DNA of 64,000 bases. Source: Thermococcus gammatolerans EJ3. GTDB taxonomy: Archaea > Methanobacteriota_B > Thermococci > Thermococcales > Thermococcaceae. The notes beneath the pieces are model-generated. The model had not been told where the DNA came from, did not search any database, and worked only from the letters and a program-made list of their open reading frames with translations. The stretch spans positions 1 through 64,000 of the forward strand of contig NC_012804.1 of assembly GCF_000022365.1 (NCBI RefSeq), in the 5' to 3' direction. The translations under genes were made by a program, and so were the position numbers. The first letter of the stretch is position 1, and every line of letters starts with the position of its first letter. This document shows, piece by piece, positions 1 through 64,000 of the stretch.

Positions 1-327
1 GTTGATTACCCAATCTTCGCCTTCCACAGCTTTCCAAGGGATAGAGAGCTTTACGTGGAGTGTTTGAAAAAAGCGATAAAAAACAAGTATGTTAATGCGT
101 GGGCTCATCCAGGGCTATTCTTACGGAGGACAGGGTTTTCTCTCACCGTTGATGAGCTTGAAGAAATCTTTAAGCTGATGAAGGAGCATGATGTCCTGCT
201 GGAAGTTAACAGGAGGTACAGCCTTCCATTGGGAAGCTGGCTGAACCTTGCCAAGCAGATGGAAGTCAAGACTGTCAGGGGAGGGGATGTGCATGGTGTC
301 GGAGAATTCAAATACTTCTGGGGGTGA
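1..327 (+). CDS. PHP-domain metal-dependent hydrolase, C-terminal part
   Basis: This is the 3' end of a gene whose start lies before the window; frame 1 is open from base 1. The visible 108 residues carry AHPG near the middle and GGDVHG close to the end. This histidine/aspartate pattern is typical of the metal-binding C-terminal part of PHP-family phosphoesterases (histidinol-phosphatase or polymerase-type PHP domain). The natural substrate cannot be told from this fragment. It ends 6 bases before the asparagine synthase start, so the two are probably co-transcribed. Family assignment is moderately sure; function is not. Confidence 0.6.
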   Translation, partial: VDYPIFAFHSFPRDRELYVECLKKAIKNKYVNAWAHPGLFLRRTGFSLTVDELEEIFKLMKEHDVLLEVNRRYSLPLGSWLNLAKQMEVKTVRGGDVHGVGEFKYFWG

Positions 328-333
328 TGGGTG

Positions 334-2187
334 ATGTGTGGGATTAATGGGTTTTCTTGGAGTGATGAGGGTCTTGTTCGGGAGATGAATGTGGCTATTC
401 GTCATCGTGGGCCTGATGATGAGGGTGTGTACGTTGATGATAACGTTAGTTTGGGTCATGTGAGGCTTGCGATTATTGATCTTTCCCCAAAGGGTCATCA
501 GCCAATGAGGTACGAGAAGAACGGTCATGAGGTTTGGATTGTTTATAATGGTGAGGTTTACAATTTTATGGAGCTCCGCGAGGAGTTGGAGAAGAAAGGT
601 TACGTGTTCAATTCGAATACGGATACTGAGGTGATTCTTGCCGCTTACTTGGAGTGGGGTTTTGATTGTGTTAAAAAGTTCAATGGCATGTGGGCGTTCG
701 CGATTTATGATAAGACTAAGAAGTTACTCTTCTTGAGCAGGGATCGGTTTGGAATAAAACCCTTGTACTACTATTATGACGGGCAGAACTTAATCTTCAG
801 CTCAGAAATCAAAGCCATACTAAAACACGAGATTAAAAGAGAGCCGAACGATGCCGTCATATTTGACTTCCTTTACTACAACCTACTTGATCATACGGAA
901 GATACTTTTTTTGAGGGAATAAAGAGACTGATGCCTAGTCATAGTGCTGTCTTTGACATCAAAACAAGAGAGCTCAGAATTTTTAAGTATTACGATTTAC
1001 GTAAGCGATTAAAGAAATTGAAGAAAGCTGAAGAAGATCCAGCGACCTTTAGGAAACTTTTCAAAAAGGCTGTTAAAAGACGCTTAATAGCCGACGTTCC
1101 TGTTGGTTCGTGTTTAAGCGGAGGACTCGACAGCTCAAGCATCGTGTGTATGATGAGGGAACTTGAGAAGAACTTGGAGATAAAGACTTTCTCCCTAATC
1201 TTTCCAGGTTTTAAGCTCGATGAGAGCAAATATCAGGAAAGTGTCATGCAAAAGTGCAGTGTCAAGAGGTACACTACAACCTTTACCGCGGAGGATATAC
1301 TTAGAGACCTTGAGGATCTGATATACACTCAGGAGGAGCCCTTCTCCACCCTCAGCATCTACGGTCAGTACAGAGTTATGAAACTCGCAAACGAGAATGG
1401 GATGAAGGTTTTACTCGATGGACAGGGGAGTGATGAAATACTTGCTGGCTATCACTACTTCTTTGGTTATTATTACTATGAATTATTCAGACATTTAAAA
1501 TGGAAACAACTTATTAGGGAAATTATATATTATAGAAAAAACGTGGGATCTTTTAAAGCTTTGAAGTATTTTATTGGATTACTATTGCCAAGAAGAATAC
1601 AAGAATGGATACTCAACCATGACACTTATTTGTCGAGAGAATTTATAAAGAGATTTAAACACCGAAAAGACCTAAGATTCAAGAAAAAAGAATTAAATGA
1701 TGCATTAGTTTGTGCTGTAATGAATAATCTACCCCATTTACTTAGATTTGAGGATAAAAATTCAATGAGATGGTCAATTGAAACAAGAGTCCCTTTTCTC
1801 GATCCAGAGCTTGTTGAATATGCACTTTCAACACCATCACAGGCAAAAATAAGAAATGGGATTACAAAATATATTCTAAGAGAATCCTTGAAGGGCATTG
1901 TTCCAGATATAATCTTAGATAGAAGAGATAAAATTGGATTTGCAACTCCAGATAATGAAATAGCAAATCATCCAGAGATCAAAAAATTTATTTGGAATAT
2001 TATTAACTCAGAATCATTTAAAAAAAGAAAATATTGGAATTGGAAAAAAGTACACAAAGTATATTACCATCATAGCACATCGAAGCTAGGAAATATATTT
2101 ATTGGAGAACTTATTTGGAAGGTTGTTATCCTTGAACTTTGGTTACGAGTGTGGATCGAAAACAAAAGTGCCCGAAGAGAGGGATGA
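334..2187 (+). CDS. asnB: Asparagine synthase (glutamine-hydrolysing)
   Basis: A 617-residue AsnB-type enzyme that transfers glutamine nitrogen to aspartate or to a sugar or other acid, with ATP. The N-terminal class II glutaminase domain begins MCGINGF, so Cys2 becomes the nucleophile; this fixes the ATG at 334 rather than the GTG at 331. NGEVYN and SRDRFGIKPLYY complete the domain. The synthetase domain has the PP-loop SGGLDSSS around residue 265, then LDGQGSDEILAGYHYF and RVPFLDPELVEYAL. Surrounded by glycan genes, it may amidate a sugar acid instead of making free asparagine. Codon use changes strongly along the gene: T-ending codons in the first 400 bases, C/G-ending in the middle, AT-rich after about 1480, suggesting a mosaic history. 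Confidence 0.93.
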   Translation: MCGINGFSWSDEGLVREMNVAIRHRGPDDEGVYVDDNVSLGHVRLAIIDLSPKGHQPMRYEKNGHEVWIVYNGEVYNFMELREELEKKGYVFNSNTDTEVILAAYLEWGFDCVKKFNGMWAFAIYDKTKKLLFLSRDRFGIKPLYYYYDGQNLIFSSEIKAILKHEIKREPNDAVIFDFLYYNLLDHTEDTFFEGIKRLMPSHSAVFDIKTRELRIFKYYDLRKRLKKLKKAEEDPATFRKLFKKAVKRRLIADVPVGSCLSGGLDSSSIVCMMRELEKNLEIKTFSLIFPGFKLDESKYQESVMQKCSVKRYTTTFTAEDILRDLEDLIYTQEEPFSTLSIYGQYRVMKLANENGMKVLLDGQGSDEILAGYHYFFGYYYYELFRHLKWKQLIREIIYYRKNVGSFKALKYFIGLLLPRRIQEWILNHDTYLSREFIKRFKHRKDLRFKKKELNDALVCAVMNNLPHLLRFEDKNSMRWSIETRVPFLDPELVEYALSTPSQAKIRNGITKYILRESLKGIVPDIILDRRDKIGFATPDNEIANHPEIKKFIWNIINSESFKKRKYWNWKKVHKVYYHHSTSKLGNIFIGELIWKVVILELWLRVWIENKSARREG

Positions 2188-2191
2188 AATT

Positions 2192-3337
2192 ATGAAAGTG
2201 TGCATGATTACTACAGTTCATAAGCCACTTGATGGTAGGATATTTTACAAAGAAGCAAGAAGCTTATCAAAAATTTACGATGTACTTGTAATAGCAGCTA
2301 ACAGGGAGGCAGGGGAAAGGCAGGTCGAGAGTGTTAAAATAGTTACTATAAAAAGACCAAGGCTTAGGAAGCTATTTCATTTTATTACAATATGGAGAAT
2401 CTTTAAGAAAGGGTTGGAGTTGGATTGTAATATTTATCATTGTCATGAGCCAGATTCTCTTATTATATGTCTTCTTATCAAATTCATAAAAAGGAATAAT
2501 GTGAAGGTAATATATGATGTTCATGAACACTGGCCAAGTGAAATAAGATATGGGTGGTTAAGAGTAAAAAATAACAAAATTTTAACCACGATAATCGAAA
2601 AACTAATTTGGAACATTGAGCACAAGGCCGTTAATTTTGCGGATCATATTATAGTTGTGAATAATCATCTTGCAAGAGAATTCCACATGTTATCCTTCAA
2701 GGTGTCTGTAATACCCAATGTGCCATTGATAACGATCCTGAAAAGAAGCTATAGTGGTGACATAAATAAGAAAGATGCAGATTTAATTTTAATGGCCTCT
2801 AAAGTGGCTAATCACTATGGTATAAATGAAATCCTACGCTCTCTATACAAGTTAAAAAAAGTATATCCCAAGATTAAATTGAAAATAATTGGAGATATCA
2901 AAATTGATATAAAAACCACTTTAGACAGATTCAATATGACAGACAATGTTATATTAAAAGGTTTCTTACCTCTAGAGAATATGTATTATGAAATAGAAAA
3001 GGGAAAGATAGGATTGAATATCGTGAAGCCGGAATTTTATAATATTTACATAGGATTGTCAACTAAGCTTTTTGATTACATGGCTTGTAAGTTGCCTGTA
3101 GTTGCCAGTAATTTGCCAGAAATTAAATTGATCATTAAACAAACTAAAGGGGGAATTCTTGTCGATCCAGAAAATATCAACGAAATTACAAAGGCAATAA
3201 AGTACTTGATTGAGAACCCAAAGGATGCTAAAAAAATGGGGATAAGAAATAGAAAAGTTATTGAGAAGAACATTAACTGGAAAAGAAGTGAAAAAAAATT
3301 AATTAGGATATACAAGCTCTTGGAGGAAGGGAAATGA
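2192..3337 (+). CDS. Glycosyltransferase family 4
   Basis: A 381-residue GT-B fold glycosyltransferase, probably acting at the cytoplasmic membrane face in surface glycan or glycolipid assembly. The N-terminal half begins MKVCMITTVHKPLDGR and has DVHEHWPSE around residue 108. The C-terminal nucleotide-sugar half has KLFDYMACKLPVVASNLPE near residue 296, the usual EX7E-like donor region of GT4. ATG 2192 is chosen because the protein then starts at the first beta strand and the start lies 4 bases after the asnB stop; upstream codons overlap asnB. The gene is AT-rich. Donor and acceptor cannot be inferred. Confidence 0.85.
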   Translation: MKVCMITTVHKPLDGRIFYKEARSLSKIYDVLVIAANREAGERQVESVKIVTIKRPRLRKLFHFITIWRIFKKGLELDCNIYHCHEPDSLIICLLIKFIKRNNVKVIYDVHEHWPSEIRYGWLRVKNNKILTTIIEKLIWNIEHKAVNFADHIIVVNNHLAREFHMLSFKVSVIPNVPLITILKRSYSGDINKKDADLILMASKVANHYGINEILRSLYKLKKVYPKIKLKIIGDIKIDIKTTLDRFNMTDNVILKGFLPLENMYYEIEKGKIGLNIVKPEFYNIYIGLSTKLFDYMACKLPVVASNLPEIKLIIKQTKGGILVDPENINEITKAIKYLIENPKDAKKMGIRNRKVIEKNINWKRSEKKLIRIYKLLEEGK

Positions 3338-5259
3338 AAAATTTAGAATCTAACAAAAATGCAATAATCATTGCCATTTTGTTACCATACTTACTGATAA
3401 TAGGATCAGTTGCTAGTATTGTGGTGACTATCTATTTGAATAAACTAAATTTCGCGATTAAAGGCTCTGTGGTGGTTATTCCAGCAGTCCTTTCAGCCTT
3501 AATGCTGTTCCAAGGTTATAACATGAAAATAAGTTCATATAATGAAAGAAAAAAGTCTATATTTTTGACATGTCCTCAAAGAAGATTGATATTGCTGTTT
3601 TTTATACTATTTCTATTGTCAATTCTTATCTTGATATTAGCACCATATCGTCCTTGGTATTATTTTGTGTTAGTGGCAATATTGTATATTATAGTATTTC
3701 TCCAGATTCTCTCTAAAGAACCTGTTTCTTTTATGATATTGCTTGAACTTATTTTGATTTTAATAGAATTGATTTATGGAACAACCTTCAAATATCCGCT
3801 ATATTTTGGAGCAACAGATATTCCGGGCCATATATTCTTGACAAAAGTAACATATCTATCCGGGCATATTGTTCCACCAGATTTAAATCTTTACTACACA
3901 TATTTTCCATTATATCATATATTTATATCACAGGGGGCATATATTTTGGGATCAGACATAAAGACTTCGTTATTTCTTATTCTTCCAATTCCGTACGTTA
4001 TAACGGTTTTGTTAATATATTTTTTGTTTAATGGTATCTCAAAAAACAGAAGAATTTCCCTTTTATCATCGTTTTTTTATTCAAATAGTTATATTATAAC
4101 ATATTATGGGACTTACTTGGTAACTAGGGCCATAGCCTTTGTGGGGTTTGCTATTTTGTTATATTTACTCTATAGAGAGATATCACGCAAGAGTTATAAG
4201 TATAAGTTGACTATAGTTTTTATAAGTGTGTTTATACTATTAATACATAATGTTTCTATAATACAGATTAGTGTTTTGTTAGTTGTTATGCTTATAATTG
4301 AATTTATGTTTGGGAAACTAGTAGATTTATCTTGGAAATTAATTGTTATTATAAACACTTTATTTATTGGATATTGGACTTTTGCTTCATGGAGTTTTAC
4401 AGAATATTTGATAAAATCTCATGTATTAACATTATTTCATACAAGTCCTTTAATGAGACATATATCTATTAGTAATTCATATTTCTTTCTGACACATATT
4501 GACATATCAATAGCTACCTTCTTTACATTGGTAGGGATCGGCTATATGTTACAAACTGAAAAACAAGAGCATGTCCTTGCATTTGGAGTTATGTCTATTT
4601 TTGCTGTACCAATGTATGTGCCCAACCCCCTTCAGGCATTGTGGCAAACAGGAAGTTTGCTAAGATTTGATAGGTTTAAATTATTTGTTACTCCATTTAT
4701 AGCATTTGCAATTGCATGGGGGTTTTATGTACTTAATTTGCACTATAGTCTTATTAAAGAAGACAACATTCTAAAACGAAAAATATTTGCTCTATTACTT
4801 GTACTAGTTGTTATGGGATATTCCTTTATGTCTATTACTATGCACGACAATGCAAATGATTGTAAAGATTTCCCGTGGAAAAATCCTAGAACATATTTCA
4901 ACAAAGAAGAGTTATATGGGTTTAGTTACATTATTGAGAATGTTCCTAGTAATTCAACATTATATTCTGACTATTATACCTACAGATTTTTTGAACCAAT
5001 GAAGAGGTTTAGCTTATCTAACTTTTTGGGAATTCCTTATTATGTATCTAGGATAATTCCAAGTATTGAAGATTTACCTGCATGTAAAGGATATTTATCT
5101 TTTAGAAAAGAAGAGTTTTTTAATGAGGGGCTTTATTTTGGTAAGGTATACAATATTAAATTATACAAACCGAATAAAATCAATGTAATAAAGCTAGTTT
5201 ATCTCTTACAAGAAAAAAGTCGGATATATTCAAATCCCTCGCTGGATATATACAGATAA
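3334..5259 (+). CDS. Polytopic membrane protein, possible GT-C type or glycan-assembly enzyme
   Basis: 641 residues, mostly hydrophobic, with roughly a dozen predicted membrane helices and a C-terminal soluble tail of about 120 residues. It starts 4 bases inside the preceding glycosyltransferase (ATGA overlap) with GGAGG at 3322-3326, so the two are translated together. No family motif is certain. ATDIPGH around residue 165, followed by a long aromatic-rich segment, recalls acidic loop-1 motifs of GT-C glycosyltransferases, but that is inference. It is one of the most AT-rich genes of the window, consistent with recent transfer. Other possibilities are an O-antigen polymerase-like protein or an unrelated transporter. 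Confidence 0.65.
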   Translation: MKNLESNKNAIIIAILLPYLLIIGSVASIVVTIYLNKLNFAIKGSVVVIPAVLSALMLFQGYNMKISSYNERKKSIFLTCPQRRLILLFFILFLLSILILILAPYRPWYYFVLVAILYIIVFLQILSKEPVSFMILLELILILIELIYGTTFKYPLYFGATDIPGHIFLTKVTYLSGHIVPPDLNLYYTYFPLYHIFISQGAYILGSDIKTSLFLILPIPYVITVLLIYFLFNGISKNRRISLLSSFFYSNSYIITYYGTYLVTRAIAFVGFAILLYLLYREISRKSYKYKLTIVFISVFILLIHNVSIIQISVLLVVMLIIEFMFGKLVDLSWKLIVIINTLFIGYWTFASWSFTEYLIKSHVLTLFHTSPLMRHISISNSYFFLTHIDISIATFFTLVGIGYMLQTEKQEHVLAFGVMSIFAVPMYVPNPLQALWQTGSLLRFDRFKLFVTPFIAFAIAWGFYVLNLHYSLIKEDNILKRKIFALLLVLVVMGYSFMSITMHDNANDCKDFPWKNPRTYFNKEELYGFSYIIENVPSNSTLYSDYYTYRFFEPMKRFSLSNFLGIPYYVSRIIPSIEDLPACKGYLSFRKEEFFNEGLYFGKVYNIKLYKPNKINVIKLVYLLQEKSRIYSNPSLDIYR

Positions 5260-5610
5260 AATTTACTCATCACACAATTTCGTAACTACACAGGGAAGGC
5301 TACTCAGTGTACGATGTTCACTAAATTATTAACTAGTACCGTAGCTCTAAGTGACCTTAGGGTATCTTTTCTCTCTGCACACCTATTTAGTGGATAGTTC
5401 TCCCCTCAAATTCCATAGAAAAGAAACCAAATACAGTAAAACTTCCCCCTGAAAGCATCGAGTCTATCAAAAAGTAGATGTTGACAAGTAAAATGAAGCA
5501 CCCCCTTGATATTTTGGGTCTATTATTCCATCCTAAATAATAAAAGTAAAAACATTAGAGCATAAACAAGGTTGAACCTTTAAGTCAAATTATTATAATC
5601 ATTTTGCTCT
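5260..5610. other. AT-rich intergenic region between convergent genes
   Basis: 351 bases between the ends of two convergent genes. All six frames are interrupted by stops; only short open pieces of about 20-30 codons are seen and none resembles a protein I recognise. No tRNA, clear inverted repeat or insertion-sequence end was found. It must hold the transcription ends of both neighbours, and short T-runs are present on each strand. Confidence 0.5.
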
Positions 5611-6954
5611 TTAGGTCTTCGGGTCTTCAGGAATTCCTTTAGTCTTTTCATATCTTCCCCTCTCTTCATACATATCCCTCAAAATGCTATAAACTTTTAT
5701 GGAGAGTACTGATGTTGATATCCAGTTAGTAGCTAAAGTAGCGATGGCCGCTCCTTTGTAAGACATCAAATGTATCAAAATATAATTTAAAAGGACATTA
5801 AGCAGTGCAGTGCCCCCAACGATTTTCGTGTATGTCTTTTCCCTCCCGATCCCATTGAGGAAGGAACCATAAAGAGAGTTCAAAAATATCGCCGGAAGTG
5901 TCCATCCCAATATTTTAAGAACCTCAACTGAATTCACGAATTCACTACCAAAGAACATGTGGACCAGCAGTGGGGCAAACAGAAATGCCCCCACCGCCCC
6001 GGCAACGCCGATTACCAGCAACACCTGAAATGCTCTCTTGAATAGTATCTTCAGTGTCTTTGGATTTTCCACCCACAGCCTTGATATAGATGGCATTGTA
6101 GTGTTGACCACCACAGAGGGGACCAGCATCGCCGCCTGTATAAAGAAATACCCCGCTTTATACCATCCAACGACTTCGTCGGGCTTCATGAGACCGAGCA
6201 TTATGATGTCCGTGTTGAAATAGATGAAGGAAAACAGGTAGATGAACCAAAACACATAGGACTTGCTCAGTATTTCCTTCCACTTATCGAGGTCAAACAT
6301 GGGCTTTGGAGAAACGTATCTCGAGCCAAAGTACATCCTGAGGAAGTTCAGCAAAAAGGTGTCAGCTGTAAGAACTACAAAGAATGCAAAGAGGCTCTTT
6401 GTGATCAACAGAACTGCCCCACCAAGGAGAAGGGTCATCACTCTCTCCGTAACCATGGAATAGGTCTCATACTTGGTGACCTCGTGGGCGAAGATGACGC
6501 TCGTGAAGAGGAGGCCTATTGTACCCACCACCGCCCCAGAACCGTACAGGATTATCGAAGTTTTAACAACTGCGCTCTTGTTCAGGTGAAGTGCTAAGAA
6601 TACTATTAACAACCAGTCGAGAACTGCCAGGATGATCTTAAAACCTAGGGCGTACGATACAAGATCCTTTTTGCCCTTGTCCCTCGCAACCTCGCGCATT
6701 ATATAGTAGTTGATGCCAAAATCCGAGAGATATGAGACGAAGCTCGTAAATGAAACTACAAAGGAGTACTGGCCAAGACCAACATCACCCAACGTCCTAC
6801 TTAGTACGAGGATTATAATATAAGAGATAAGCTTGTGAAGTGTTTGGCCGGCCAGAAGCCAGCTCGCATTGATTATGAGCCTCTTCTTTAAGCTCACCCT
6901 CTCACCAAGGAGGGATAACAGAGCTAATTTATTAGGGTTATGCTGCGTGCCCAT
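5611..6954 (-). CDS. Oligosaccharide/polysaccharide flippase (Wzx-like, MOP superfamily)
   Basis: 447 residues with about 12-14 hydrophobic helices spread evenly, the pattern of lipid-linked oligosaccharide flippases. The segment starting near residue 23 (KKRLIINASWLLAGQ, then LSRTLGDVGLGQYSF) is the typical first helix pair of this family. It would move undecaprenyl- or dolichol-linked glycans across the membrane and fits the neighbouring glycosyltransferases. ATG 6954 is preceded by GGGGAG; a GTG at 6897 would give a start closer to the usual family length and cannot be excluded. It is GC-richer than the + strand glycan genes it faces. Confidence 0.85.
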   Translation of the reverse strand: MGTQHNPNKLALLSLLGERVSLKKRLIINASWLLAGQTLHKLISYIIILVLSRTLGDVGLGQYSFVVSFTSFVSYLSDFGINYYIMREVARDKGKKDLVSYALGFKIILAVLDWLLIVFLALHLNKSAVVKTSIILYGSGAVVGTIGLLFTSVIFAHEVTKYETYSMVTERVMTLLLGGAVLLITKSLFAFFVVLTADTFLLNFLRMYFGSRYVSPKPMFDLDKWKEILSKSYVFWFIYLFSFIYFNTDIIMLGLMKPDEVVGWYKAGYFFIQAAMLVPSVVVNTTMPSISRLWVENPKTLKILFKRAFQVLLVIGVAGAVGAFLFAPLLVHMFFGSEFVNSVEVLKILGWTLPAIFLNSLYGSFLNGIGREKTYTKIVGGTALLNVLLNYILIHLMSYKGAAIATLATNWISTSVLSIKVYSILRDMYEERGRYEKTKGIPEDPKT

Positions 6955-7051
6955 AACTCCCCAGTTCCATAGGGATGGTAGAACTTAGGTTGGATGAAAA
7001 CCTCCACTCGAGGATCCTGGAATTGTTGCAGGTTCTTACCAATTCCAGAAA

Positions 7052-7228
7052 TCAGGGAATCAAGATGAAAGATGCAAAATTTTCTATGGAGACGGCAAGA
7101 TCTACGGTGGAAAAGTACCTCGCTATAATCTCCCTGCTCAAAAACCCGAAGAATATTGAGACAACCGTTCCAGAAAAGACAATTCCCGTCCCTCTTGCAA
7201 TCTTCTGCCGCTCGCTCAGGGGATCACT
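7052..7228 (-). pseudogene. N-terminal remnant of a second flippase
   Basis: Reading the - strand from 7228 gives 58 open codons ending at a TGA (7054-7052). Residues 11-30 read GIVFSGTVVSIFFGFLSREI, followed by IARYFSTVDLAVS. This is the first-helix signature of Wzx/MOP flippases (G-x3-F-x-G-x-V then a two-residue arginine region and ARY). No family-like sequence continues after the stop, and no good start codon precedes it. A complete but different flippase follows directly downstream, so this looks like the stump of a deleted or replaced paralogue. Confidence 0.5.
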
Positions 7229-7463
7229 TCAGAATTTCATACACCTTCATTGCCACGATGACCGCAAACACCAGGAGAAGGAAATAAGAGGAGTACTTAA
7301 GACCGTCCTTCGTCTCCTCGGAGAGGTAGAACTCCCCAATTTCCAAGGTTATCAGCAGTCCGATAAGAACCACCGTGAGGAAGACCTCGGTGGATGGTGA
7401 GAGAACCGCCGACAGGACTATCCAGAGGCCGAGAAAAATTATCAGATAATCCCTCACAGCCAT
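7224..7463 (-). CDS. Small membrane protein, unknown function
   Basis: 79 residues with two or three hydrophobic helices (DYLIIFLGLWIVLSAVLS, then FLTVVLIGLLITLEI, then a final helix). It begins 10 bases inside the end of the upstream gene, so the two form a translationally coupled pair. No conserved motif is recognised. Its end overlaps the flippase remnant by five bases. Confidence 0.6.
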   Translation of the reverse strand: MAVRDYLIIFLGLWIVLSAVLSPSTEVFLTVVLIGLLITLEIGEFYLSEETKDGLKYSSYFLLLVFAVIVAMKVYEILK

Positions 7464-8149
7464 TTCTCAACACCGCCGGCCTTTCTCAGGAGGAGCTTAA
7501 GATGGCCCTTAACCTCCCCCACCTCCTCAACGACGAGGACCTCACCGGCACCCGATGCCAGGGCAACCAAAACGGCGGAAACAACCGGATCGGCGTAGGG
7601 GAACTCCTTACAGGAGGCTTTAACGTAAACTTCCACAGTATCATCTTCCTCAAAAACTTTGGCACCGGGAAGGCCAAACCTGTCCAGAACGCCCGAAACG
7701 GCCGAGGCGGCGTAACCGACCCCCGAGCCGAGGAGTTTCAGACCGTCAATGAATCTCCACCCCGGAACCGGTGAGAGTAGCAAACCCGGCTCGGGCTCGG
7801 AATAGAGAACCCTCCCCTCAAAGAGCCTGCCGAGGTTGGGGCTACCCCTGGGGGACACGGGGATGAATATACCCCCCCGGGGGAGGTTCTCATAGGGTGG
7901 AAGGACGAACGCCTTTCCCCTGAGCCCAAGGTCAGATGCAAGGTTTGAAAAGAGAGCGCAATGGCCGCCTCCCAGAACTTCCCCTGCCTCGGGAGGGAGG
8001 CACTTCCAGCCGGGGAGGGAGAAGGCAACTATGCCGAGTATTATTGAACCTATCCCGAGGTTTACCATCGCCTGATTTCCAGACGAACCACCGGCGTACC
8101 AGAGGACCGTACCGAGAGCCGTCAGGAAAATGCCGCTTACCTTCCCCAT
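7454..8149 (-). CDS. Membrane-anchored hypothetical protein
   Basis: 231 residues. Two N-terminal hydrophobic helices (residues about 5-20 and 29-44) are followed by a soluble domain with short repeats rich in glycine and proline and a C-terminal alpha/beta-like stretch ending in KAGGVEKWL. The function is unknown and I do not recognise the family. ATG 8149 is preferred over GTG/ATG codons up to 8200 because those would place the start inside the TATA box at 8177-8186. The transcript would then have a leader of only a few bases. Confidence 0.6.
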   Translation of the reverse strand: MGKVSGIFLTALGTVLWYAGGSSGNQAMVNLGIGSIILGIVAFSLPGWKCLPPEAGEVLGGGHCALFSNLASDLGLRGKAFVLPPYENLPRGGIFIPVSPRGSPNLGRLFEGRVLYSEPEPGLLLSPVPGWRFIDGLKLLGSGVGYAASAVSGVLDRFGLPGAKVFEEDDTVEVYVKASCKEFPYADPVVSAVLVALASGAGEVLVVEEVGEVKGHLKLLLRKAGGVEKWL

Positions 8150-8176
8150 TTCGACCAGAGTTTGAACGTGAGGAAA

Positions 8177-8186
8177 ACTTAAAAGG
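8177..8186. promoter_or_regulatory. Shared TATA box of a divergent promoter
   Basis: ACTTAAAAGG reads as a TATA box on the + strand and CCTTTTAAGT as one on the - strand. It lies about 33 bases before the 8215 gene and about 32 bases before the ATG at 8149, so the same near-palindromic box may drive both directions with very short leaders. Confidence 0.5.
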
Positions 8187-8214
8187 ATTTTCATGACCAT
8201 AATGGGGGGCCAAC

Positions 8215-9972
8215 ATGAGGTTAGAAAAACTGGTAAAACTCCTAACGATAATCACAATCCTGCTCCTGATGCTTCCCCCCGCGGGAGCAAGGGGAGTTGA
8301 GAAGCCGGCCCCCCACGACGAGTTTCTCTACGAGTATTTTTCCCACACCCTCGAAAAGTTCGCGTACTCCCTGAAGTACGCCTACGAGGGAAACGACTAC
8401 GGCCTGACCCTGGCCGAGAACACGCATAACGACCTCCTTCGGATAATGAGGGAAAGCAGGATCTATCGGGAGAAGAGGATAAAGGCGAGAGTCTTTGACA
8501 TCCTTCCTCCCTTCTACAACTTCTCCGTTGATCTGATAACACTGGACAAGCTTTTGTTCAAGTTCCAGGAGGACAACGGGAGCATAGCCCTCGCAACCGG
8601 AATAGTCAACACGATAGAGAGAATGAAGATATATCTCGGGGAGATAAAAGCGATAGAGCTCTACAACGAGACGAAAATACTAAGGTTCGACACCAGCAGG
8701 GTCGAGAGGTATCTAAACGAGATCAATGAAACCGCCGAGAAAACCCTAAACAGCCAGAGCAAAAACCACGAGCTCACGCTGTACACCACCAACAGGAACC
8801 CGATTGTGAACCAAAGCGTAACGTTCTTCGGAACCGCGCCCTCGAACGGAAGCGTGAGGATAGTCATAAGGGAGGAGAGCGGTCTGGAGAGGGGTATCGT
8901 TGTCCCGGTAGAGAGGCACTTCTTCACCATGCAGTACCGCTTTACAAGACCGGGCGAATACCTCGTGAGGGCCGTCCAGGGGAACCTCAGCACGGAGTGG
9001 ATGAAAATCGACGTTGGAAAGATACCCACGTACTTCCTCGTCCTCTCACCCACCTCGGCGATAGTAAACACGACCCTGATGGTCAGGGTTTCTCTTGTGG
9101 ACTACTACTCAAACCCCCTCCCCGGAAGGGAGGTAACAGTCAATGGGACGGTCTTCATCACCGATACCAACGGAACGGTGACCTTCGACCTGTGGAGCCC
9201 GAAGGAAGCGAGCTTCAACCTCGCTCTGGAATTCAAAGGCGATGAGTTCCACGAGGGGATCACGAAGGTAGTAACCCTTGAGTTTACAAGAATACCCACT
9301 GCCATAACAATAACCGGCCCCGGAACCGTTGAAGAGGGAAAAGCTTTCGAGATAAAGGGCTCAATAACGCCCGCAATAAACTCAACGGTAGAGATCTATG
9401 TCAACGACCGGCCTTACGCGGTGGTTAACTCGACCAACGGCATCTTCTCTCTAAACATAACCCATGAAACGGCCGAGACGCTGAAGGTGTACGCAGTTTT
9501 CAACGGCACCGAGCTGTACCTTCCCTCAAAATCGAACGTTCTTCTGGTGTCAGTAGTGCCGTCCGAGAGCAACCCGCTGAGGTACGTGGCAGTTCTACTC
9601 ATAGTCATCAGCCTGGTTGCATATACACAGAGGGACAGGCTTGGAAGGAGAGCCGAACGCCAGGAAGGAACCGTCGAGAAAGAAGAAACAGGGGGAGAAG
9701 AGGCCGTTTGGATTGAGATCCCCAACGACGTGGGCGAAGCGTACTCCCTCATAAGGGACGCCCTCTTCAGGGAGATGGGGGTACCCAAGAACCTCACCCC
9801 GAGGGAAGTTCTGGAAAGGCTCAAGGGCTGGAAAGGCCACAAGGATCTAAAAACGGTGACCCTCATTCACGAAAAAGTCGTCTACGGCGGAGAAAAGCCC
9901 GGAAAAGAGGAGATACAGGCCTTCAAGAGAGCAGCTGAAGCAGTCATAAAGGCTCTGGGTGGGACGGCATGA
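8215..9972 (+). CDS. Secreted/membrane protein with Ig-like repeats and C-terminal DUF4129-like domain
   Basis: 585 residues. Residues 1-26 form a signal peptide. A helical domain runs to about 180, then three beta-rich Ig-like repeats to about 450 carry many N-x-T/S sequons. A membrane helix (YVAVLLIVISLVAY, about 463-476) and a cytoplasmic DUF4129-like domain (AYSLIRDALFREMGVP, LTPREVLERL) close the protein. DUF4129 domains usually sit beside MoxR/DUF58 genes, as here, where the gene heads a six-gene operon. The protein may sense or bind something outside and pass it to the MoxR/DUF58 pair. Strong GGGGGG at 8204-8209 supports the ATG. Confidence 0.75.
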   Translation: MRLEKLVKLLTIITILLLMLPPAGARGVEKPAPHDEFLYEYFSHTLEKFAYSLKYAYEGNDYGLTLAENTHNDLLRIMRESRIYREKRIKARVFDILPPFYNFSVDLITLDKLLFKFQEDNGSIALATGIVNTIERMKIYLGEIKAIELYNETKILRFDTSRVERYLNEINETAEKTLNSQSKNHELTLYTTNRNPIVNQSVTFFGTAPSNGSVRIVIREESGLERGIVVPVERHFFTMQYRFTRPGEYLVRAVQGNLSTEWMKIDVGKIPTYFLVLSPTSAIVNTTLMVRVSLVDYYSNPLPGREVTVNGTVFITDTNGTVTFDLWSPKEASFNLALEFKGDEFHEGITKVVTLEFTRIPTAITITGPGTVEEGKAFEIKGSITPAINSTVEIYVNDRPYAVVNSTNGIFSLNITHETAETLKVYAVFNGTELYLPSKSNVLLVSVVPSESNPLRYVAVLLIVISLVAYTQRDRLGRRAERQEGTVEKEETGGEEAVWIEIPNDVGEAYSLIRDALFREMGVPKNLTPREVLERLKGWKGHKDLKTVTLIHEKVVYGGEKPGKEEIQAFKRAAEAVIKALGGTA

Positions 9973-10958
9973 GGAAGATGGTAAAGTATTCAATCCTCGT
10001 AATAGGGACGTTCATCCTCTTCACGATGCCCCTAACGGTTCCATACTTCAAGAGCTCATCCCAGTACAGCATGTTCAACCCAGACTGGGACGGCATATCC
10101 AAGTTCGCGGCGTTGATATACAAGGAGAAAAAAGAGCCGATACCCCTGCTTGGGCCTATAGACTCATACGAGCTCTCGGGCGGAACCCTCATGATAGTCG
10201 GGCCCGACGTTGATTACACACCCGAGGAGATAGAGGCAATAAAAGAGTTCGTGGAGGAAGGGAACACCCTCTTCATAGCGGACGACTTTGGGACGGCCAA
10301 CGAAGTGCTCAGGGGCTTCAACATACCGATGGGGCTCTCAAAGTACCCCCTAAGGGACTTCTTCTACGAGGTGGACGACCGCTTTCTGATAACCGCGAAG
10401 ATAACGGACCCCGTACTTGGAAGGGGCGTTGATAAGGTGATAACCAACGACCCGTCGGCAATAATAGTCACCAGGAAGGGAGAGGTTTACACGAGCGGAA
10501 CCGCCATGATAAATTTCCACAGAAGGACGTACCCGATTCTAGCCATGACGAGGTACGGAAAGGGCAGAATAATAGTCCTCGCAGATCCAGACATACTGAG
10601 CAACAACCTCTTCGAAGAAAACTACCCCTTCCTGAGGAACCTAATCAACTACATCCCCGGCCCGGTTTACATCGATGAGAGCCACCACAGCGACTTCAAC
10701 CTTTACACCCAGGGGACGATAACGATAAGAAGGGTCCTCCCGAAGGAGAGTGCGCAGAAGCTCCTCCTTCTGCTGGGGTTCCTGATTATAGCCTATGAGT
10801 TCGGGGCGCTTGGATACCTGGGAAGACCCCTCAGGATGGTGATCGAAAAGATTATTGGAAGAAGGGGCTCCATTGAGGAGGTGGCCCTTGAGCTCGCAGA
10901 GGAGAGGGGATGGGATAAAAAGGAAGTGCTCGAAATGCTGAACAGTCTGGGTGATTGA
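9969..10958 (+). CDS. DUF4350-type membrane protein
   Basis: 329 residues: an N-terminal helix (residues 7-26), a Rossmann-like extracytoplasmic domain with GGTLMIVGPDVDYTPEE, EGNTLFIADDFG and GKGRIIVLADPDILSNN, a second helix near residue 270, and a short cytoplasmic tail. This matches the DUF4350 family, often encoded with MoxR and DUF58 proteins and resembling a GATase-like fold without its catalytic Cys. The start overlaps the upstream stop by ATGA. The role is unknown; operon context links it to the archaeosortase downstream. Confidence 0.72.
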   Translation: MRKMVKYSILVIGTFILFTMPLTVPYFKSSSQYSMFNPDWDGISKFAALIYKEKKEPIPLLGPIDSYELSGGTLMIVGPDVDYTPEEIEAIKEFVEEGNTLFIADDFGTANEVLRGFNIPMGLSKYPLRDFFYEVDDRFLITAKITDPVLGRGVDKVITNDPSAIIVTRKGEVYTSGTAMINFHRRTYPILAMTRYGKGRIIVLADPDILSNNLFEENYPFLRNLINYIPGPVYIDESHHSDFNLYTQGTITIRRVLPKESAQKLLLLLGFLIIAYEFGALGYLGRPLRMVIEKIIGRRGSIEEVALELAEERGWDKKEVLEMLNSLGD

Positions 10959-10959
10959 A

Positions 10960-11880
10960 ATGATAATCGAGAAGATTAGGACAGAGGTGAAAAAGGCCAT
11001 AGTAGGCATGGACGACGTCGTCGAGCTCATGACGATAGCGCTCCTCTCAAACGGTCACATCCTCCTAGAGGGTGTCCCGGGGCTGGCAAAGACGACGCTG
11101 AGCAAGAACTTCGCGAAGAGCCTGAACTTGGCCTTTACAAGAGTACAGATGACACCCGATCTCCTCCCGGCGGACATAATAGGGCACAGCTTCTACGACA
11201 TGAGGACGGGCGAGTTCAAAATAAGGAAGGGGCCGATATTCACGAACATTCTTCTAGTTGACGAAATAAACAGGGCCTCGCCGAAGACCCAGTCTGCCCT
11301 TCTTGAGGCCATGGAGGAAAAGCAGGTGACTATAGAGGGCCAGACCTTCAGACTCCCCAGGCCATTCCTTGTCATAGCCACCAGAAATCCCGTTGAAATT
11401 GAGGGGGTCTACGATATACCCACCGCGCAGGCGGACAGGTTTATGATGGAGATAAAGGTCTCCTACCTCAGCGAGAACCACGAGAAAGAGATGCTCAGAA
11501 GAAAGAACCTGGGACTGTTCGACGAGGCGAAGCCTGTAGTCTCCAAAGGAGAGCTCGAAAAGGCGGCAAAAGAAGTCAGGGGAGTTAAGGTCAGCGACGA
11601 GATAATAGACTACATCTACTCAATCCTGAGGGCAACGAGGGAAGACGAGAGGGCTCTCCTGGGGGCCTCGCCCAGGGCGGGAGAGCACCTCCTCCTAGCG
11701 GCCAAGGCGAAGGCCTATCTGGAAAACAGAAGTTACGTTATACCAGACGACGTTAAAAGCTTGGCCGTCCCGGTTCTCTCCCATAGGATTCTGATAAAGC
11801 CAGAATACGAAATGGAAGGCCTGACCGGAGAGGAAGTGGTCAGGGAAGCCCTCAACAGGGTAGAGGTGCCGACTGGATGA
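10960..11880 (+). CDS. MoxR-family AAA+ ATPase
   Basis: 306 residues. Walker A is GVPGLAKTTLS, Walker B is LLVDEINRASPKTQSALLEA, sensor 1 lies around TRNPVEIEG, and a lid with SPRAGEHLLLAAKA closes the AAA+ core. MoxR ATPases act as chaperones that mature or insert metal centres and extracytoplasmic complexes together with von Willebrand or DUF58 partners. The partner here is the next gene, overlapping by ATGA. ATG 10960 is preferred over GTG 10951 because GGTGAT ends 4 bases before it. Confidence 0.92.
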   Translation: MIIEKIRTEVKKAIVGMDDVVELMTIALLSNGHILLEGVPGLAKTTLSKNFAKSLNLAFTRVQMTPDLLPADIIGHSFYDMRTGEFKIRKGPIFTNILLVDEINRASPKTQSALLEAMEEKQVTIEGQTFRLPRPFLVIATRNPVEIEGVYDIPTAQADRFMMEIKVSYLSENHEKEMLRRKNLGLFDEAKPVVSKGELEKAAKEVRGVKVSDEIIDYIYSILRATREDERALLGASPRAGEHLLLAAKAKAYLENRSYVIPDDVKSLAVPVLSHRILIKPEYEMEGLTGEEVVREALNRVEVPTG

Positions 11881-13157
11881 AGACCGCCGATTTCCTCCTC
11901 GGCCTCGCGGGGGTTCTCCTGGCTGGAGCGATCCTTCTTCAAAGCCCCTCACTGGCCGGAATCGCCTCGGCGATAATGGCCTACTACGCCTCGGTCAGGC
12001 TGTCCTTCAAGGGCGGCGGAAAGGCCGTATTAACCCTCCCCGAGAGAACTACGGAACTCGAGTGGACCAAGATCCCGGTCGAGGTAGAGTCGAGGTTCGA
12101 GATCCCTGGTAGAATTGTCGTAAACGTCAGGAACCCGGACGTAGAGGTCGAAGAATTCTCCATGGAGATAAAGCCCGGAGAGAACTCAAAAACCGCCCTC
12201 AGGATAAAGCCTTTGAAGAAAGGAATGCTTGACGTGGAAATTGAGGCGTTCTTTATGGACAAATCGGGCCTGTTCATGAAAAAGATAGACGTCGAAGGGA
12301 TCAAACCCATAGCTGTTCTCCCCTCGCCGAGGAAAGTTGCGGAGGCACGGAGGGTAAGGGAGAAACCAAACGCCTTCGCTGAGCTGCTCCACGCCCTCGG
12401 CATAGGCAGCGAGAGCCTCGATTTCGAAGAACTCAGGGAGTTTCTGCCCGGTGATGACGTCAAGAGGATCGACTGGAAGGCCACTTCAAGGGTTCTCAGG
12501 CCGATAGTGAGGGTCTTCAAGAGGGAGACCCTGGCGGACGTCTACGTCCTCGTCAACGTGGACGAGTCCTTCAGGAGGGAGATAAGGAACGTAAAGACTG
12601 ATTATTTAACGCTCATAACAGCCCAGCTTATAACCTACTTTGCCCGCCACGGCCACAGGGTCGGAATAGTTGCTTACAGCGACCACGAAATTTCCAAGGT
12701 AATTAGAAACGTTTACGAACCCAGGAAAGCGCTCTCGGAGCTCGACCTAAAGCCCAAACCGGGGAAGCCCCAGCTGAGGCCATCTTACCTGAGGGGGAAC
12801 AACATCATCAGGAGGATCCTGCGCCTCAAAGCCAGGAGCCCCCTCTCGGGCATCGAGAAGGCGGCCAGCGCGGTCCCCGAAAGCTCGTACGTTGTCATTC
12901 TCGATGATATTGGCCTCCATCCCTGGGCGATAATGAGCGCCGTTAACATGCTGGAGGAGAAGGGTTCCAAGGTTGCAGTCCTCTACCCAAACCCAATAAG
13001 GTTCATCCCAAAGGAAAGCGTTAGACCGGAGAACCTGGAATCCCTTTATCTGGCCTACAGGGAAAGGAAAGAACTGCTGAGAAAGATCAGGAGCAGGGTA
13101 AAAGTCGTGGAGCTCTCACCGAGGGATCTGTTGCCTAGGGTGGTGAAGGCCCTATGA
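11877..13157 (+). CDS. DUF58 protein, MoxR partner
   Basis: 426 residues. Two N-terminal membrane helices precede a beta-rich region. The DUF58 signature follows around residues 188-215 (REFLPGDDVKRIDWKATSR), then a von Willebrand A-like fold with VYVLVNVDES in the MIDAS position, although the classical DxSxS is altered to DES. Such proteins pair with MoxR ATPases. The gene overlaps both neighbours by 4 bases, so the whole operon is likely made as one unit. Confidence 0.88.
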   Translation: MKTADFLLGLAGVLLAGAILLQSPSLAGIASAIMAYYASVRLSFKGGGKAVLTLPERTTELEWTKIPVEVESRFEIPGRIVVNVRNPDVEVEEFSMEIKPGENSKTALRIKPLKKGMLDVEIEAFFMDKSGLFMKKIDVEGIKPIAVLPSPRKVAEARRVREKPNAFAELLHALGIGSESLDFEELREFLPGDDVKRIDWKATSRVLRPIVRVFKRETLADVYVLVNVDESFRREIRNVKTDYLTLITAQLITYFARHGHRVGIVAYSDHEISKVIRNVYEPRKALSELDLKPKPGKPQLRPSYLRGNNIIRRILRLKARSPLSGIEKAASAVPESSYVVILDDIGLHPWAIMSAVNMLEEKGSKVAVLYPNPIRFIPKESVRPENLESLYLAYRERKELLRKIRSRVKVVELSPRDLLPRVVKAL

Positions 13158-13696
13158 TAGGCCTCATCGCTTCGGTTGTATCGGCCGCCGTGCTGAAATC
13201 CTGGATCCCGCTGACGGCGGCCCTAGCTTACATTCTCTCCATAAAGGGGAGGAAAACAGCCCTCCTGGGCTTCTCCCTATACCTCACCTCCATCATAGCC
13301 GACCCCGGCTTCGACTCTGTGTACACGATAAAAGGCCAGAAGGAGTTTATCCTCCTGGGAATGACGACACTCCTAGTCCTCAACGACGTCCTACAGAGGG
13401 GAATACTGACGGAGAATAAATGGGACATCCCCCTGAGTGGAGTCCTAGCAATCTCAGCAGTCAATGACTACACGCTGTTCGCAGCTCTTATCAGCACGGC
13501 CGTTTACAAGCTCTATGAAAGCTTCGGGAAAGCGGCCCTGTACTTCCTCACCTGGCTCTCCACAATGGGAATAGTACTCCTCGCCCTCAAAGGGAAGCTT
13601 CCTGGAATCGCCGCAGAGACTTTCGTTATAGGCGCCCTCGGCCTCTTGGCAGTTGTTGTAGGAGGTATCAGAGACATTAACCACGCGGAGGTGTGA
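13154..13696 (+). CDS. Membrane protein of the archaeosortase operon
   Basis: 180 residues with about six hydrophobic segments and almost no soluble parts. No family is recognised. It starts at an ATGA overlap with the DUF58 gene and ends overlapping the archaeosortase start, so it is translationally locked between them. Small hydrophobic partners of this sort could form part of a membrane complex with DUF4350 and DUF58 proteins, but that is inference. Confidence 0.65.
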   Translation: MIGLIASVVSAAVLKSWIPLTAALAYILSIKGRKTALLGFSLYLTSIIADPGFDSVYTIKGQKEFILLGMTTLLVLNDVLQRGILTENKWDIPLSGVLAISAVNDYTLFAALISTAVYKLYESFGKAALYFLTWLSTMGIVLLALKGKLPGIAAETFVIGALGLLAVVVGGIRDINHAEV

Positions 13697-14532
13697 AATT
13701 GAAACCGGTAAAAATCAGGACGTTTGAGGGGCTCGTCGTGATCATCACGACGGCAGTTTTCCTTCTTTACAGGACTCCGTTCACGCTCTACGCCGGCCTG
13801 CTTTACGCCCTAACCCTCTACGCCTCGGAGAGAAAGGCCCTCCCAAGGGATCCCGGGCTCGACCCCCAGACGATCCTCGGGATTTTGCTCGTTCTACTCT
13901 CACCGGTGTTCCTCGTAGTTAAGCTGGGAAAGTATCCCAGCCCCTCGACCTTCGTCATGCTCTTCCTTCTGGGCCTCCAGCTAGTTTTCTTCAGGATAAA
14001 AGGCCTTGAGATGCCCCTGGCCGTGGCGGCTGGCGGAGCTGCCGTAGCGCTCTCATCCAAGACTGGATTAATCAGAAAGGTGATAGACATAACAAGCGGA
14101 CTCTTCGTGGACGTCACCTCGATACTGGTCAAGGGGCTGGTAGAGCTCTCCGGGATTCCGATAAAGATCAACAAAAACATCGCAGTTGTGGGAAAGGCCA
14201 TCGTGATAATCGGCTCGGGCTGTTCCGGCTTTGACGCCTTCGTCATCTACATCCTGGCCTCCTTGCTTCTGATCTACATGAGGAAATCCTCCAGAAGGGA
14301 GGCGGCCCTTCTGCTCCTCGGGGCGGTAGGAATCATCCCGCTCAACGCCCTGAGGATATTCATCCTCCTGGTCATCGGCTACTACACAGGGGTTTCGTTT
14401 CTGGAACTGTTCCACTCCCACCTGGGGGATCTCATGTTCGTCGCCTACGTGTTCCTCTACTGGTGGTGGGTTACGGGAAGAAAAAAGAGAACATCAGTGG
14501 CGCTTGAAAGCAAAGGCCAAAACGACCAGTAA
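13693..14532 (+). CDS. Archaeosortase/exosortase family transpeptidase
   Basis: 279 residues, about eight membrane helices. The three invariant residues of the exosortase/archaeosortase family are present: Cys in GSGCSGFDAF (residue about 177), Arg in LNALRIFIL (about 219) and His in FHSHLGDLMF (about 240). These membrane enzymes recognise C-terminal tripartite signals (motif, helix, basic tail) on exported proteins, cut them and join them to a lipid. GTG 13693 overlaps the upstream stop; a TTG at 13699 is better spaced from GGAGG at 13687-13691. The 3' end overlaps the convergent amylopullulanase gene by 39 bases. That enzyme and its neighbour carry fitting signals. Confidence 0.85.
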   Translation: MKLKPVKIRTFEGLVVIITTAVFLLYRTPFTLYAGLLYALTLYASERKALPRDPGLDPQTILGILLVLLSPVFLVVKLGKYPSPSTFVMLFLLGLQLVFFRIKGLEMPLAVAAGGAAVALSSKTGLIRKVIDITSGLFVDVTSILVKGLVELSGIPIKINKNIAVVGKAIVIIGSGCSGFDAFVIYILASLLLIYMRKSSRREAALLLLGAVGIIPLNALRIFILLVIGYYTGVSFLELFHSHLGDLMFVAYVFLYWWWVTGRKKRTSVALESKGQNDQ

Positions 14533-17500
14533 AGCCCCCACTATCAAGGGGGAATATCCAAAGAAGAGCACGGCAGTCAGGTCAACGTCTGCCGCATAGT
14601 CTATGCTACCGTCGCTGAGTTCCCCGTCAGTTGATGACGGGCTCATGAGGTCAACTACCTTCGGTGAGCCGGGATCGAGGGCACCTCCCCTGCTGTCTCC
14701 AAGGAAGACCAGGACGTTAAAGCCCAAGCTCGATGGGTTGCCGAGGAGTTCCCTGGGAATCGCCACCTGGATCACGCTATTGGTTTTGGAGGCTATAGCG
14801 TAGTAGTCCCCAGCCAGCTTGGAGAATGAGGAATCATAAACCTCCACCGCAGGAGAACCAAGTATCTCAGTATCTGGAAAGCCTGCCTTGGAGAGATCAA
14901 CGACCACCCAGTAGTCCCAGCCGGGGGAATAGCTCAGAGAGCCGTCGTATGGAATGGTGTGGTTAGTCCCAGTGCCGACGCTTATCGGGATTGCGATGAG
15001 AGGAGCCCCAAACTCTCCAATGGAAGCCAAATCCGAGAGCCTGATTGAGAAGTAAACGTAGTCCCTATCGGCCCTGACCCTTACGCTCTCGATGTCGTAG
15101 TTGTCCTCAGGATGGGGATAGTTTTTCGTCGAGTGAACGTCCCCATTGGCATCGTGCCAGACGTATTCTCCGTCCTTTACTTCACCACTGTTTGGTGCGG
15201 GAAGGTACGAGCCCCAGCTGCACTCATCGCCTGTTAAAAGATCGGAGACGCTTGCCGGAACGCTGGGAGGACTTAGGTATATGTGGTAGTCCCTCCAACC
15301 GTCGTTGTCCCAGACGCTGCCATTGGTAAAGACGAAGTCAAGGGAGCCCCAGGAGCCCTGCGTCTCAATGGCAACCTTCCAGACGCCGTTCGAGTACTGC
15401 ATGGGCGTATCGGTGACGTCCTTCCAGCCGTCGTGGCCCCAGTGAAGAGTTAAGGAAGTGGCTCCTTCAAGGGGCCCGCCACTGGCGTTGTAGTATATCG
15501 TCACAGTATCTCCAGCCGAAGGACGCTCAGGTGAGAATGAAACACTGCCTCTAAGTGGCTCGCTCAAAAGCTCTCCAAAGACTGAGGCGTTCCACGGGCC
15601 GGCGTAGATGTAGAAAGTCCCGTCCGACTCAAGCTTTATCTCGTCAGCAACTGTGAGAGTTCTCCAGTCCTCGCCCCGGTTGAATGAGACTGGCCCCGGA
15701 AGGACGTACGCCCCAAGAGTGTCCGTTTCCCTGTTGTAGTAGCCTGCAACCTTTCCATCGTAGAGCCAGACGCGCTCGATGTTCTTCTTCCCGTTCCTCA
15801 GCAGATCGCTCAGCCCCGGTGAGAAGCCGGTCTTCACGTATATCCTCCTGCTGACGTCCCTGTATGTGACCTTGAGGTAGCTCCAGCCTTTTCTGAGCTC
15901 AATGTACTTAACAAACCCTCCCGGACTCTTTGTCCGGACTAGAATCCTTCCGTTAGTTCCGTCTTCCAGGATCTCAAGCTGGTAATAGCTGTGCTCGTAA
16001 GTTCCACCATCGTAGGCATCGCTAAGGCCCCAGACGTGGTTGCCGTCGTTGTAGTCGCCCTCCGTGCCGCTCCAGAGCGCCATAGAGTTGCCGATGACAA
16101 CGTGCCCGTTCGAATCAAAGAGCCACCCTACCCTGCCTCCGATGGGATCGAGGACTGCATAAAGTCTGTCGTTCTGGACAACGATCTCGTTGTCGTTGTC
16201 CTCATCAACGTTTTTCCAATAGGCCAGAAGGGGCTTGTTGGTGTTGCTCAACCACCATGCCCCGTAGGCATAGGGGAGGGCGTGCCTGAGGTGGGAGCTA
16301 ATTTCCTTCTCCCAGCCGCTCAGCGACCCACCAAGCCCGTCATGCCAGCCGGTCTCGTAGAGGTTCGCCATCAGCGTCGTCCAGGCGAGGTCAACGAGGT
16401 TGTTGTCAACCCCCACATTCTTCAGGTTCTCAAGCTCCTGGTAAACCTCCCACCACAGGGTACCTGCAGACTTAGGGCAGTTGTAGGGGTAATAGTTGAT
16501 GGCCCAGTCCTTGTACCAAGCGTTTCTATCAGGAGTTCCATCGCCGTTCACATCGCCCGTGCCACCGTATCCATTGGTCCCCCCTATCTCCCTGTACGTT
16601 CCCGCAACCGGCCAGTAGTCACCACCATCGCCCCAGAAACGGCCACCCTCACCGGAGCTCCACGAGAGAACGTCATCAAGCTTAACGGCCCGGATCCAAG
16701 GATGAGCCGCAACATACCTCACGGCATAAAAGTAATCCTGAGGATTGGTTGGCCACCCAGCAACACCAGCGGCCTTCTCAAGGTCGTCCGCGTAGACGTC
16801 TATCTGCTCCTGGTCGGGGCTCAAAGCGAAATCAAGCCAGTGTTTCTTGATACTCGTCCAGCTATCGGAATCCCAATCATTCGAACTGTATATGGTGTCC
16901 TTAAGCCAGTCGTCTATGAAGAATATCTTCAGCTTGCCATTTGGAAGTTCGTATATCTTGTAGGGATTGATGGGGTTTCCATTGGCATCCTTGCCCGTTC
17001 CATGAGTGTTGGCATCCAATACAACCGCCTCGGCGTAAGGCAGACCGTTGGCTGGATTCGTGGCCGCAAAATAATCCCACGGGTCGCTCTTAACGCCGTT
17101 GTAGGGATCACCATCACTGAGCTTGGTCTCCCAGACCCTCTCCGGCACCCACGCAACCTTGGGAGTGTACGAGAACAGTTCCCATATGAGCGCGTTCTCC
17201 ATGCCGAGGCTCTTAACGTTGAGATCCTGCGGGAAGAAGGGCATTATCTGCTGACCGTAGGCAGAGGTGAGTATGCCTATAAGGCCCGAGTTCACCCCGT
17301 ATCTAATCATCTGGATGAAGTTATCGGCCCCGCAGGTGTAGTCGTTCCATATCAGGTTCTCAAGAAGAACACCGCTGAGGTGCAGGTTAAGGGGAACACG
17401 GTACTGGAGGTGCGTCCTTATAACGTCGTCGTAACCCGTACCCTCGCCCCCGCAGACGTCAGACTCACTGTACGCAATGTGCTGGTTCGCGTGGTGCACA

Positions 17501-18177
17501 AAGACGACCTTGGCCGTCCCCACCCGGTCATCGCTGGTGAAATAGTACTGGATGTCGTCGGGCATCGAGTCAGTGACCCGGTACGGGCTGGAAAAGTCCT
17601 TGGCAGAGAGAACCTGGAAGTGAACCTGCCCCCCTGACGGGAAGTTCGGTATCTTATCCTTGTACAGCTCGACATCGATGAAGTCGTACTCGGCGTTCAG
17701 GGTTACGGCCTTAACGACATCGTTGTGGACGCTCCAGTCCGGGAAGTAGACGTTGTAGTTAGAGGAATCGTACACTGCTATGGCTATATCCCAGGCCATG
17801 CCAGTGCTGAGGGTATTCCCATTCGCATCGGTTAAACCGTCGGGGAGTGCATTCTGGCCGCCGGCGGCGAAGTCCATGAGGATGTACCAGTTGGCATTGG
17901 ACTCTTCACCCACGTCAAGCTCCATGAGGTCTATCCTCATGGTTACCGTGTCGGGGTTCTCGGAGTAGTAGAAAGCTATTAGATCCCTCGCATAGTCGTC
18001 CCCGTCGTTGTACCAGTGCCAGAGGTCGTCGTGGCCATCGAGGGCCTTTACGTTGTCGTAGACCCAGTCAAAAGGACTCCCGTCGGCGGATGGGTATGCT
18101 GAGACGCCCGGGATTATATTCTGAGGTAGAAGTGAGAGGATCACCATGGCAGCTACAACACCCGCTAAAGCCCTCAT
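14494..18177 (-). CDS. apu: Secreted GH57 amylopullulanase (type II pullulanase)
   Basis: 1227 residues. A signal peptide (MRALAGVVAAMVILSLLPQN to about residue 27) is followed by a DOMON-like domain. The GH57 catalytic domain has FVHHANQH and WVPERVWE, the latter holding the likely nucleophile Glu, and KIFFIDDWLKD. Beta-sandwich regions and a second DOMON-like domain follow. The enzyme cuts alpha-1,4 and alpha-1,6 links of starch, pullulan and glycogen outside the cell. The last 30 residues (acidic DVDLTAVLFF, a helix, then FKRH) look like an archaeosortase signal. ATG 18177 is chosen because AGGTGATG lies 4-5 bases before it; upstream ATGs lie inside that site. A TGM-like site overlaps the leader. 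Confidence 0.93.
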   Translation of the reverse strand: MRALAGVVAAMVILSLLPQNIIPGVSAYPSADGSPFDWVYDNVKALDGHDDLWHWYNDGDDYARDLIAFYYSENPDTVTMRIDLMELDVGEESNANWYILMDFAAGGQNALPDGLTDANGNTLSTGMAWDIAIAVYDSSNYNVYFPDWSVHNDVVKAVTLNAEYDFIDVELYKDKIPNFPSGGQVHFQVLSAKDFSSPYRVTDSMPDDIQYYFTSDDRVGTAKVVFVHHANQHIAYSESDVCGGEGTGYDDVIRTHLQYRVPLNLHLSGVLLENLIWNDYTCGADNFIQMIRYGVNSGLIGILTSAYGQQIMPFFPQDLNVKSLGMENALIWELFSYTPKVAWVPERVWETKLSDGDPYNGVKSDPWDYFAATNPANGLPYAEAVVLDANTHGTGKDANGNPINPYKIYELPNGKLKIFFIDDWLKDTIYSSNDWDSDSWTSIKKHWLDFALSPDQEQIDVYADDLEKAAGVAGWPTNPQDYFYAVRYVAAHPWIRAVKLDDVLSWSSGEGGRFWGDGGDYWPVAGTYREIGGTNGYGGTGDVNGDGTPDRNAWYKDWAINYYPYNCPKSAGTLWWEVYQELENLKNVGVDNNLVDLAWTTLMANLYETGWHDGLGGSLSGWEKEISSHLRHALPYAYGAWWLSNTNKPLLAYWKNVDEDNDNEIVVQNDRLYAVLDPIGGRVGWLFDSNGHVVIGNSMALWSGTEGDYNDGNHVWGLSDAYDGGTYEHSYYQLEILEDGTNGRILVRTKSPGGFVKYIELRKGWSYLKVTYRDVSRRIYVKTGFSPGLSDLLRNGKKNIERVWLYDGKVAGYYNRETDTLGAYVLPGPVSFNRGEDWRTLTVADEIKLESDGTFYIYAGPWNASVFGELLSEPLRGSVSFSPERPSAGDTVTIYYNASGGPLEGATSLTLHWGHDGWKDVTDTPMQYSNGVWKVAIETQGSWGSLDFVFTNGSVWDNDGWRDYHIYLSPPSVPASVSDLLTGDECSWGSYLPAPNSGEVKDGEYVWHDANGDVHSTKNYPHPEDNYDIESVRVRADRDYVYFSIRLSDLASIGEFGAPLIAIPISVGTGTNHTIPYDGSLSYSPGWDYWVVVDLSKAGFPDTEILGSPAVEVYDSSFSKLAGDYYAIASKTNSVIQVAIPRELLGNPSSLGFNVLVFLGDSRGGALDPGSPKVVDLMSPSSTDGELSDGSIDYAADVDLTAVLFFGYSPLIVGALLVVLAFAFKRH

Positions 18178-18180
18178 TGT

Positions 18181-18197
18181 CATCACCTTGAGTGATA
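18181..18197 (-). promoter_or_regulatory. TGM-like operator (TrmBL1/Tgr type) at the amylopullulanase start
   Basis: The - strand reads TATCAC-TCAAG-GTGATG, one mismatch from the Thermococcales glycolytic motif TATCAC-N5-GTGATA, bound by TrmBL1 (Pyrococcus) or Tgr (T. kodakarensis). It overlaps the ribosome-binding site, downstream of any TATA box, which is the repressor position. Transcription of the starch enzyme would be released by maltodextrins. Confidence 0.6.
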
Positions 18198-18261
18198 TAT
18201 TCTCTGCATCCTCAAAAGGTTTACTCCGAGAAGCGAGCAAAACGGAAGAAAGATAAAAGGG

Positions 18262-19188
18262 TCAGAGCCTCCTGAAGAGCAGCACCACACCCAAGACAAA
18301 CGCCAGAACAACCGCGAGGTTGCTGAAGAAAGGCACCTGGAAGATGTCGATATCAGTGTAGTAGTCAATGTAGCCATCACTGACCTCGTCCCAAGTGCTT
18401 GATTCCGTTGTCATTACATCCACAACGTTAGAATTACTCTGATCCCCTACAATGACTGCATTACCCGTGCTCCAGTCATGGACTATTGTTGAAACAGTTA
18501 TTCTAATGGTAGAACTGGACAAATCCTGTATCCCCAAGTCTCCTTTGTACAGTTTCATCTCAATAACGTCATTATCTGCATCTATGACTGCTTCGGAGTT
18601 ATGACTTCCTACATCGTTCCAACTAGGATCATAAATATCAAATTCATTGTAATCAGCATAGATGTGAGCTTTGTTATAATTCCATCCATCGTTTGCCGTC
18701 GTTATGAAAACAGCTCTCTCCCACGCTGCATTCGAGTTAACTTGGGTGTTCGAGTACTTTGGAAGCCAAGTTTGCCCAGAATTTGATTGCTGGTCGGTGT
18801 CTATCGTTATTATCAGTCCAAGTCCTCTCTTGGAGTTCCCAAAGGGCTCAGTTTCATCCTCTAGATACCCTCCTACCTTATTTATGTCCCTAAACTTGAC
18901 CAAGATGTACACATAATCCTGATCACTGGTAATCCTGATCTCAGTTATATCAGTATCCCCAGGATCACATGGATTGCAATCTTGAATATCGGTTCGAACG
19001 TCTCCCGTTGCGTCCTTCCAGACCCACTCGCCAGCGTTGCTGTAAAGATGCCAGGTGTTAACGTTCTGGGTTGAAGTGTCCGCCTGCCAGTCCGTAGGCG
19101 AACCGTCCACAGTTATCTGATGAGCACTGACGAACCCGGCCACACTCAACATCAAGAGCATTGCCAAGAACAATCCGGCTTTTTTCAT
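18262..19188 (-). CDS. Secreted DOMON-like (glucodextranase C-terminal type) protein with sorting signal
   Basis: 308 residues. A signal peptide (MKKAGLFLAMLLMLSVAGF) ends near AHQI. One DOMON-like beta-sandwich domain follows, with VDGSPTDW, GEWVWKDATGDVRTD and DYVYILVKFRD; similar segments occur in the adjacent amylopullulanase. No catalytic motif is seen, so a starch- or heme/sugar-binding accessory role is likely. The C-terminus has DIDIFQVPFF, a helix and FRRL, matching the amylopullulanase end. GGAGGG stands 6 bases before ATG 19188. It is upstream in the same operon as the amylopullulanase, 84 bases apart. Confidence 0.8.
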   Translation of the reverse strand: MKKAGLFLAMLLMLSVAGFVSAHQITVDGSPTDWQADTSTQNVNTWHLYSNAGEWVWKDATGDVRTDIQDCNPCDPGDTDITEIRITSDQDYVYILVKFRDINKVGGYLEDETEPFGNSKRGLGLIITIDTDQQSNSGQTWLPKYSNTQVNSNAAWERAVFITTANDGWNYNKAHIYADYNEFDIYDPSWNDVGSHNSEAVIDADNDVIEMKLYKGDLGIQDLSSSTIRITVSTIVHDWSTGNAVIVGDQSNSNVVDVMTTESSTWDEVSDGYIDYYTDIDIFQVPFFSNLAVVLAFVLGVVLLFRRL

Positions 19189-19191
19189 TTG

Positions 19192-19208
19192 TATCCCTCC
19201 GGGTGATA
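19192..19208 (-). promoter_or_regulatory. TGM-like operator before the DOMON-like gene
   Basis: The - strand reads TATCAC-CCGGA-GGGATA, one mismatch from TATCAC-N5-GTGATA. It lies directly before the start codon and overlaps the GGAGGG ribosome-binding site, about 30 bases downstream of a TATA-like GGTTTAAAC at 19238-19246. This is the position from which TrmBL1/Tgr represses. Confidence 0.6.
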
Positions 19209-19316
19209 TCCTCCATAGAATTTGTACACTCAAAGTTTAAACCATTTTCGGAGCAAGGAATGCCAACAAACCAAAACCATTTTAACCCACCTTTTTATTC
19301 ATGAGAAGGTGGTCGA

Positions 19317-20318
19317 ATGGAAGAGCCCAAGGGCATCTGGAAGTACTGGGACCTTCTCATAATCATAGGGCTTTCACTCATCCTTGACGTCCTCATATTC
19401 TACGCCCCGAACAGTTTGGCGAGAAAGGGCCTCGGCTTGGCCTTCGTCCTCTTCTTCCCGGGCTATGTCTTCATAACCGCCCTCTTTCCCGAAAGAAAGG
19501 AGCTTGACAACCTTGAGAGATTGGCGTTAAGCTTCGGCCTGAGCATAGCGATAGTCCCTCTAATAGGCCTCGGTCTGAACTACACCCCCTGGGGCATAAG
19601 GCTCATCCCTATCCTCGTCAGCTTAACCATCTTCAACGTAGCCCTTGCGCTCATAGCAATATACCGCCGCTCAAAGGCCTTCGAGCCCTGGATCCCCTGG
19701 ATAACTCTCGAAAGGATAAAGGGGGAGCTGGAATGGGAAAGCTCAAGTAGGCTCGACAAGGCCTTAACGGGGATCCTGATAATCGCGATCATAACCTCAA
19801 TAGGAACCCTAACCTACGTTATAACCCACCCGAAGCCCGGAGAGGCTTTCACGGAGTTCTACATCCTCGGGCCGGGTGGGAAGGCCTCAGATTACCCCAC
19901 AGAGCTCAAAGTCGGCCAGGAGGGGAAGGTTATAATAGGCATCGTCAACCACGAGGGTAGGAACGTTACCTACTACGTCCAGATATGGCTGGTCAACCTG
20001 ACGTGGGAGAACCAAACGAACACAACAACGATCTACGAGATGTATCCCCTGCCGGGCTGGTTCAACGTGACCCTGCCGAACGTTCCGATCAACATAGAAG
20101 GCAACTGGACGCCCCAGTTCGAGACGAACTACACCTTCAGCATCAAGAGACCCGGTGACTGGCAAGTCTGGTTCCTCCTCTTCAAGGACAACCAACCAAA
20201 ACTTCCGCCCGCACCCCCGGACGGCAACTACGCCGAAACCGAGACAAGGAACCTGATACTGAAGGCCATCAACGGGACGATACAGAGCCTGAAGCTAAAC
20301 GTACACGTCAAGGAGTAG
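19317..20318 (+). CDS. DUF1616 membrane protein
   Basis: 333 residues. Four helices lie in the first 120 residues (with FFPGYVFITALFP between helices 2 and 3), another helix near residue 155, then a large extracytoplasmic beta-rich domain rich in N-x-T/S sequons (for example VNLTWENQTNTTT). The architecture and the FPGY motif fit DUF1616, a mainly archaeal family often found with surface-glycan genes. AGGTGG at 19308-19313 and a TATA-like CATTTTAAC near 19277 support the ATG. The 3' end overlaps the convergent glycosyltransferase by 24 bases. Confidence 0.8.
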   Translation: MEEPKGIWKYWDLLIIIGLSLILDVLIFYAPNSLARKGLGLAFVLFFPGYVFITALFPERKELDNLERLALSFGLSIAIVPLIGLGLNYTPWGIRLIPILVSLTIFNVALALIAIYRRSKAFEPWIPWITLERIKGELEWESSSRLDKALTGILIIAIITSIGTLTYVITHPKPGEAFTEFYILGPGGKASDYPTELKVGQEGKVIIGIVNHEGRNVTYYVQIWLVNLTWENQTNTTTIYEMYPLPGWFNVTLPNVPINIEGNWTPQFETNYTFSIKRPGDWQVWFLLFKDNQPKLPPAPPDGNYAETETRNLILKAINGTIQSLKLNVHVKE

Positions 20319-21404
20319 CCTTACAACGGCGTCCCAGTCGTATTCCGCCGAAATCTCGCGGCTAACCCGACCAATCAGCTTTAAAAAAGCTTTGTCAAAC
20401 AGCAGAGACGCCAGAGTATCTGAGAGCTGGCTCTCATCCACGACGAAACCGTTCTTCCCATCCTCAACCAGAAACCTCGCGGCGTTCATCGGCGCGTTAA
20501 GAGTAACTACCGGCAGGCCACAGGCCATTGCCTCAAGCGCCACCATCCCAAAGCCCTCCCTCAGCGACGGAAGAACGAAGACCTTGGAAGCCTTCATCAG
20601 AGCTATAACCCTCTTGTAAGGCAGAAAACCCGTAAAGAGAACGTTTTTTTCGAGGCCCAAACCCTTTGCCATGCGTTCCAGTCTTTTTCTCTCCGGCCCG
20701 CCGCCAACTATCACGGCCCTAACGTCCGGGAGCTCCTCCTTTACCTTCACCAGCGCCTTCAGAAGAAAATCAACGCCCTTCTCCGAGATCAGCCGGCCGA
20801 CGAATATGACGTCCGACTCGAGCTCATCCGGCGGAATTGCCTGTATGAACTCAACATCAACGCCATTTGGAACAACGGGCACGGGCTTCCTGAGTCCGGC
20901 CCGGAGAAGGTCGTGCTTGGTCTTCCATGAGACGGAGATATGGTGTTCTGCCGTAAAAAGAGCTCGCTCCGAGAGCCATCCTGGGAGACCTCCGGGACCA
21001 AGATACCTCCACCAGTAAGGGCCCCAGAACTCGTGCCATGTAATAACAGTGCTGGGAAGACTTTTCAGCGCTAGGGCCCCCGGATAGAAGAGGTTCTGGA
21101 CGTCAACGATGTCATACCACCTAAACTCCCCGATTCTACGGCGCAGACGGGATGCAAGGCGCAGCATGGGCAGGGGGTTCCTCTTTCCGAGAAGGTAGAG
21201 CCGTTTTGGCGCGGGGGCAAGACCGTGATAGTGAATCCCATCCCGCTCTATCTCGTTCTTTCCCTCCCAGTGCTTGTAGCCATAAACGTGAACCTCATGA
21301 TCCCTAGCCAGCCTCTTGGCGAGCTCGTAGATTCTCCTCTCAACGCCTCCCTTGACCCATGGGTAAACGACGTCGTAGACGAATGCTATCTTCAGCGTCT
21401 CCAT
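20295..21404 (-). CDS. Glycosyltransferase family 4
   Basis: 369 residues, GT-B fold. The N-terminus METLKIAFVYDVVYPWVKGG with GGVERRIYELAKRL is the standard GT4 acceptor domain. The C-terminal domain has VIFVGRLISEKGVDFLL, PSLREGFGMVALEAMACGLP (the EX7E donor motif) and DVIF-type strands. It likely adds a hexose in surface glycan or glycolipid synthesis. ATG 21404 is the first in-frame start that gives the normal N-terminal strand, though no strong ribosome-binding site precedes it. It follows the sugar-nucleotide gene by 34 bases in the same direction. Confidence 0.9.
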   Translation of the reverse strand: METLKIAFVYDVVYPWVKGGVERRIYELAKRLARDHEVHVYGYKHWEGKNEIERDGIHYHGLAPAPKRLYLLGKRNPLPMLRLASRLRRRIGEFRWYDIVDVQNLFYPGALALKSLPSTVITWHEFWGPYWWRYLGPGGLPGWLSERALFTAEHHISVSWKTKHDLLRAGLRKPVPVVPNGVDVEFIQAIPPDELESDVIFVGRLISEKGVDFLLKALVKVKEELPDVRAVIVGGGPERKRLERMAKGLGLEKNVLFTGFLPYKRVIALMKASKVFVLPSLREGFGMVALEAMACGLPVVTLNAPMNAARFLVEDGKNGFVVDESQLSDTLASLLFDKAFLKLIGRVSREISAEYDWDAVVRLLLDVYV

Positions 21405-21438
21405 TGTGAAGAGATTGAGGAGTGGGACTAAAAGCTTT

Positions 21439-22434
21439 TCACTCTCCCCTCTGTATCTTCGCGTGACCCCCAACGAGGCTCTTCCTGAGCTCGAGGTTCC
21501 TTATCTCACACTTCTCGTCTATGATGGAGCGCCATATCGTCGAGTTCCTGATTATCGTCTTTCTGAAGATTATCGAGTCGCTGACGTCGGAGTTCTCGAT
21601 GACGCACTCCTCGCCAATGTAGGCGAACGGCCCTATAATCGAGCGTCCAAGTATCTTCGCCCCCCGCTTTATCACCACAGGAGGGATTATCTTTGAGTAG
21701 GGGCTTATCTGAATCTCCTCGATATGACTCTCCCTGAGAAGGGTTTTAAGGGCCTCGAGGTAGCTGTCCGCGCTCCCTATGTCGTACCAGTACTCGGAGA
21801 AGCGGTAGGCCTTAATCGGCTCCCCCCTTTCGAGGAGCCACTGGACAAAGTAGCCCGGTGAATCCCTGTTCCCGTTGCTCAAGTAGTCATCTAGGAGCCC
21901 CATAACCCTCTCTGGGAAGACGTAAACACCCGTACTTATCAGCGTCGAGCGGGGCTGGGCCGGCTTCTCCTCAAAAGCCACCACCCTGTCCCCCTCAAGG
22001 ACAACGACGCCGTAGCGCTTCGCGAGCTCGAGGTCGCCAACATCGTAGACGGCTATGAGAGTTTCACCCGAATAGCGCGCGAGAAAGTCCTGGAGCGAGA
22101 ACGAGAAGAGGTTGTCGCCAGCTATGACGAGGTAATCATCCAAACCGAGCTCCTCAACGGCCTTCTTCATAGCACCTATGGTTCCGAGCTTCTCCTCCTC
22201 GTGGAGGGTGTCCTCAACGATTAGCTCGACGCCGTATTTCTCTGCAACCGGTCTGAAGTGGGACTCGAAGAAGCGGTTCGTGGAGATGTAAACCGGCAGC
22301 TCGAGCTTTAGGGCCTTTTCAAGGATGTAATCTATTATCCTCCTTTCTCCAACGGGGAGCAGGGCCTTTGGGTTGTCCTTTGTAATGGGCCATAATCGAG
22401 TTGCGTAACCGCCAGCCATGATTAAGACCTTCAT
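21439..22434 (-). CDS. Sugar-phosphate nucleotidyltransferase with left-handed beta-helix
   Basis: 331 residues. It begins MKVLIMAGGYATRLWPIT and continues NPKALLPVGERRIIDYI, the nucleotide-binding signature of sugar-1-phosphate nucleotidylyltransferases. The residues from about 240 form hexapeptide repeats (KIIPPVVIKRGAKILGRSII). It would make an NDP-sugar (GDP-mannose or UDP/dTDP-glucose type) for the adjacent glycosyltransferase and epimerase; the exact sugar is not fixed by the motif. GGTGAT ends 7 bases before ATG 22434, which also gives the glycine-rich loop its usual place. Confidence 0.9.
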   Translation of the reverse strand: MKVLIMAGGYATRLWPITKDNPKALLPVGERRIIDYILEKALKLELPVYISTNRFFESHFRPVAEKYGVELIVEDTLHEEEKLGTIGAMKKAVEELGLDDYLVIAGDNLFSFSLQDFLARYSGETLIAVYDVGDLELAKRYGVVVLEGDRVVAFEEKPAQPRSTLISTGVYVFPERVMGLLDDYLSNGNRDSPGYFVQWLLERGEPIKAYRFSEYWYDIGSADSYLEALKTLLRESHIEEIQISPYSKIIPPVVIKRGAKILGRSIIGPFAYIGEECVIENSDVSDSIIFRKTIIRNSTIWRSIIDEKCEIRNLELRKSLVGGHAKIQRGE

Positions 22435-22525
22435 CGTCCGTATCACCCCAACCACTTCAGGCATCTCAACACAAAAACTTTCCCAAAGCTTAATAACTGT
22501 TCCTTGAACTCCCAATGGTGGTACC

Positions 22526-23476
22526 ATGAAGGTTCTAGTCACGGGCGGAGCTGGGTTCATAGGTTCGCACCTCGTGGACAGGCTCATGGAGCTCGGACAT
22601 GAGGTGAGGGTTCTCGACGACCTCAGCGCTGGAACCTTGGACAACCTAAGGCGGTGGGTCGATCACGAGCGCTTCGAGTTCATAAAGGGCGACATGAGGG
22701 ATCCCAAAATCGTTGAAGAAGCCGTTAAAGACGTTGAAGTAGTCTTCCATCTCGCCGCCAACCCGGAGGTAAGAATAGGCTCCCAGAGTCCCGAACTGCT
22801 CTACGAGACCAACGTTCTCATAACCTACAACCTCCTCAACGCGATGAGAGGCTCAAACGTAGAATACCTCGTCTTCACGAGCTCATCAACGGTTTACGGT
22901 GATGCAGATGTCATACCAACCCCAGAGGACTACGGCCCGCTCGAACCGATAAGCGTCTACGGAGGGGCGAAGCTCGCGGCCGAGGCCCTGATAAGCGGCT
23001 ACGCCCACACCTTTGAATTCAGGGCTTTAATCTTCCGCCTGGCGAACATAATAGGCGAGCGCTCGAACCACGGCGTCATCTACGACTTCATCAACAAACT
23101 GAGGAAGAATCCAGAGGAGCTAGAGATACTCGGTGATGGGACTCAGAGGAAGAGCTACCTCCACGTGAGCGACACCGTTGAGGGAATGCTCCACATCTTC
23201 GAGCACTTCAAGAGGTCCGAAAAGACCGTCGATTTTTACAACCTCGGCAACGATGACTGGATAACCGTGAAGGAGATAGCGGAGATAGTGAGCGAGGAGA
23301 TGAGCCTTAGGCCAAGGTTCGTCTTCACCGGTGGCGTCGACGGTGGCAGGGGCTGGAAGGGGGACGTCAAGTTCATGCGCCTGAGCATAGAGAAGGCGAA
23401 GGCCACCGGCTGGAGGCCAAGGCTCAACAGCTACGATGCCGTGAGGAGAACCGTGAGGGAACTGCTGAAGAGCTGA
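22526..23476 (+). CDS. NAD-dependent sugar epimerase/dehydratase (GalE-like)
   Basis: 316 residues, extended short-chain dehydrogenase. It has the Rossmann motif GGAGFIGSHL at residues 7-16, the catalytic triad SSSTVYG with YGGAK (Tyr-x3-Lys near residue 150), and RKSYLHVSD later. UDP-glucose 4-epimerase or a related NDP-sugar epimerase is likely. It is divergent from the nucleotidyltransferase; a TATA-like GCTTAATAAC at 22487-22496 and GGTGG before the ATG give a normal start. Confidence 0.9.
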   Translation: MKVLVTGGAGFIGSHLVDRLMELGHEVRVLDDLSAGTLDNLRRWVDHERFEFIKGDMRDPKIVEEAVKDVEVVFHLAANPEVRIGSQSPELLYETNVLITYNLLNAMRGSNVEYLVFTSSSTVYGDADVIPTPEDYGPLEPISVYGGAKLAAEALISGYAHTFEFRALIFRLANIIGERSNHGVIYDFINKLRKNPEELEILGDGTQRKSYLHVSDTVEGMLHIFEHFKRSEKTVDFYNLGNDDWITVKEIAEIVSEEMSLRPRFVFTGGVDGGRGWKGDVKFMRLSIEKAKATGWRPRLNSYDAVRRTVRELLKS

Positions 23477-23539
23477 CGGACTTTAGAATTTTTGCCATTT
23501 TTGCCGAGTTCTTCTCATTCCTACGGGTTCAGGATTAAC

Positions 23540-23549
23540 GTTTATAAAG
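23540..23549 (+). promoter_or_regulatory. TATA box of the M50 protease gene
   Basis: CGTTTATAAAGC surrounds this position, about 42 bases before the ATG at 23586. The spacing would give a leader of about 15 bases containing the AGGTG site. Confidence 0.5.
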
Positions 23550-23585
23550 CGGGGCCGGTATTTAGGTTAGCGGAAGGTGTGGACT

Positions 23586-24725
23586 ATGGTCAGCACGCTC
23601 ATCATCGTCATAGCCGGCATAATGGCCTTCTGGGTGCTCGTCTATGCGGCCTTTGGTAGGAGAGAGGAAGAGAACGAGGAAGAGGGAATAGCCGTTGATC
23701 TGTTCGTGATAATGTGGAGAACGAAGAGGGTCTTAGGCTTCATAGACAGGCTCGCCTCGCGGGGGAGAAAGTTCTGGAAGGTTTACGGCGACGTTGGGAT
23801 AGCCCTTGGGTTCCTGGGCATGGCCTTCGTTTTCTACGCCCTGCTTAAAACAGCCATCGCCACGATCCAGACCCACGGGAAGCAGGCTGGGGTTCAGCTC
23901 GTCATTCCTGGACTGACTATCCCCCTCTGGTACGGCCTTGTAGGACTTGCCGTTGTCATGGTCGTCCACGAGCTCAGTCACGGCGTCGTTGCTAGGGCCG
24001 ATAAGCTGCCCCTGAAGTCAGTTGGTCTCGTGCTCTTCTTCGTGATCCCCGGCGCCTTCGTGGAGCCAGATGAGGAGGAACTCAAGAGGGCCCCGCTCAG
24101 GACGAGGCTAAGGGTCTACGGGGCCGGCTCGCTCGCCAACCTCCTCGTGGCTTTACTCGCGCTTCTCATCATGAACTTGGCACTGACACCCCTTCTCCAG
24201 CCCGCCGGAATAGAAGTGGCGGGCGTTATAAGCGACTCCCCCGCCTCTGGAGTTCTTGAGAGGGGAGACGTTATAGTGGCCATAAACGGCACCGCGATAA
24301 AAACGCTCGAAGATTTTGAGAATTTCATAAACACCACAAGACCCAACCAGACCATCGCGATAACCGTCCTGAGAAACGGAGAAGAAAAAACCGTGAAGCT
24401 GAAGCTCGGCGCAAGGGAGGACAACCCAGAGAGGCCGTTCATAGGTATCTACCTCGGCCAGCACTACAGATCTAGGATAGGGCACGAGAACATAGTGTTT
24501 CCGCTGTTCTTCTCGTTCTACTGGATATACTTCCTCAACTTTGGAATAGGCCTGATGAACTTATTCCCGCTGGTTCCGCTGGACGGAGGAAGAATGCTCG
24601 ACGACCTGCTGAAGGAGTACATTCCCGAGGGCCTTGCAAAGCCGCTCAGGTACGCGGTCATCGCGATTGGTCTAACGTTGCTCGGCCTCAATCTCTGGCC
24701 GGCTCTCCTCCACCTTGCCCGCTAG
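23586..24725 (+). CDS. Membrane zinc metalloprotease, site-2 protease (M50) family with PDZ domain
   Basis: 379 residues with about six helices. The zinc motif HELSH lies in VVHELSHGVVARA near residue 127. The third ligand region is FPLVPLDGGRML near residue 327, and a PDZ domain lies between them (GVISDSPASGVLERGDVIVA). It cleaves membrane-embedded substrates, typically anti-sigma-like or signal proteins; the archaeal targets are unknown. ATG 23586 is preferred: AGGTG sits 6 bases before it, while the earlier GTG 23577 is part of that site. Confidence 0.9.
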   Translation: MVSTLIIVIAGIMAFWVLVYAAFGRREEENEEEGIAVDLFVIMWRTKRVLGFIDRLASRGRKFWKVYGDVGIALGFLGMAFVFYALLKTAIATIQTHGKQAGVQLVIPGLTIPLWYGLVGLAVVMVVHELSHGVVARADKLPLKSVGLVLFFVIPGAFVEPDEEELKRAPLRTRLRVYGAGSLANLLVALLALLIMNLALTPLLQPAGIEVAGVISDSPASGVLERGDVIVAINGTAIKTLEDFENFINTTRPNQTIAITVLRNGEEKTVKLKLGAREDNPERPFIGIYLGQHYRSRIGHENIVFPLFFSFYWIYFLNFGIGLMNLFPLVPLDGGRMLDDLLKEYIPEGLAKPLRYAVIAIGLTLLGLNLWPALLHLAR

Positions 24726-24833
24726 CATTCATCTTTCCTTTTTCTGAAGCGGAACACCCCATTCCAAGCGCCCATAATAGGAGCCGGCGTCAAGGGACCC
24801 AACCTTTTTAAAAGCCTTTTCTTAGGGCAACCC

Positions 24834-25811
24834 ATGCCAGCCAAATGCTCCAAGTGCGGTCGTCCAGCGGTCTACCACGCGCGCTACACGGGAAGATACT
24901 ACTGCCACAAGCACTTCAACGAGATGGTTGAGAAGAAGTTCAAGGAAACGGTCAAGAAGTACCGCCTCATAGAGAAGGGCGAGCGAATAGCAGTTGGGGT
25001 TTCCGGAGGAAAGGACAGCGTTGTTCTAATGCATCTCCTGGCCAAGCTCCGGGAGAAGTTTCCGTTTGAACTCGTCGCGATAACGATAGACGAGGGCATA
25101 GCCGGCTACAGACCAAAGAGCGTTGAGATAGCCAAGAGGAACGCGAGGAAGCTCGGTATAGAGCACCGCATCTATTCCTTCAAGGAGTACATCGGCTTCA
25201 CCCTCGACGAGACCGTTGGGATAATGGGGAGCTTTGAGAGGGGCGAGCGCGTTGGAGCGTGCTCCTACTGCGGTGTCTGGAGGCGCTGGCTCCTCAACTA
25301 CGCGGCCAAGGACGTCGGCGCCGACAAGCTGGCCGTCGGCCACAACCTCGACGACGAGGTTCAGATGTTCATAATGAACATTCTTCGTGGAGACATAGCG
25401 AGACTGGGAAGAACGGGCCCCTATTACGAGGAAATCCACCCGGAGCTCGTCCCGAGGATAAAGCCCCTCCGCGAGATTCCGGAGAAGGAGATAGTGCTAT
25501 ACGCGGTCCTGAACAACATTGAGGTTGACCTGAGCGAGTGCCCCTACGCGGTCGAGGCCTTCCGAGCCGAAATCCGCGACTGGCTCAACGAGATGGAGGA
25601 GAGACACCCGGGAACGAAGTACCAGATACTCAGGAGCTACGACAAGCTCTTCCCGCTAATAGCGAAGACCTACACGAAGAAAACCAGCGAGCTGAACCGC
25701 TGTAAGATATGTGGCCAGCCGACGACGGGGGAGATATGCAAGGCCTGCCAGTTCCGCCTTCAGGTCGAGAGGAAGGCGAGGGAAAAGGGCCTGACGTTCA
25801 GGGTTGAGTAA
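24834..25811 (+). CDS. ttuA: tRNA 2-thiolation enzyme, TtuA/Ncs6 family
   Basis: 325 residues. An N-terminal zinc finger (CSKCGRPAVY...YCHKH) precedes the adenylating PP-loop VGVSGGKDSVVL at about residues 53-64. Cysteines in ACSYCGVW and LSECPYAVEAF hold the Fe-S/sulfur-transfer site, and a C-terminal zinc finger CKICGQPTTGEICKAC ends the protein. TtuA-type enzymes make 2-thiouridine at tRNA position 54 in thermophiles, which stabilises tRNA. A TATA box (CCTTTTTAAAAGCC near 24804) lies about 30 bases upstream, so the leader is very short. Confidence 0.93.
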   Translation: MPAKCSKCGRPAVYHARYTGRYYCHKHFNEMVEKKFKETVKKYRLIEKGERIAVGVSGGKDSVVLMHLLAKLREKFPFELVAITIDEGIAGYRPKSVEIAKRNARKLGIEHRIYSFKEYIGFTLDETVGIMGSFERGERVGACSYCGVWRRWLLNYAAKDVGADKLAVGHNLDDEVQMFIMNILRGDIARLGRTGPYYEEIHPELVPRIKPLREIPEKEIVLYAVLNNIEVDLSECPYAVEAFRAEIRDWLNEMEERHPGTKYQILRSYDKLFPLIAKTYTKKTSELNRCKICGQPTTGEICKACQFRLQVERKAREKGLTFRVE

Positions 25812-25854
25812 ACTGAACAGCTATTTATAAAGACCTGTTTAGTATACTGAACAA
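25812..25854 (+). promoter_or_regulatory. Promoter with three operator-like repeats
   Basis: A TATA box CTATTTATAAAG (25821-25832) is flanked by copies of one element: ACTGAACAG (25812-25820), inverted CTGTTTAGT (25835-25843) and ACTGAACAA (25846-25854). The last two form a 20-base near palindrome, CTGTTTAGTATACTGAACAA, between TATA and the gene start. That is the place for a repressor of the 64-residue gene downstream. The binding protein is unknown. Confidence 0.55.
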
Positions 25855-25886
25855 CTTGTCTTGTTAAACTTCACCAGGTGTTCCCC

Positions 25887-26081
25887 TTGATTATCGAGAC
25901 GGCCATTCCCTTTGAGGAGCTTGAGGAGATAAGGCGAAAGAGCGGGGCAGAGGTCAAGCTGACTCTTCTCGGAACCATCGAGAGGAACGGGATAGTCCTC
26001 AATCGGGTTCTCGTGGAAGGCCATCCAGAGGAAATCGAGCGCTTCATGGGGAAGCTTAAGCTCGCGAGAGCCGGCGGTTAG
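25887..26081 (+). CDS. Small hypothetical protein
   Basis: 64 residues from a TTG start, beginning MIIETAIPFEELEEIRRKSG. The alternating pattern (IETAIPFEELEEI, VKLTLLGTIERNGIVLNRVLVEGHP, EEIERFMGKL) suggests a small alpha/beta fold, possibly ferredoxin-like. TTG 25887 is chosen over GTG 25878 because AGGTG ends 6 bases before it. No function is known. Its promoter has a strong palindrome, so expression is probably regulated. Confidence 0.65.
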   Translation: MIIETAIPFEELEEIRRKSGAEVKLTLLGTIERNGIVLNRVLVEGHPEEIERFMGKLKLARAGG

Positions 26082-26096
26082 TTTGCGCCCCAAACT
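26080..26096. promoter_or_regulatory. Palindrome upstream of the first membrane/regulator module
   Basis: AGTTTG-CGCCC-CAAACT is a perfect six-base inverted repeat, just before a TATA box (GGTATTTAAAGGC at about 26104-26116) for the gene starting at 26144. This position suits an activator, or a repressor that blocks TFB; the winged-helix protein two genes on is a candidate binder. Confidence 0.45.
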
Positions 26097-26143
26097 TCCG
26101 GGCGGGTATTTAAAGGCTCACTCAAACTTTTCCCGGTGGGAGC

Positions 26144-26713
26144 ATGGAGGAACTTAGTGAAGCTCTAAAGGCCATCGAGAGGGAGCTCAACTTCGCGAAG
26201 AAGGCGTATAGAGCGAGCGTTTTCCTCTACTGGGCGTGGGCGATGCCCGGGGTTTACCTCCTCGCACAAATCCTGTTAAAGTACGCCGGGATTGGTGAAG
26301 GAAGCGCCATCCAGTGGCTTTCGCTGGCAGCAGTCGTGGGCTTCATCGTCGAAGAGAGAAAGACCTTCAGAAGGGTTATTCAGCTGGAAGAGGCCCTGGA
26401 GCACATTGAGGAAACGCCCAGGGGTTACGTTCTTGCCCAGGTTATCGTGTGGCCTCTCTCGGCCCTGATTGCCAGCATGTACACCGAGAATGATGGCCTG
26501 TGGATGCTGGTCTTCATCGGGCTCGGCCTGCTCCTCCTGACGGGCGTTGAGTTCATCTTCACTGGAAAAAGGGACTGGAAGACAGCGCTGGCAGGGGTGA
26601 TACTGCTCTCCTCGACGGCTCTCTGCACGGGCTTTGGCTACGCCGTGATGGCCGTTGCATTCGCATTCTCGCTCACGGCTTACCTTCACCTGAAGGGGGC
26701 AATGAGGGAGTAA
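26144..26713 (+). CDS. Four- to six-helix membrane protein, module A
   Basis: 189 residues. An amphipathic N-terminus (MEELSEALKAIERELNFAKKAYRAS) is followed by about five hydrophobic helices. It is a clear relative of the protein at 28551-29171, which begins MEEVSELKSVLERVEG and has the same layout. Each is followed directly by a winged-helix regulator. The function is unknown; a membrane sensor or partner of the regulator is a possible role. GGTGGGAGC before ATG 26144 supports the start. Confidence 0.65.
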   Translation: MEELSEALKAIERELNFAKKAYRASVFLYWAWAMPGVYLLAQILLKYAGIGEGSAIQWLSLAAVVGFIVEERKTFRRVIQLEEALEHIEETPRGYVLAQVIVWPLSALIASMYTENDGLWMLVFIGLGLLLLTGVEFIFTGKRDWKTALAGVILLSSTALCTGFGYAVMAVAFAFSLTAYLHLKGAMRE

Positions 26714-26714
26714 C

Positions 26715-27011
26715 ATGCTCGAAGAACTGGCGAGGCTCTCAAGGTCTCCGCTCGGCAATCCGACGAGGTTAGCCATAGCGCTCTACCTGCTGTCGAGGGA
26801 AAGGGCGACCTTCGTGAGCCTGAGAAAAGCCTTGAAGCTCACCGCCGGAAACCTTGAATTTCACCTGAAGACGCTTGAGGAGGCCGGAATCGTTAGGACG
26901 TACTACGGCTTCGGGAGGAGGCCGAGGAAGTTCGTCGAAATAACCGAAGAGGGAATTGAAGAGCTCAGGGAAGTCCTCAAAATCCTGCGGGAGGTGACCG
27001 GGGATGATTGA
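26715..27011 (+). CDS. Winged-helix transcriptional regulator, module A
   Basis: 98 residues, a compact winged helix: LGNPTRLAIALYLLSRERAT, LRKALKLTAGNLEFHLKTLE as recognition helix, and a wing RPRKFVEITEEG. It resembles ArsR/MarR-like HTH_34 proteins of Thermococcales. It starts one base after the membrane gene stop and overlaps the protease gene by 8 bases. The paralogue at 29176 is also paired with a membrane gene. It probably binds DNA as a dimer at its own promoter. Confidence 0.82.
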   Translation: MLEELARLSRSPLGNPTRLAIALYLLSRERATFVSLRKALKLTAGNLEFHLKTLEEAGIVRTYYGFGRRPRKFVEITEEGIEELREVLKILREVTGDD

Positions 27012-27627
27012 GTTCGCGGTTGCCCTTACCCTGTGGCTGTTGATTTTATCCGCTTCAGGGACCGTTGCCACCCTGGTCGCCGGGAGATGGGCGAAAAAGG
27101 CCGGCTTCGCGATGCAACTGACGATGTTTTTCCTCTCGCTTGCGGTGATCGAGCTCATGGGCGGGCCCCAGAGGTTTGGACTCGTTCCCGATTTCAGATA
27201 CGTTCCCCAGGCAGTTGTTCTCGGCTTTGGTGCCTCGCTTATAATCAACCTGCTCGAAGGTAATCCCTCAGTTCCGATGGAGGAGTTCATGCCCGAGGGC
27301 GTTGAAAGGCTCGTTCTTCTCCTCATTCTAGCTCCGCTGGGAGAAGAAGTCTTCACGAGGGGGCTCATCGAGGGTTATATTTTGGGCTACGGCCATTTTT
27401 GGAGCGCAATACTCTTTTCGGCTCTGCTCTTCGCCCTTCCCCACTGGATGGCCTACGAAGGGAGCAAAAAACGGAAGATTGTTGCTGTCGGGGGAGCCTT
27501 CGTTCTCGGCTCGCTGGCCGGCTACCTCTTCGCGCTTGGAGGCATAATCCCGGCAATCGTGCTTCACTCCTCGGCGAATTTGGCGGGACTGATTGTCTTA
27601 AGGTTTAAAGAAAAAAACGGAAACTAA
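27004..27627 (+). CDS. CPBP-family intramembrane metalloprotease
   Basis: 207 residues, about six helices. The family motifs are present: LGEEVFTRGLIEG (EExxxR, about residue 114), LPHWMAY (His) and IPAIVLHSSANL (His/Asn). CPBP (CaaX-like, Abi) membrane proteases cut prenylated or small membrane peptides. It overlaps the winged-helix gene by 8 bases, so regulator and protease are co-expressed. Substrate unknown; the adjacent membrane protein is a possible target. Confidence 0.85.
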   Translation: MIEFAVALTLWLLILSASGTVATLVAGRWAKKAGFAMQLTMFFLSLAVIELMGGPQRFGLVPDFRYVPQAVVLGFGASLIINLLEGNPSVPMEEFMPEGVERLVLLLILAPLGEEVFTRGLIEGYILGYGHFWSAILFSALLFALPHWMAYEGSKKRKIVAVGGAFVLGSLAGYLFALGGIIPAIVLHSSANLAGLIVLRFKEKNGN

Positions 27628-28385
27628 CCGGACTTTTCTGGCTTCTCTATCTCAACCCTTCCCCTTATCAGCCTGAAAGTATAACCCTCAACACTCGGCT
27701 CAAAATCGGGGAGCGGTGAGCTCCTGACAAAGAACTTCTCGACGCCAAAGTTCTCGGTGGGCTGGAACTCTATGACGTACTGGCTGTACAGGGACATCCA
27801 GGAAACGAGCTCATCGGAAGCGCGGCTCCGGTTGAGGAGGAATATGTTGAGGGGCCTCTTCCTCTTTTCCGAAATTCTGGCGCGCTCCTTGAGGGCCATG
27901 AGCCTCTGAAAGACGCGGATGAAGTTCTTCTCACCGAGGAGGAAGGCCATTCCATCAACTGTAACGTCTATTCCTACCGGCCTTCTGTCGCCGATCCGCT
28001 CCGTGAGTACGCGCCGGTAGAGCCTGTTGTACTTGGGGAGGAACGTGCTCTCATCTATGGTCGGGTCAGTGTAAACGTAATCCTCCGAGTACTTGAGGCC
28101 GTAGAAGGAGGAGAATATGTCCACGACCGCGAGGTCTCCCCTTCTTCCGAGCTCGTCGATATCGAAGTTTACAGCCCTGAGCTCCATACGGAGGGGTGTA
28201 ATCGGAAGAACTGAATCGAGGATGACGCCAAAGTCACCCATACCTATCCTGCGCCGCACTATCTCAAAACCGAGCGCCCACCCCCGCGAGTACGTCGTGT
28301 AAATTATCAGGAGATTGCTGTCCTCGAGGAGACCCCCTCCAAGGGCCTCGTCGAGCAGAGGAATACCTGTGCTCAGCAATTCCAC
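27624..28385 (-). CDS. KaiC/RecA-like protein without a Walker A motif
   Basis: 253 residues. It begins like KaiC-family ATPases (MELLSTGIPLLDEALGGGLL) but the next segment, EDSNLLIIYTTYSRGWALGF, has no G-x4-GK-T/S, so it is unlikely to bind ATP in the usual way. The rest (AVVDIFSSFYGLKYSED, GIDVTVDGMAFLLG) keeps the RecA-like strand order with a DxT in the Walker B position. It may be a regulatory or structural relative. GTG 28385 is preferred over TTG 28391 because GGTGAT is then 5 bases away. The end overlaps the convergent protease gene by 4 bases. Confidence 0.7.
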   Translation of the reverse strand: MELLSTGIPLLDEALGGGLLEDSNLLIIYTTYSRGWALGFEIVRRRIGMGDFGVILDSVLPITPLRMELRAVNFDIDELGRRGDLAVVDIFSSFYGLKYSEDYVYTDPTIDESTFLPKYNRLYRRVLTERIGDRRPVGIDVTVDGMAFLLGEKNFIRVFQRLMALKERARISEKRKRPLNIFLLNRSRASDELVSWMSLYSQYVIEFQPTENFGVEKFFVRSSPLPDFEPSVEGYTFRLIRGRVEIEKPEKSG

Positions 28386-28486
28386 ACCCAATCACCAATT
28401 TGATGATCATGCATTAAAGTATTTAACACTAACTCCCCAAAGTGTTCAAAGAAAGGCCTCTCTGATAGTACTCGTAAACCATTGTG

Positions 28487-28501
28487 CTCTGAGATTCAGA
28501 G
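28487..28501. promoter_or_regulatory. Palindrome upstream of the second membrane/regulator module
   Basis: CTCTGA-GAT-TCAGAG is a perfect six-base inverted repeat, about 8 bases before a TATA-like GCTAAATAAGC (28511-28521); another CTCTGA copy is at 28460-28465. It matches in placement, but not in sequence, the palindrome before module A. Confidence 0.45.
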
Positions 28502-28550
28502 AAACAATCGGCTAAATAAGCGGTCAGCGTAACATCCAATGGTGAGGAAA

Positions 28551-29171
28551 ATGGAGGAGGTTAGCGAACTGAAGAGTGTCCTTGAGCGTGTGGAGGGCAG
28601 GCTGATAGCCGCTGGAAAGATGTACGGGGCGATGAACTTCGCGGTGTGGCTGGCCATAATGCTCCTGTACTACGTCATGCTGGGCATCTTTGATATTTCC
28701 TGGCAGTTCAATCTAATCTACTGGCCGCTGGGCTTTGCCGTTGCAATGGTCTTCACGGGGAGAATCTGGAAGAGACTTAAAAGGCTCGGAAGGGTTACAG
28801 GAAGGGAGATCGAGAGCTCTCCCCTCGCGGGGATCCTCATAGGACTCTCCTGGGCAACCGGCATCGTACTCGGCTGGGTCATCGTTCCAGACCTGAACCC
28901 CGGCATCACGGAGGAGGCCAGCCTCGCAACCGGCTTCCTTACCTTCATAGCCTTTTCAGTCTTCGCAATGTGGCTCGTTATGGCGGGCTTTAGCCCCAAA
29001 AACGGCGAGCGCGAGATAATCCCCGCGTTCCTGATCCCGGCACTCGGGATACTACGTTCCACCGGCATGGCAGAGGGAGCTATAGCCTGGGCCGGCTTCG
29101 TCGTCGGACTGGGGTTTTCGCTCACCGTGCTCTGGTACCTCTATTCAGCATTCAAAGCAATCGAGCGGTGA
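28551..29171 (+). CDS. Membrane protein, module B (paralogue of 26144 gene)
   Basis: 206 residues with about six hydrophobic helices after an amphipathic N-terminus MEEVSELKSVLERVEGRLIA. ATG 28551 is chosen because GGTGAGG stands 3 bases before it and the N-terminus then aligns with the module A paralogue; ATG 28539 is less likely. The function is unknown, but pairing with a winged-helix gene is kept in both copies. Confidence 0.65.
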   Translation: MEEVSELKSVLERVEGRLIAAGKMYGAMNFAVWLAIMLLYYVMLGIFDISWQFNLIYWPLGFAVAMVFTGRIWKRLKRLGRVTGREIESSPLAGILIGLSWATGIVLGWVIVPDLNPGITEEASLATGFLTFIAFSVFAMWLVMAGFSPKNGEREIIPAFLIPALGILRSTGMAEGAIAWAGFVVGLGFSLTVLWYLYSAFKAIER

Positions 29172-29175
29172 TAGG

Positions 29176-29475
29176 ATGGAATCGCTCAGGGAGCTCACGA
29201 GAAACCACTTCCTCGGGAACCCGATAAGGTTAGGGATCATGCTCTACCTCCTGCCAAGGGGAAAAGTTCTCTTCAAGGAACTCCTCGGAGTTCTTGAGGT
29301 AACCCCCGGAAACCTCGACTCCCATCTAAGAACCCTCGAAAAAGCGGGCTACGTAAAGCTTTACAAGGTCTTCGCCGACAGGCCGAGAACGGCGGTAAGG
29401 ATAACGGAGAAGGGGGCGGAAGAGACGGCGAGGTACCTGAGGGCCCTCAAAAGCGTGCTTGAGGGGATGGGATGA
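29176..29475 (+). CDS. Winged-helix transcriptional regulator, module B
   Basis: 99 residues. FLGNPIRLGIMLYLLPRG, LLGVLEVTPGNLDSHLRTLE and DRPRTAVRITEKG align throughout with the module A regulator (LGNPTRLAI, TAGNLEFHLKTLE, RPRKFVEITEEG). Same family, probably a different operator because the recognition helix differs at several positions. It starts 4 bases after the membrane gene stop with GGTGATAGG before the ATG. Confidence 0.82.
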   Translation: MESLRELTRNHFLGNPIRLGIMLYLLPRGKVLFKELLGVLEVTPGNLDSHLRTLEKAGYVKLYKVFADRPRTAVRITEKGAEETARYLRALKSVLEGMG

Positions 29476-29484
29476 TCACATCGC

Positions 29485-30102
29485 TTAATCGCTCAAGGAG
29501 AACGGATAATCCCTCCTCCCGACCATCCAGAGCCCGAAGAGCGCCCCGAGGGTGTCCATGAGCAGGTCTCGCAACTTGTTAGCGGTGCTCTCCGCTATGA
29601 AACCAATCCAGCTCTCACTCAGCTTTTCCGCAATCTCCCAGCCGAGCGATAACCCGTAAAAGACCACGAAGGAATATGCAACTATTTGCCCCCTCGTGAG
29701 GTTAATCCCAAGAGACCTCAAGCCCGAGAGAATTTCGGCAGTAATAAGCCACACCGTAAGTCCCCCGAGAAAGTGGCTTATCATATCCGCGTTCCTCCAG
29801 TCCCTGTGGAAAAGGTCGTAGCCCGTGAACGGGACGTTTACGAGCGAAACGTGAACCGCTATGAATATGGAAAGAACTGCCATAGTCTTTTCATCGTAAA
29901 CTGGAGCCAAAAATGGCCTGAGCTTCTCGGGAGGGTTCGGAAGCCTTCTCGGAAGGACTAAGGGAACCGAGAGACCAGCCATTGCCAGCAAGGTTCGGTA
30001 AATGTGGTCGCTCCTCCCGTTAAGCAAAGCCGTCAAAAGGCCCAGGAAGACCAGAAAGAGTGAGGACAGCATAACAATTCGTTCCAGCTTGATTTCCGTC
30101 AC
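29485..30102 (-). CDS. Membrane protein resembling DUF2238/YjdF type
   Basis: 205 residues, about five to six helices. Conserved charged residues inside helices are visible: DMISHFLGGL around residue 111, GWEIAEKLSES around 157 and DLLMDTLGALFG around 185. This D-x3-H, E, D-x3-D arrangement is like DUF2238 membrane proteins, whose role is unknown. It converges on the module B regulator with 9 bases between them. Confidence 0.55.
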   Translation of the reverse strand: MTEIKLERIVMLSSLFLVFLGLLTALLNGRSDHIYRTLLAMAGLSVPLVLPRRLPNPPEKLRPFLAPVYDEKTMAVLSIFIAVHVSLVNVPFTGYDLFHRDWRNADMISHFLGGLTVWLITAEILSGLRSLGINLTRGQIVAYSFVVFYGLSLGWEIAEKLSESWIGFIAESTANKLRDLLMDTLGALFGLWMVGRRDYPFSLSD

Positions 30103-30134
30103 CGGAATATGTAGGGCGCTGGGGCTTAAAGCCC

Positions 30135-32141
30135 TTACCTTTTCCTCTTCTCCGCTTCAAGCTCTTCCTCGGCCTTTCTCCTGAGCTCCCTGATGCGCTC
30201 AATCCTGTACTCCTCCACAAGCCTGAGGAACTTCTCCGCCTCCCTCTCCTCGTCCTCCTTCTTCCAGCGCTCTAACAACTCCTCGATGGCCCTCTCCAGC
30301 GTCTCCCGCTCGACGACCGCGAACTCGTCAACCCTTTTGACGTCGAGCTCTTCGCTCGTGAAGAAGGGCAGATGAGCCTCGCGGAGAACTTCTCTGACGG
30401 GCCCCGGGAGGGGCTTCTCGGTTATCAAGGCTTTAATTCCCTTCTCGACGAGCTCTTCCGCTATCGCTTTTCCAGCTCCTGCGGGATTCACCACGAAGAG
30501 GACGTCGCCCCTCCTCAATCCGACCTCGCGCTCTATCCTCTCGAGCTCGCGCCAGCTGAGGACTCTAAGAACTTTCAGCGGAACCGCGCTACCGCGGATT
30601 TCAACCACGTTCATCCTCTTGACCTTGACCAAATCCCTGCTCAGCCTCTCGATGACCGCTTTAGCTTCCCTCAGCTGTGTTTCGAGGAGTTCTATGCGCT
30701 TCACCTTCGCCTCAAGCTCCCTCTCGCGGAGGACCTTTCTCCTGACCTCCTCGTCGTAGTCCGCTATTCTGCGCTCAAGCCTCTCGATTGTTCTCCTCTG
30801 CTCACGGATTATTCCCCTGAGCTCCTCGTTCTCCCTCTCAAGAAACGCTATCCTCTCCTCAAGCTCGCGGATTTTCCTCACGTAGGGCCTGACGTCAACG
30901 CTCTCTCCGCTCTCAGGCTCTTCCTCCTCCCTCGGCCTCTCGCGCCTCGCAACTTTTTGCATCGCCTCGCCGAGGTTGTAGCCCTGGATTACAAGGGCTT
31001 TCACCTCGTCGGCCCTCTTGCTCAATCCCGCCTCGCGGAGCTTCGCCTCGACGTGCTCAAGCTTGGGCTTTAAGCGGAGATAGGCCTTGTAGGCGGCCGC
31101 CAAGGCGTCGCGCTGGTGGTCGTCCTCGACCTTGATGCCAAGGCTTCTCAACAGCTCGTTCTTCTCCTCGACCCTTAAGCTCTCCCTCGGGACGAAGAGA
31201 TTAGCTTTAAAGGAGCGGGCTATCTTCTCGACAAAACCCGGGGCCGGGGAAACATCGGTGGCAACTATAACCGGGTGCCCGATCTCGCTTATGAACCTGA
31301 AGACCTCGCCGACCGGCATGTTCCTCTCGCTGTGGAGTGCCAGCACGTTGCCGTTGAGGTCTATTACCGCTATTCCAACCGTTATGCCCGGGTCTATGCC
31401 AACGATGACGCTCCGCCTTTCCCTCACGGCCTCCTCGCCCTTAAGTGGGGCGAAGCCAAGCTCGGCCCTCTCGACGGGGTAAATCCTGACCTCGACGTCG
31501 CCGCCTCGCATAGGCCTCACGATTCCAGCGAGCTCTTCCCTGCTCGCGTAGATTCTGAACTCGCCTCTGGCTAAGCCGTAGTCCTTCTCCTCGGTCTCGA
31601 GGTCGAAGGGAACCCCAGCCTTCCTCAGCCTGTCCTCGATTTCCCTAACCTTGTCGCGGACGAGGTTGTGAACGCGCTTTCTATACCTGTCCTGGCTCCA
31701 TCCACCCTTGCCGTGACTCCTTCCCCTGGTTACCTTGACTATGACCTCGTCCTCGAAGGCCAAGACCTCGTAGCCGACTCCCTTACTCGCGAGAAGTGCC
31801 GAGAGCTTCGCCTCCTCATAGGGGTCGAACCTGTCGGTCGTCCTTATCCCGTGCTCCCTCGCGAGGCTCTGGAGTGAGCGCTGCTCGCCGGGCCTCCCCG
31901 TTACCTGGACGAGCTTCGTGCCAGGAGGAAGTGCCCGGAGGAACTTCCTCAGGTCGTCGCCGAGCTCGGTGACGCTGTCAATCGCCACGATATCCGGCCT
32001 CTTTGCTCTGATAAAGCGGATTAAGCGATAGAGTGTGAACTCGCCCTTTCGTTCAAGCCTCCCGTTGTACCAGCTCACGAGCGCGAAGCGCTTTGGGTTC
32101 TCACCGACGACGTCGATGCCAATGATAAGAATGAGCACCAC
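30135..32141 (-). CDS. DUF460 protein, RNase H-like fold with long coiled coil
   Basis: 668 residues. The first part begins VLILIIGIDVVGENPKRFAL, and a second similar strand GIDPGITVGIAVIDLNGNVL near residue 246 gives the RNase H-like acidic motif; VEDDHQRDALAAAYKA follows. Residues about 410-520 are a strongly charged coiled coil (REEEEPESGE, then LEERIAFLERENEELRGI). A C-terminal alpha/beta domain and a Lys/Arg-rich tail close it. Archaeal DUF460 proteins are thought to act on nucleic acid. The start is uncertain: GTG 32141 and GTG 32138 overlap GAGGTGG. Confidence 0.8.
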   Translation of the reverse strand: MVLILIIGIDVVGENPKRFALVSWYNGRLERKGEFTLYRLIRFIRAKRPDIVAIDSVTELGDDLRKFLRALPPGTKLVQVTGRPGEQRSLQSLAREHGIRTTDRFDPYEEAKLSALLASKGVGYEVLAFEDEVIVKVTRGRSHGKGGWSQDRYRKRVHNLVRDKVREIEDRLRKAGVPFDLETEEKDYGLARGEFRIYASREELAGIVRPMRGGDVEVRIYPVERAELGFAPLKGEEAVRERRSVIVGIDPGITVGIAVIDLNGNVLALHSERNMPVGEVFRFISEIGHPVIVATDVSPAPGFVEKIARSFKANLFVPRESLRVEEKNELLRSLGIKVEDDHQRDALAAAYKAYLRLKPKLEHVEAKLREAGLSKRADEVKALVIQGYNLGEAMQKVARRERPREEEEPESGESVDVRPYVRKIRELEERIAFLERENEELRGIIREQRRTIERLERRIADYDEEVRRKVLRERELEAKVKRIELLETQLREAKAVIERLSRDLVKVKRMNVVEIRGSAVPLKVLRVLSWRELERIEREVGLRRGDVLFVVNPAGAGKAIAEELVEKGIKALITEKPLPGPVREVLREAHLPFFTSEELDVKRVDEFAVVERETLERAIEELLERWKKEDEEREAEKFLRLVEEYRIERIRELRRKAEEELEAEKRKR

Positions 32142-32228
32142 CTCTTAATACCGGGTACGGAGGAGCCTTTAAAAAGTTGCCACCAAAACGGTTATCTAAT
32201 CCAACGCCAAAAGTACGTAGGTGGTAAC

Positions 32229-32564
32229 ATGAAGATGAGGGTGGTGTTTGACAAGGAGTACGACGTTCTCACCGGAGTATACCGGGTCAGGGTGAGGGAG
32301 CTGGAGTTCGATGAGGAACTCGAAAAGGTCCTAAGTGGCATAGACCCCTCAATAAAACTCGGAGAGGAGGAGATAAAGCTCTCCGAACTGAGGGACAAAG
32401 TCTTTGAGCTCAGGAGCAGGGAAGAAGCGGAGAAAATAATGAGCGAGATACGGGGAGCCTTGATAGAGACCCTAAGCTCACTCATAGCGCGCTTCAAGGA
32501 GGCCCAGAGCTTCAACGGCTCCGTCGTCTACGAGATCGATTTCAACGAGCTATTCAAGGAGTGA
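32229..32564 (+). CDS. Small charged hypothetical protein
   Basis: 111 residues, rich in Glu, Lys and Arg, with a beta-like N-terminus (MKMRVVFDKEYDVLTGVYRV) and two long helices after. It has no recognised domain. AGGTGG lies 5 bases before the ATG, and a TATA-like CCTTTAAAAAG (32165-32175) is about 60 bases upstream and may be shared with the divergent DUF460 gene. The 3' end overlaps the convergent peptidase gene by 15 bases. Confidence 0.65.
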   Translation: MKMRVVFDKEYDVLTGVYRVRVRELEFDEELEKVLSGIDPSIKLGEEEIKLSELRDKVFELRSREEAEKIMSEIRGALIETLSSLIARFKEAQSFNGSVVYEIDFNELFKE

Positions 32565-33149
32565 CTCCAGCGCTTTCCTTATCGCCTCGTTTATCGTTTC
32601 CTGAGCCATAGACGGTCTCGGCTTCTCAAGGGCCTGGGCGTGGCTGAAAGGCACGTGGATGAAGCCTGCTTTCGTTTCCATTCCAGAGACGGCTATAGTG
32701 TGCAAAGCTGTGAACATCGCGGTGTTGCAGACGTAAGTTCCGACAGTGTTGGAAACGCCAGCCGGGATTCTGGCCTTCCTCAGGGCCTTCACAACGTCTT
32801 TTATTGGTATTGTGGCGAAGTAAGCATCTGGAGCGCCCTCGAATACCGGCTCGTCCTCCGGCTTAAAGCCGTCGTTGTCCGGCATCGTTGAGTCCATGAC
32901 GTTTATCGCAACCCTCTCGACGGTCACGTTCGGCCTTCCACCGGCCTGGCCGGTCAGGAGGACGATATCGGGCTTTTCCCTGGCGATTAGCCTCGGCAGA
33001 ATCTCTCTAACCCTCTTGAACGAAACCGGTAGCCGAACCTTCAGGAGCGTTGCTCCGTTGAGCTCGTCGGGGAGGGCTTTAACGGCCTCCCATGAGGGGT
33101 TTATCTCCTCACCGCCGAAGGGCTCGAAGCCGGTGACCAGAACCTTCAT
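32550..33149 (-). CDS. pcp: Pyrrolidone-carboxylate peptidase
   Basis: 199 residues, cysteine peptidase family C15, which removes N-terminal pyroglutamate from peptides in the cytoplasm. Catalytic residues are visible: Glu near residue 80 within VERVAINVMDSTMPDNDG, Cys in NTVGTYVCNTAMF (about 142) and His in GFIHVPFSH (about 166). The start MKVLVTGFEPFGGEEINPSW is the classical family N-terminus. GGGTGG stands 4 bases before the ATG. A TATA-like box near 33178-33186 may serve both this gene and the divergent flavoprotein. Confidence 0.95.
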   Translation of the reverse strand: MKVLVTGFEPFGGEEINPSWEAVKALPDELNGATLLKVRLPVSFKRVREILPRLIAREKPDIVLLTGQAGGRPNVTVERVAINVMDSTMPDNDGFKPEDEPVFEGAPDAYFATIPIKDVVKALRKARIPAGVSNTVGTYVCNTAMFTALHTIAVSGMETKAGFIHVPFSHAQALEKPRPSMAQETINEAIRKALESLLE

Positions 33150-33209
33150 GGAACCACCCGAAAGGGTAGGTTTTTAGGGTTTAAAAGCTACTCCAGGCGA
33201 GGGGTGAGG

Positions 33210-34322
33210 ATGAGGTACGACGTCCTAATCATCGGAGGTGGACCCGTTGGAAACTACCTGGCAAAACTCCTCGCCGGAAAGCTCGATGTGGCAGTCGTTG
33301 AGAAAAAGCGATCGTTCGGCGGAAAGGCCTGCACCGGCATAATTGGAAGGGAAAGCTTCGAGAGGCTTGGGTTTCCAGAGGAAGCTGTTCTAAATTCCCT
33401 CAGGGGTGCCGTCTTCCGCTCAAGGATACAGAGTTTTGAGATAGCGAGGAAATCGGCCCAGGCATACATCGTGGACAGAAAAACCCTGGAGAGAAAGCTC
33501 GCTGAAGAGGCCGTGAAGAGGGGAGCGGATTACTTCATTGGAACTACGTTCACGGGCTTCCGCGGAGGAAGGGCAAGGCTCCAGCACCTGAAGGAAACCT
33601 TCGAGGTATCTGCCGACTTTTACGTCGGGGCGGACGGTATTGCCAGCACCGTCGCGAGGGAGATTGGGGCCAAGAGTAACGCGGAGTTCCTCAAGGGATT
33701 TGAGGTGGAGGTGGTGGGGGAATTCAGGAGGGACTTCGTGGAGGTCTGGGTAAACAAGGACCTCAACGCAGAGTTCTTCTGCTGGGTCGCACCCCTGAGC
33801 GATGAGGTGGCGAGGGTTGGAACGCTGGGGAGCCTTGAGGCCCTGAACAGGTTTCTCAGGGCAAGGGGACTGAGGCCGACTTCAATCCTCGAGTTCAAGG
33901 CGGGAACTGTCGGGCTTGGATGGAGAGGTCCATGGGCCAAGGACAACGTCGCGCTCGTCGGCGATGCCGCGCTCCAGATCAAGCCGACAACTGCAGGGGG
34001 AATAGTCTTCGGCGCAATCTGCGCCCACCATCTGGCGAGGGCCATACTCTCAGGAGACCTCTCAACGTACGAAGCCTCGTGTTCGCAGATAAAGAGACAG
34101 ATCTCCTTCGGGCTGAAGGTGAGGAAGGTCTTCAAGGGTCTGAGCCAGGAGGGCATTGAGAGGCTCTTTGAGGTCTTCTCAAGCGAGGAGGCCAGAAAGG
34201 TTATAGAGGAGCAGGCCGACTTCGATGACCATCTGAGAACGTTCAAGGCCATTGCAAAACGGCCCCGGCTTCTCGCGAGCCTGCTCCGGATCAGCCCCTC
34301 ACTTATAAGGGCACTTATATAA
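33210..34322 (+). CDS. Geranylgeranyl reductase family flavoprotein
   Basis: 370 residues. The FAD-binding motif MRYDVLIIGGGPVGNYLAKL is at the N-terminus. KACTGIIGRESFERLG, DFYVGADGIASTVARE and VALVGDAALQIKPTTAGGI (the second FAD motif) complete the family pattern. Such enzymes reduce double bonds of archaeal isoprenoid lipids or related polyprenyl chains; the precise substrate is open. ATG 33210 is chosen over GTG 33204 because the upstream G-rich site GAGGGG is then correctly placed. Confidence 0.85.
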   Translation: MRYDVLIIGGGPVGNYLAKLLAGKLDVAVVEKKRSFGGKACTGIIGRESFERLGFPEEAVLNSLRGAVFRSRIQSFEIARKSAQAYIVDRKTLERKLAEEAVKRGADYFIGTTFTGFRGGRARLQHLKETFEVSADFYVGADGIASTVAREIGAKSNAEFLKGFEVEVVGEFRRDFVEVWVNKDLNAEFFCWVAPLSDEVARVGTLGSLEALNRFLRARGLRPTSILEFKAGTVGLGWRGPWAKDNVALVGDAALQIKPTTAGGIVFGAICAHHLARAILSGDLSTYEASCSQIKRQISFGLKVRKVFKGLSQEGIERLFEVFSSEEARKVIEEQADFDDHLRTFKAIAKRPRLLASLLRISPSLIRALI

Positions 34323-34372
34323 CGCCGGAAGTTTTATCGGGATGTGGGAACTAAGAGAACAGGGTGGTTGAT

Positions 34373-34888
34373 ATGGGTGTTGAAGTCCTCGAAAGGATCA
34401 GAAACCTCAACGAGCGTGAGCTTTTGAGCTACTGGATCAGGGGCGAATACGAGGAGGCTGAAACATACTGGAAGCTTGCCGAAAGGGCGAAGGAGCTCGG
34501 CCTTCCTGCGGAGGTCTACGAAACTTTTAAACAGCTTGGCGACGAGTCCAAAGAGCACGGGGACGAGCTCTACCAGATTTACCGGCGCGAGTACGGGGAG
34601 GAGCTTGTTGAGGTCAACGTTCCCAACGTTGAAGCCCTCAACGTCCTCGGTAAGTTCTGGAAGGTCGAGGACCTCGGCGACGTCCTGAGGATAGCCCTCG
34701 AAAGCGAAAAGCTGGCCGAGACGATTTACAGAAAGCTGGCCGGGGAATGCAGGGATGAGAAGCTCAGGTCAATCTACCTCCGCCTGGCCGACATCGAGCG
34801 GGGCCACTACGAGAGGCTTAAAGCCCTCGCAAACAAAATGGGTGTCGAGCTTGACGTGGAAAAGGAGTGTGAAAAGGAAAGTAGCTAG
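34373..34888 (+). CDS. Ferritin-like/rubrerythrin-like diiron protein
   Basis: 171 residues, almost all alpha-helical. Helix motifs with metal-ligand spacing are EEAETYWKL, ESKEHGDELY, ESEKLAETIY and DIERGHYERL (two ExxH pairs and single Glu residues), typical of ferritin-like diiron proteins. It may detoxify peroxide or store iron. No C-terminal rubredoxin domain is present, so it is not a full rubrerythrin. ATG 34373 follows GGGTGG by 4 bases. Its stop overlaps the mbhN stop as CTAG. Confidence 0.75.
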   Translation: MGVEVLERIRNLNERELLSYWIRGEYEEAETYWKLAERAKELGLPAEVYETFKQLGDESKEHGDELYQIYRREYGEELVEVNVPNVEALNVLGKFWKVEDLGDVLRIALESEKLAETIYRKLAGECRDEKLRSIYLRLADIERGHYERLKALANKMGVELDVEKECEKESS

Positions 34889-35322
34889 GCTTTCTTTTCG
34901 GCTTTTTTCTCACCTTTGGCCTTTTCCTTAGCCTTCTTCTGCTCCTCAAGCTTCTTCTTGATCTCCTCGACCTTCTCCGACTTGAGGGGGATGAACCTCT
35001 CGTCGTGGTTGTCGTAGCTCGCCAGCAGGAAGTCCCTGCTCAGCTTTAAGGCTCCAGTCGGGCAGACGTCAACGCACTGTCCGCAGTAGATACAGCGGGC
35101 CGTCCAGAGGGCGACCTTCCTTATCTCAGGGAGACAGACGAAGACTCCAGCAGGGCAGACGTTGTAGCACATCCTGCAGCCGACGCATTTGTCGACGTCG
35201 TACGTTATCATTCCCCTGAAGTCCTCCGGAACTGGCACTGGCTCCGTCTTCGGAAAGAGATTGGTCGCCGGCTTTTTGGTTAAGTTCTTGAGCACTGTTG
35301 GGACGAGTATCGGCGCCTTCAC
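34885..35322 (-). CDS. mbhN: Membrane-bound hydrogenase ferredoxin subunit MbhN
   Basis: 145 residues, the NuoI-like electron-input subunit of MBH. It has two [4Fe-4S] motifs, DKCVGCRMCYNVCPAGVF and RCIYCGQCVDVCPTGAL, and a C-terminal Lys/Glu-rich tail. It accepts electrons from ferredoxin and passes them to MbhJ. GTG 35322 follows GGAGGTGAT and overlaps the mbhM stop as GTGA. It is the last gene of the operon. Confidence 0.95.
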   Translation of the reverse strand: MKAPILVPTVLKNLTKKPATNLFPKTEPVPVPEDFRGMITYDVDKCVGCRMCYNVCPAGVFVCLPEIRKVALWTARCIYCGQCVDVCPTGALKLSRDFLLASYDNHDERFIPLKSEKVEEIKKKLEEQKKAKEKAKGEKKAEKKA

Positions 35323-36311
35323 ATTATCACCTCCATCGCTATGAGGAGCGAGCCCACGAGCGAGGCTAAGAAGACGTTCTTCCACAGGAAGTCAACGGCC
35401 TGGGTTACCTTCAGCCTTCCTGTCACGGCCCTGAAGACGCTTCCGACGATGAAGAGCAGGATGAAGACCTTGAGCGTGTGGAAGAGCAGGTTGACGATAT
35501 CTGCTGAGAGGCCAGCGAGGTTGAAGTAGTCGGCTATCCCCCAGGGGAAGAATATAGCCACGACGAGGGAAGCCGCTATAAAGGTCTTGAGGGCCTTCGT
35601 CAGCTTGAGCAGTGCCAGATACCTCCCGCTGTACTCGACGAGCAGACCCTCAGCTATCTCCTCCTCCGCATCCGGTATGTTGAAGAACCCGACCTCCATC
35701 TCGCTCGCCAGCCACACGGAGAAGACGTAGAGGAGTATTACCGCCCCAACGAAGCTCATTGGAGTTCCTATCTCCCAGATGTTGTGCTGGTAGAAGACCC
35801 CCATGCTGAAGGGCTTGTCAACGCCCAGCTTTCCGAGGCGCCACATTATTGCAAAGATAGCAAGCATCATGGCAGGTTCCCTTGACACCAGTATGGCCGC
35901 TTCCCTCGCCGCTCCGATTTTCGCGTAGGGGTTGCCCGAGCTTATCGCTCCCACCACCTTGAAGAAGCATATCAGCGTGAGAAGGTATATGAAAACGATG
36001 ACGTCGCCCTTGCTGGCCAAAATCGGGGTGAAGCCCATCGGCGTGTAAGCCAGGAGCGCTATCGCCGTTGCCAGGGCAAGAACTGGAGCCGCCCTGAACA
36101 TGTAGTTGGCTGTTTTGGGCACTATGGTTTCCTTGCTCGCTAGCTTGAGGAAGTCGTAGAAGGGCTGAACGATTGGCGGTCCGACGCGCCTCTGCATCCT
36201 TGCCACTAACTTCCTGTCTATTCCCTCCCAGAGGAGCGAGGCGAGCGAAACGAAGCCGTAGAGCCCGAGCAGGCCCGCAATCGGGTAAACTATGCTCCCC
36301 ATCACGTCCAT
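35319..36311 (-). CDS. mbhM: Membrane-bound hydrogenase membrane anchor MbhM
   Basis: 330 residues, about eight helices, NuoH/HyfC-like. RKLVARMQRRVGPPIVQPFY near residues 36-55 and NIPDAEEEIAEGLLVEYSG near 215 are the two conserved cytoplasmic loops at the interface to the peripheral arm. It anchors MbhJ/L and connects electron flow to ion translocation. ATG 36311 is preferred because GAGGTGAT stands 4 bases before it. Confidence 0.95.
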   Translation of the reverse strand: MDVMGSIVYPIAGLLGLYGFVSLASLLWEGIDRKLVARMQRRVGPPIVQPFYDFLKLASKETIVPKTANYMFRAAPVLALATAIALLAYTPMGFTPILASKGDVIVFIYLLTLICFFKVVGAISSGNPYAKIGAAREAAILVSREPAMMLAIFAIMWRLGKLGVDKPFSMGVFYQHNIWEIGTPMSFVGAVILLYVFSVWLASEMEVGFFNIPDAEEEIAEGLLVEYSGRYLALLKLTKALKTFIAASLVVAIFFPWGIADYFNLAGLSADIVNLLFHTLKVFILLFIVGSVFRAVTGRLKVTQAVDFLWKNVFLASLVGSLLIAMEVIM

Positions 36312-36316
36312 GAGCA

Positions 36317-37594
36317 TCACCTCGAACAGCCAAGTCCAACGGGGGTCGGGTCGCCCTTCACATCTGGATTGATCTCGCGCGTTTTCTTTATCGAGGCCCT
36401 GATGAGGTCCTTCTCGGTCAGGATCCTCTTCCTTCCGTTCTCGACCACCGCAACCCTGTCCGTACAGCTCAGGCATGGGTCTATCGAGGCGACAGCAACG
36501 ACGAAGTCGGCCACCTGGTCGCCCTTGACGCCCTCAGCGACCGCGAACAGGTTCGGAAACGTCGGCTCCCTCGGCTTCCAGCGGAGGGGCTTGTCGCTTC
36601 CCTTCTTTCCGCGGACGTAGTGCACCAGCTCGCCCCTCGGCGCCTCATACCTGCCTATTCCCTCGCCGTCAACCATAAGGCGAAGCTTCGCGTAGAGGAC
36701 GTTGTCCTTGGGGAAGGCCTTTATCTTACCGTCGGGCATCCCATCGAGGGCGTGCTCGATAAGCTCTAAACTCTGCCACAGCTCGCCTATCCTCACCGCC
36801 ATCCTGTCGAATACATCGCCCCTCGGCCTTTCGCCCGTAACGTCCTGGGGCATGACCGGCTTTATTCCCAGGTCCGGGTAAACCCCTAACTTCTCGCTCC
36901 AGCGCGCGTCGTCACGGATTCCGCTTCCCCTTCCAGTGGGCCCGACTGCTCCCTGCTCTAAAGCCACGCGCCTGCTTATAACCGCGCAGTCCCTGAAACG
37001 GGCCTCTATCGTCGGGTCGTGGAGGAAAATATCTTCAATCTGCGGGAAGACCTCCTTGTAGTACTTTATCATGTCGAGGATTATCCTTCTCCTCTTCTCG
37101 TCTATGTCCCTCCTGACGCCTCCGATGGTTACCATCGAGTAGTTGACGCGGTTTCCTGCAACGGCCTCAAGCGTGTCCATGACCTTTTCACGGGCGAGCC
37201 AGGTGAGGTGCAGAACCGTGTCGTAGCCTATGTCATGCGCTAAAACGCCGAGGTTTAGCAGGTGGCTGTGTATCCTCTCGAGCTCGCCGATGATCACGCG
37301 GATGTACTCTGCCCTCTCGGGAACCTCTATTCCAGCGGCCTCTTCCACCGCCCTCGTGTAGGTGTGGTTGTGGGAGAAACTGCATATCCCGCATATCCTC
37401 TCGGCCAGGTACATTATCTGGATGTAGTTCCTCCTCAGGGCTATCCACTGGATTCCGCGCAGGTTGTAGCCGAGCTTAACATCGACGTCAACTATCCTCT
37501 CGCCGTCGAGGGTGAGTATGAACTTCTCGGGTTCCTCCAAGCCGGGATGAATCGGGCCGAAGGGTATCTTGACCCAGTACTCAACCTTCGTCAT
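36317..37594 (-). CDS. mbhL: Membrane-bound [NiFe] hydrogenase large subunit MbhL
   Basis: 425 residues, catalytic subunit of the group 4 H2-evolving hydrogenase. The nickel ligands are RICGICSFSH (about residues 67-76) and DPCLSCTDR near 380, followed by a 40-residue tail that may be removed after metal insertion. Electrons from ferredoxin reduce protons to H2 here. GGAGGCGG precedes ATG 37594; this start overlaps the stop of the 56-codon gene by ATGA. Confidence 0.96.
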   Translation of the reverse strand: MTKVEYWVKIPFGPIHPGLEEPEKFILTLDGERIVDVDVKLGYNLRGIQWIALRRNYIQIMYLAERICGICSFSHNHTYTRAVEEAAGIEVPERAEYIRVIIGELERIHSHLLNLGVLAHDIGYDTVLHLTWLAREKVMDTLEAVAGNRVNYSMVTIGGVRRDIDEKRRRIILDMIKYYKEVFPQIEDIFLHDPTIEARFRDCAVISRRVALEQGAVGPTGRGSGIRDDARWSEKLGVYPDLGIKPVMPQDVTGERPRGDVFDRMAVRIGELWQSLELIEHALDGMPDGKIKAFPKDNVLYAKLRLMVDGEGIGRYEAPRGELVHYVRGKKGSDKPLRWKPREPTFPNLFAVAEGVKGDQVADFVVAVASIDPCLSCTDRVAVVENGRKRILTEKDLIRASIKKTREINPDVKGDPTPVGLGCSR

Positions 37595-37761
37595 TGGGAA
37601 CCGCCTCCCAGAGCCCTTCTGGCGAAGCGCTCGCGGAAAGCCTTCAACTCACAAACCCGCTCCTCTACCTGTGGAGGTCTCTTAAGGTCAGTTATGGGTT
37701 TGTTCGCTCCTTTCACGATGCCTGACGGCGAATGAGCGCGAACTTCAACAAAAGGCATCAT
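37591..37761 (-). CDS. Small unannotated gene between mbhK and mbhL (56 residues)
   Basis: An open frame of 56 codons fills the gap between mbhK and mbhL. It begins ATGATG overlapping the mbhK TGA, with GAGGAGGTG 7 bases before it, and ends with a TGA that overlaps the mbhL ATG (ATGA). The protein begins MMPFVEVRAHSPSGIVKGAN and continues with a charged helical part (VEERVCELKAFRERFARRAL). It sits where fused NuoCD proteins have their linker. I know of no MBH subunit at this place; it may be a peptide subunit or assembly factor. Confidence 0.6.
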   Translation of the reverse strand: MMPFVEVRAHSPSGIVKGANKPITDLKRPPQVEERVCELKAFRERFARRALGGGSQ

Positions 37762-38324
37762 CTCTTAGCACCTCCTCTGATATAATATGGATGACCCGCA
37801 TTGTGCACCATCTCCTCTGGAATGCCCTTGTCGTCGAGGCGGAGCGGGTATATACCTTCGGGGAAGTCGTCCGGTAAAAAGAGCCTCCTCTTGTCTGGGA
37901 TGCCCTCGAAGACTATCCCGACCATCTCTGCCGCTTCCCTCTCGTACTGGGTCGCTATGGGGAAGACGTCGCTGATGTCTGGAATCACCGGGTCGTCCTT
38001 CGGCGCGCGGACGTCAACTATGAGCGACACCGCGGGAGCGTCGTCGTAGTGGATTGCGAGGTGGCTCAGGAAGCCCAGCTCGTCCCCCAAATCCTGCTCG
38101 ATGCCTATCGAGTAGTGGGCCTCGCCGTCGAGCTCCTTTATGAACCTCATTAGGGCCTTGTAGTCCTCCCGCGGGATTCTGACCCAGACCCTCTCGCGCC
38201 CCCACTTGTTGACCCTGACCTCGACCTGGGCATTTGGAAAGCGCTTCGCTATTGTTTCAGCCACTTTTTGGGTCTTGGTGGGCTCTCTGACCTCGTTCGC
38301 CTCGTTAACGGGATTATCATTCAT
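37758..38324 (-). CDS. mbhK: Membrane-bound hydrogenase NuoC-like subunit MbhK
   Basis: 188 residues, 30-kDa/NuoC family. The typical YEREAAEMVGIVFEGIPDKR segment (about residues 128-147) and LPDDFPEGIYPLR near 152 are present. It holds MbhJ and MbhL together on the cytoplasmic side. GGGAGG stands shortly before ATG 38324, and the start overlaps the mbhJ end by 8 bases. Confidence 0.94.
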   Translation of the reverse strand: MNDNPVNEANEVREPTKTQKVAETIAKRFPNAQVEVRVNKWGRERVWVRIPREDYKALMRFIKELDGEAHYSIGIEQDLGDELGFLSHLAIHYDDAPAVSLIVDVRAPKDDPVIPDISDVFPIATQYEREAAEMVGIVFEGIPDKRRLFLPDDFPEGIYPLRLDDKGIPEEMVHNAGHPYYIRGGAKR

Positions 38325-38841
38325 GTTCCTCCCCTCCCGGGACTTCTCCTTTCAGGATTTTAGCCAGCTTTTCCAGTGCCAAAACAACCCCATGTAGTAT
38401 CGCCTCCGGCCTCGGCGGACAGCCCGGGACGTAAACATCGACAGGAATCACGTTGCTCAGCGGCGCGTTGGTGAAGGGGCTCTCGTAGAAGACACCGCCA
38501 CCGGTGGCACAGGCCCCGACGGCCACCACTATCTTCGGGTCAGGTGTCTGCTCGTAAACCAGTTTGACCCTCTCAAGGCTCTGGTTGGTTACGGGCCCGG
38601 TGACGAGGAGTATGTCAGCGTGCCTCGGACTTCCGACGAGTTTGACTCCAAAGCGCTCCGCGTCGTACCTCGGTGTCAAAATGGCTATGATTTCGATGTC
38701 GCAGCCGTTGCACGAGCCGGTGTTCACGTGGAAGACCCAGGGCGACCTCCCTATGTAGCGGCACAGCTGGGCGATTCTCTTTTCAAGCCTCTCGCGCTCC
38801 GATGAGTTTGAACCGTTGTTGGCGGGAACTGTTATCGCCAT
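38317..38841 (-). CDS. mbhJ: Membrane-bound hydrogenase small subunit MbhJ
   Basis: 174 residues, NuoB-like small subunit carrying the proximal [4Fe-4S] cluster: VNTGSCNGCDIE, VGACATGGG and VPGCPPRPE supply the four cysteines. It passes electrons from MbhN to the NiFe site. ATG 38841 follows GGTGAGATGG. Confidence 0.95.
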   Translation of the reverse strand: MAITVPANNGSNSSERERLEKRIAQLCRYIGRSPWVFHVNTGSCNGCDIEIIAILTPRYDAERFGVKLVGSPRHADILLVTGPVTNQSLERVKLVYEQTPDPKIVVAVGACATGGGVFYESPFTNAPLSNVIPVDVYVPGCPPRPEAILHGVVLALEKLAKILKGEVPGGEEHE

Positions 38842-38847
38842 TCCATC

Positions 38848-39195
38848 TCACCCCCAGATGAGCAATACCACCATCACGAAGGCGGTCGTTATTATCAGGT
38901 AGCTCACGTAATCCGTGAGCAGTCCTGTGTGCTCCCCTCTGAGGGCCGTGAAGAAGCGCTTGAGCGCGTATGTTAGTCCCCACATGACGTTCCTGCCGGT
39001 GTAGCTGCCCTCAAAGTGCTCGAAGCCCGGAATAACCTTCTCGGGGTCCTCACCGCTGATGAATATCTTCGTCCCGTCGCCAACTTCCCTCGTCCCCATT
39101 CCGCTCCTCTTCGCCCACTTGTCGAGGAGGTAAGCCAGGATGAGTCCGACGATGAAAACGAGGACGAAGTAGAGCGCATCCCAGTAGCCGAACAT
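38848..39195 (-). CDS. mbhI: Membrane-bound hydrogenase subunit MbhI
   Basis: 115 residues: an N-terminal helix (FGYWDALYFVLVFIVGLILA), a soluble middle and a C-terminal helix (LIITTAFVMVVLLIW). MbhI is the small linker between the antiporter-like and hydrogenase modules in MBH-type complexes. ATG 39195 is 6 bases after GGAGGTG; the GTG at 39204 lies in that site. Confidence 0.88.
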   Translation of the reverse strand: MFGYWDALYFVLVFIVGLILAYLLDKWAKRSGMGTREVGDGTKIFISGEDPEKVIPGFEHFEGSYTGRNVMWGLTYALKRFFTALRGEHTGLLTDYVSYLIITTAFVMVVLLIWG

Positions 39196-39196
39196 T

Positions 39197-40744
39197 TCAC
39201 GCACCTCCTAAGACAGCGCTTATGTAGGCCAGCTGGTCCTCAAGGGCTTTGACCGCTGGAAGCATGATCTTCTCGCTTATCTGCCAGGGGAAGAGCCCCA
39301 TGATGACTATCGCGACCGCGAGGATTATTATCGGCCAGAGCATGCTCGCCTCGGGGTCTCTGGCCTTCATGACCCTCTCGCTGGGCCTTCCGAAGAAGGT
39401 GTAGAGAACCCTGACGTATGCTGCCGTACAGAATGCCGTTCCGATTATCGCTATCGCGCCGAGTATCGGGTTGAATATGGCCGAGCTCTCGTAGATGAGC
39501 CACTTGCTCGCGAAGCCGTTGAGGGGTGGCATTCCCACTATTGCGGCCGCTCCTATGAGGAAGGCGAAGGTTGTTTTCGGCATTGTCTTAGCTAAACCGC
39601 TCAGCTCGTTCAGGTCCCTCGTGCCGAGCTCGTGGATTACGACTCCTGCAATCAGGAAGAGGAGCGCCTTCATGAGTGCGTGGTTGAAGGTGTGGTAAAT
39701 CGCTCCTGCAAGGGCCACCTCGCCAGTGTGGCTTCCGTAGGCCGCTAAGCCGATTCCGAGGCCGAGGAGGATGTAGCCTATCTGTCCCACCGAGGAGTAA
39801 GCCAAGAGTCTCTTCATGTCTGTCTGGACTACTGCCATCGCGTTGCCTATTATCAGAGTCAGGCAGGCGAAGATTATGATGACCCAGCCGACTGTCTTGA
39901 CGCTGACGCTCGCGCCGTAGATGCTGAGGAGTATCCTCGCCAGGGCGTAGACCCCTCCGACCTTGATGACCAGTCCGGAGAGCATGGCGCTTATTGAGCT
40001 CGGCGCGGCCGGGTGGGCATCTGCCAGCCACATGTGAACTGGTGAAGCACCGCTCTTGAAGAGGAGCCCCGCTATGAAGAGAGCTAAAGCGACCTTTGCA
40101 GTAACCGTCGGGTTCTCAATGATCTTAATTGCCATATATCCCATCGTCAGCGTCCCGTACTGGCCGTAGAGGAGGGCTATGCCGAGCAGGACGAGCGAGC
40201 TCGCTATCGAGCCGACGAACATGTACTTGATGCCGGCTTCAATGCCCTCCCATGTGTCGTTCCTGAACGCTACCAGCGCGTAGCTCGCTATGCTCATGAT
40301 TTCGAGGAAGACGTAGAAGTTGAAGAGGTCACCGGTTATCGCTATGCCGAGCATTCCGAGCTCGAGGATTAGGATGAGGGTGTAGTACTTGTCCAAGCCA
40401 GTGTCGTGCTTCATGTAGCCGAGCGAGTAAACCACCGCGAGGAAGCTAACGAGGGCCACCATGAGCACCATTATCGCGCCGAGGAGGTCTACCTCCCAGA
40501 CTATCCTTATCGGGAAGCTGACGCCCTGGCCGAGCGGGCTCTTGGCTCCGAGGGTGTAGACGATTATCCCCTTGTCCTCCCAGACAGAGTAGAAGAGCGC
40601 CGAGGCGACAGCCAATGTAGCACCGCTGATTATTACGGCCCAGGCTTCCCTCGCCTTCCTGCCGATGAGGCTCACTATCGGCATCGAGAACGCTCCGAAG
40701 AGCGGGATGATTATGAGGTAGGGCAGGATTGCTTCCCCGTTCAT
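39197..40744 (-). CDS. mbhH: Membrane-bound hydrogenase antiporter-like subunit MbhH
   Basis: 515 residues, about 14 helices, MrpD/NuoN-like. The family features are LADAHPAAPSSISAMLSGLV near residue 222 with the transmembrane Lys/His, DMKRLLAYSSVGQIGYILLG near 308 and LMKALLFLIAG near 355. It is the main ion-pumping channel of the hydrogenase. The start overlaps the mbhG stop by ATGA. Confidence 0.95.
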   Translation of the reverse strand: MNGEAILPYLIIIPLFGAFSMPIVSLIGRKAREAWAVIISGATLAVASALFYSVWEDKGIIVYTLGAKSPLGQGVSFPIRIVWEVDLLGAIMVLMVALVSFLAVVYSLGYMKHDTGLDKYYTLILILELGMLGIAITGDLFNFYVFLEIMSIASYALVAFRNDTWEGIEAGIKYMFVGSIASSLVLLGIALLYGQYGTLTMGYMAIKIIENPTVTAKVALALFIAGLLFKSGASPVHMWLADAHPAAPSSISAMLSGLVIKVGGVYALARILLSIYGASVSVKTVGWVIIIFACLTLIIGNAMAVVQTDMKRLLAYSSVGQIGYILLGLGIGLAAYGSHTGEVALAGAIYHTFNHALMKALLFLIAGVVIHELGTRDLNELSGLAKTMPKTTFAFLIGAAAIVGMPPLNGFASKWLIYESSAIFNPILGAIAIIGTAFCTAAYVRVLYTFFGRPSERVMKARDPEASMLWPIIILAVAIVIMGLFPWQISEKIMLPAVKALEDQLAYISAVLGGA

Positions 40745-41100
40745 CCCCTCAACCTCCTCAGAGCTCTCACGTCAAGGGTTCCGTAGTGGCGATAGGCGTT
40801 TATCGTCAGGGCCATTGCCAGCGAGAGGACGCAGACGCCGATGACTATGCTCGTGAGGACCAGAGCCTGCGGAAGTGGCCCCACCATCGGGCTCTTCAGG
40901 GTCTCATAGCCTGTGTAAATTGGCGCCGTCGGAACCTCGTTCAGCTCTATGCGGTAGCCGAGGCTGATCAGGAGCAAATGAATGCCAGAATCTATGATGT
41001 CCAGAGCAAGAATCAGCTTGATGAGGTTTCTTTTGGCTAAGAAGGCATATATCCCGAGGACTATGAGAAGGAAGGCCGTTATGAATTGAAACTGAATCAT
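40741..41100 (-). CDS. mbhG: Membrane-bound hydrogenase MrpC-like subunit MbhG
   Basis: 119 residues, three helices, MrpC/NuoK-like: NLIKLILALDIIDSGIHLLL and PLPQALVLTSIVIGV are typical. The ATG at 41100 overlaps the mbhF stop by ATGA and is correctly spaced from GGAGGTGG. Confidence 0.93.
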   Translation of the reverse strand: MIQFQFITAFLLIVLGIYAFLAKRNLIKLILALDIIDSGIHLLLISLGYRIELNEVPTAPIYTGYETLKSPMVGPLPQALVLTSIVIGVCVLSLAMALTINAYRHYGTLDVRALRRLRG

Positions 41101-41555
41101 GACCTCCACCTCCGGTACATGGCTATGGCAACGAGCGCGCTCACGAGACCTGTGAAGACCTTAAGGCCGACGGCAAGGTTCATTATGGGCAGGAACCCTG
41201 CCGAGAGGAGCGTTCCGGGCTTTCCGTTGAAGAACGGGCCGTTGTGCCAGAGCGTGTTGTAGAAGAACGCCGTGCCTATGCCGAGCATCGCCGCGCCGAG
41301 GAAGACGAGACCGCCGAGTCCCTCGAGGGCAGAGTACAGGTGCTTGTTGTAGTGCTTCCTCATCTCGTTGAGGCCGAATGCCACGAGAAACAGTATTCCA
41401 GCCCCAGCTATCGTCGCTCCTCCCTGGAAGCCACCTCCCGGTGTCAGGTGACCGTGGGCCACTATGTAGGCTCCGAAGATGCCTATGAGCGGGATTATGG
41501 CCCTCGCTGAAGTTTTGACGATGAGCCCCATGTCGGTGCCGCACCTCGGCCTCAT
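41097..41555 (-). CDS. mbhF: Membrane-bound hydrogenase MrpB-like subunit MbhF
   Basis: 152 residues, four helices, MrpB family with the signature HGHLTPGGGFQGGATIAGAG near residue 34. ATG 41555 overlaps the mbhE stop by ATGA with GGAGGG before it; a second ATG at 41531 with GAGGTGCGG is possible. Confidence 0.93.
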   Translation of the reverse strand: MRPRCGTDMGLIVKTSARAIIPLIGIFGAYIVAHGHLTPGGGFQGGATIAGAGILFLVAFGLNEMRKHYNKHLYSALEGLGGLVFLGAAMLGIGTAFFYNTLWHNGPFFNGKPGTLLSAGFLPIMNLAVGLKVFTGLVSALVAIAMYRRWRS

Positions 41556-41848
41556 TCCTCATCCCTCCTCCAGGGCCTCAGAAGGGCCACCGCTCCCGCT
41601 ATGGCCGTGAAAAGGACGGTCGCCTCTCCAATCGTATCGTAGCCACGGTAGTCGAACACTATGTCCGTGACGATGTTGGTACCGCCGACTTCCTGAACGC
41701 CGTGTGTGATGTAGTAGTCATCGGTGTAGCGGAGGTTCTTCCAGTCGTCCCCGCCCGGGCCGAACTTGAGGCCGTAGTTGGGATTGGCCACGTAGAGAAG
41801 CACCCCGAGGATGAAGAGCAGTGAGAGGTAAGCTATCGTCTTCTTCAT
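41552..41848 (-). CDS. mbhE: Membrane-bound hydrogenase subunit MbhE
   Basis: 98 residues, one N-terminal helix, a soluble loop and a C-terminal helix with DYRGYDTIGEATVLFTAIAG. This MrpA-C-terminal/MrpB-associated segment is a separate gene in MBH but fused to the MrpB-like part in the antiporter module at 45836. ATG 41848 overlaps the mbhD stop by ATGA and follows GGGAGGTGG. Confidence 0.9.
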   Translation of the reverse strand: MKKTIAYLSLLFILGVLLYVANPNYGLKFGPGGDDWKNLRYTDDYYITHGVQEVGGTNIVTDIVFDYRGYDTIGEATVLFTAIAGAVALLRPWRRDEE

Positions 41849-42108
41849 CGTTCCACCTCCCATCTTTCGGTCTTCGCTATGCCGTAAACCACGAGGGCGG
41901 TAACCACACCGGCACCGACGGCGGCCTCGGCTATCGCGACGTCAGGCGCGTGTAGCATGTAGAACTCGAGGCTGAGGAGCAGGCTCATCGCGGCCGACAT
42001 AAGCGTTGCCGCGAGAAGGTCCCTGAAGCGAATCGTGAGGTAGGCAGTGATGAGGACGCCGATGAGTATTATTGCCTGAATAATCATGTCAAGTGTCAGG
42101 GCGTTCAT
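41845..42108 (-). CDS. mbhD: Membrane-bound hydrogenase subunit MbhD (DUF4040-like)
   Basis: 87 residues, three helices, DUF4040-type segment with LEFYMLHAPDVAIAEAAVGA near residue 47 carrying acidic residues in the membrane. It corresponds to part of the C-terminal region of MrpA. Confidence 0.92.
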   Translation of the reverse strand: MNALTLDMIIQAIILIGVLITAYLTIRFRDLLAATLMSAAMSLLLSLEFYMLHAPDVAIAEAAVGAGVVTALVVYGIAKTERWEVER

Positions 42109-42476
42109 TCCTTCCCACCCCCGAGCTTCTCCTCGTATGCATCGATGACGGCTTTAGCCGGCTTGTAACCGCTCAGGTGCGCGGCTTTCGCTATTGCGTG
42201 CGCTCCGACCGGGTTCGTGAGGAGGAGCGCTATCAGGGCCACGAAGCTGTGGAGGGTCATCTGGAGGTACTTCGCATCGCCCGTGACGTGGAGTCTGTAC
42301 AAAGCGTGGGTCGCAACCGCAAAAACGGCGAATATCGTTCCAAAGGTGGTGCACTTGGTCGCACCGTGAAGTCTCGTGTAAACGTCCGGGAAGCGGTGGA
42401 GGGCTATGCTCCCGAGGAGGTTGAAGGTGATGTTTACCGCGAGGAAGGCGTAAATCAGGTAGTTGACCCAGCTCAT
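42105..42476 (-). CDS. mbhC: Membrane-bound hydrogenase MrpG-like subunit MbhC
   Basis: 123 residues, three helices, MrpG family: GSIALHRFPDVYTRLHGATK near residue 22 is the family signature. Overlaps mbhB and mbhD by ATGA. Confidence 0.93.
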   Translation of the reverse strand: MSWVNYLIYAFLAVNITFNLLGSIALHRFPDVYTRLHGATKCTTFGTIFAVFAVATHALYRLHVTGDAKYLQMTLHSFVALIALLLTNPVGAHAIAKAAHLSGYKPAKAVIDAYEEKLGGGKE

Positions 42477-42736
42477 TCCAATCCCCCCTGGAGGTACCTC
42501 GCGATTATGAGCGTTCCGATGTAGCTCAGGAGCGCGTAGACGATTGCAATGTCAATGTAAATCGTCCTGTCGTAGGCCGCTCCGAGGAGAACCATCGCCG
42601 CGACGACGAGCGTGTTGAGCGTATCAACTCCCACGACCCTGTCGGGGACGCTTGGTCCGAGGAGAATCCTGAGTATCGCCAGGAACGCCGCAAACGAGAT
42701 TATCAGTGCCGAGTAAAAAAAGACCGGCTCAATCAT
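42473..42736 (-). CDS. mbhB: Membrane-bound hydrogenase MrpF-like subunit MbhB
   Basis: 87 residues, three helices, MrpF family: GPSVPDRVVGVDTLNTL and IDIAIVYALLSYIGTLI. ATG 42736 overlaps the mbhA stop by ATGA, and GGAGG lies just upstream. Confidence 0.92.
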   Translation of the reverse strand: MIEPVFFYSALIISFAAFLAILRILLGPSVPDRVVGVDTLNTLVVAAMVLLGAAYDRTIYIDIAIVYALLSYIGTLIIARYLQGGLE

Positions 42737-43236
42737 TTCCCCAACCTCCTGGCCCACTTTTCGAAGGGTCCCGAGACGGGCTCCGAGCTCTCAGGCCTCT
42801 CCATTCCCTTCGGTATGTCAATCCAGTGGACGTAGAGGGCCTTTTCCTCTGGGCGGGCGTCTATGGTCAGCGTTCCGGGCGTGAGGGTTATCGAGTTGCC
42901 GAGTATCGTGTACTGTGCGTCCTCCTCGAGGTCAACGGGAACCCTGACGATTCCGGGCCTTATCCTCCCTGTTATGACGAGCCACGCAACGTGGAAGTTT
43001 GCCTTGACCATTCCCCAGAAGAGGACCGGAGCGTAGGCAATCCACTCGAGCCACCTTATCGGATTCAGGAAGCGGGTCGACTTCTCCCCGACGACGTCCT
43101 TCGTCGCGTACCCGATTATTCCAGCAAATATCAGGCCCGCTATGAGCTCTTGGCTGCTCCAGAGTAGCCCGTTGGTTCCGGCCGTTAGAACGAGCCAGAG
43201 GACGTAGGCGAAGACGAAGGCGACTATGAAGGGCAA
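42733..43236 (-). CDS. mbhA: Membrane-bound hydrogenase MrpE-like subunit MbhA
   Basis: 167 residues, MrpE family: two to three N-terminal helices, then a soluble beta domain with NSITLTPGTLTIDARPEE and LYVHWIDIPK. It is the first gene of the operon. The start is a TTG (43236), 4 bases after GGAGGTGG, the only start that places the first helix correctly. Confidence 0.92.
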   Translation of the reverse strand: MPFIVAFVFAYVLWLVLTAGTNGLLWSSQELIAGLIFAGIIGYATKDVVGEKSTRFLNPIRWLEWIAYAPVLFWGMVKANFHVAWLVITGRIRPGIVRVPVDLEEDAQYTILGNSITLTPGTLTIDARPEEKALYVHWIDIPKGMERPESSEPVSGPFEKWARRLGK

Positions 43237-43290
43237 GCTACCACCTCCGGATTAACATTTTTGTTTACCCTCGATTTTGACTTCTCTTTC

Positions 43291-43303
43291 CCGCTTAAAA
43301 CGG
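43291..43303 (-). promoter_or_regulatory. TATA box of the mbh operon
   Basis: The - strand reads CCGTTTTAAGCGG, about 55 bases before the mbhA start. The same core, CCGTTTTAAGCG, is found at the fdhA promoter (60242-60253). Confidence 0.6.
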
Positions 43304-43324
43304 TTTTCCAAAGCTCAGTTTGTC

Positions 43325-43331
43325 AAAAAAA
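43325..43331 (-). terminator. T-run terminator of the antiporter (mnh) operon
   Basis: The - strand reads TTTTTTT 43 bases after the mnhD stop. Archaeal RNA polymerase ends at such runs. It lies between the SurR-type site and TATA box of mbh, so the two operons overlap at this control region. Confidence 0.45.
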
Positions 43332-43338
43332 GGTAAGA

Positions 43339-43355
43339 AACGCCTCGTTGTAAAC
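43339..43355 (-). promoter_or_regulatory. SurR-type site upstream of mbh
   Basis: The - strand reads GTT-TAC-AAC-GAGGC-GTT, a complete match to the SurR motif GTTn3AACn5GTT. It lies about 36 bases upstream of the TATA box, as expected for activation. SurR is the sulfur-response regulator that activates hydrogenase genes in Thermococcales when sulfur is absent. Confidence 0.65.
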
Positions 43356-43373
43356 CAAAAGTTAAAGAAGGGC

Positions 43374-44942
43374 TCAGAGGCCGAGTTTGGTTTTTGCCGC
43401 GTACTCCAAGGCCTTCTGGATGTACACCCTGTAATCCACCGCCTGAACAGCTGCCGGCTCAACGTAGTGACTGACCACATACGGAGCAACCAAGCCAACA
43501 ACAACACACGCCAAAGCCAAAACCAAGCAAACACCACTCATGCTCCAGCTTTCTCTGAGCTCAACCTCCTTCCCGGGCTTTCCAAGCCAAACCTCATAGA
43601 ACACCCTCACATAAGCCACCAAGGCAGTCACCGAACTAACAACAAGCACCAAAGCCAGCACTGGATTCTCATCCAAGAACGCGTTGAAGAGAAGTAACTT
43701 ACTGAAAAACACGTTGAACGGCGGCACACCAACCAAACTCAGCGAAGCCACCGCCAAACTGAACGTCGCCACTGGCATCTTCCTCCCAAGACCCGCCAAA
43801 TCCTCCAAGTTCCTCGAGCCGGCAGCGTGAATGAAAACCCCAGCCGAGAGGAAGAGCAAGGCCTTGGCGATAGCATGATTCACCATGTGGAAGATTGCCG
43901 CGCTCAGGGCAAGCTGAGTGCCAACCCCCACGGCCATTACAAGGTAACCCATGTGCATTACCGTCGAGTAAGCAATCAGCCTCTTCACGTCCCTCTGGAC
44001 AAGCATCATTAACGCCCCGAACAGGGCTGAAACCGCCCCAAGGAGCATTAGGACGATGCTGAGCGCGTGAATCACGCTGGACAGAGTGGAAGTTAAAGCT
44101 CCACCGTAAACCGTGTACAGGAATCTTGCTAAAGCGTAAACGCCAACGTTAACCACTAGTCCAGAGAGTATTGCCGAAATCGGACTTGGAGCGGCCGGAT
44201 GAGCTTCCGGAAGCCAGAAGTGGTTTGGAAACACTGCCGCCTTAATCAGGAACGCCCACGTGGCCAAAGCCAAAGCAACCCCAGAGGCAATCACGACATC
44301 CCTGTACGGCTCCCCAACCACCGGGAAACTCATCCCGTGAATCAACGCGCTCAAGTTTGCGAAGTTGAGAGTTCCAAAGCCGTAATAAAGGACTCCGAGA
44401 GCTATGAAGTACATTGTCGTCCCAACCGCGCCAATCAGCGCGTACTTCAAGCCAGCGACGACAGAATCCCCTCTATCCCTGTAGTACATGACTAAAGCGT
44501 AAGCCGCGATGCTGGTAACTTCAATCATGACGAAGAGGTTAAACGCGTCGCCCGTTAAGAGGACGCCGAGCAAGCCAGCCTCAAGCCCGAGGTAAAGCGT
44601 GTAATACCATTCCAAACCACCCTCGCCCTCAAGGTAGCGGTAACTGTAGATTGCAATGAGGAACATTAACGCGGCAGTTACCAGGGCTATTAAAGCACTC
44701 ATCCTGTCAACCTCATAAATTATGCCCACCGGAGCAGTCCAACCACCGAAAGTGTAAATCAAAGGCTCGTTTGAAGAGTACGCCAGCTGAAAGAGTTTGA
44801 CGGCACTCAGGAGGGTCAAGCCCGTGCCTGTCAAAGCGTAAGCCTGCACAATCCTCCTGTCGCCCTTGACGAGGATTGAAGTTAGCGGTAATGCGAAGGC
44901 GAAGAGGATTGGGATTATTGGGGTCAGGCCAACCACGTTCAT
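43374..44942 (-). CDS. mnhD: Na+/H+ antiporter MnhD-like subunit
   Basis: 522 residues, about 14 helices, MrpD/NuoN family: LPEAHPAAPSPISAILSGLV near residue 223, DVKRLIAYSTVMHMGYLVMA near 310 and AIAKALLFLSAG near 353. It is the ion-translocating subunit of the antiporter module linked to the formate hydrogenlyase. ATG 44942 follows GAGGTGGTGAGG. Codon use is rich in GTT, TTG and GTG, unlike mbhH beside it. Confidence 0.92.
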   Translation of the reverse strand: MNVVGLTPIIPILFAFALPLTSILVKGDRRIVQAYALTGTGLTLLSAVKLFQLAYSSNEPLIYTFGGWTAPVGIIYEVDRMSALIALVTAALMFLIAIYSYRYLEGEGGLEWYYTLYLGLEAGLLGVLLTGDAFNLFVMIEVTSIAAYALVMYYRDRGDSVVAGLKYALIGAVGTTMYFIALGVLYYGFGTLNFANLSALIHGMSFPVVGEPYRDVVIASGVALALATWAFLIKAAVFPNHFWLPEAHPAAPSPISAILSGLVVNVGVYALARFLYTVYGGALTSTLSSVIHALSIVLMLLGAVSALFGALMMLVQRDVKRLIAYSTVMHMGYLVMAVGVGTQLALSAAIFHMVNHAIAKALLFLSAGVFIHAAGSRNLEDLAGLGRKMPVATFSLAVASLSLVGVPPFNVFFSKLLLFNAFLDENPVLALVLVVSSVTALVAYVRVFYEVWLGKPGKEVELRESWSMSGVCLVLALACVVVGLVAPYVVSHYVEPAAVQAVDYRVYIQKALEYAAKTKLGL

Positions 44943-44952
44943 CCTCACCACC

Positions 44953-45438
44953 TCACTCGAATATCCTCTCCGCGTACTTCTCAAACTCCTCACAGATTTC
45001 TTTTTTAGCCTCTTCAGGCTCCTCAGTAGTCACGTTAATCCAGTTCACGTACAAGTAATTCTCATCCACGTCAACCACGACCGTTCCAGGAGTGTTGGTA
45101 ATCGAGTTGGCAACGAGAGTCCTCGCGTACTCGCTCTTCACCTTCAACGGAACCTTTACAATGCCCGGCTCAATGTCACCAGTGATTATCCGCCTCATCA
45201 CGTCCAAGTGCGCCTTGACTTCCGCGACAAGGAAGTACCAGAGGAAGTAAACCAATCCCCACGCCCACCTGACTGGATTGAGGGCTTTCGCGTCATTCTC
45301 CACGAGGAACCTCCCAACGAGGAGGCCGATGGTTACTCCAACTATTACGCCAGTAACCAAATCGTAAGGTGTGAGTGAGCCCGTGAAGATGATGTACGTG
45401 ATGAAGGCTAGCAAGGCTGTCGCCGCAACTCCCCTCAT
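44953..45438 (-). CDS. mnhE: Antiporter subunit MnhE
   Basis: 161 residues, MrpE family: N-terminal helices and a soluble domain with NSITNTPGTVVVDVDENYLY, closely matching MbhA. The gene is placed after mnhC, whereas in mbh the MrpE-like gene is first. Confidence 0.9.
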   Translation of the reverse strand: MRGVAATALLAFITYIIFTGSLTPYDLVTGVIVGVTIGLLVGRFLVENDAKALNPVRWAWGLVYFLWYFLVAEVKAHLDVMRRIITGDIEPGIVKVPLKVKSEYARTLVANSITNTPGTVVVDVDENYLYVNWINVTTEEPEEAKKEICEEFEKYAERIFE

Positions 45439-45839
45439 GCTTCATCCCTCCTCAGCAGTTCTGGTAGGCTCTTCCCGACTTCTCTAACGTCCAGCGTCCC
45501 GTAAATCCTGTAAATTTGAATTACCGCGAAGGCGATGAGAATGTTGACCGCCATGCCAATGACTACCGCAGTTATGACCAGTGCCTGTGGCAGTGGATCA
45601 ACGGCCGTTTTAACGAACTCTCCAACGGCACTCTTTGAGAGTTCGGGCAGGATTGGGGGTTTTACTGGGTAAATTACTCTGTAACCGAGGAGGACGACGA
45701 GGACGTTTGCCGTATCGCCGAAGATTGTCAGGGCTATGAGTTTTTTCACGAGGTTTGGTTTTGCAACGATTCCGTAAACGCTTATGATGAGCGTCGCGAG
45801 GAGTGAGACTATCGTAATGCTCCATAGGAGTGATATCAT
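45435..45839 (-). CDS. mnhC: Antiporter subunit MnhC
   Basis: 134 residues, MrpC/NuoK family: NLVKKLIALTIFGDTANVLV and PLPQALVITAVVIGM match MbhG. It overlaps the preceding gene by ATGA. Confidence 0.92.
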   Translation of the reverse strand: MISLLWSITIVSLLATLIISVYGIVAKPNLVKKLIALTIFGDTANVLVVLLGYRVIYPVKPPILPELSKSAVGEFVKTAVDPLPQALVITAVVIGMAVNILIAFAVIQIYRIYGTLDVREVGKSLPELLRRDEA

Positions 45840-46594
45840 CTCCTCACCCCCAGGAATTTCTTGAACTTCTCCTCTGGAATGCTGAGAAGCAGGAAGACCG
45901 CCGTGAAGCCCGCGCCTACCGCGAGGTACTCGAAGAGGTTGTACAATACGAGGGAACCGCCCAACGGCACTCCGAGGGCTTTTGCCGGGAAGATTGGTTG
46001 GTTCTGCATGATGTAACCGCTGACGAGGAGTGGGGTTAAAGCCGTGAGTGCTATTCCGAGTAAGCCAATGGAGCGGATTATTATTGCCCTCGTCTTGTCT
46101 AAACCGTTTTTCTCGAGGGCGTATTTGGTGTAGGCGGCTATTACGAGGAGGGGCGCTACTGCTAATGCCGAACCGCCCTGGAAGCCGCCGCCTGGCGTTA
46201 ACTGCCCGTGTAAAGCTATTGAGGCTGAGACAGCTAAAATCATTGCAACCGTGAGTTTTGTGACTACGACAACTGGTTCTGGAAGCTGTGGTTTTGGCTC
46301 GCCCTGTTTTGCTTCTTCGGCTTGTTCTTTGTTTAGTCTGAAGAGGGTGAGGCTTCCGATTATTGCGAGGAAGAAGACGGCCGTTTCGAAGAGTGTGTCA
46401 ACGCCACGGTAGTCCCAGAGGATTGAGGTTACTGCCTCCGGGCTTTTTGCTGAGTGTTCTCCGAAGTAGCTGTTTTCGAGGTAGTACTCTCCGAGCGGGT
46501 GGAGGTTTTCGGGTGGGGTGAGATTTTGAGCGACATAGCAGGCTACTCCGAGGACTGTGATGAGGATTGTAAGCAGGCCGATTAATCGCTTCAT
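45836..46594 (-). CDS. mnhB: Antiporter MnhB with fused MbhE-like N-terminus
   Basis: 252 residues. Residues 1-90 match MbhE (ILWDYRGVDTLFETAVFFLA); the rest is MrpB with HGQLTPGGGFQGGSALAVAP near residue 129. In mbh the same two parts are separate genes (mbhE, mbhF), so this is a fusion, with a charged linker (NKEQAEEAKQGEPKPQ) between. It follows the previous gene without a gap. Confidence 0.9.
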   Translation of the reverse strand: MKRLIGLLTILITVLGVACYVAQNLTPPENLHPLGEYYLENSYFGEHSAKSPEAVTSILWDYRGVDTLFETAVFFLAIIGSLTLFRLNKEQAEEAKQGEPKPQLPEPVVVVTKLTVAMILAVSASIALHGQLTPGGGFQGGSALAVAPLLVIAAYTKYALEKNGLDKTRAIIIRSIGLLGIALTALTPLLVSGYIMQNQPIFPAKALGVPLGGSLVLYNLFEYLAVGAGFTAVFLLLSIPEEKFKKFLGVRR

Positions 46595-46849
46595 TCACAC
46601 CACCTCGTACCGTTCGGTTTTTCCGATGATGAAGATGAGGAGTGCCGAGTAGATTCCGACTGCGATTGCGACGTAAGCCAGGACGATGTCGGGCGCCATG
46701 AGGGTGTGGAATATGAGTGCGTAGGCTATTGCCTGGATTGCGGAGTAGCCTACTGCTTTGAGGAGATCTTTTTCGGTTATTGCTAGGTAGGAGGCGATTA
46801 ATCCGATTAGTGCGGTTATTGCGAGGATTGTTAAGTGTAACTCAATCAT
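46595..46849 (-). CDS. Antiporter DUF4040-like subunit (MbhD counterpart)
   Basis: 84 residues, three helices, with YALIFHTLMAPDIVLAYVAI, corresponding to LEFYMLHAPDVAIAEAAVGA of MbhD. ATG 46849 overlaps the mnhG stop by ATGA and follows GGAGG. Confidence 0.88.
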   Translation of the reverse strand: MIELHLTILAITALIGLIASYLAITEKDLLKAVGYSAIQAIAYALIFHTLMAPDIVLAYVAIAVGIYSALLIFIIGKTERYEVV

Positions 46850-47193
46850 TTTCTCGCCTCCTTTAGGTGGTCGGTTTTGGGGTTCCACTCCACAGCGTTA
46901 GTTTTGTGGGCGGCGTATGCTAATGCTGTGGCTCCTGCTGGTGCCGCGAGGAGGGTGATTATTCCTGTGATGAGGCTGGCGCCGGCTATTGCGTATTTGT
47001 TTGGAATGTTTGTGCTGAGGGCGAGGAGGGCCACGCCAAAGAGTGGAACTGCTGCTCCTCCTATTGTTCCGATTGTTGCTGCGTGTAGTCTGATGTAGAA
47101 GTTTGGGAATTTTAGGAGGCCGATTGCTCCGAAGAGGTCGCAGATTCCGCCGATGATAACGAGTATTGCGCCGAGGGTGAAGAGTGTGTTCAC
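46846..47193 (-). CDS. mnhG: Antiporter subunit MnhG
   Basis: 115 residues, MrpG family: GAIGLLKFPNFYIRLHAATI near residue 22 matches MbhC. GTG 47193 overlaps the mnhF stop (GTGA) and follows GGAGGTGG; longer open frame upstream is antisense-like and rejected. Confidence 0.9.
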   Translation of the reverse strand: MNTLFTLGAILVIIGGICDLFGAIGLLKFPNFYIRLHAATIGTIGGAAVPLFGVALLALSTNIPNKYAIAGASLITGIITLLAAPAGATALAYAAHKTNAVEWNPKTDHLKEARK

Positions 47194-47468
47194 GCTCCCA
47201 CCTCCTTTTTTGTGAGGTGGTTTGCGATGTAAATGTCGAGGAGGTAGGCCCAGAGTGCGAGGGTTATGGCTCCACTGATGAGATACACGCTTTTGAAGTA
47301 TACTGCGAGGATTGCCATGAATGCGGCTATGTCGAAGCTCATGCAGTCTACTGCGAGGATTATGTCTGGTATTGTTGGGCCTTTGATGGCTCTGACTGTG
47401 TAGAGGATGAATGCCGTCACGTAGAGTGGGAGGATGATTCTCATGAGCATAACAACCCCAAACGACAT
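47190..47468 (-). CDS. mnhF: Antiporter subunit MnhF
   Basis: 92 residues, MrpF family: GPTIPDIILAVDCMSFDIAA matches MbhB GPSVPDRVVGVDTLNTLVVA. ATG 47468 is chosen because AGGTG lies 6 bases before it. It is the first gene of the antiporter part, about 40 bases after the formate channel gene. Confidence 0.9.
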   Translation of the reverse strand: MSFGVVMLMRIILPLYVTAFILYTVRAIKGPTIPDIILAVDCMSFDIAAFMAILAVYFKSVYLISGAITLALWAYLLDIYIANHLTKKEVGA

Positions 47469-47507
47469 CAGTCTCACCTCTCAAATTGTGAAAAAAGGAA
47501 AGGGCCA

Positions 47508-48542
47508 TCAGGCGGGCTTGGCGACCTTGGCAAGCGCAAAGGTGCCGACTATGTAGTAGATTGACAGCACCACCGGGACGGCGTACATGGCACCTCTTCC
47601 CATGGCCTTATCAAGGGCGATGCCTATTCCAGCGGGTATCAGCGTGGCCAGAATCCAGAACACTGCGAACACGACGAAGAAGTCAACGATTTCCTTGACG
47701 AGTCTCTCGGCCGTCAGCTCGGGGTGGCTGAGGTACCAGTAGTAGAACGCCACGAAGAGGAAGCCTCCAACCGCGTTGCCGAAGGTCACTGGGATTACGT
47801 TGTGGAAGAACTGGCTCCAGGTTACGGCGTAGTTGCTGGCTATTATGCCCGTCGGAATCGCCCACATGTTCGCTATCGCGTGCTCGAAGCCTATGGCAAC
47901 GAAGGCGAATATCGGGAACCATATGGCCAGTATCTTGCCGGCCCCGTCCTGCACTCTCGCGGATTGCCAGATGGCGAGGTTGACGAGCCAGTTACATCCT
48001 ATTCCAAGGAAGAACAGGGCCAGTATGTCCTTTGAGACCTTGCCGTGCGCTATTGCAACGACAGTCTTACCGAAGAGGTTCGGGTCGCCGACGTGGCCGA
48101 AGAGCCCGGTAAGGGGAATCGCCATGAGCGCCAGGAATATCGAGCCTATGAAGTTTCCACCGTAGCTTCCGAACCAGTTGTAGAGGACGCACTTGAAGTC
48201 GGCGTAACCCTTGACCTTGGCCGAGCTGAGGAACTGGACGTTGCCTGTCCAGAGGTCCGCTCCTCCAAGGACGACCGCTATGAGGCCGACCGGGAAGACC
48301 GCACCGAGCAGTATTTTTAGGAGCGCCTTGTTGAAGGTGTCACCCACTGCAAACGGCGGGTACTTGGCGATACAGCCGGCCACGACGGCCAGCAGGAAGC
48401 CGAAGGCTATGAAGGCACCCGCCATAAAGCCGGCGAAGAGCAGCCTTCCAGGGGTTGTCTTAAACTTCGGGGTGGCCTTCTTGGCTATGCCCTCAAAGGT
48501 CGTATCCACCCCGTACAGTATTTTCTCCTTTGCATCCACCAT
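47508..48542 (-). CDS. focA: Formate/nitrite transporter family channel
   Basis: 344 residues, FNT family pentameric channel: LLFAGFMAGAFIAFGFLLAV near residue 34, NWLVNLAIWQSA near 201 and FGNAVGGFLFVAFYYW near 254 with six helices. It is longer than the usual 270-290 residues because of an N-terminal cytoplasmic part and a tail helix. It brings formate in for FdhA, which fits its place in the middle of the formate hydrogenlyase operon. GGGGGTGAG precedes ATG 48542. Confidence 0.92.
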   Translation of the reverse strand: MVDAKEKILYGVDTTFEGIAKKATPKFKTTPGRLLFAGFMAGAFIAFGFLLAVVAGCIAKYPPFAVGDTFNKALLKILLGAVFPVGLIAVVLGGADLWTGNVQFLSSAKVKGYADFKCVLYNWFGSYGGNFIGSIFLALMAIPLTGLFGHVGDPNLFGKTVVAIAHGKVSKDILALFFLGIGCNWLVNLAIWQSARVQDGAGKILAIWFPIFAFVAIGFEHAIANMWAIPTGIIASNYAVTWSQFFHNVIPVTFGNAVGGFLFVAFYYWYLSHPELTAERLVKEIVDFFVVFAVFWILATLIPAGIGIALDKAMGRGAMYAVPVVLSIYYIVGTFALAKVAKPA

Positions 48543-48548
48543 CTTCGC

Positions 48549-48827
48549 TCACCCCCTTTCCAATTTGAGCTTTTCATCGGGTTTCAGGCCGCTGAGGGCC
48601 CTCATCAGGACTTCCCTGTCCCTTCCGGGGAGTTTGAGCTTGAGGACCCCCGGAAGGTCATCTAAGGTAAGGTATGAACGTCCGAAGACCTTCCGTATCA
48701 GTTTGCACGTCTCCACCGACACCTCACCGACCTCCTCGTAGAGGGTGAAGTCGGCGTCAACGTGGTCCAGCATCGCCGTCAGCGGAGACCTGAAGCCCAC
48801 GTACCTCGCCTTGAGGAGCTTTGGCAC
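48549..48827 (-). CDS. Small hypothetical protein in the formate hydrogenlyase operon
   Basis: 92 residues. It begins with a GTG after GGAGGTG and overlaps the end of the hydrogenase small subunit gene by 71 bases, an unusually long overlap. The protein has no known motif; it is charged with a possible helix-turn shape (VSVETCKLIRKVFGRSYLTL) and a leucine-rich end. It stands 6 bases before the formate channel gene. An internal ATG at 48773 would shorten the overlap. Confidence 0.6.
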   Translation of the reverse strand: MPKLLKARYVGFRSPLTAMLDHVDADFTLYEEVGEVSVETCKLIRKVFGRSYLTLDDLPGVLKLKLPGRDREVLMRALSGLKPDEKLKLERG

Positions 48828-49608
48828 TCCCCTTCACCTCCCATCCGTACTTCTCCTTCAGCCTGAGGAACTCCCGTTCGAGAACCCTCATGGCGAGTGA
48901 AACCCTCGGGTCAGGGTTCTTCAGGCAGTAGCCCTGAATGAGTCCGTGTAGCTCCTCCGCGCTCTTGGCTTTCGCGACGAGCTCCATGAAGTCCTCGAGA
49001 ACCTTCTCCCTGTCGAAGTAGCCGACGACGTACTTCAGTCTCTCCCTCAGGCTCAGGCGTATCCTCTCCTCGATTGGATACTCGGGAAGCTCGAAGCCGA
49101 CCTCTTCGGTGTAGTACTCCCCCTTGACCTGCTTCTCAACGAGTCCCAGAGCCAAAGCTACTCCATAGAGTATTTCCTCGGGCCTCGGGGGACAGCCGGG
49201 GATGTAAACGACGGGACCAACGTATTCTCCCTCGTCCCTCAAGTCCTGAACCAGCTCGAATATTCCGCCCCTCCTCGGGTATTCTTGTCCCTCCCTGCCG
49301 CTCTCAGGACGTCTGTATATCGGATAGCCGTTGTAGAATATCCCCCCGCTGCATGCGCACGTTCCTATGGCCACTATTATCCTCGGCTTCGGGGGCATCG
49401 CCTTTATTGCCTCTTTGGCCGCGTAGTAGGCCTGCCTCGTGAGCGGGCCCGTTGCGGCCATCGCGTGGGCGTGCCTCGGTGAAGCGGCAAGCCTGACGCC
49501 CAACCTTTCGGCGTCGTAGTAAGGTGTTAGAATGTCGAAGAGCTCTATCTCGCACCCGTTGCAGGCTCCGGTGTCGAGGTGGAAGACATAAAGCGAGCGG
49601 AGCCTCAT
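48757..49608 (-). CDS. Formate hydrogenlyase hydrogenase small subunit (NuoB-like)
   Basis: 283 residues. The cluster cysteines lie in LDTGACNGCEIE, IGTCACSGG and IPGCPPRPEE, as in MbhJ. Compared with MbhJ (174 residues) the protein has about 110 extra C-terminal residues, helical and charged (REKVLEDFMELVAKAKSAEE). The last 25 residues overlap the next gene and are of doubtful conservation. It carries electrons from the ferredoxin-like subunit to the NiFe site. Confidence 0.92.
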   Translation of the reverse strand: MRLRSLYVFHLDTGACNGCEIELFDILTPYYDAERLGVRLAASPRHAHAMAATGPLTRQAYYAAKEAIKAMPPKPRIIVAIGTCACSGGIFYNGYPIYRRPESGREGQEYPRRGGIFELVQDLRDEGEYVGPVVYIPGCPPRPEEILYGVALALGLVEKQVKGEYYTEEVGFELPEYPIEERIRLSLRERLKYVVGYFDREKVLEDFMELVAKAKSAEELHGLIQGYCLKNPDPRVSLAMRVLEREFLRLKEKYGWEVKGSAKAPQGEVRGLQVSADGDAGPR

Positions 49609-50102
49609 TCTACCACCTCCCTGCTCGCCTCTACGGCATCATCAACTGTGAGCTTCCTCCTGCAGTTCCTGCAGAGGATTGCGCGTTTTCTGATTTCATC
49701 CCCGTCGAAGAGCCCCTCTGGGAGTATCTGGAGGGCCTTTTCGAGGGCCCTCTCGGTGTAGTCCGTGTAGCTTCCGCAGTTGGGACACCTGTGGAGCCTT
49801 AGCTCAACGACCTCGACGTGGTCTTTCCTGTCGAGGGTTGCCACCTCGAAGTTCCTCGTCATCCTTATCGCTCCCGTCGGGCAGGCCTCGTCACAGCGGG
49901 CACAGCGTATGCACCTGCCAACGTCGAGGACGATTTTTCTCGTTCCCTTTTCGTAATCGTCTATCCTCAGCAGCGCATCGGCGGGACAGGCGTTAACGCA
50001 GGCGCCACAGCCTATGCAGAGCCTCGGGTTTATGTGCGGAACTCCCCTGTACTCGGGAGGGGCCTCAATCTTCACGAAGGGGTACTTCAGCGTGACGGCC
50101 AT
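49605..50102 (-). CDS. Formate hydrogenlyase ferredoxin subunit (NuoI/HyfH-like)
   Basis: 165 residues. Two [4Fe-4S] motifs, LCIGCGACVNACPADALL and CIRCARCDEACPTGAI, are followed by an extra CPNCGSYTD...LCRNCRRK zinc-ribbon-like region near residues 106-150. MbhN lacks this region. It overlaps the small subunit gene by ATGA. Confidence 0.92.
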   Translation of the reverse strand: MAVTLKYPFVKIEAPPEYRGVPHINPRLCIGCGACVNACPADALLRIDDYEKGTRKIVLDVGRCIRCARCDEACPTGAIRMTRNFEVATLDRKDHVEVVELRLHRCPNCGSYTDYTERALEKALQILPEGLFDGDEIRKRAILCRNCRRKLTVDDAVEASREVVE

Positions 50103-50103
50103 T

Positions 50104-51834
50104 TCAGACCCCCCTGCTGGCCTTTCTCGACAGTTCTGTGAGCTCCTTCTCCGTGAGAACCCTCACCTTACCGCTCCTCGCGTCAACGACCTGAACCCTC
50201 TCGGTACAGGAGTAGCACGGGTCCATGGAGGCTATTATCAGAACGGCATCGGCCACGCTGTTACCCCTCATAGCGTCCGGCAAAGCGGGGAAGTTGTTGT
50301 AGGTTGACGCCCTTATCCTCCAGCGGTAGAGCCTGTTACCCTCGCCGGTCATGACGTAGTGGACGTCCTCTCCCCTCGGCGCCTCGGTGAAGCCTACCGC
50401 TTCTTGGTACGGAGGTATCTCCTTCCACTCCGCGAGGATGTCCCCTCCCGGCATCTCGTCGAGGGCCTGCTCAATTATCCAGATGGACTCAAGAATCTCC
50501 TCCGCCCTTACTAAACATCTCGCCAGAACGTCCCCCTCCTTGTAAACCGGAACCTTGAAGTCGAGGTACTTGTAGGCCGCAAACGGGTGGTCCCTTCTCG
50601 CGTCGAGGTCCCTTCCCGAGCCCCTCGCCCAGGGCCCGACCGAGCTCCACCTCTTCGCGTCCTTGTAGGAGAGAACTCCAACGCCCTCACAGCGCTTCAC
50701 GAAAGTTTTGGTTGATAGCGTCTGGTCGGCCCACTTCTGGAAGCCCTCCCTGAGCTCCCTGATGACCTTCTCAATCATACTCCGCCTGTATTCGAGGAAG
50801 TCCCTTCTGACACCACCGATGACGACCATTCCGTAGGTCTTCCTGTTCCCCGTGAGCCTCTCGGCCAGCCACATCACGTGCTCCCTCAGCCTGAACGCAT
50901 CCATGAAGCCCTTGTCGAAGCCAACGTCGTGGCAGGCCAAACCGAGGTTGAGGAGGTGGCTGTGGAGCCTCTCTATCTCCGCCATGACGGTCCTGATGTA
51001 CTCGGCCCTCTCGGGGACTTCCACACCCCCCGCCGCTTCAACGGCCTGAGCGTAGGCGAGGGCGTGGGCCGTGCCGCAGATTCCGCATATTCTCTCGGCT
51101 ATGAAATTGACCTGGTCGTAGGTCAGCCTGTTCTCGCCTATCTTCTCTATTCCCCTGTGCTGGTAGAACAGCCTGTAGTCAACGTCAACTATCTCCTCCC
51201 CCTTGACATAGAGCCTGAAGTGGCCCGGCTCGTCGAGCGCAACGTGGTAGGGCCCGAGCGGGAAGACGGCGGTTCCCTTGGGTGGCTCCCTGTAGGGATA
51301 CTTGGTCTCGTCGGTAAACTCTCTCTTCGGGCTGTCGGTGTAGTGGAAGTCCTTCCTGAGGGGATAGACTCCTTCTGGCCAGTCATCCGGGAGAACCAAG
51401 CGCCTCGGGTCCGGATGGCCCTCCGGGATGAGGCCGAGCAGGTCTTTTACCTCTCTCTCGTACCAGTTGGCGCCCGGGTGAATCGGTGTGACCGAGGGGA
51501 ACTTTGGGTCGTCCTCCGAGATGTATGTCTTTATGCCAAAGACGACATCCCCGCTCGCCCCGTTTATCGATATCCAGTAGATCAGGCTGAACTTGCCCCG
51601 CAGGGGCCTCTCGTCGGCCCCGACCATCGTGGACAGCTGGGTCTCCTTCCACTCGGGGTGGTTTATTATGTAGCCTATGACCTCGGGAAGGTCTTCCTTC
51701 CGAATCTCGATTATCCATTGGTTGTCAGCGTTCCTCTCGATGCGAATAATCCTATCCCTGAACCTCTCGATGACCTCGTTAACGTACCTCTCCCGAACCT
51801 TTTCATCGGTAATCTTACGCGCCCATTCCTTCAT
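50104..51834 (-). CDS. Formate hydrogenlyase [NiFe] hydrogenase large subunit, NuoC-NuoD fusion
   Basis: 576 residues. Residues 1-170 are NuoC-like (EVKDLLGLIPEGHPDPRRLV) and the rest is the large subunit, with RICGICGTAHALAY near residue 246 and DPCYSCTER near 545, the four nickel cysteines. It evolves H2 from electrons of FdhA. GTG 51843 would be closer to GGGGTGGTGA; ATG 51834 is chosen as a proper start. In mbh the two parts are separate genes. Confidence 0.94.
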   Translation of the reverse strand: MKEWARKITDEKVRERYVNEVIERFRDRIIRIERNADNQWIIEIRKEDLPEVIGYIINHPEWKETQLSTMVGADERPLRGKFSLIYWISINGASGDVVFGIKTYISEDDPKFPSVTPIHPGANWYEREVKDLLGLIPEGHPDPRRLVLPDDWPEGVYPLRKDFHYTDSPKREFTDETKYPYREPPKGTAVFPLGPYHVALDEPGHFRLYVKGEEIVDVDYRLFYQHRGIEKIGENRLTYDQVNFIAERICGICGTAHALAYAQAVEAAGGVEVPERAEYIRTVMAEIERLHSHLLNLGLACHDVGFDKGFMDAFRLREHVMWLAERLTGNRKTYGMVVIGGVRRDFLEYRRSMIEKVIRELREGFQKWADQTLSTKTFVKRCEGVGVLSYKDAKRWSSVGPWARGSGRDLDARRDHPFAAYKYLDFKVPVYKEGDVLARCLVRAEEILESIWIIEQALDEMPGGDILAEWKEIPPYQEAVGFTEAPRGEDVHYVMTGEGNRLYRWRIRASTYNNFPALPDAMRGNSVADAVLIIASMDPCYSCTERVQVVDARSGKVRVLTEKELTELSRKASRGV

Positions 51835-51836
51835 AT

Positions 51837-52757
51837 TCACCACCCCAGAGCCGCGAGGACGAGGACCGCTATGGAGCAGACAAACACCCCCGCGTTCTGC
51901 CTGATGATTTGCTCTATCCTGAGCCTCGCGTTCATGGATTCAATTATCGCCACGGCCGTATAGAGCAGGAAGAGAACTATCAGCTGGGTGACCAGGATTA
52001 AGGCCCCGCCGAGAGCACCATTCGCGATGTTCCTCACGAGAGGTATCGAGATGAAACTGCTGAGGAGCCACAGCAGGGCGAAGCGCTTTATCATGAGCGC
52101 CCACTTGAATATCCCGAGCAGGTAACCGCTGTACTCCGAGAAAACACCCTCGAGTATCTCCTGCTCCGCCTCCGCCACGTCAAAGGGTATGAAGCCTCCC
52201 TCGACGTAAACCGAGTAAGCCAGCAGGCCGTACGCGAGGAGAACCGAGAGCGTAAAAGTTACTGCGAACGGTATGGCTCCAATCCTGAGGGTGTGGGCGT
52301 TTAGGGTTAAGGTTCCTATCGCGAGGCCGAGGACGGGCTCTATGCTCAGCATTATCATCATTTCCCTGTTGGCTCCGGTGTTGGTGTAGGTGTTGTTGAG
52401 GCTGAAGCCCGCTATCATGTAGGCTATCGAGACCATCGCCAGGACGTAGAGGAATACGAAGATGTCGCCGGTGAAGCTTACCGGTATGACCCTTCCGTAG
52501 GGGAGCACGAGCGCAGCTGAGACCGCGGAGGCAAAGGCTATGTAAGGGGCCAACCTGAAGGCGAGCCTTTCGGTCGGGTAAACCGGCTCCATCGAGAGGA
52601 AGGTCACGAGGTCATAGTAGGTCTGGAGTATCGACGGCCCCTGCCTGAGCTGAATCTTGGCCTTGATTTTTCTCGCTACCCCATCGAGCAGTGGGGGGAG
52701 GAATAGTATGAGACAGACCGCGATGAAACTGAAGGCTATCCTCTCGTAACCGCTCAT
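51837..52757 (-). CDS. Formate hydrogenlyase membrane anchor (NuoH/HyfC-like)
   Basis: 306 residues, about eight helices. AKIQLRQGPSILQTYYDLVT and PFDVAEAEQEILEGVFSEYS are the two conserved cytoplasmic loops also seen in MbhM. ATG 52757 follows the previous stop by 2 bases, with GGGGTGGTGA as ribosome site. Confidence 0.92.
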   Translation of the reverse strand: MSGYERIAFSFIAVCLILFLPPLLDGVARKIKAKIQLRQGPSILQTYYDLVTFLSMEPVYPTERLAFRLAPYIAFASAVSAALVLPYGRVIPVSFTGDIFVFLYVLAMVSIAYMIAGFSLNNTYTNTGANREMMIMLSIEPVLGLAIGTLTLNAHTLRIGAIPFAVTFTLSVLLAYGLLAYSVYVEGGFIPFDVAEAEQEILEGVFSEYSGYLLGIFKWALMIKRFALLWLLSSFISIPLVRNIANGALGGALILVTQLIVLFLLYTAVAIIESMNARLRIEQIIRQNAGVFVCSIAVLVLAALGW

Positions 52758-52759
52758 CT

Positions 52760-54838
52760 TCACCACCCCGCGAGGATTAGGAGGATTAGACCCAGCACGG
52801 CAACCGCAACGGCCAGCAGGAGGTTGTAGTTGAGCGAGAGTTCCTCCAGTCCTATTGCCAGTCCCTTGGCCAGCTGGACGAAGGGCGACGCAACGGCCTC
52901 GTCGAGGTAAACTTCCTTTCCATTCTCCACGTACCACCTGCCCGCGCTCGTGATGCCTCTTCCAACCTTGTCGGCCCATCTGAGCAGTGTCTTACCGAGG
53001 GTAAGGTAGCCCCCCGCGACTGCGGAGCACACTCCGGAACCCCACTCGCTCAGAACATCCCCGCTGTGGTAGAGGCCGTGAATGTACTCCTCGAAGGGTC
53101 CGTAGTAGTGCATTGCTTTGAGCTTGTAGTGCTCCATCCTGACAGGCTCGCCCGTCGTCCAGACCTTGACGACTTTCTTCGGCCTGTTCGGGTAGGAGAC
53201 GAGCATGGCTCCAGCTAAAACGCCGAGCACGCCGACGAGGAGCCAGGGGTTGAAGTACGTCTCGCCACCGCTCGGCATTCCGGGAGCTTTTATCGTCACG
53301 AGCCAGTACTTGGTGGATATCCAACCCGAGAGATCTGTTCCAGTGAGCACCTTTCCAGGCGCGAGGAGGAGAGGTATTATAGACGACGGTATGAGTCCGA
53401 AGAGCAGGCAGAGGGCCGCGAGGAAGCCCTTTCCGACGAGCATCGATGAGGGAACTTCCTCCGCGTTCTCAGTTACCTTGGTGGGCACCCCTCCGAAGGC
53501 TGTGGTGTAGAACTTGACGAAAGAGGCCAACGTCGCCGCGCTGATGAAGAGGGCCATCACACCGCAGAAGACGAGCAGTCCGTCGCCCGAGAGGAAAGTC
53601 CCCTGGTAAATCATCCACTTGCTCATGAAGCCGTTGAAAGGCGGCTCTCCCGCTATTGACATGGCCGCTATGAAGGTGAAGAGAGCCGTCAGTGGCATGA
53701 GCTTCGCCAGCCCGCCAAGGACGTTGAGCTCCCTCGTGTGCGTCCTGTAGAGGACTGAACCCGCTGAAAGGAAGAGGAGCCCCTTGAATATCGCGTGGTT
53801 GACGAGGTGGTAAAGTCCAGCGGCCATTGCTATCGCTCCGAAGGCGGCATAGGAACCTCCTTTGGCCATGAGGGCTATGCCCGCTCCGACCCCGAGCCAG
53901 ATGTAGCCCATCTGACCCACCGAGTGGTATGCTAAGAGCCTCTTCGCGTCGGTTTGCTTGAGGGCGTAGAGCGTTCCGACCGTCAGAGTCACCGTTCCGA
54001 GTATCGCCACGATGTAGCCGAAGGTTTCATTCAGCCCGAGTATGAAGCAGGTCGTCCTGATGAGGCCGTAGACGGCTACCTTAATCATGGCACCGCTCAG
54101 CAGGGCCGAGACGTTGCTCGGAGCGGCCGGGTGGGCATCAGGAAGCCAGAAGTGGAGCGGGACGACACCTGCTTTGCTACCGAAGCCTACCAAGAAGAGG
54201 AGGTAGTAGATTGGGCCGAGGTGGAGTTTTGATAGGTTGTCGAAGTTGAGGCCTTCGATTGAGCCTGCCTTGGCGTAGAGCAGGGCGAGGGCCACTATAA
54301 GCGGCAGCGTGCTCGCGACGTGCATCGTCACGAAGTACTTCCATCCCGCCTTTCTGACGTACTCCTCGTCGTTCTCCCAGACCATGAGGAGGTAGGAGGT
54401 GAAGGTCATGACCTCCCAGAAGAACACGAACCACAGGAAGTTCGAGGTCGTCACTATGAGCACCATCGAGAGGACGAAGGTTGAGTAGAGAACCACGTAG
54501 AGCCAGCCCCTTCCGAAGCGCTCGTAGAACTCCATGTACTTCGGCGAGTATATGGAGGTCGCTAAACCAAGGCTTCCGAGGACGAGGCAGAGGATGAGCG
54601 AGAGGCCGTCCACGTGGAAAGGTATCTTCGCAACCCCGAGGTCGTAGGTGAACTCGATGGCCTTTCCCTTAAGGGCTTCCGGCAGGACGCTTACCGTGAA
54701 GGCTAACAGTGAGAGTGATGCCAGGCCCGTGAAGACGTGGCCCACTGTTATTGACGCCCTGTAGTTCTTCCTTAGCGGGAGTACCGCGAGGATTGAGATG
54801 AGGTACAGGATTACGGTCAGGGTGAAGAGCTCCTTCAT
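52760..54838 (-). CDS. Formate hydrogenlyase antiporter-like subunit 3 (NuoL/HyfB-like, long)
   Basis: 692 residues, about 16 helices plus a C-terminal extension. LPDAHPAAPSNVSALLSGAM near residue 223 and DAKRLLAYHSVGQMGYIWLG near 307 carry the channel lysines and histidine. The last 150 residues contain a soluble stretch (SDVLSEWG-like) and a final helix. It is the longest of three antiporter-like subunits in this module and likely a sodium or proton channel. Confidence 0.9.
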   Translation of the reverse strand: MKELFTLTVILYLISILAVLPLRKNYRASITVGHVFTGLASLSLLAFTVSVLPEALKGKAIEFTYDLGVAKIPFHVDGLSLILCLVLGSLGLATSIYSPKYMEFYERFGRGWLYVVLYSTFVLSMVLIVTTSNFLWFVFFWEVMTFTSYLLMVWENDEEYVRKAGWKYFVTMHVASTLPLIVALALLYAKAGSIEGLNFDNLSKLHLGPIYYLLFLVGFGSKAGVVPLHFWLPDAHPAAPSNVSALLSGAMIKVAVYGLIRTTCFILGLNETFGYIVAILGTVTLTVGTLYALKQTDAKRLLAYHSVGQMGYIWLGVGAGIALMAKGGSYAAFGAIAMAAGLYHLVNHAIFKGLLFLSAGSVLYRTHTRELNVLGGLAKLMPLTALFTFIAAMSIAGEPPFNGFMSKWMIYQGTFLSGDGLLVFCGVMALFISAATLASFVKFYTTAFGGVPTKVTENAEEVPSSMLVGKGFLAALCLLFGLIPSSIIPLLLAPGKVLTGTDLSGWISTKYWLVTIKAPGMPSGGETYFNPWLLVGVLGVLAGAMLVSYPNRPKKVVKVWTTGEPVRMEHYKLKAMHYYGPFEEYIHGLYHSGDVLSEWGSGVCSAVAGGYLTLGKTLLRWADKVGRGITSAGRWYVENGKEVYLDEAVASPFVQLAKGLAIGLEELSLNYNLLLAVAVAVLGLILLILAGW

Positions 54839-54840
54839 TT

Positions 54841-56055
54841 TCACCACCTCGTCCACACGTAGTTGCACACGAACTGGCTCGCGAGCGAGAGAATCAGGAG
54901 GATTATCACGGCTATGGCTATGCTAACCGGCAGTTTGCGCCTGAGCTCGGGTTTTCCGTCGCTTATCACGTAGGCGTGGATTGTTCTCAGGAAGATGATG
55001 AACGCTATAACCCATTCGAGCCCCACGAAGAGCGCCAGCCATCCGTTGACCTGGAAGAGCGTTTTAATGGCCTCAACCTTGTTGAGGAACAGGTTGAACG
55101 GCGGAACTCCTTCGAGGGCGAATATTGAAGCTATCAAGAGCCCCGCCGTCGTCTGGTCGGAGTTTATCATGCCTTTCATCTCGTCCAGGTTCCTCGTGCC
55201 GAAGACGTAGAGTAGTGCACCAGTCGTCAGGAAAGCGGCCCCCTTGGCAAGGCCGTGAGCCAGAACGTAGTAGCTCACTCCCTTCTCGATTCCCGCAACT
55301 CCGAGTAATCCGGCGAGGAGGAAAGCGTACATCCAGCCGATGTTGTCTATTGTAGACCAGGCGAAGAGCCTCTTGACGTCCGTCTGGTGGGGGTAGGTGA
55401 GTATCGCCGAGAGCATGCTCAAGACCGCCATTGCCCCGACGAGCCAGGCTATCCAGCCAGGAACGCTCCAGTTCACCGCATCCAGGACTCTTATGCTCCC
55501 GTAGATGCCGAGCTCTACCATCGCGCCGCTCATCAAAGCCGAGACGGGGCTTGGGGCGGCCGGGTGGGCGTCAGGTAGCCAGAAGTGGAGCGGGAAGAGG
55601 CCGGCCTTGGCCGCGAATCCGAGGAGGAAGAGGGCAACTATGGCAGTTTTGTACTCGCTTATCGGGCCGAAGTTGAAGGTGCCCTGGCCGGCGTAGTAGA
55701 GCGTGACCGCGAGCATGAGCGGTGAGGTGTCGAAGAGGTGCATCGTTACGAAGTACTTCCATCCCGCCCTCTTAACGTTCTCCTCGGGCCAGTCGTAGAT
55801 TATGAGGAAGTACGAGGCGAGCGTCATTATCTCCCAGAGGAAGAGGAAGCTCAGCCAGTCCTGGACCATCGGAATGAGGAGCATTGCGGCTATGAAGATG
55901 AGCAGGGTCGGGTAGTAGGGTATCTTCGGCTTGAAGCGGTAGATTTCCATGTACTTCAACGACCCTATCAGCGCCGCTATTCCGAGTATCGCGACGTTCA
56001 GCGCGAAGAGGACTGAAATCCTGTCGAGTGAGAATGTAAGCGTCACCTCGAACAT
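54841..56055 (-). CDS. Formate hydrogenlyase antiporter-like subunit 2 (shorter)
   Basis: 404 residues, about 12 helices, MrpD/NuoN-like: LPDAHPAAPSPVSALMSGAM near residue 183, DVKRLFAWSTIDNIGWMYAF near 267 and GLAKGAAFLTTGALL near 311. It is shorter than the neighbouring members because N- and C-terminal helices are missing. ATG 56055 follows GGGGTGGTGAGG. Confidence 0.88.
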   Translation of the reverse strand: MFEVTLTFSLDRISVLFALNVAILGIAALIGSLKYMEIYRFKPKIPYYPTLLIFIAAMLLIPMVQDWLSFLFLWEIMTLASYFLIIYDWPEENVKRAGWKYFVTMHLFDTSPLMLAVTLYYAGQGTFNFGPISEYKTAIVALFLLGFAAKAGLFPLHFWLPDAHPAAPSPVSALMSGAMVELGIYGSIRVLDAVNWSVPGWIAWLVGAMAVLSMLSAILTYPHQTDVKRLFAWSTIDNIGWMYAFLLAGLLGVAGIEKGVSYYVLAHGLAKGAAFLTTGALLYVFGTRNLDEMKGMINSDQTTAGLLIASIFALEGVPPFNLFLNKVEAIKTLFQVNGWLALFVGLEWVIAFIIFLRTIHAYVISDGKPELRRKLPVSIAIAVIILLILSLASQFVCNYVWTRW

Positions 56056-56057
56056 CC

Positions 56058-57500
56058 TCACCACCCCACCTTAGCGACCAGCGGGTAGGCTATGTACGGG
56101 GCTATTATCGCCAGTATCAGCAGGATTACCATCACGACCTTCATCAGTGGCGTTATCTCGACTCTCTCGTTGCCTTCGCTGAAGACCATCGAGTGCACCC
56201 TCTTCAGCGACACCATGAGAAACACCGCCGAGTCCAGCAGGAGGAGGGCGAACATTGCGAGCACCAGTAGGCTCTCCCTCATCGCGTTCGCGTTGCTGAG
56301 TATGCCGAGCTTTCCAAAGAACACGCCGAAGGGTGGAACGCCGGCCAAACCGAGGAGCGCAAAGGTCCAGCCGTAGCCGACCACCGGGGATTTAATTAGT
56401 CCCCTTATCCTGTCCATCTCAAGGGTTCCGAGGGCGTAGCTGAAGGTTCCAGCGGTGAGGAATGCTAAGCCCTTGATGTAGGCGTGGTTGAATAACTGAA
56501 AGACCGAGGCCTGAAGACCGCTCTCCATACCGAGGACGGCCGTTGCGAGGGCGACGTACATCAAGCCAGATTCGGCTATCGTTGAATAGGCCAGGAGTCT
56601 CTTCGCATCCCTCTGGGAGGGGTACATGAGGATGCAGATTAGCTGGGTGGCGATTATCAGGCCCGCCATGACGTAGAAGCCTTCCCTTGGAATCGGCTGC
56701 ATGAACTGGATGAACCTCGCGAGGAGGAAGACACCCATCTCGACCATCGCCGCGCCGTGGAGGAAGGCGCTCGCTGGTGTTGGGGCAACCATCGCATCAG
56801 GTAGCCACGAGTAGAATGGGAACTGGGCGCTCTTCGTGAAGGCCGCTATAACAACGGCCAGGAACACAATCAGCTTCAAGTGGCTCTCGAGGGAGGAGTA
56901 GGCGAAGAGGCTCAGATTGTGGAGGTGTGTAATTCCAACGCCAACGGCAGTGTAGAGACCTATCATCGCGCCGAAGTTAGTGACGATGAAGGCCTTGTAA
57001 GCGGACCGCTTGGCCTTCTTGCTTCCATAGTAGCTCACGACACCCCAACAGGCGAGGCTCATTATCTCGAAGAATATCAGCAACTGGAGAACCGACGACG
57101 AGTACACGAAGGCAAGGGTCGCGCCTATGAAGAGCACCATCCAGGCGTAAAAGCGTCCCTTACCCTCATAAACGGGATGTTCCCTGTTGTTTGGACTCAT
57201 GTAATCAACCGCGTACAGCATGAAGAGCAGTCCGGCGGTCGATACAACCAAACCGACTGCAACGCTCATAGGGTCTATCAAAACGCCGTAAACCTCGCCC
57301 AGACTTTTTGAGGTCAGCAGGGCCTCATGAACGGTTTTCATTCCCGAGGAGCAGAACTCGTAAACCCCGAGGACGTTGAGGAGGGTTGTGATGATGACAG
57401 TGATGAGCATGAAATAATCTGCCCTCTTACCATCGAGTTTGAACAGCATAAGCCCCGCGGCGAGAGGAATTGAGAAGGAAAGAAGGAAAAGTTCTTCCAT
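56058..57500 (-). CDS. Formate hydrogenlyase antiporter-like subunit 1 (NuoM/N-like)
   Basis: 480 residues, about 14 helices: LPDAMVAPTPASAFLHGAAM near residue 240, DAKRLLAYSTIAESGLMYVA near 307 and AYIKGLAFLTAGTFSYALG near 348. The LPDAM-x2-PTP variant differs from the HPAAPS form of the other two. It begins the membrane module directly after the ferredoxin gene. ATG 57500 is chosen over GTG codons upstream. Confidence 0.9.
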   Translation of the reverse strand: MEELFLLSFSIPLAAGLMLFKLDGKRADYFMLITVIITTLLNVLGVYEFCSSGMKTVHEALLTSKSLGEVYGVLIDPMSVAVGLVVSTAGLLFMLYAVDYMSPNNREHPVYEGKGRFYAWMVLFIGATLAFVYSSSVLQLLIFFEIMSLACWGVVSYYGSKKAKRSAYKAFIVTNFGAMIGLYTAVGVGITHLHNLSLFAYSSLESHLKLIVFLAVVIAAFTKSAQFPFYSWLPDAMVAPTPASAFLHGAAMVEMGVFLLARFIQFMQPIPREGFYVMAGLIIATQLICILMYPSQRDAKRLLAYSTIAESGLMYVALATAVLGMESGLQASVFQLFNHAYIKGLAFLTAGTFSYALGTLEMDRIRGLIKSPVVGYGWTFALLGLAGVPPFGVFFGKLGILSNANAMRESLLVLAMFALLLLDSAVFLMVSLKRVHSMVFSEGNERVEITPLMKVVMVILLILAIIAPYIAYPLVAKVGW

Positions 57501-57510
57501 GCCCACCACC

Positions 57511-58011
57511 TCAGAGGGCTCTCAGGGAGATCCTCTCCCCCTTCTTGGCTATCTCTATCGCTTTCTCCGTGAATTCCCTTCTTCTCATCCGCTGTATATC
57601 GTTGAAGTCCCCGAAGAGGAGTGCGTCGGTCGGGCAGGTCTCTACACAGGCCGGGAGCTTTCCTTCGGCCCTCCTGTGGGAGCAGAGGTCGCACTTCATC
57701 ATTATCTTGTCGAGTACGTCCAGCTCAGGGATTCCGAAGGGGCAGACTATGCCACACATGAGACAGCCGATACACTTCTGGGGAGCGAGCAGGACTGCTC
57801 CATCCTCGTCGCGGTATAGGGCGTTGGTGGGACAGACCTCGACACACGGGGCCTTCTCACAGTGGCGGCAGTTGAGGGCCATAGCGGCCATTTCCTGCCA
57901 CTCGAAGACGTTGATGAAGGACCTGCCGTTGTGCTCCCTCTCACAGGCGACCTCACAGGCGCGGCACTCAATGCACTTTGAAAAGTCGATAAAGACGGTC
58001 TTCCTGGCCAT
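57511..58011 (-). CDS. Formate dehydrogenase/hydrogenlyase ferredoxin subunit (HycB-like)
   Basis: 166 residues with four [4Fe-4S] motifs: CIECRACEVACEREH, CRHCEKAPCVEVCP, CIGCLMCGIVCPFGIPE and CDLCSHR-x8-CVETCP. It takes electrons from FdhA to the hydrogenase arm. It starts 5 bases after the fdhA stop and is closely related to the subunit at 63279. Confidence 0.93.
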   Translation of the reverse strand: MARKTVFIDFSKCIECRACEVACEREHNGRSFINVFEWQEMAAMALNCRHCEKAPCVEVCPTNALYRDEDGAVLLAPQKCIGCLMCGIVCPFGIPELDVLDKIMMKCDLCSHRRAEGKLPACVETCPTDALLFGDFNDIQRMRRREFTEKAIEIAKKGERISLRAL

Positions 58012-58016
58012 TCAAA

Positions 58017-60149
58017 TCACCCCTTCACGACCTCAAACTCGGGTATAACCTTTGGAACGGCCTTCATCAGCTCCCTCGCTTCCTCTTCGCTTATCTTCGC
58101 TATTCTGCAGGCGCAGGCCTTGGTTTCGGGTATCTTTGAGACCGGGTCGAGGGCGTCGTTGGTGAGGACGTTTGCCCCCCAGTGCCAGGGAACAGCTATT
58201 ACTCCCTTCTTGACGGTCCTGGTGACCTTGGCCCTGACCGGGTAAGCACCTCTCCTCGTCTCTATCTTTATCCAGTCGCCGGTCTTTATGCCGAGCCTTT
58301 CGGCGTCCTCTGGGTGTATCTCGGCCAAGGGCTCCGGCCAGCGCTTGACGAGGGCCCTGCTCCTTCCCGTCATCGTGAGCGTGTGGTAGTGGCCGACGTA
58401 CCTGATTGTCGTGAGCAGGAACGGGTACTCCTCGTCCGGCACCTCTGCTGGCCCCCTGTAGTCAACCGCCGCGAGGTGGGCTTTTCCGTCTGGAGTCAGG
58501 AACCTCTCCTTGTAGAGAACCCTCGTTCCCGGATGGTCTTCGCTCGGACACGGCCAGTGGATTCCTGCCAGGTTGCTCTTGAGCCTCTCAGGCGTTATGC
58601 CCCTGTACTGGGGCGTGCACGCGTTGATTTCCCTGAGAATGTCCTCAGGGGAGGTGTACCTGAATCCTCTCGCCCCGTCTCCGGAGAACCCTGCGGCCTT
58701 TCCGATTTCGCTCACTATCCACCAGTCGGGCCTCGCCTCTCCGGGCGGGTTCAGCGCCTGGAAGCTCCACTGCACCCTTCTTTCCGTGTTGGTGAGGGAA
58801 CCCTCGTTCTCAAGCATCGCGGCCGCTGGCAGGACTATGTCGGCGAACTCCATCGTTGGAGTCGGCACTATGTCCTGGACGACCATGAACTCGAGCTTCT
58901 GGAGGGCTTTGAGAACGTGGTTCGTGTTGGCGTCGCTTATGACCGGGTTCTCGCCCATGACGTAGTAGGCCTTCACCTTGCCCTTCTCTATGGCGTGGGC
59001 CGCTTCGATGACGGTGAGGCCGACTTCACCGCTCAGCTCGACGCCCCAGAACTCCTCGAAGAACTTCCTCTTCTCGGGGTCGGTAACTGCCTGGTAACCG
59101 GGGAAGACGTTCGGGAGGACTCCGAGGTCGCACGCGCCCTGGACGTTGTTCTGACCGCGCATCGGCGAGACTCCACAGCCCTCCTTCCCCTGGTAGCCGC
59201 ATATTGCCGAGAGCGTCGCGGCCAACCTGACGTTGTCGTGGCCGTGAGTGTGCTGGGTCAGGCCCATCGCCCAGGTTATGACACCCTTTCCGGCGGTTGC
59301 GAAGGTCCTCGCGGCCTGGACTATGAGTTCAGCCGGAACGCCGGTTATCTTCTCAACGTATTCTGGTGTGAACTTCTCGACGGTTCTTGCCAGCTCGTCG
59401 AAGCCGACGCACCTTCTCCTCACGAAGTCCTCGTCGTAGAGGTTCTCCTTGATGATGACGTGCATCATGCCGTTGAGAAGCGCTATGTCGGTTCCTGGAT
59501 AGTGCTGGAGGAATATGTCCGCGAACCACGCGGTTCTGGTGAACCTCGGGTCGGCGACGATGACCTTTGCGCCCCTCTCCTTGGCCTTTAGGACGTAGCG
59601 GAAGCCAACCGGGTGGGTTTCAGCGTAGTTGTGGCCTATGATGAAGATTACGTTCGCCTCCTCGATGTCCTTGTAGGTGTTGGTCATCGCCCCAGCGCCA
59701 AAGACCGCCTTCAGGCCGGAGACCGTTGAGGAGTGGCACAAGCGAGCGCAGTGGTCAACGTTGTTCGTTCCGAGCATTCTGGCCAGCTTCTGGATGAGGT
59801 AGTTGGGCTCGTTGAAGGTTCTCGCCGAACCGAAGAACATCATCGCGTTGGGGTCGTCCTTGGAGTACGCCCTAAGCCTCTCGGCGACTTCCTTTATGGC
59901 CTCGCTCCAGCTTATCTCAACGAACTTGCCCTGTTCCGTTGCCTTCAGGGGCTTTTTGAGCCTGTCCTTCGCCAGGAGGTACTCAAGAACGGCGTTGCCC
60001 TTCGGACAGAGCTTTCCGTTCTCGTTTGAGATGCCCGGTATGTCCTTTGCGTACTCGATTCCCCGCGGGTAGCCGTCAAGGCTCTTTATGTACAGCCTGC
60101 ACCCAACCCCGCAGTACGGACAGACGACCGGTACGAGCTTTTCTTCCAA
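58017..60149 (-). CDS. fdhA: Formate dehydrogenase catalytic subunit (molybdopterin)
   Basis: 710 residues, bis-MGD-type formate dehydrogenase. The [4Fe-4S] motif is CPYCGVGCRLYI with LCPKGN, and the active-site region ARLCHSSTV has Cys where bacterial FdhF has selenocysteine. GWFADIFLQHYPGT-like and MGLTQHTHGHDNVR segments follow in the MGD domains; no in-frame TGA is present. It oxidises formate to CO2. TTG 60149 is preferred because GGGGGTG stands 6 bases before it and no ribosome site precedes ATG 60167. It is the first gene of the fdh-mfh-mnh operon. Confidence 0.95.
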   Translation of the reverse strand: MEEKLVPVVCPYCGVGCRLYIKSLDGYPRGIEYAKDIPGISNENGKLCPKGNAVLEYLLAKDRLKKPLKATEQGKFVEISWSEAIKEVAERLRAYSKDDPNAMMFFGSARTFNEPNYLIQKLARMLGTNNVDHCARLCHSSTVSGLKAVFGAGAMTNTYKDIEEANVIFIIGHNYAETHPVGFRYVLKAKERGAKVIVADPRFTRTAWFADIFLQHYPGTDIALLNGMMHVIIKENLYDEDFVRRRCVGFDELARTVEKFTPEYVEKITGVPAELIVQAARTFATAGKGVITWAMGLTQHTHGHDNVRLAATLSAICGYQGKEGCGVSPMRGQNNVQGACDLGVLPNVFPGYQAVTDPEKRKFFEEFWGVELSGEVGLTVIEAAHAIEKGKVKAYYVMGENPVISDANTNHVLKALQKLEFMVVQDIVPTPTMEFADIVLPAAAMLENEGSLTNTERRVQWSFQALNPPGEARPDWWIVSEIGKAAGFSGDGARGFRYTSPEDILREINACTPQYRGITPERLKSNLAGIHWPCPSEDHPGTRVLYKERFLTPDGKAHLAAVDYRGPAEVPDEEYPFLLTTIRYVGHYHTLTMTGRSRALVKRWPEPLAEIHPEDAERLGIKTGDWIKIETRRGAYPVRAKVTRTVKKGVIAVPWHWGANVLTNDALDPVSKIPETKACACRIAKISEEEARELMKAVPKVIPEFEVVKG

Positions 60150-60241
60150 CGGGAACACCCCCTTCATGTATTTTTGCGTTCATCAATGTTCATCTATTAC
60201 CTCGATGTCCATGTTTTTCTTCAGAATCAGCTTCGTGTTTT

Positions 60242-60253
60242 CGCTTAAAACGG
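60242..60253 (-). promoter_or_regulatory. TATA box of fdhA
   Basis: The - strand reads CCGTTTTAAGCG, about 90 bases before the start codon, with a long leader. The core equals the mbh TATA sequence, and flanking bases are also alike (AAAACGGTTTT and the AGCTnAGTTT segment). Confidence 0.55.
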
Positions 60254-60268
60254 TTTTTTAACAGCTTA

Positions 60269-60285
60269 GTTTCCAACCAAAGGTT
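60269..60285. promoter_or_regulatory. SurR-type site upstream of fdhA
   Basis: On the + strand GTT-TCC-AAC-CAAAG-GTT is a full match to GTTn3AACn5GTT. It lies 16 bases upstream of the TATA box as read on the - strand, so it is placed for activation of the formate hydrogenlyase operon. Confidence 0.6.
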
Positions 60286-60417
60286 TAGAAAGGAGAGAAC
60301 AGTTAAAATAAGGCCCAATTTCCTCTGTTTTACTCTTTTGTATGCCTTTGAGCCTGGAGGCAAACAACACGAATTAACGGGGGAGGGGATGTAAAGCATT
60401 AACGATAAAAATGAAAG

Positions 60418-61248
60418 TCAGAAGAGCTGAGCCATGTTCCTCTGCGCCCTGGCGACCTTTTCTCTCGCCCTCTTCAGGACATCTCCAAGGACGTGAACAC
60501 CGTCACGGAGCTCTATGTAGTCCTCTTTTTCCGCCCCTTTCACGAGCTCCTCCCCGCGGACGTTCCTCGTTATAAGTACCGTCCATCCGGGTTCGCTCTC
60601 GACGAATCCAGCCGAGATGTCGCTCCACAGTCCCGCGTAGTCAGTGCACACCAGACAGCCAGTCTGGAGGTATGAGTAGGCCTCCTTCAGCGGTATCGCG
60701 AGAACTGTGTCGTCGTGGTGAACCTCCAGGAACTCCCTACCCAGGCGGATGTCCTTTATGTCCTCCGCCCTGACGCCGTAGCGGACGCGGAGGTAGTTCA
60801 GGAAGGCCTCGAACGCGAAGGTGCCCATGCAGAACAGGCTGATTATGTACTTAATCCTGTTGCCGAAGTCCGTCTCGAGTATCGGAAAGTCCCTCATCTG
60901 GCCGAAGAACTGGGCCTGGCAGGGCAGACAGACTATCGCGACCGCCCTGAGGTCTTCCTCCTCAATCTTTGCCTTTATCCTGGCTGCAAAGGGGACAATG
61001 CTCCAGCTGTTGCCAGCTGCCTCAAGCAGTTCCTCCCTGTTGCGCGCGACAACGGCTTTGCCCTCGAACCCCTTCACCCTCTTTGAGGTCACGACTCCAT
61101 CGACGAGTCCCTTATCGAGGGCGTAGCAGAGGAGCGCCGTTACCGCCCCACCGCTCGCGACCTTCCTCTTGAGTATCTCCTCGTCCTTCGCCCGGGCAAG
61201 ATAAACACCGCGAAACTGTCCGAGGAGGTTTTCACCGATTGGCATCAT
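60418..61248 (-). CDS. frhB: F420-hydrogenase-type beta subunit FrhB
   Basis: 276 residues, FrhB/FpoF family flavoprotein: KVASGGAVTALLCYALDKGL, VCLPCQAQFFGQMRD, FCMGTFAFEAFLNYL and TGCLVCTDYAGLWSDI (Fe-S cysteines). It would transfer electrons between the hydrogenase and an acceptor; Thermococcales lack methanogen-type F420 metabolism, so the acceptor is probably another (thioredoxin reductase-like or ferredoxin/NADPH). It overlaps frhG by ATGA and ends the operon. Confidence 0.93.
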   Translation of the reverse strand: MMPIGENLLGQFRGVYLARAKDEEILKRKVASGGAVTALLCYALDKGLVDGVVTSKRVKGFEGKAVVARNREELLEAAGNSWSIVPFAARIKAKIEEEDLRAVAIVCLPCQAQFFGQMRDFPILETDFGNRIKYIISLFCMGTFAFEAFLNYLRVRYGVRAEDIKDIRLGREFLEVHHDDTVLAIPLKEAYSYLQTGCLVCTDYAGLWSDISAGFVESEPGWTVLITRNVRGEELVKGAEKEDYIELRDGVHVLGDVLKRAREKVARAQRNMAQLF

Positions 61249-61925
61249 GGCTTTTCACCCCCGAGGCATATCAACTGGGAAGCGCGCGGACAGCGGATGT
61301 AGCAAGTTCCACACCTTATGCACCTCTCCTGGATTATGGTTGGCCTCTTCTCCACGAGCCTTATCGCGCCGGTCGGGCAGGACAGCTCGCAGGCGCCACA
61401 GCCTATGCACAGGCCCGTGAGAACTATGTCGTCGATGAGGTCAAATCCGCTCAGCTTCTTCAGGCCAGCGGTCACCTTGAACAGCCTGAGCCTCGACTCG
61501 TTCCCCGCCATGAAGAACTTGAAGAACGACTGGAGCATCTGCGGCGTTGGGGGACAGCCGGGAATTGAGTAGTCAACTGGTATTACGCTGTTTATTGGCT
61601 GGAAGTTCCTGTGGTCGGGCCTCGGCTCCTGGCCCCCTCGGGCGAAGCGCAGTATTCCGCCGAGCGACGCGCAAGAGCCGAAGGCGACAACGACCCTGGC
61701 CTTCTCCCTTATCTCCTTCAGCTCCTCGAGAATTCTGGGTTCGTTCATGCAGGCCCCGCCCGTTATTAAGGCAACGTCGTATTCGCCGTACTGGCAGGAA
61801 CCGTCGCGGAGGTAGGAGATGTCGAGGTCTATCTCGTTCATCAGCTTGGGATAAGCTCTGATTATGCTGACGTTGCATCCCTCACACCCGGCAAAATCCA
61901 CGTGGAGAACCTTGAGCTTCTCCAT
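61245..61925 (-). CDS. frhG: F420-hydrogenase-type gamma subunit FrhG
   Basis: 226 residues: the small-subunit domain has FAGCEGCNVSI, GSCASLGG and IPGCPPTPQ, then a C-terminal two-cluster ferredoxin with CIGCGACELSCPTGAI and CIRCGTCYIRCPRA. ATG 61925 follows GAGGTGAT; the frhA stop lies just before it. Confidence 0.93.
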   Translation of the reverse strand: MEKLKVLHVDFAGCEGCNVSIIRAYPKLMNEIDLDISYLRDGSCQYGEYDVALITGGACMNEPRILEELKEIREKARVVVAFGSCASLGGILRFARGGQEPRPDHRNFQPINSVIPVDYSIPGCPPTPQMLQSFFKFFMAGNESRLRLFKVTAGLKKLSGFDLIDDIVLTGLCIGCGACELSCPTGAIRLVEKRPTIIQERCIRCGTCYIRCPRASQLICLGGEKP

Positions 61926-61930
61926 GAGCA

Positions 61931-63103
61931 TCACCTCAACCTCACGACGTGGGTCGTGCAGGGTATACACGGGTCGTAGAGCCTCATAACGGCCTCCGCC
62001 GCCTTAACGCTCAGACCCTTCGCCATTTCCTCCATGACCGGGATGTTGAACATGGTTGGAACTACTATCCTTGACTTCAGAACCCTTCCCTCCTCTCCGA
62101 GCTCGACGTAGTGGATGAGCGTCCCCCTTGGAGCTTCATAAACGCCAACTCCCTTCCCCGGCCTGAAAGTTATGTCACCAGTCCTGAATGGCTCCTCTAT
62201 CCTTATCTCGTCCAGGATTTCGCCGAGCCTCTGGATGGCCAGCCTCGTATCCTCTATTCTCGCGAGGTGTAAACCGTAGAGGGACTCGTCCCTGAACTCG
62301 CGGTACGTGATCATCCTCGCCCTCGGTCCCGTCTCGACCTTCTCGCCGTCGTAGAACGAGACGAGCGTCGTTGATTCCCTCGCGGCCTCCTCCTTCCTGA
62401 ATTCGTAGTAGGGAACGCTTGAGACCTTGTCCCACTCGATGTTGTACCTGTCCCCATAGAAGAAGCCGCTCGCGAGGTATTTGAAGGGCCTTTTGGCTTC
62501 CCTAAGCTCATCCGCAATCTCGGTCTGGATGTCCTCGTCGATTAAAAGCTCCTCGGCGGCCTCCCAGCTTGCGGTGAGGTCTTTGAACCTCGCCTTCAGG
62601 TTGTTGAAGACGCTCCACTTCGGAACTGAGAGCATGCCACCTATCGTCAGGTTCGGTGGGTGGGTAGCAGCACCACCGAGCTTGAGCAGGTAGTCGCTTA
62701 TTTTTGCGTGAAAGTCCATGAGCTTGAAGAGCACGTCGTTCCTCTTTTCCTCCTTAATCAGGTCGCCCGCGACCATGAGGAAGAGCAGAGCGTGGCTCTG
62801 GGCCCTGTTTATCAGGCCGAGGGCTTCCCGCATGAGCCTGCCGTTCCTCGGGGGAGTAACCCCTATGGCGTGCTCTATGGCCTCACTCGCCGCTATGCCG
62901 TGGGAGGCGTGGCAGAGGCCGCATATCCTCATGACGGCCTCGACGGCAAAGAGGGGGTTCTTTCCGACGACCATCTTCTCGAAGCCCCTAACAGGGGCGG
63001 TTGCTATGAAGAGGGCATCCTGAACAACCCCGTCTTCCTCGTACAGGATGAGCTTGGCCTCACCCGCAATCCTGCACACCTTATCGAGGGTTATCTCGCC
63101 CAA
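61931..63103 (-). CDS. frhA: F420-hydrogenase-type alpha subunit FrhA
   Basis: 390 residues, [NiFe] large subunit of group 3: RICGLCHASHGIAASEAIEH near residue 59 and DPCIPCTTH near the C-terminus. After this motif only VVRLR remains, a short cleavable tail as in Thermococcales group 3 hydrogenases. GTG 63112 lies inside the GGAGGTG site, so the TTG at 63103 (5 bases after GGAGGTGA) is preferred. It is the first gene of frhAGB. Confidence 0.92.
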   Translation of the reverse strand: MGEITLDKVCRIAGEAKLILYEEDGVVQDALFIATAPVRGFEKMVVGKNPLFAVEAVMRICGLCHASHGIAASEAIEHAIGVTPPRNGRLMREALGLINRAQSHALLFLMVAGDLIKEEKRNDVLFKLMDFHAKISDYLLKLGGAATHPPNLTIGGMLSVPKWSVFNNLKARFKDLTASWEAAEELLIDEDIQTEIADELREAKRPFKYLASGFFYGDRYNIEWDKVSSVPYYEFRKEEAARESTTLVSFYDGEKVETGPRARMITYREFRDESLYGLHLARIEDTRLAIQRLGEILDEIRIEEPFRTGDITFRPGKGVGVYEAPRGTLIHYVELGEEGRVLKSRIVVPTMFNIPVMEEMAKGLSVKAAEAVMRLYDPCIPCTTHVVRLR

Positions 63104-63148
63104 AGCCTTCACCTCCGCTTTTCACTCCATTTCTGAGTTCGAAACGCA

Positions 63149-63159
63149 CGATAAAAGCG
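63149..63159 (-). promoter_or_regulatory. TATA box of frhAGB
   Basis: The - strand reads CGCTTTTATCG, about 45 bases before the frhA start, giving a short leader with GGAGGTGA. Confidence 0.5.
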
Positions 63160-63166
63160 TTTTTTG

Positions 63167-63183
63167 AACTAAAGGTTTGGAAC
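63167..63183 (-). promoter_or_regulatory. SurR-type site upstream of frhAGB
   Basis: The - strand reads GTT-CCA-AAC-CTTTA-GTT, a full match to GTTn3AACn5GTT, 8 bases upstream of the TATA box. Confidence 0.6.
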
Positions 63184-63248
63184 TCTAATTTTCCGATATG
63201 GGGGGAGTTTAGGTTATGAATCACTGGATCCACCAACGTTAATGCGTT

Positions 63249-63255
63249 AAAAAAA
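63249..63255 (-). terminator. T-run terminator after the ferredoxin gene
   Basis: On the - strand TTTTTTT lies 24 bases after the stop of the gene at 63279, with TTTCTC before it. It should separate the upstream operon from frhAGB. Confidence 0.5.
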
Positions 63256-63278
63256 GAGAAATGGCCATCTAAAGGCTT

Positions 63279-63782
63279 TCAGGGTAGCCTCCCAACCCCC
63301 TCGAGCGATATCGTTGACATCCTCTCCCTCGCTATCTTTTCGGCCGTCCTGCGCCTGATTTCGTCCTCAATTTCCTCGGGCTTTCCAAAGAATATTGCCT
63401 CGGCAGGGCACATCTCACTGCACGCCGGGGCCATGCCGAGTTGCCTTCTGTCGGCGCACATGTCGCACTTGGTCATGACCTTGAGCTTCACGTTGAAGGT
63501 TGGGACGCCAAAGGGACAAACTGCCAGACACATCATACAGCCTATGCACTTGTTGGGGTCTATTATGACCGCCCCGTCGTAGTCCTTGAATATCGCTCCA
63601 GCAGGGCACACGTCCATACAGGGGGCCTTTTCGCAGTGCCTGCAGGTTATTGGAATCGGAATGCCCGTTACCGTGTAGTAGACTCTTATGTTGGGCTTTC
63701 CGTGATGGATGAACTCACATACCCCCTCACAGGTCTCACAACCGATGCAGAGGCTGTAATCCACGTGGAGAATCCTCCTCAT
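63279..63782 (-). CDS. Four-cluster ferredoxin subunit (HycB/HydN-like)
   Basis: 167 residues with four [4Fe-4S] motifs: CIGCETCEGVCEFIHHG, CRHCEKAPCMDVCPAG, CIGCMMCLAVCPFGVP and CDMCADR-x8-CSEMCPAEA. It is closely like the fdhA partner at 57511. It overlaps the oxidoreductase gene by ATGA and probably passes electrons between it and another enzyme. Confidence 0.92.
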   Translation of the reverse strand: MRRILHVDYSLCIGCETCEGVCEFIHHGKPNIRVYYTVTGIPIPITCRHCEKAPCMDVCPAGAIFKDYDGAVIIDPNKCIGCMMCLAVCPFGVPTFNVKLKVMTKCDMCADRRQLGMAPACSEMCPAEAIFFGKPEEIEDEIRRRTAEKIARERMSTISLEGVGRLP

Positions 63783-64000
63783 TCTTTCACCTCCATAAGC
63801 CAGTAGTGGATGCTCTCGGCCGCGTACAGGCCGTCCTTCACGGCCCTTCCAACCTTCGAGGGCCCGAGCACAACATCGCCGGCCGCAAAGACGCCTTCCC
63901 TGCTCGTCATGTGCCTGCTGTCCACGACTATCCTCCCCTTCCTGTCGAGGGCTATTCCCGTGTCCTTGGCGAAGGGAGGAGTTGGCATCTGGCCAACCGC
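63779..64000 (-). CDS. NAD(P)-dependent pyridine nucleotide oxidoreductase (GltD/NfnB-like), C-terminal part
   Basis: The gene continues past base 64000; 73 residues are visible from the C-terminal side. GQMPTPPF near the edge and REGVFAAGDVVLGPSKVGRA (the second FAD/NAD site, GD-x6-S) are typical of glutamate synthase beta chain-like oxidoreductases, which couple NAD(P)H to ferredoxin. It is translationally coupled with the ferredoxin gene. The complete gene is needed to choose the family member. Confidence 0.8.
   Translation of the reverse strand, partial: AVGQMPTPPFAKDTGIALDRKGRIVVDSRHMTSREGVFAAGDVVLGPSKVGRAVKDGLYAAESIHYWLMEVKE

Follow-up and report, generated by a model that had tools for sequence, protein, structure and literature searches.

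Paired membrane protein and winged-helix regulator operons in Thermococcus gammatolerans: the TFB-RF1 switch and a sister copy with a shifted operator

The window, which is the whole stretch of DNA analyzed here, comprises the first 64,000 nucleotides of contig NC_012804.1 of Thermococcus gammatolerans EJ3. Within it, two operons of the same build lie close together, each with a gene for a membrane protein, a gene for a small winged-helix regulator and a palindrome in front of the promoter. This raises the questions of how the two operons are related, what they might do, and how each regulator would recognize its own site.

Two operons and their promoters

The operons are referred to as modules A and B, and their features are listed below.

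26080..26096, no strand: A operator AGTTTG-N5-CAAACT, a perfect dyad overlapping the stop codon of the upstream TIGR04140 gene
26107..26112, plus strand: TATA box of the A promoter, TATTTA, with no A in the seven bases upstream
26144..26713, plus strand: Amem, membrane protein of 189 aa with about six helices (AF2 mean pLDDT 84)
26715..27011, plus strand: Areg, winged-helix regulator (HTH_34) of 98 aa, TFB-RF1 paralogue (Pfam PF13601, E=6e-17)
26856..26858, plus strand: codon of Areg residue E48 in the recognition helix (44-56), covarying with operator base 3
27004..27627, plus strand: CPBP (Rce1-like) intramembrane protease (Pfam PF02517, E=4.5e-14; motifs EExxxR, FxxxH and HxxxN)
28487..28501, no strand: B operator CTCTG-AGATT-CAGAG, the TFB-RF1 binding motif (TRBM) defined in PMC5937170
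28512..28519, plus strand: TATA-like box of the B promoter (CTAAATAA), from the promoter alignment
28551..29171, plus strand: Bmem, membrane protein of 206 aa, counterpart of PF1089; a longer start at 28539 is possible
29176..29475, plus strand: Breg, winged-helix regulator of 99 aa, TFB-RF1-type, with D48 in the recognition helix (PF13601, E=1e-20)

The first-pass annotation had described two paralogous pairs in the same order, and this was borne out. Both modules consist of a membrane protein gene followed by an HTH_34 regulator gene, and the membrane gene adjoined the regulator in all genomes where both genes were read. Areg and Breg share 49% identity (E=1e-25). The likeness of Amem and Bmem is weak with 27% identity (E=0.001), and a single family model recovers both of them. 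A KaiC-like gene on the opposite strand separates the modules. The CPBP protease, previously noted behind one of the copies, is indeed present with its domain and all three motifs and forms part of the A operon; its start at 27004 overlaps the 3' end of Areg at 27011, and it is also found downstream of most A modules in the loci of relatives.

The complete A dyad reads AGTTTG-CGCCC-CAAACT, and it shares with the B dyad a common architecture of five-base half-sites around an N5 spacer, the half-sites being CAAACT in module A and CAGAG in module B. The palindromes were thus rightly described as perfect, different in sequence and placed just upstream of TATA, while the spacers, given earlier as N5 and N3, are both N5. 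The distance to TATA is 11 bp for A and 10 bp for B in the window. Across genomes it was 11 bp in 20 of 20 A loci and in 61 of 73 B loci, the other 12 lying at 10 or 12 bp; the script placing the dyads slightly prefers 11 bp and fixes the N5 spacer, and the sites are also legible by eye.

Dyads with 6-bp arms are common by themselves in the window, occurring 1.8 times per kb, so that palindromes mean little unless they are conserved. The perfect A dyad occurs only once in the 2.05 Mb genome of the window, as does TCTGANNTTCAGA. Of 94 Thermococcaceae genomes, 13 contain the strict A operator and TATA pattern, each a single time and at the A operon, and the control pattern yielded one match overall across the same 94. 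In G020 and G045 the strict pattern precedes only a remnant or a contig-end part of the operon. The B pattern occurs a single time in each of 58 genomes, almost always at a B operon, with a control near zero. Conservation of the palindromes before orthologues, the point on which the earlier reading was to stand or fall, therefore holds for both modules, and an origin of the palindromes by chance is ruled out by it.

As the seven bases preceding TATA lack A, the A promoter carries no VRAAA-type BRE, and together with the common promoter layout this suggests the same mode of action as for B. The control promoters of the window are too few to call the A and B BREs unusually weak. Extra exact AGTTTG-N5-CAAACT dyads with other TATA spacing occur at L281 (G054:C54:7907-7923) and L284 (G064:C241:679-695). 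These genomes hold two dyads each, 4458 bp apart, of which one site per genome was read, and the extra dyad of G054 lies directly before a rubredoxin-like gene. Both extra dyads probably belong to another regulator.

Module B as the TFB-RF1 system and module A as its paralogue

Mechanisms have been described for few archaeal activators, and TFB-RF1 is one of them; its operon with PF1089 in Pyrococcus furiosus was reportedly treated by Ochs in 2012. Besides a membrane protein, the pf1089/tfb-rf1 operon codes for the activator TFB-RF1. This activator binds TCTG-N5-CAGA in front of a weak BRE and TATA, recruits TFB, and switches on its own operon as well as the ABC exporter pf1011/1012 (PMC5937170). 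The motif is conserved across Thermococcales as TCTGAANTTCAGA (PMC5937170).

Judged by its sequence features, the second pair (28551-29475) is this already known system. This identification draws on the gene order, the operator, the second target and the relationship to PH1061 rather than on a comparison with the PF1088 sequence. The TRBM of module B, TCTGAGATTCAGA at 28488-28500, is one base away from the 13-nt consensus and stands at the fixed distance to TATA. Outside the window, a PF1011-like ABC exporter ATPase gene (G000:C1:1602349-1603236, minus strand) of the same genome is preceded by TCTGAACTCCAGA and a TATA box, with the TRBM at 1603290-1603302. A TRBM before the PF1011-like exporter was also present in many other genomes and missing in several without the regulator, although exporter operators are kept in G034 and in the incomplete genome G051, neither of which yielded a regulator. 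Published work establishes DNA binding, TFB recruitment and autoactivation for the B type in P. furiosus, and by analogy they would apply to Breg.

Module A occurs in about 20 Thermococcus genomes. It does not carry the TRBM TCTG-N5-CAGA; AGTTTG-N5-CAAACT takes its place with unchanged spacing and position. In the regulator tree, the 23 A rows form one clade with a support of 100/100, apart from the B-type rows, which makes the A regulators paralogues of TFB-RF1 and not orthologues. Copies of the A1 subgroup occupy the same genomic place as the window copy, and the A2 subgroup is located elsewhere. The dN/dS of the A genes is low (0.11-0.25), indicating that they are kept. The sequences support a duplication with a shift of operator specificity, and on this basis module A appears as an undescribed sister copy of the TFB-RF1 switch with a naturally shifted specificity; the main text of PMC5937170 makes no mention of paralogues of TFB-RF1.

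A third paralogue, "C", was identified in two genomes of another genus (L047 and L048 in G092 and G090), where the operator is GTTTG-N5-CAAAG, residue 48 is E, and a normal B module is present in the same genomes. In G020 (L087:2073-2280) an in-frame deletion has left a fusion of Amem residues 1-9 with the wing half of Areg. The bulk of Amem and the half of Areg that binds DNA are lost there, and since the CPBP gene is retained along with the operator, CPBP may be useful by itself. Broken membrane or regulator genes were also observed at L060 (G032), L117 (G028) and L108 (G019), which suggests that modules are often lost.

Operator base 3 and regulator residue 48

Module A has A as the third base of the half-site (CAAAC) where module B has G (CAGAG), and the recognition helices, taken as residues 44-56 from the structure model, differ between A and B at residues 48 and 49. 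Residue 48 was E in 15 regulators, K in 1 and D in 1 at CAA/CAA operators, D in 65 and N in 1 at CAG/CAG operators, and D in 4 and E in 2 at hybrid operators, these counts coming from related sequences and hence not from independent events. The A2 subgroup combines hybrid dyads with mostly D48.

A/B ancestry dominated an MI ranking over the whole alignment, and the covariation was therefore examined in three contrasts: paralogue C vs B, the Pyrococcus-group G004 (K) vs its sister G006 (D), and A2 vs A1. Residue 48 is the sole column of 98 to change in all three, where about 0.15 would be expected. Within the A clade alone, Fisher's test gave p 0.005, uncorrected for relatedness. Two exceptions were found: L121 pairs D48 with CAA/CAA, and in G008 (L249) the regulator has D48 but the exporter promoter carries CTTTG-N5-CAAAG. 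In the ArsR relative NolR, a residue at the beginning of the recognition helix makes base-specific contacts (PMC8960804), so that a base contact by this part of the A and B helices is plausible. The earlier suggestion that operator specificity diverged with the recognition helix is supported by this covariation, and residue 48 is the candidate that would set the specificity.

Membrane proteins and the proposed switch

The membrane protein family was confined to Thermococcaceae among the 115 genomes of the phylum searched. Neither Pfam nor the PDB fold search returned a relative of the Amem and Bmem family, and no plasmid relatives of Amem were found. Among 14 residues invariant across A and B, 10 fall in the first 38 positions, and Amem combines a conserved N-terminal helix with a fast-changing transmembrane body. 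In module A, the window and G024 are 97% identical in the promoter and 87% identical over codons 1-25; the identity falls to about 50% in the body and is 82% in Areg, while G065 has the same body as the window. Along the Bmem gene, the nearest relative changes from G062 to G032 and back, and shuffling gave p ≤ 0.0002 for such switches in both A and B. Regulators at least 85% identical yet with bodies less than 50% identical were found in 12 of 28 pairs for A and 24 of 82 pairs for B. The mosaic bodies extend over 26219-26710 and 28656-29123 in comparisons with L122, L065, L094 and L060, and the switches are sharp. Exchange of the body by recombination between a fixed N-terminal helix and a fixed regulator is supported by these alignments. 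The body would act as the sensing part.

The best explanation, and in our judgment a probable one, is that each pair works as a TFB-RF1-like switch which activates its own single operon and is gated by a membrane sensor, with A insulated from B. A regulator dimer would bind a YTNTG-N5-CANAR-like dyad about 11 bp in front of TATA and a weak BRE, recruit TFB and thereby turn on its own membrane-gene/regulator operon, and the B regulator would additionally drive the ABC exporter. For Areg, binding to the dyad and activation are proposed by analogy. Its insulation from B would come from the change of the half-site from CAGAG to CAAAC together with that of D48 to E48, and its output would be its own operon and the CPBP protease, which would replace the exporter as extra output. 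The membrane protein would most likely keep the regulator inactive via the conserved N-terminal helix until the variable body senses a presumed membrane-active compound or stress. TFB-RF1 is barely expressed from its own operon, and a plasmid copy of the regulator alone led to a 54-fold rise (PMC5937170), which fits a restraining membrane protein but also a simple shortage of regulator.

Three other explanations were weighed against these insulated, autoactivating switches. Modules A and B might be cross-wired, with regulators binding each other's dyads or heterodimerizing on hybrid sites, as the identical layout, the common CA-N-A core and the one A subgroup with hybrid sites of one CAGAG and one CAAAC half would allow. 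This is unlikely, however, given that genomes with both modules keep distinct half-sites, that the recognition helices differ at the two residues named above, and that the exporter keeps B-type sites even in A-bearing genomes, e.g., G000, G032, G021 and G065. Less likely still is that Areg is an autorepressor like SdpR of Bacillus subtilis, which the membrane protein SdpI pulls off DNA. Areg is likewise a small ArsR-like winged helix partnered with a membrane protein, but a dyad upstream of BRE/TATA is in the activator position in this lineage, the membrane proteins have no Pfam match to the SdpI family, the match to the SdpR model is weak (E=0.027), and the closest studied relative, TFB-RF1, activates (PMC5937170).

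That the palindromes end transcription of the preceding gene or fold into a hairpin in its RNA, instead of serving as operators, is scarcely credible, despite the overlap of the A dyad with the TIGR04140 stop codon. This reading is ruled out by the dyad position, which is fixed to TATA and not to the upstream gene, and by the varied upstream context, as B dyads hold their place behind several neighbor types and even within the last part of a CPBP coding region; a B-type dyad was also footprinted as a binding site in P. furiosus (PMC5937170).

In module A, nature provides a paralogue whose operator has shifted, together with a hybrid intermediate and one residue that may set the specificity, so that the divergence of an archaeal regulator and its operator could be tested with a handful of substitutions. 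The mosaic bodies suggest that the membrane protein is a diversifying sensor, with the N-terminal helix as its coupling part. More tentatively, the modules could represent modular archaeal receptors that recombine their transmembrane sensor body around a constant coupling helix, regulator and operator. One circuit could in this way be refitted repeatedly to new signals such as competitors' membrane-active toxins, with duplicate circuits separated by a change of one residue and one base.

Among known systems, SdpR/SdpI also joins a small ArsR-like regulator and a membrane receptor in control of their own operon. It differs in that SdpR represses and in the position of its operator, and Pfam gave no sequence relation of Amem or Bmem to SdpI. 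The closest solved structure to both regulators is PH1061 of Pyrococcus horikoshii (PDB 1ub9), matched by Areg with a TM of 0.91 and 45% identity over the fold match and by Breg with E=2.6e-35; residue 48 is D in PH1061 and E in Areg. The gene order of membrane protein and then winged-helix regulator is common to TFB-RF1/PF1089 (P. furiosus; Reichelt 2018, PMC5937170) and both modules, and module B is like that system in all sequence features tested. Module A, for which the strict operator and TATA pattern gave no second target, differs from it in the half-site CAAACT, in E48 and in CPBP as the third gene.
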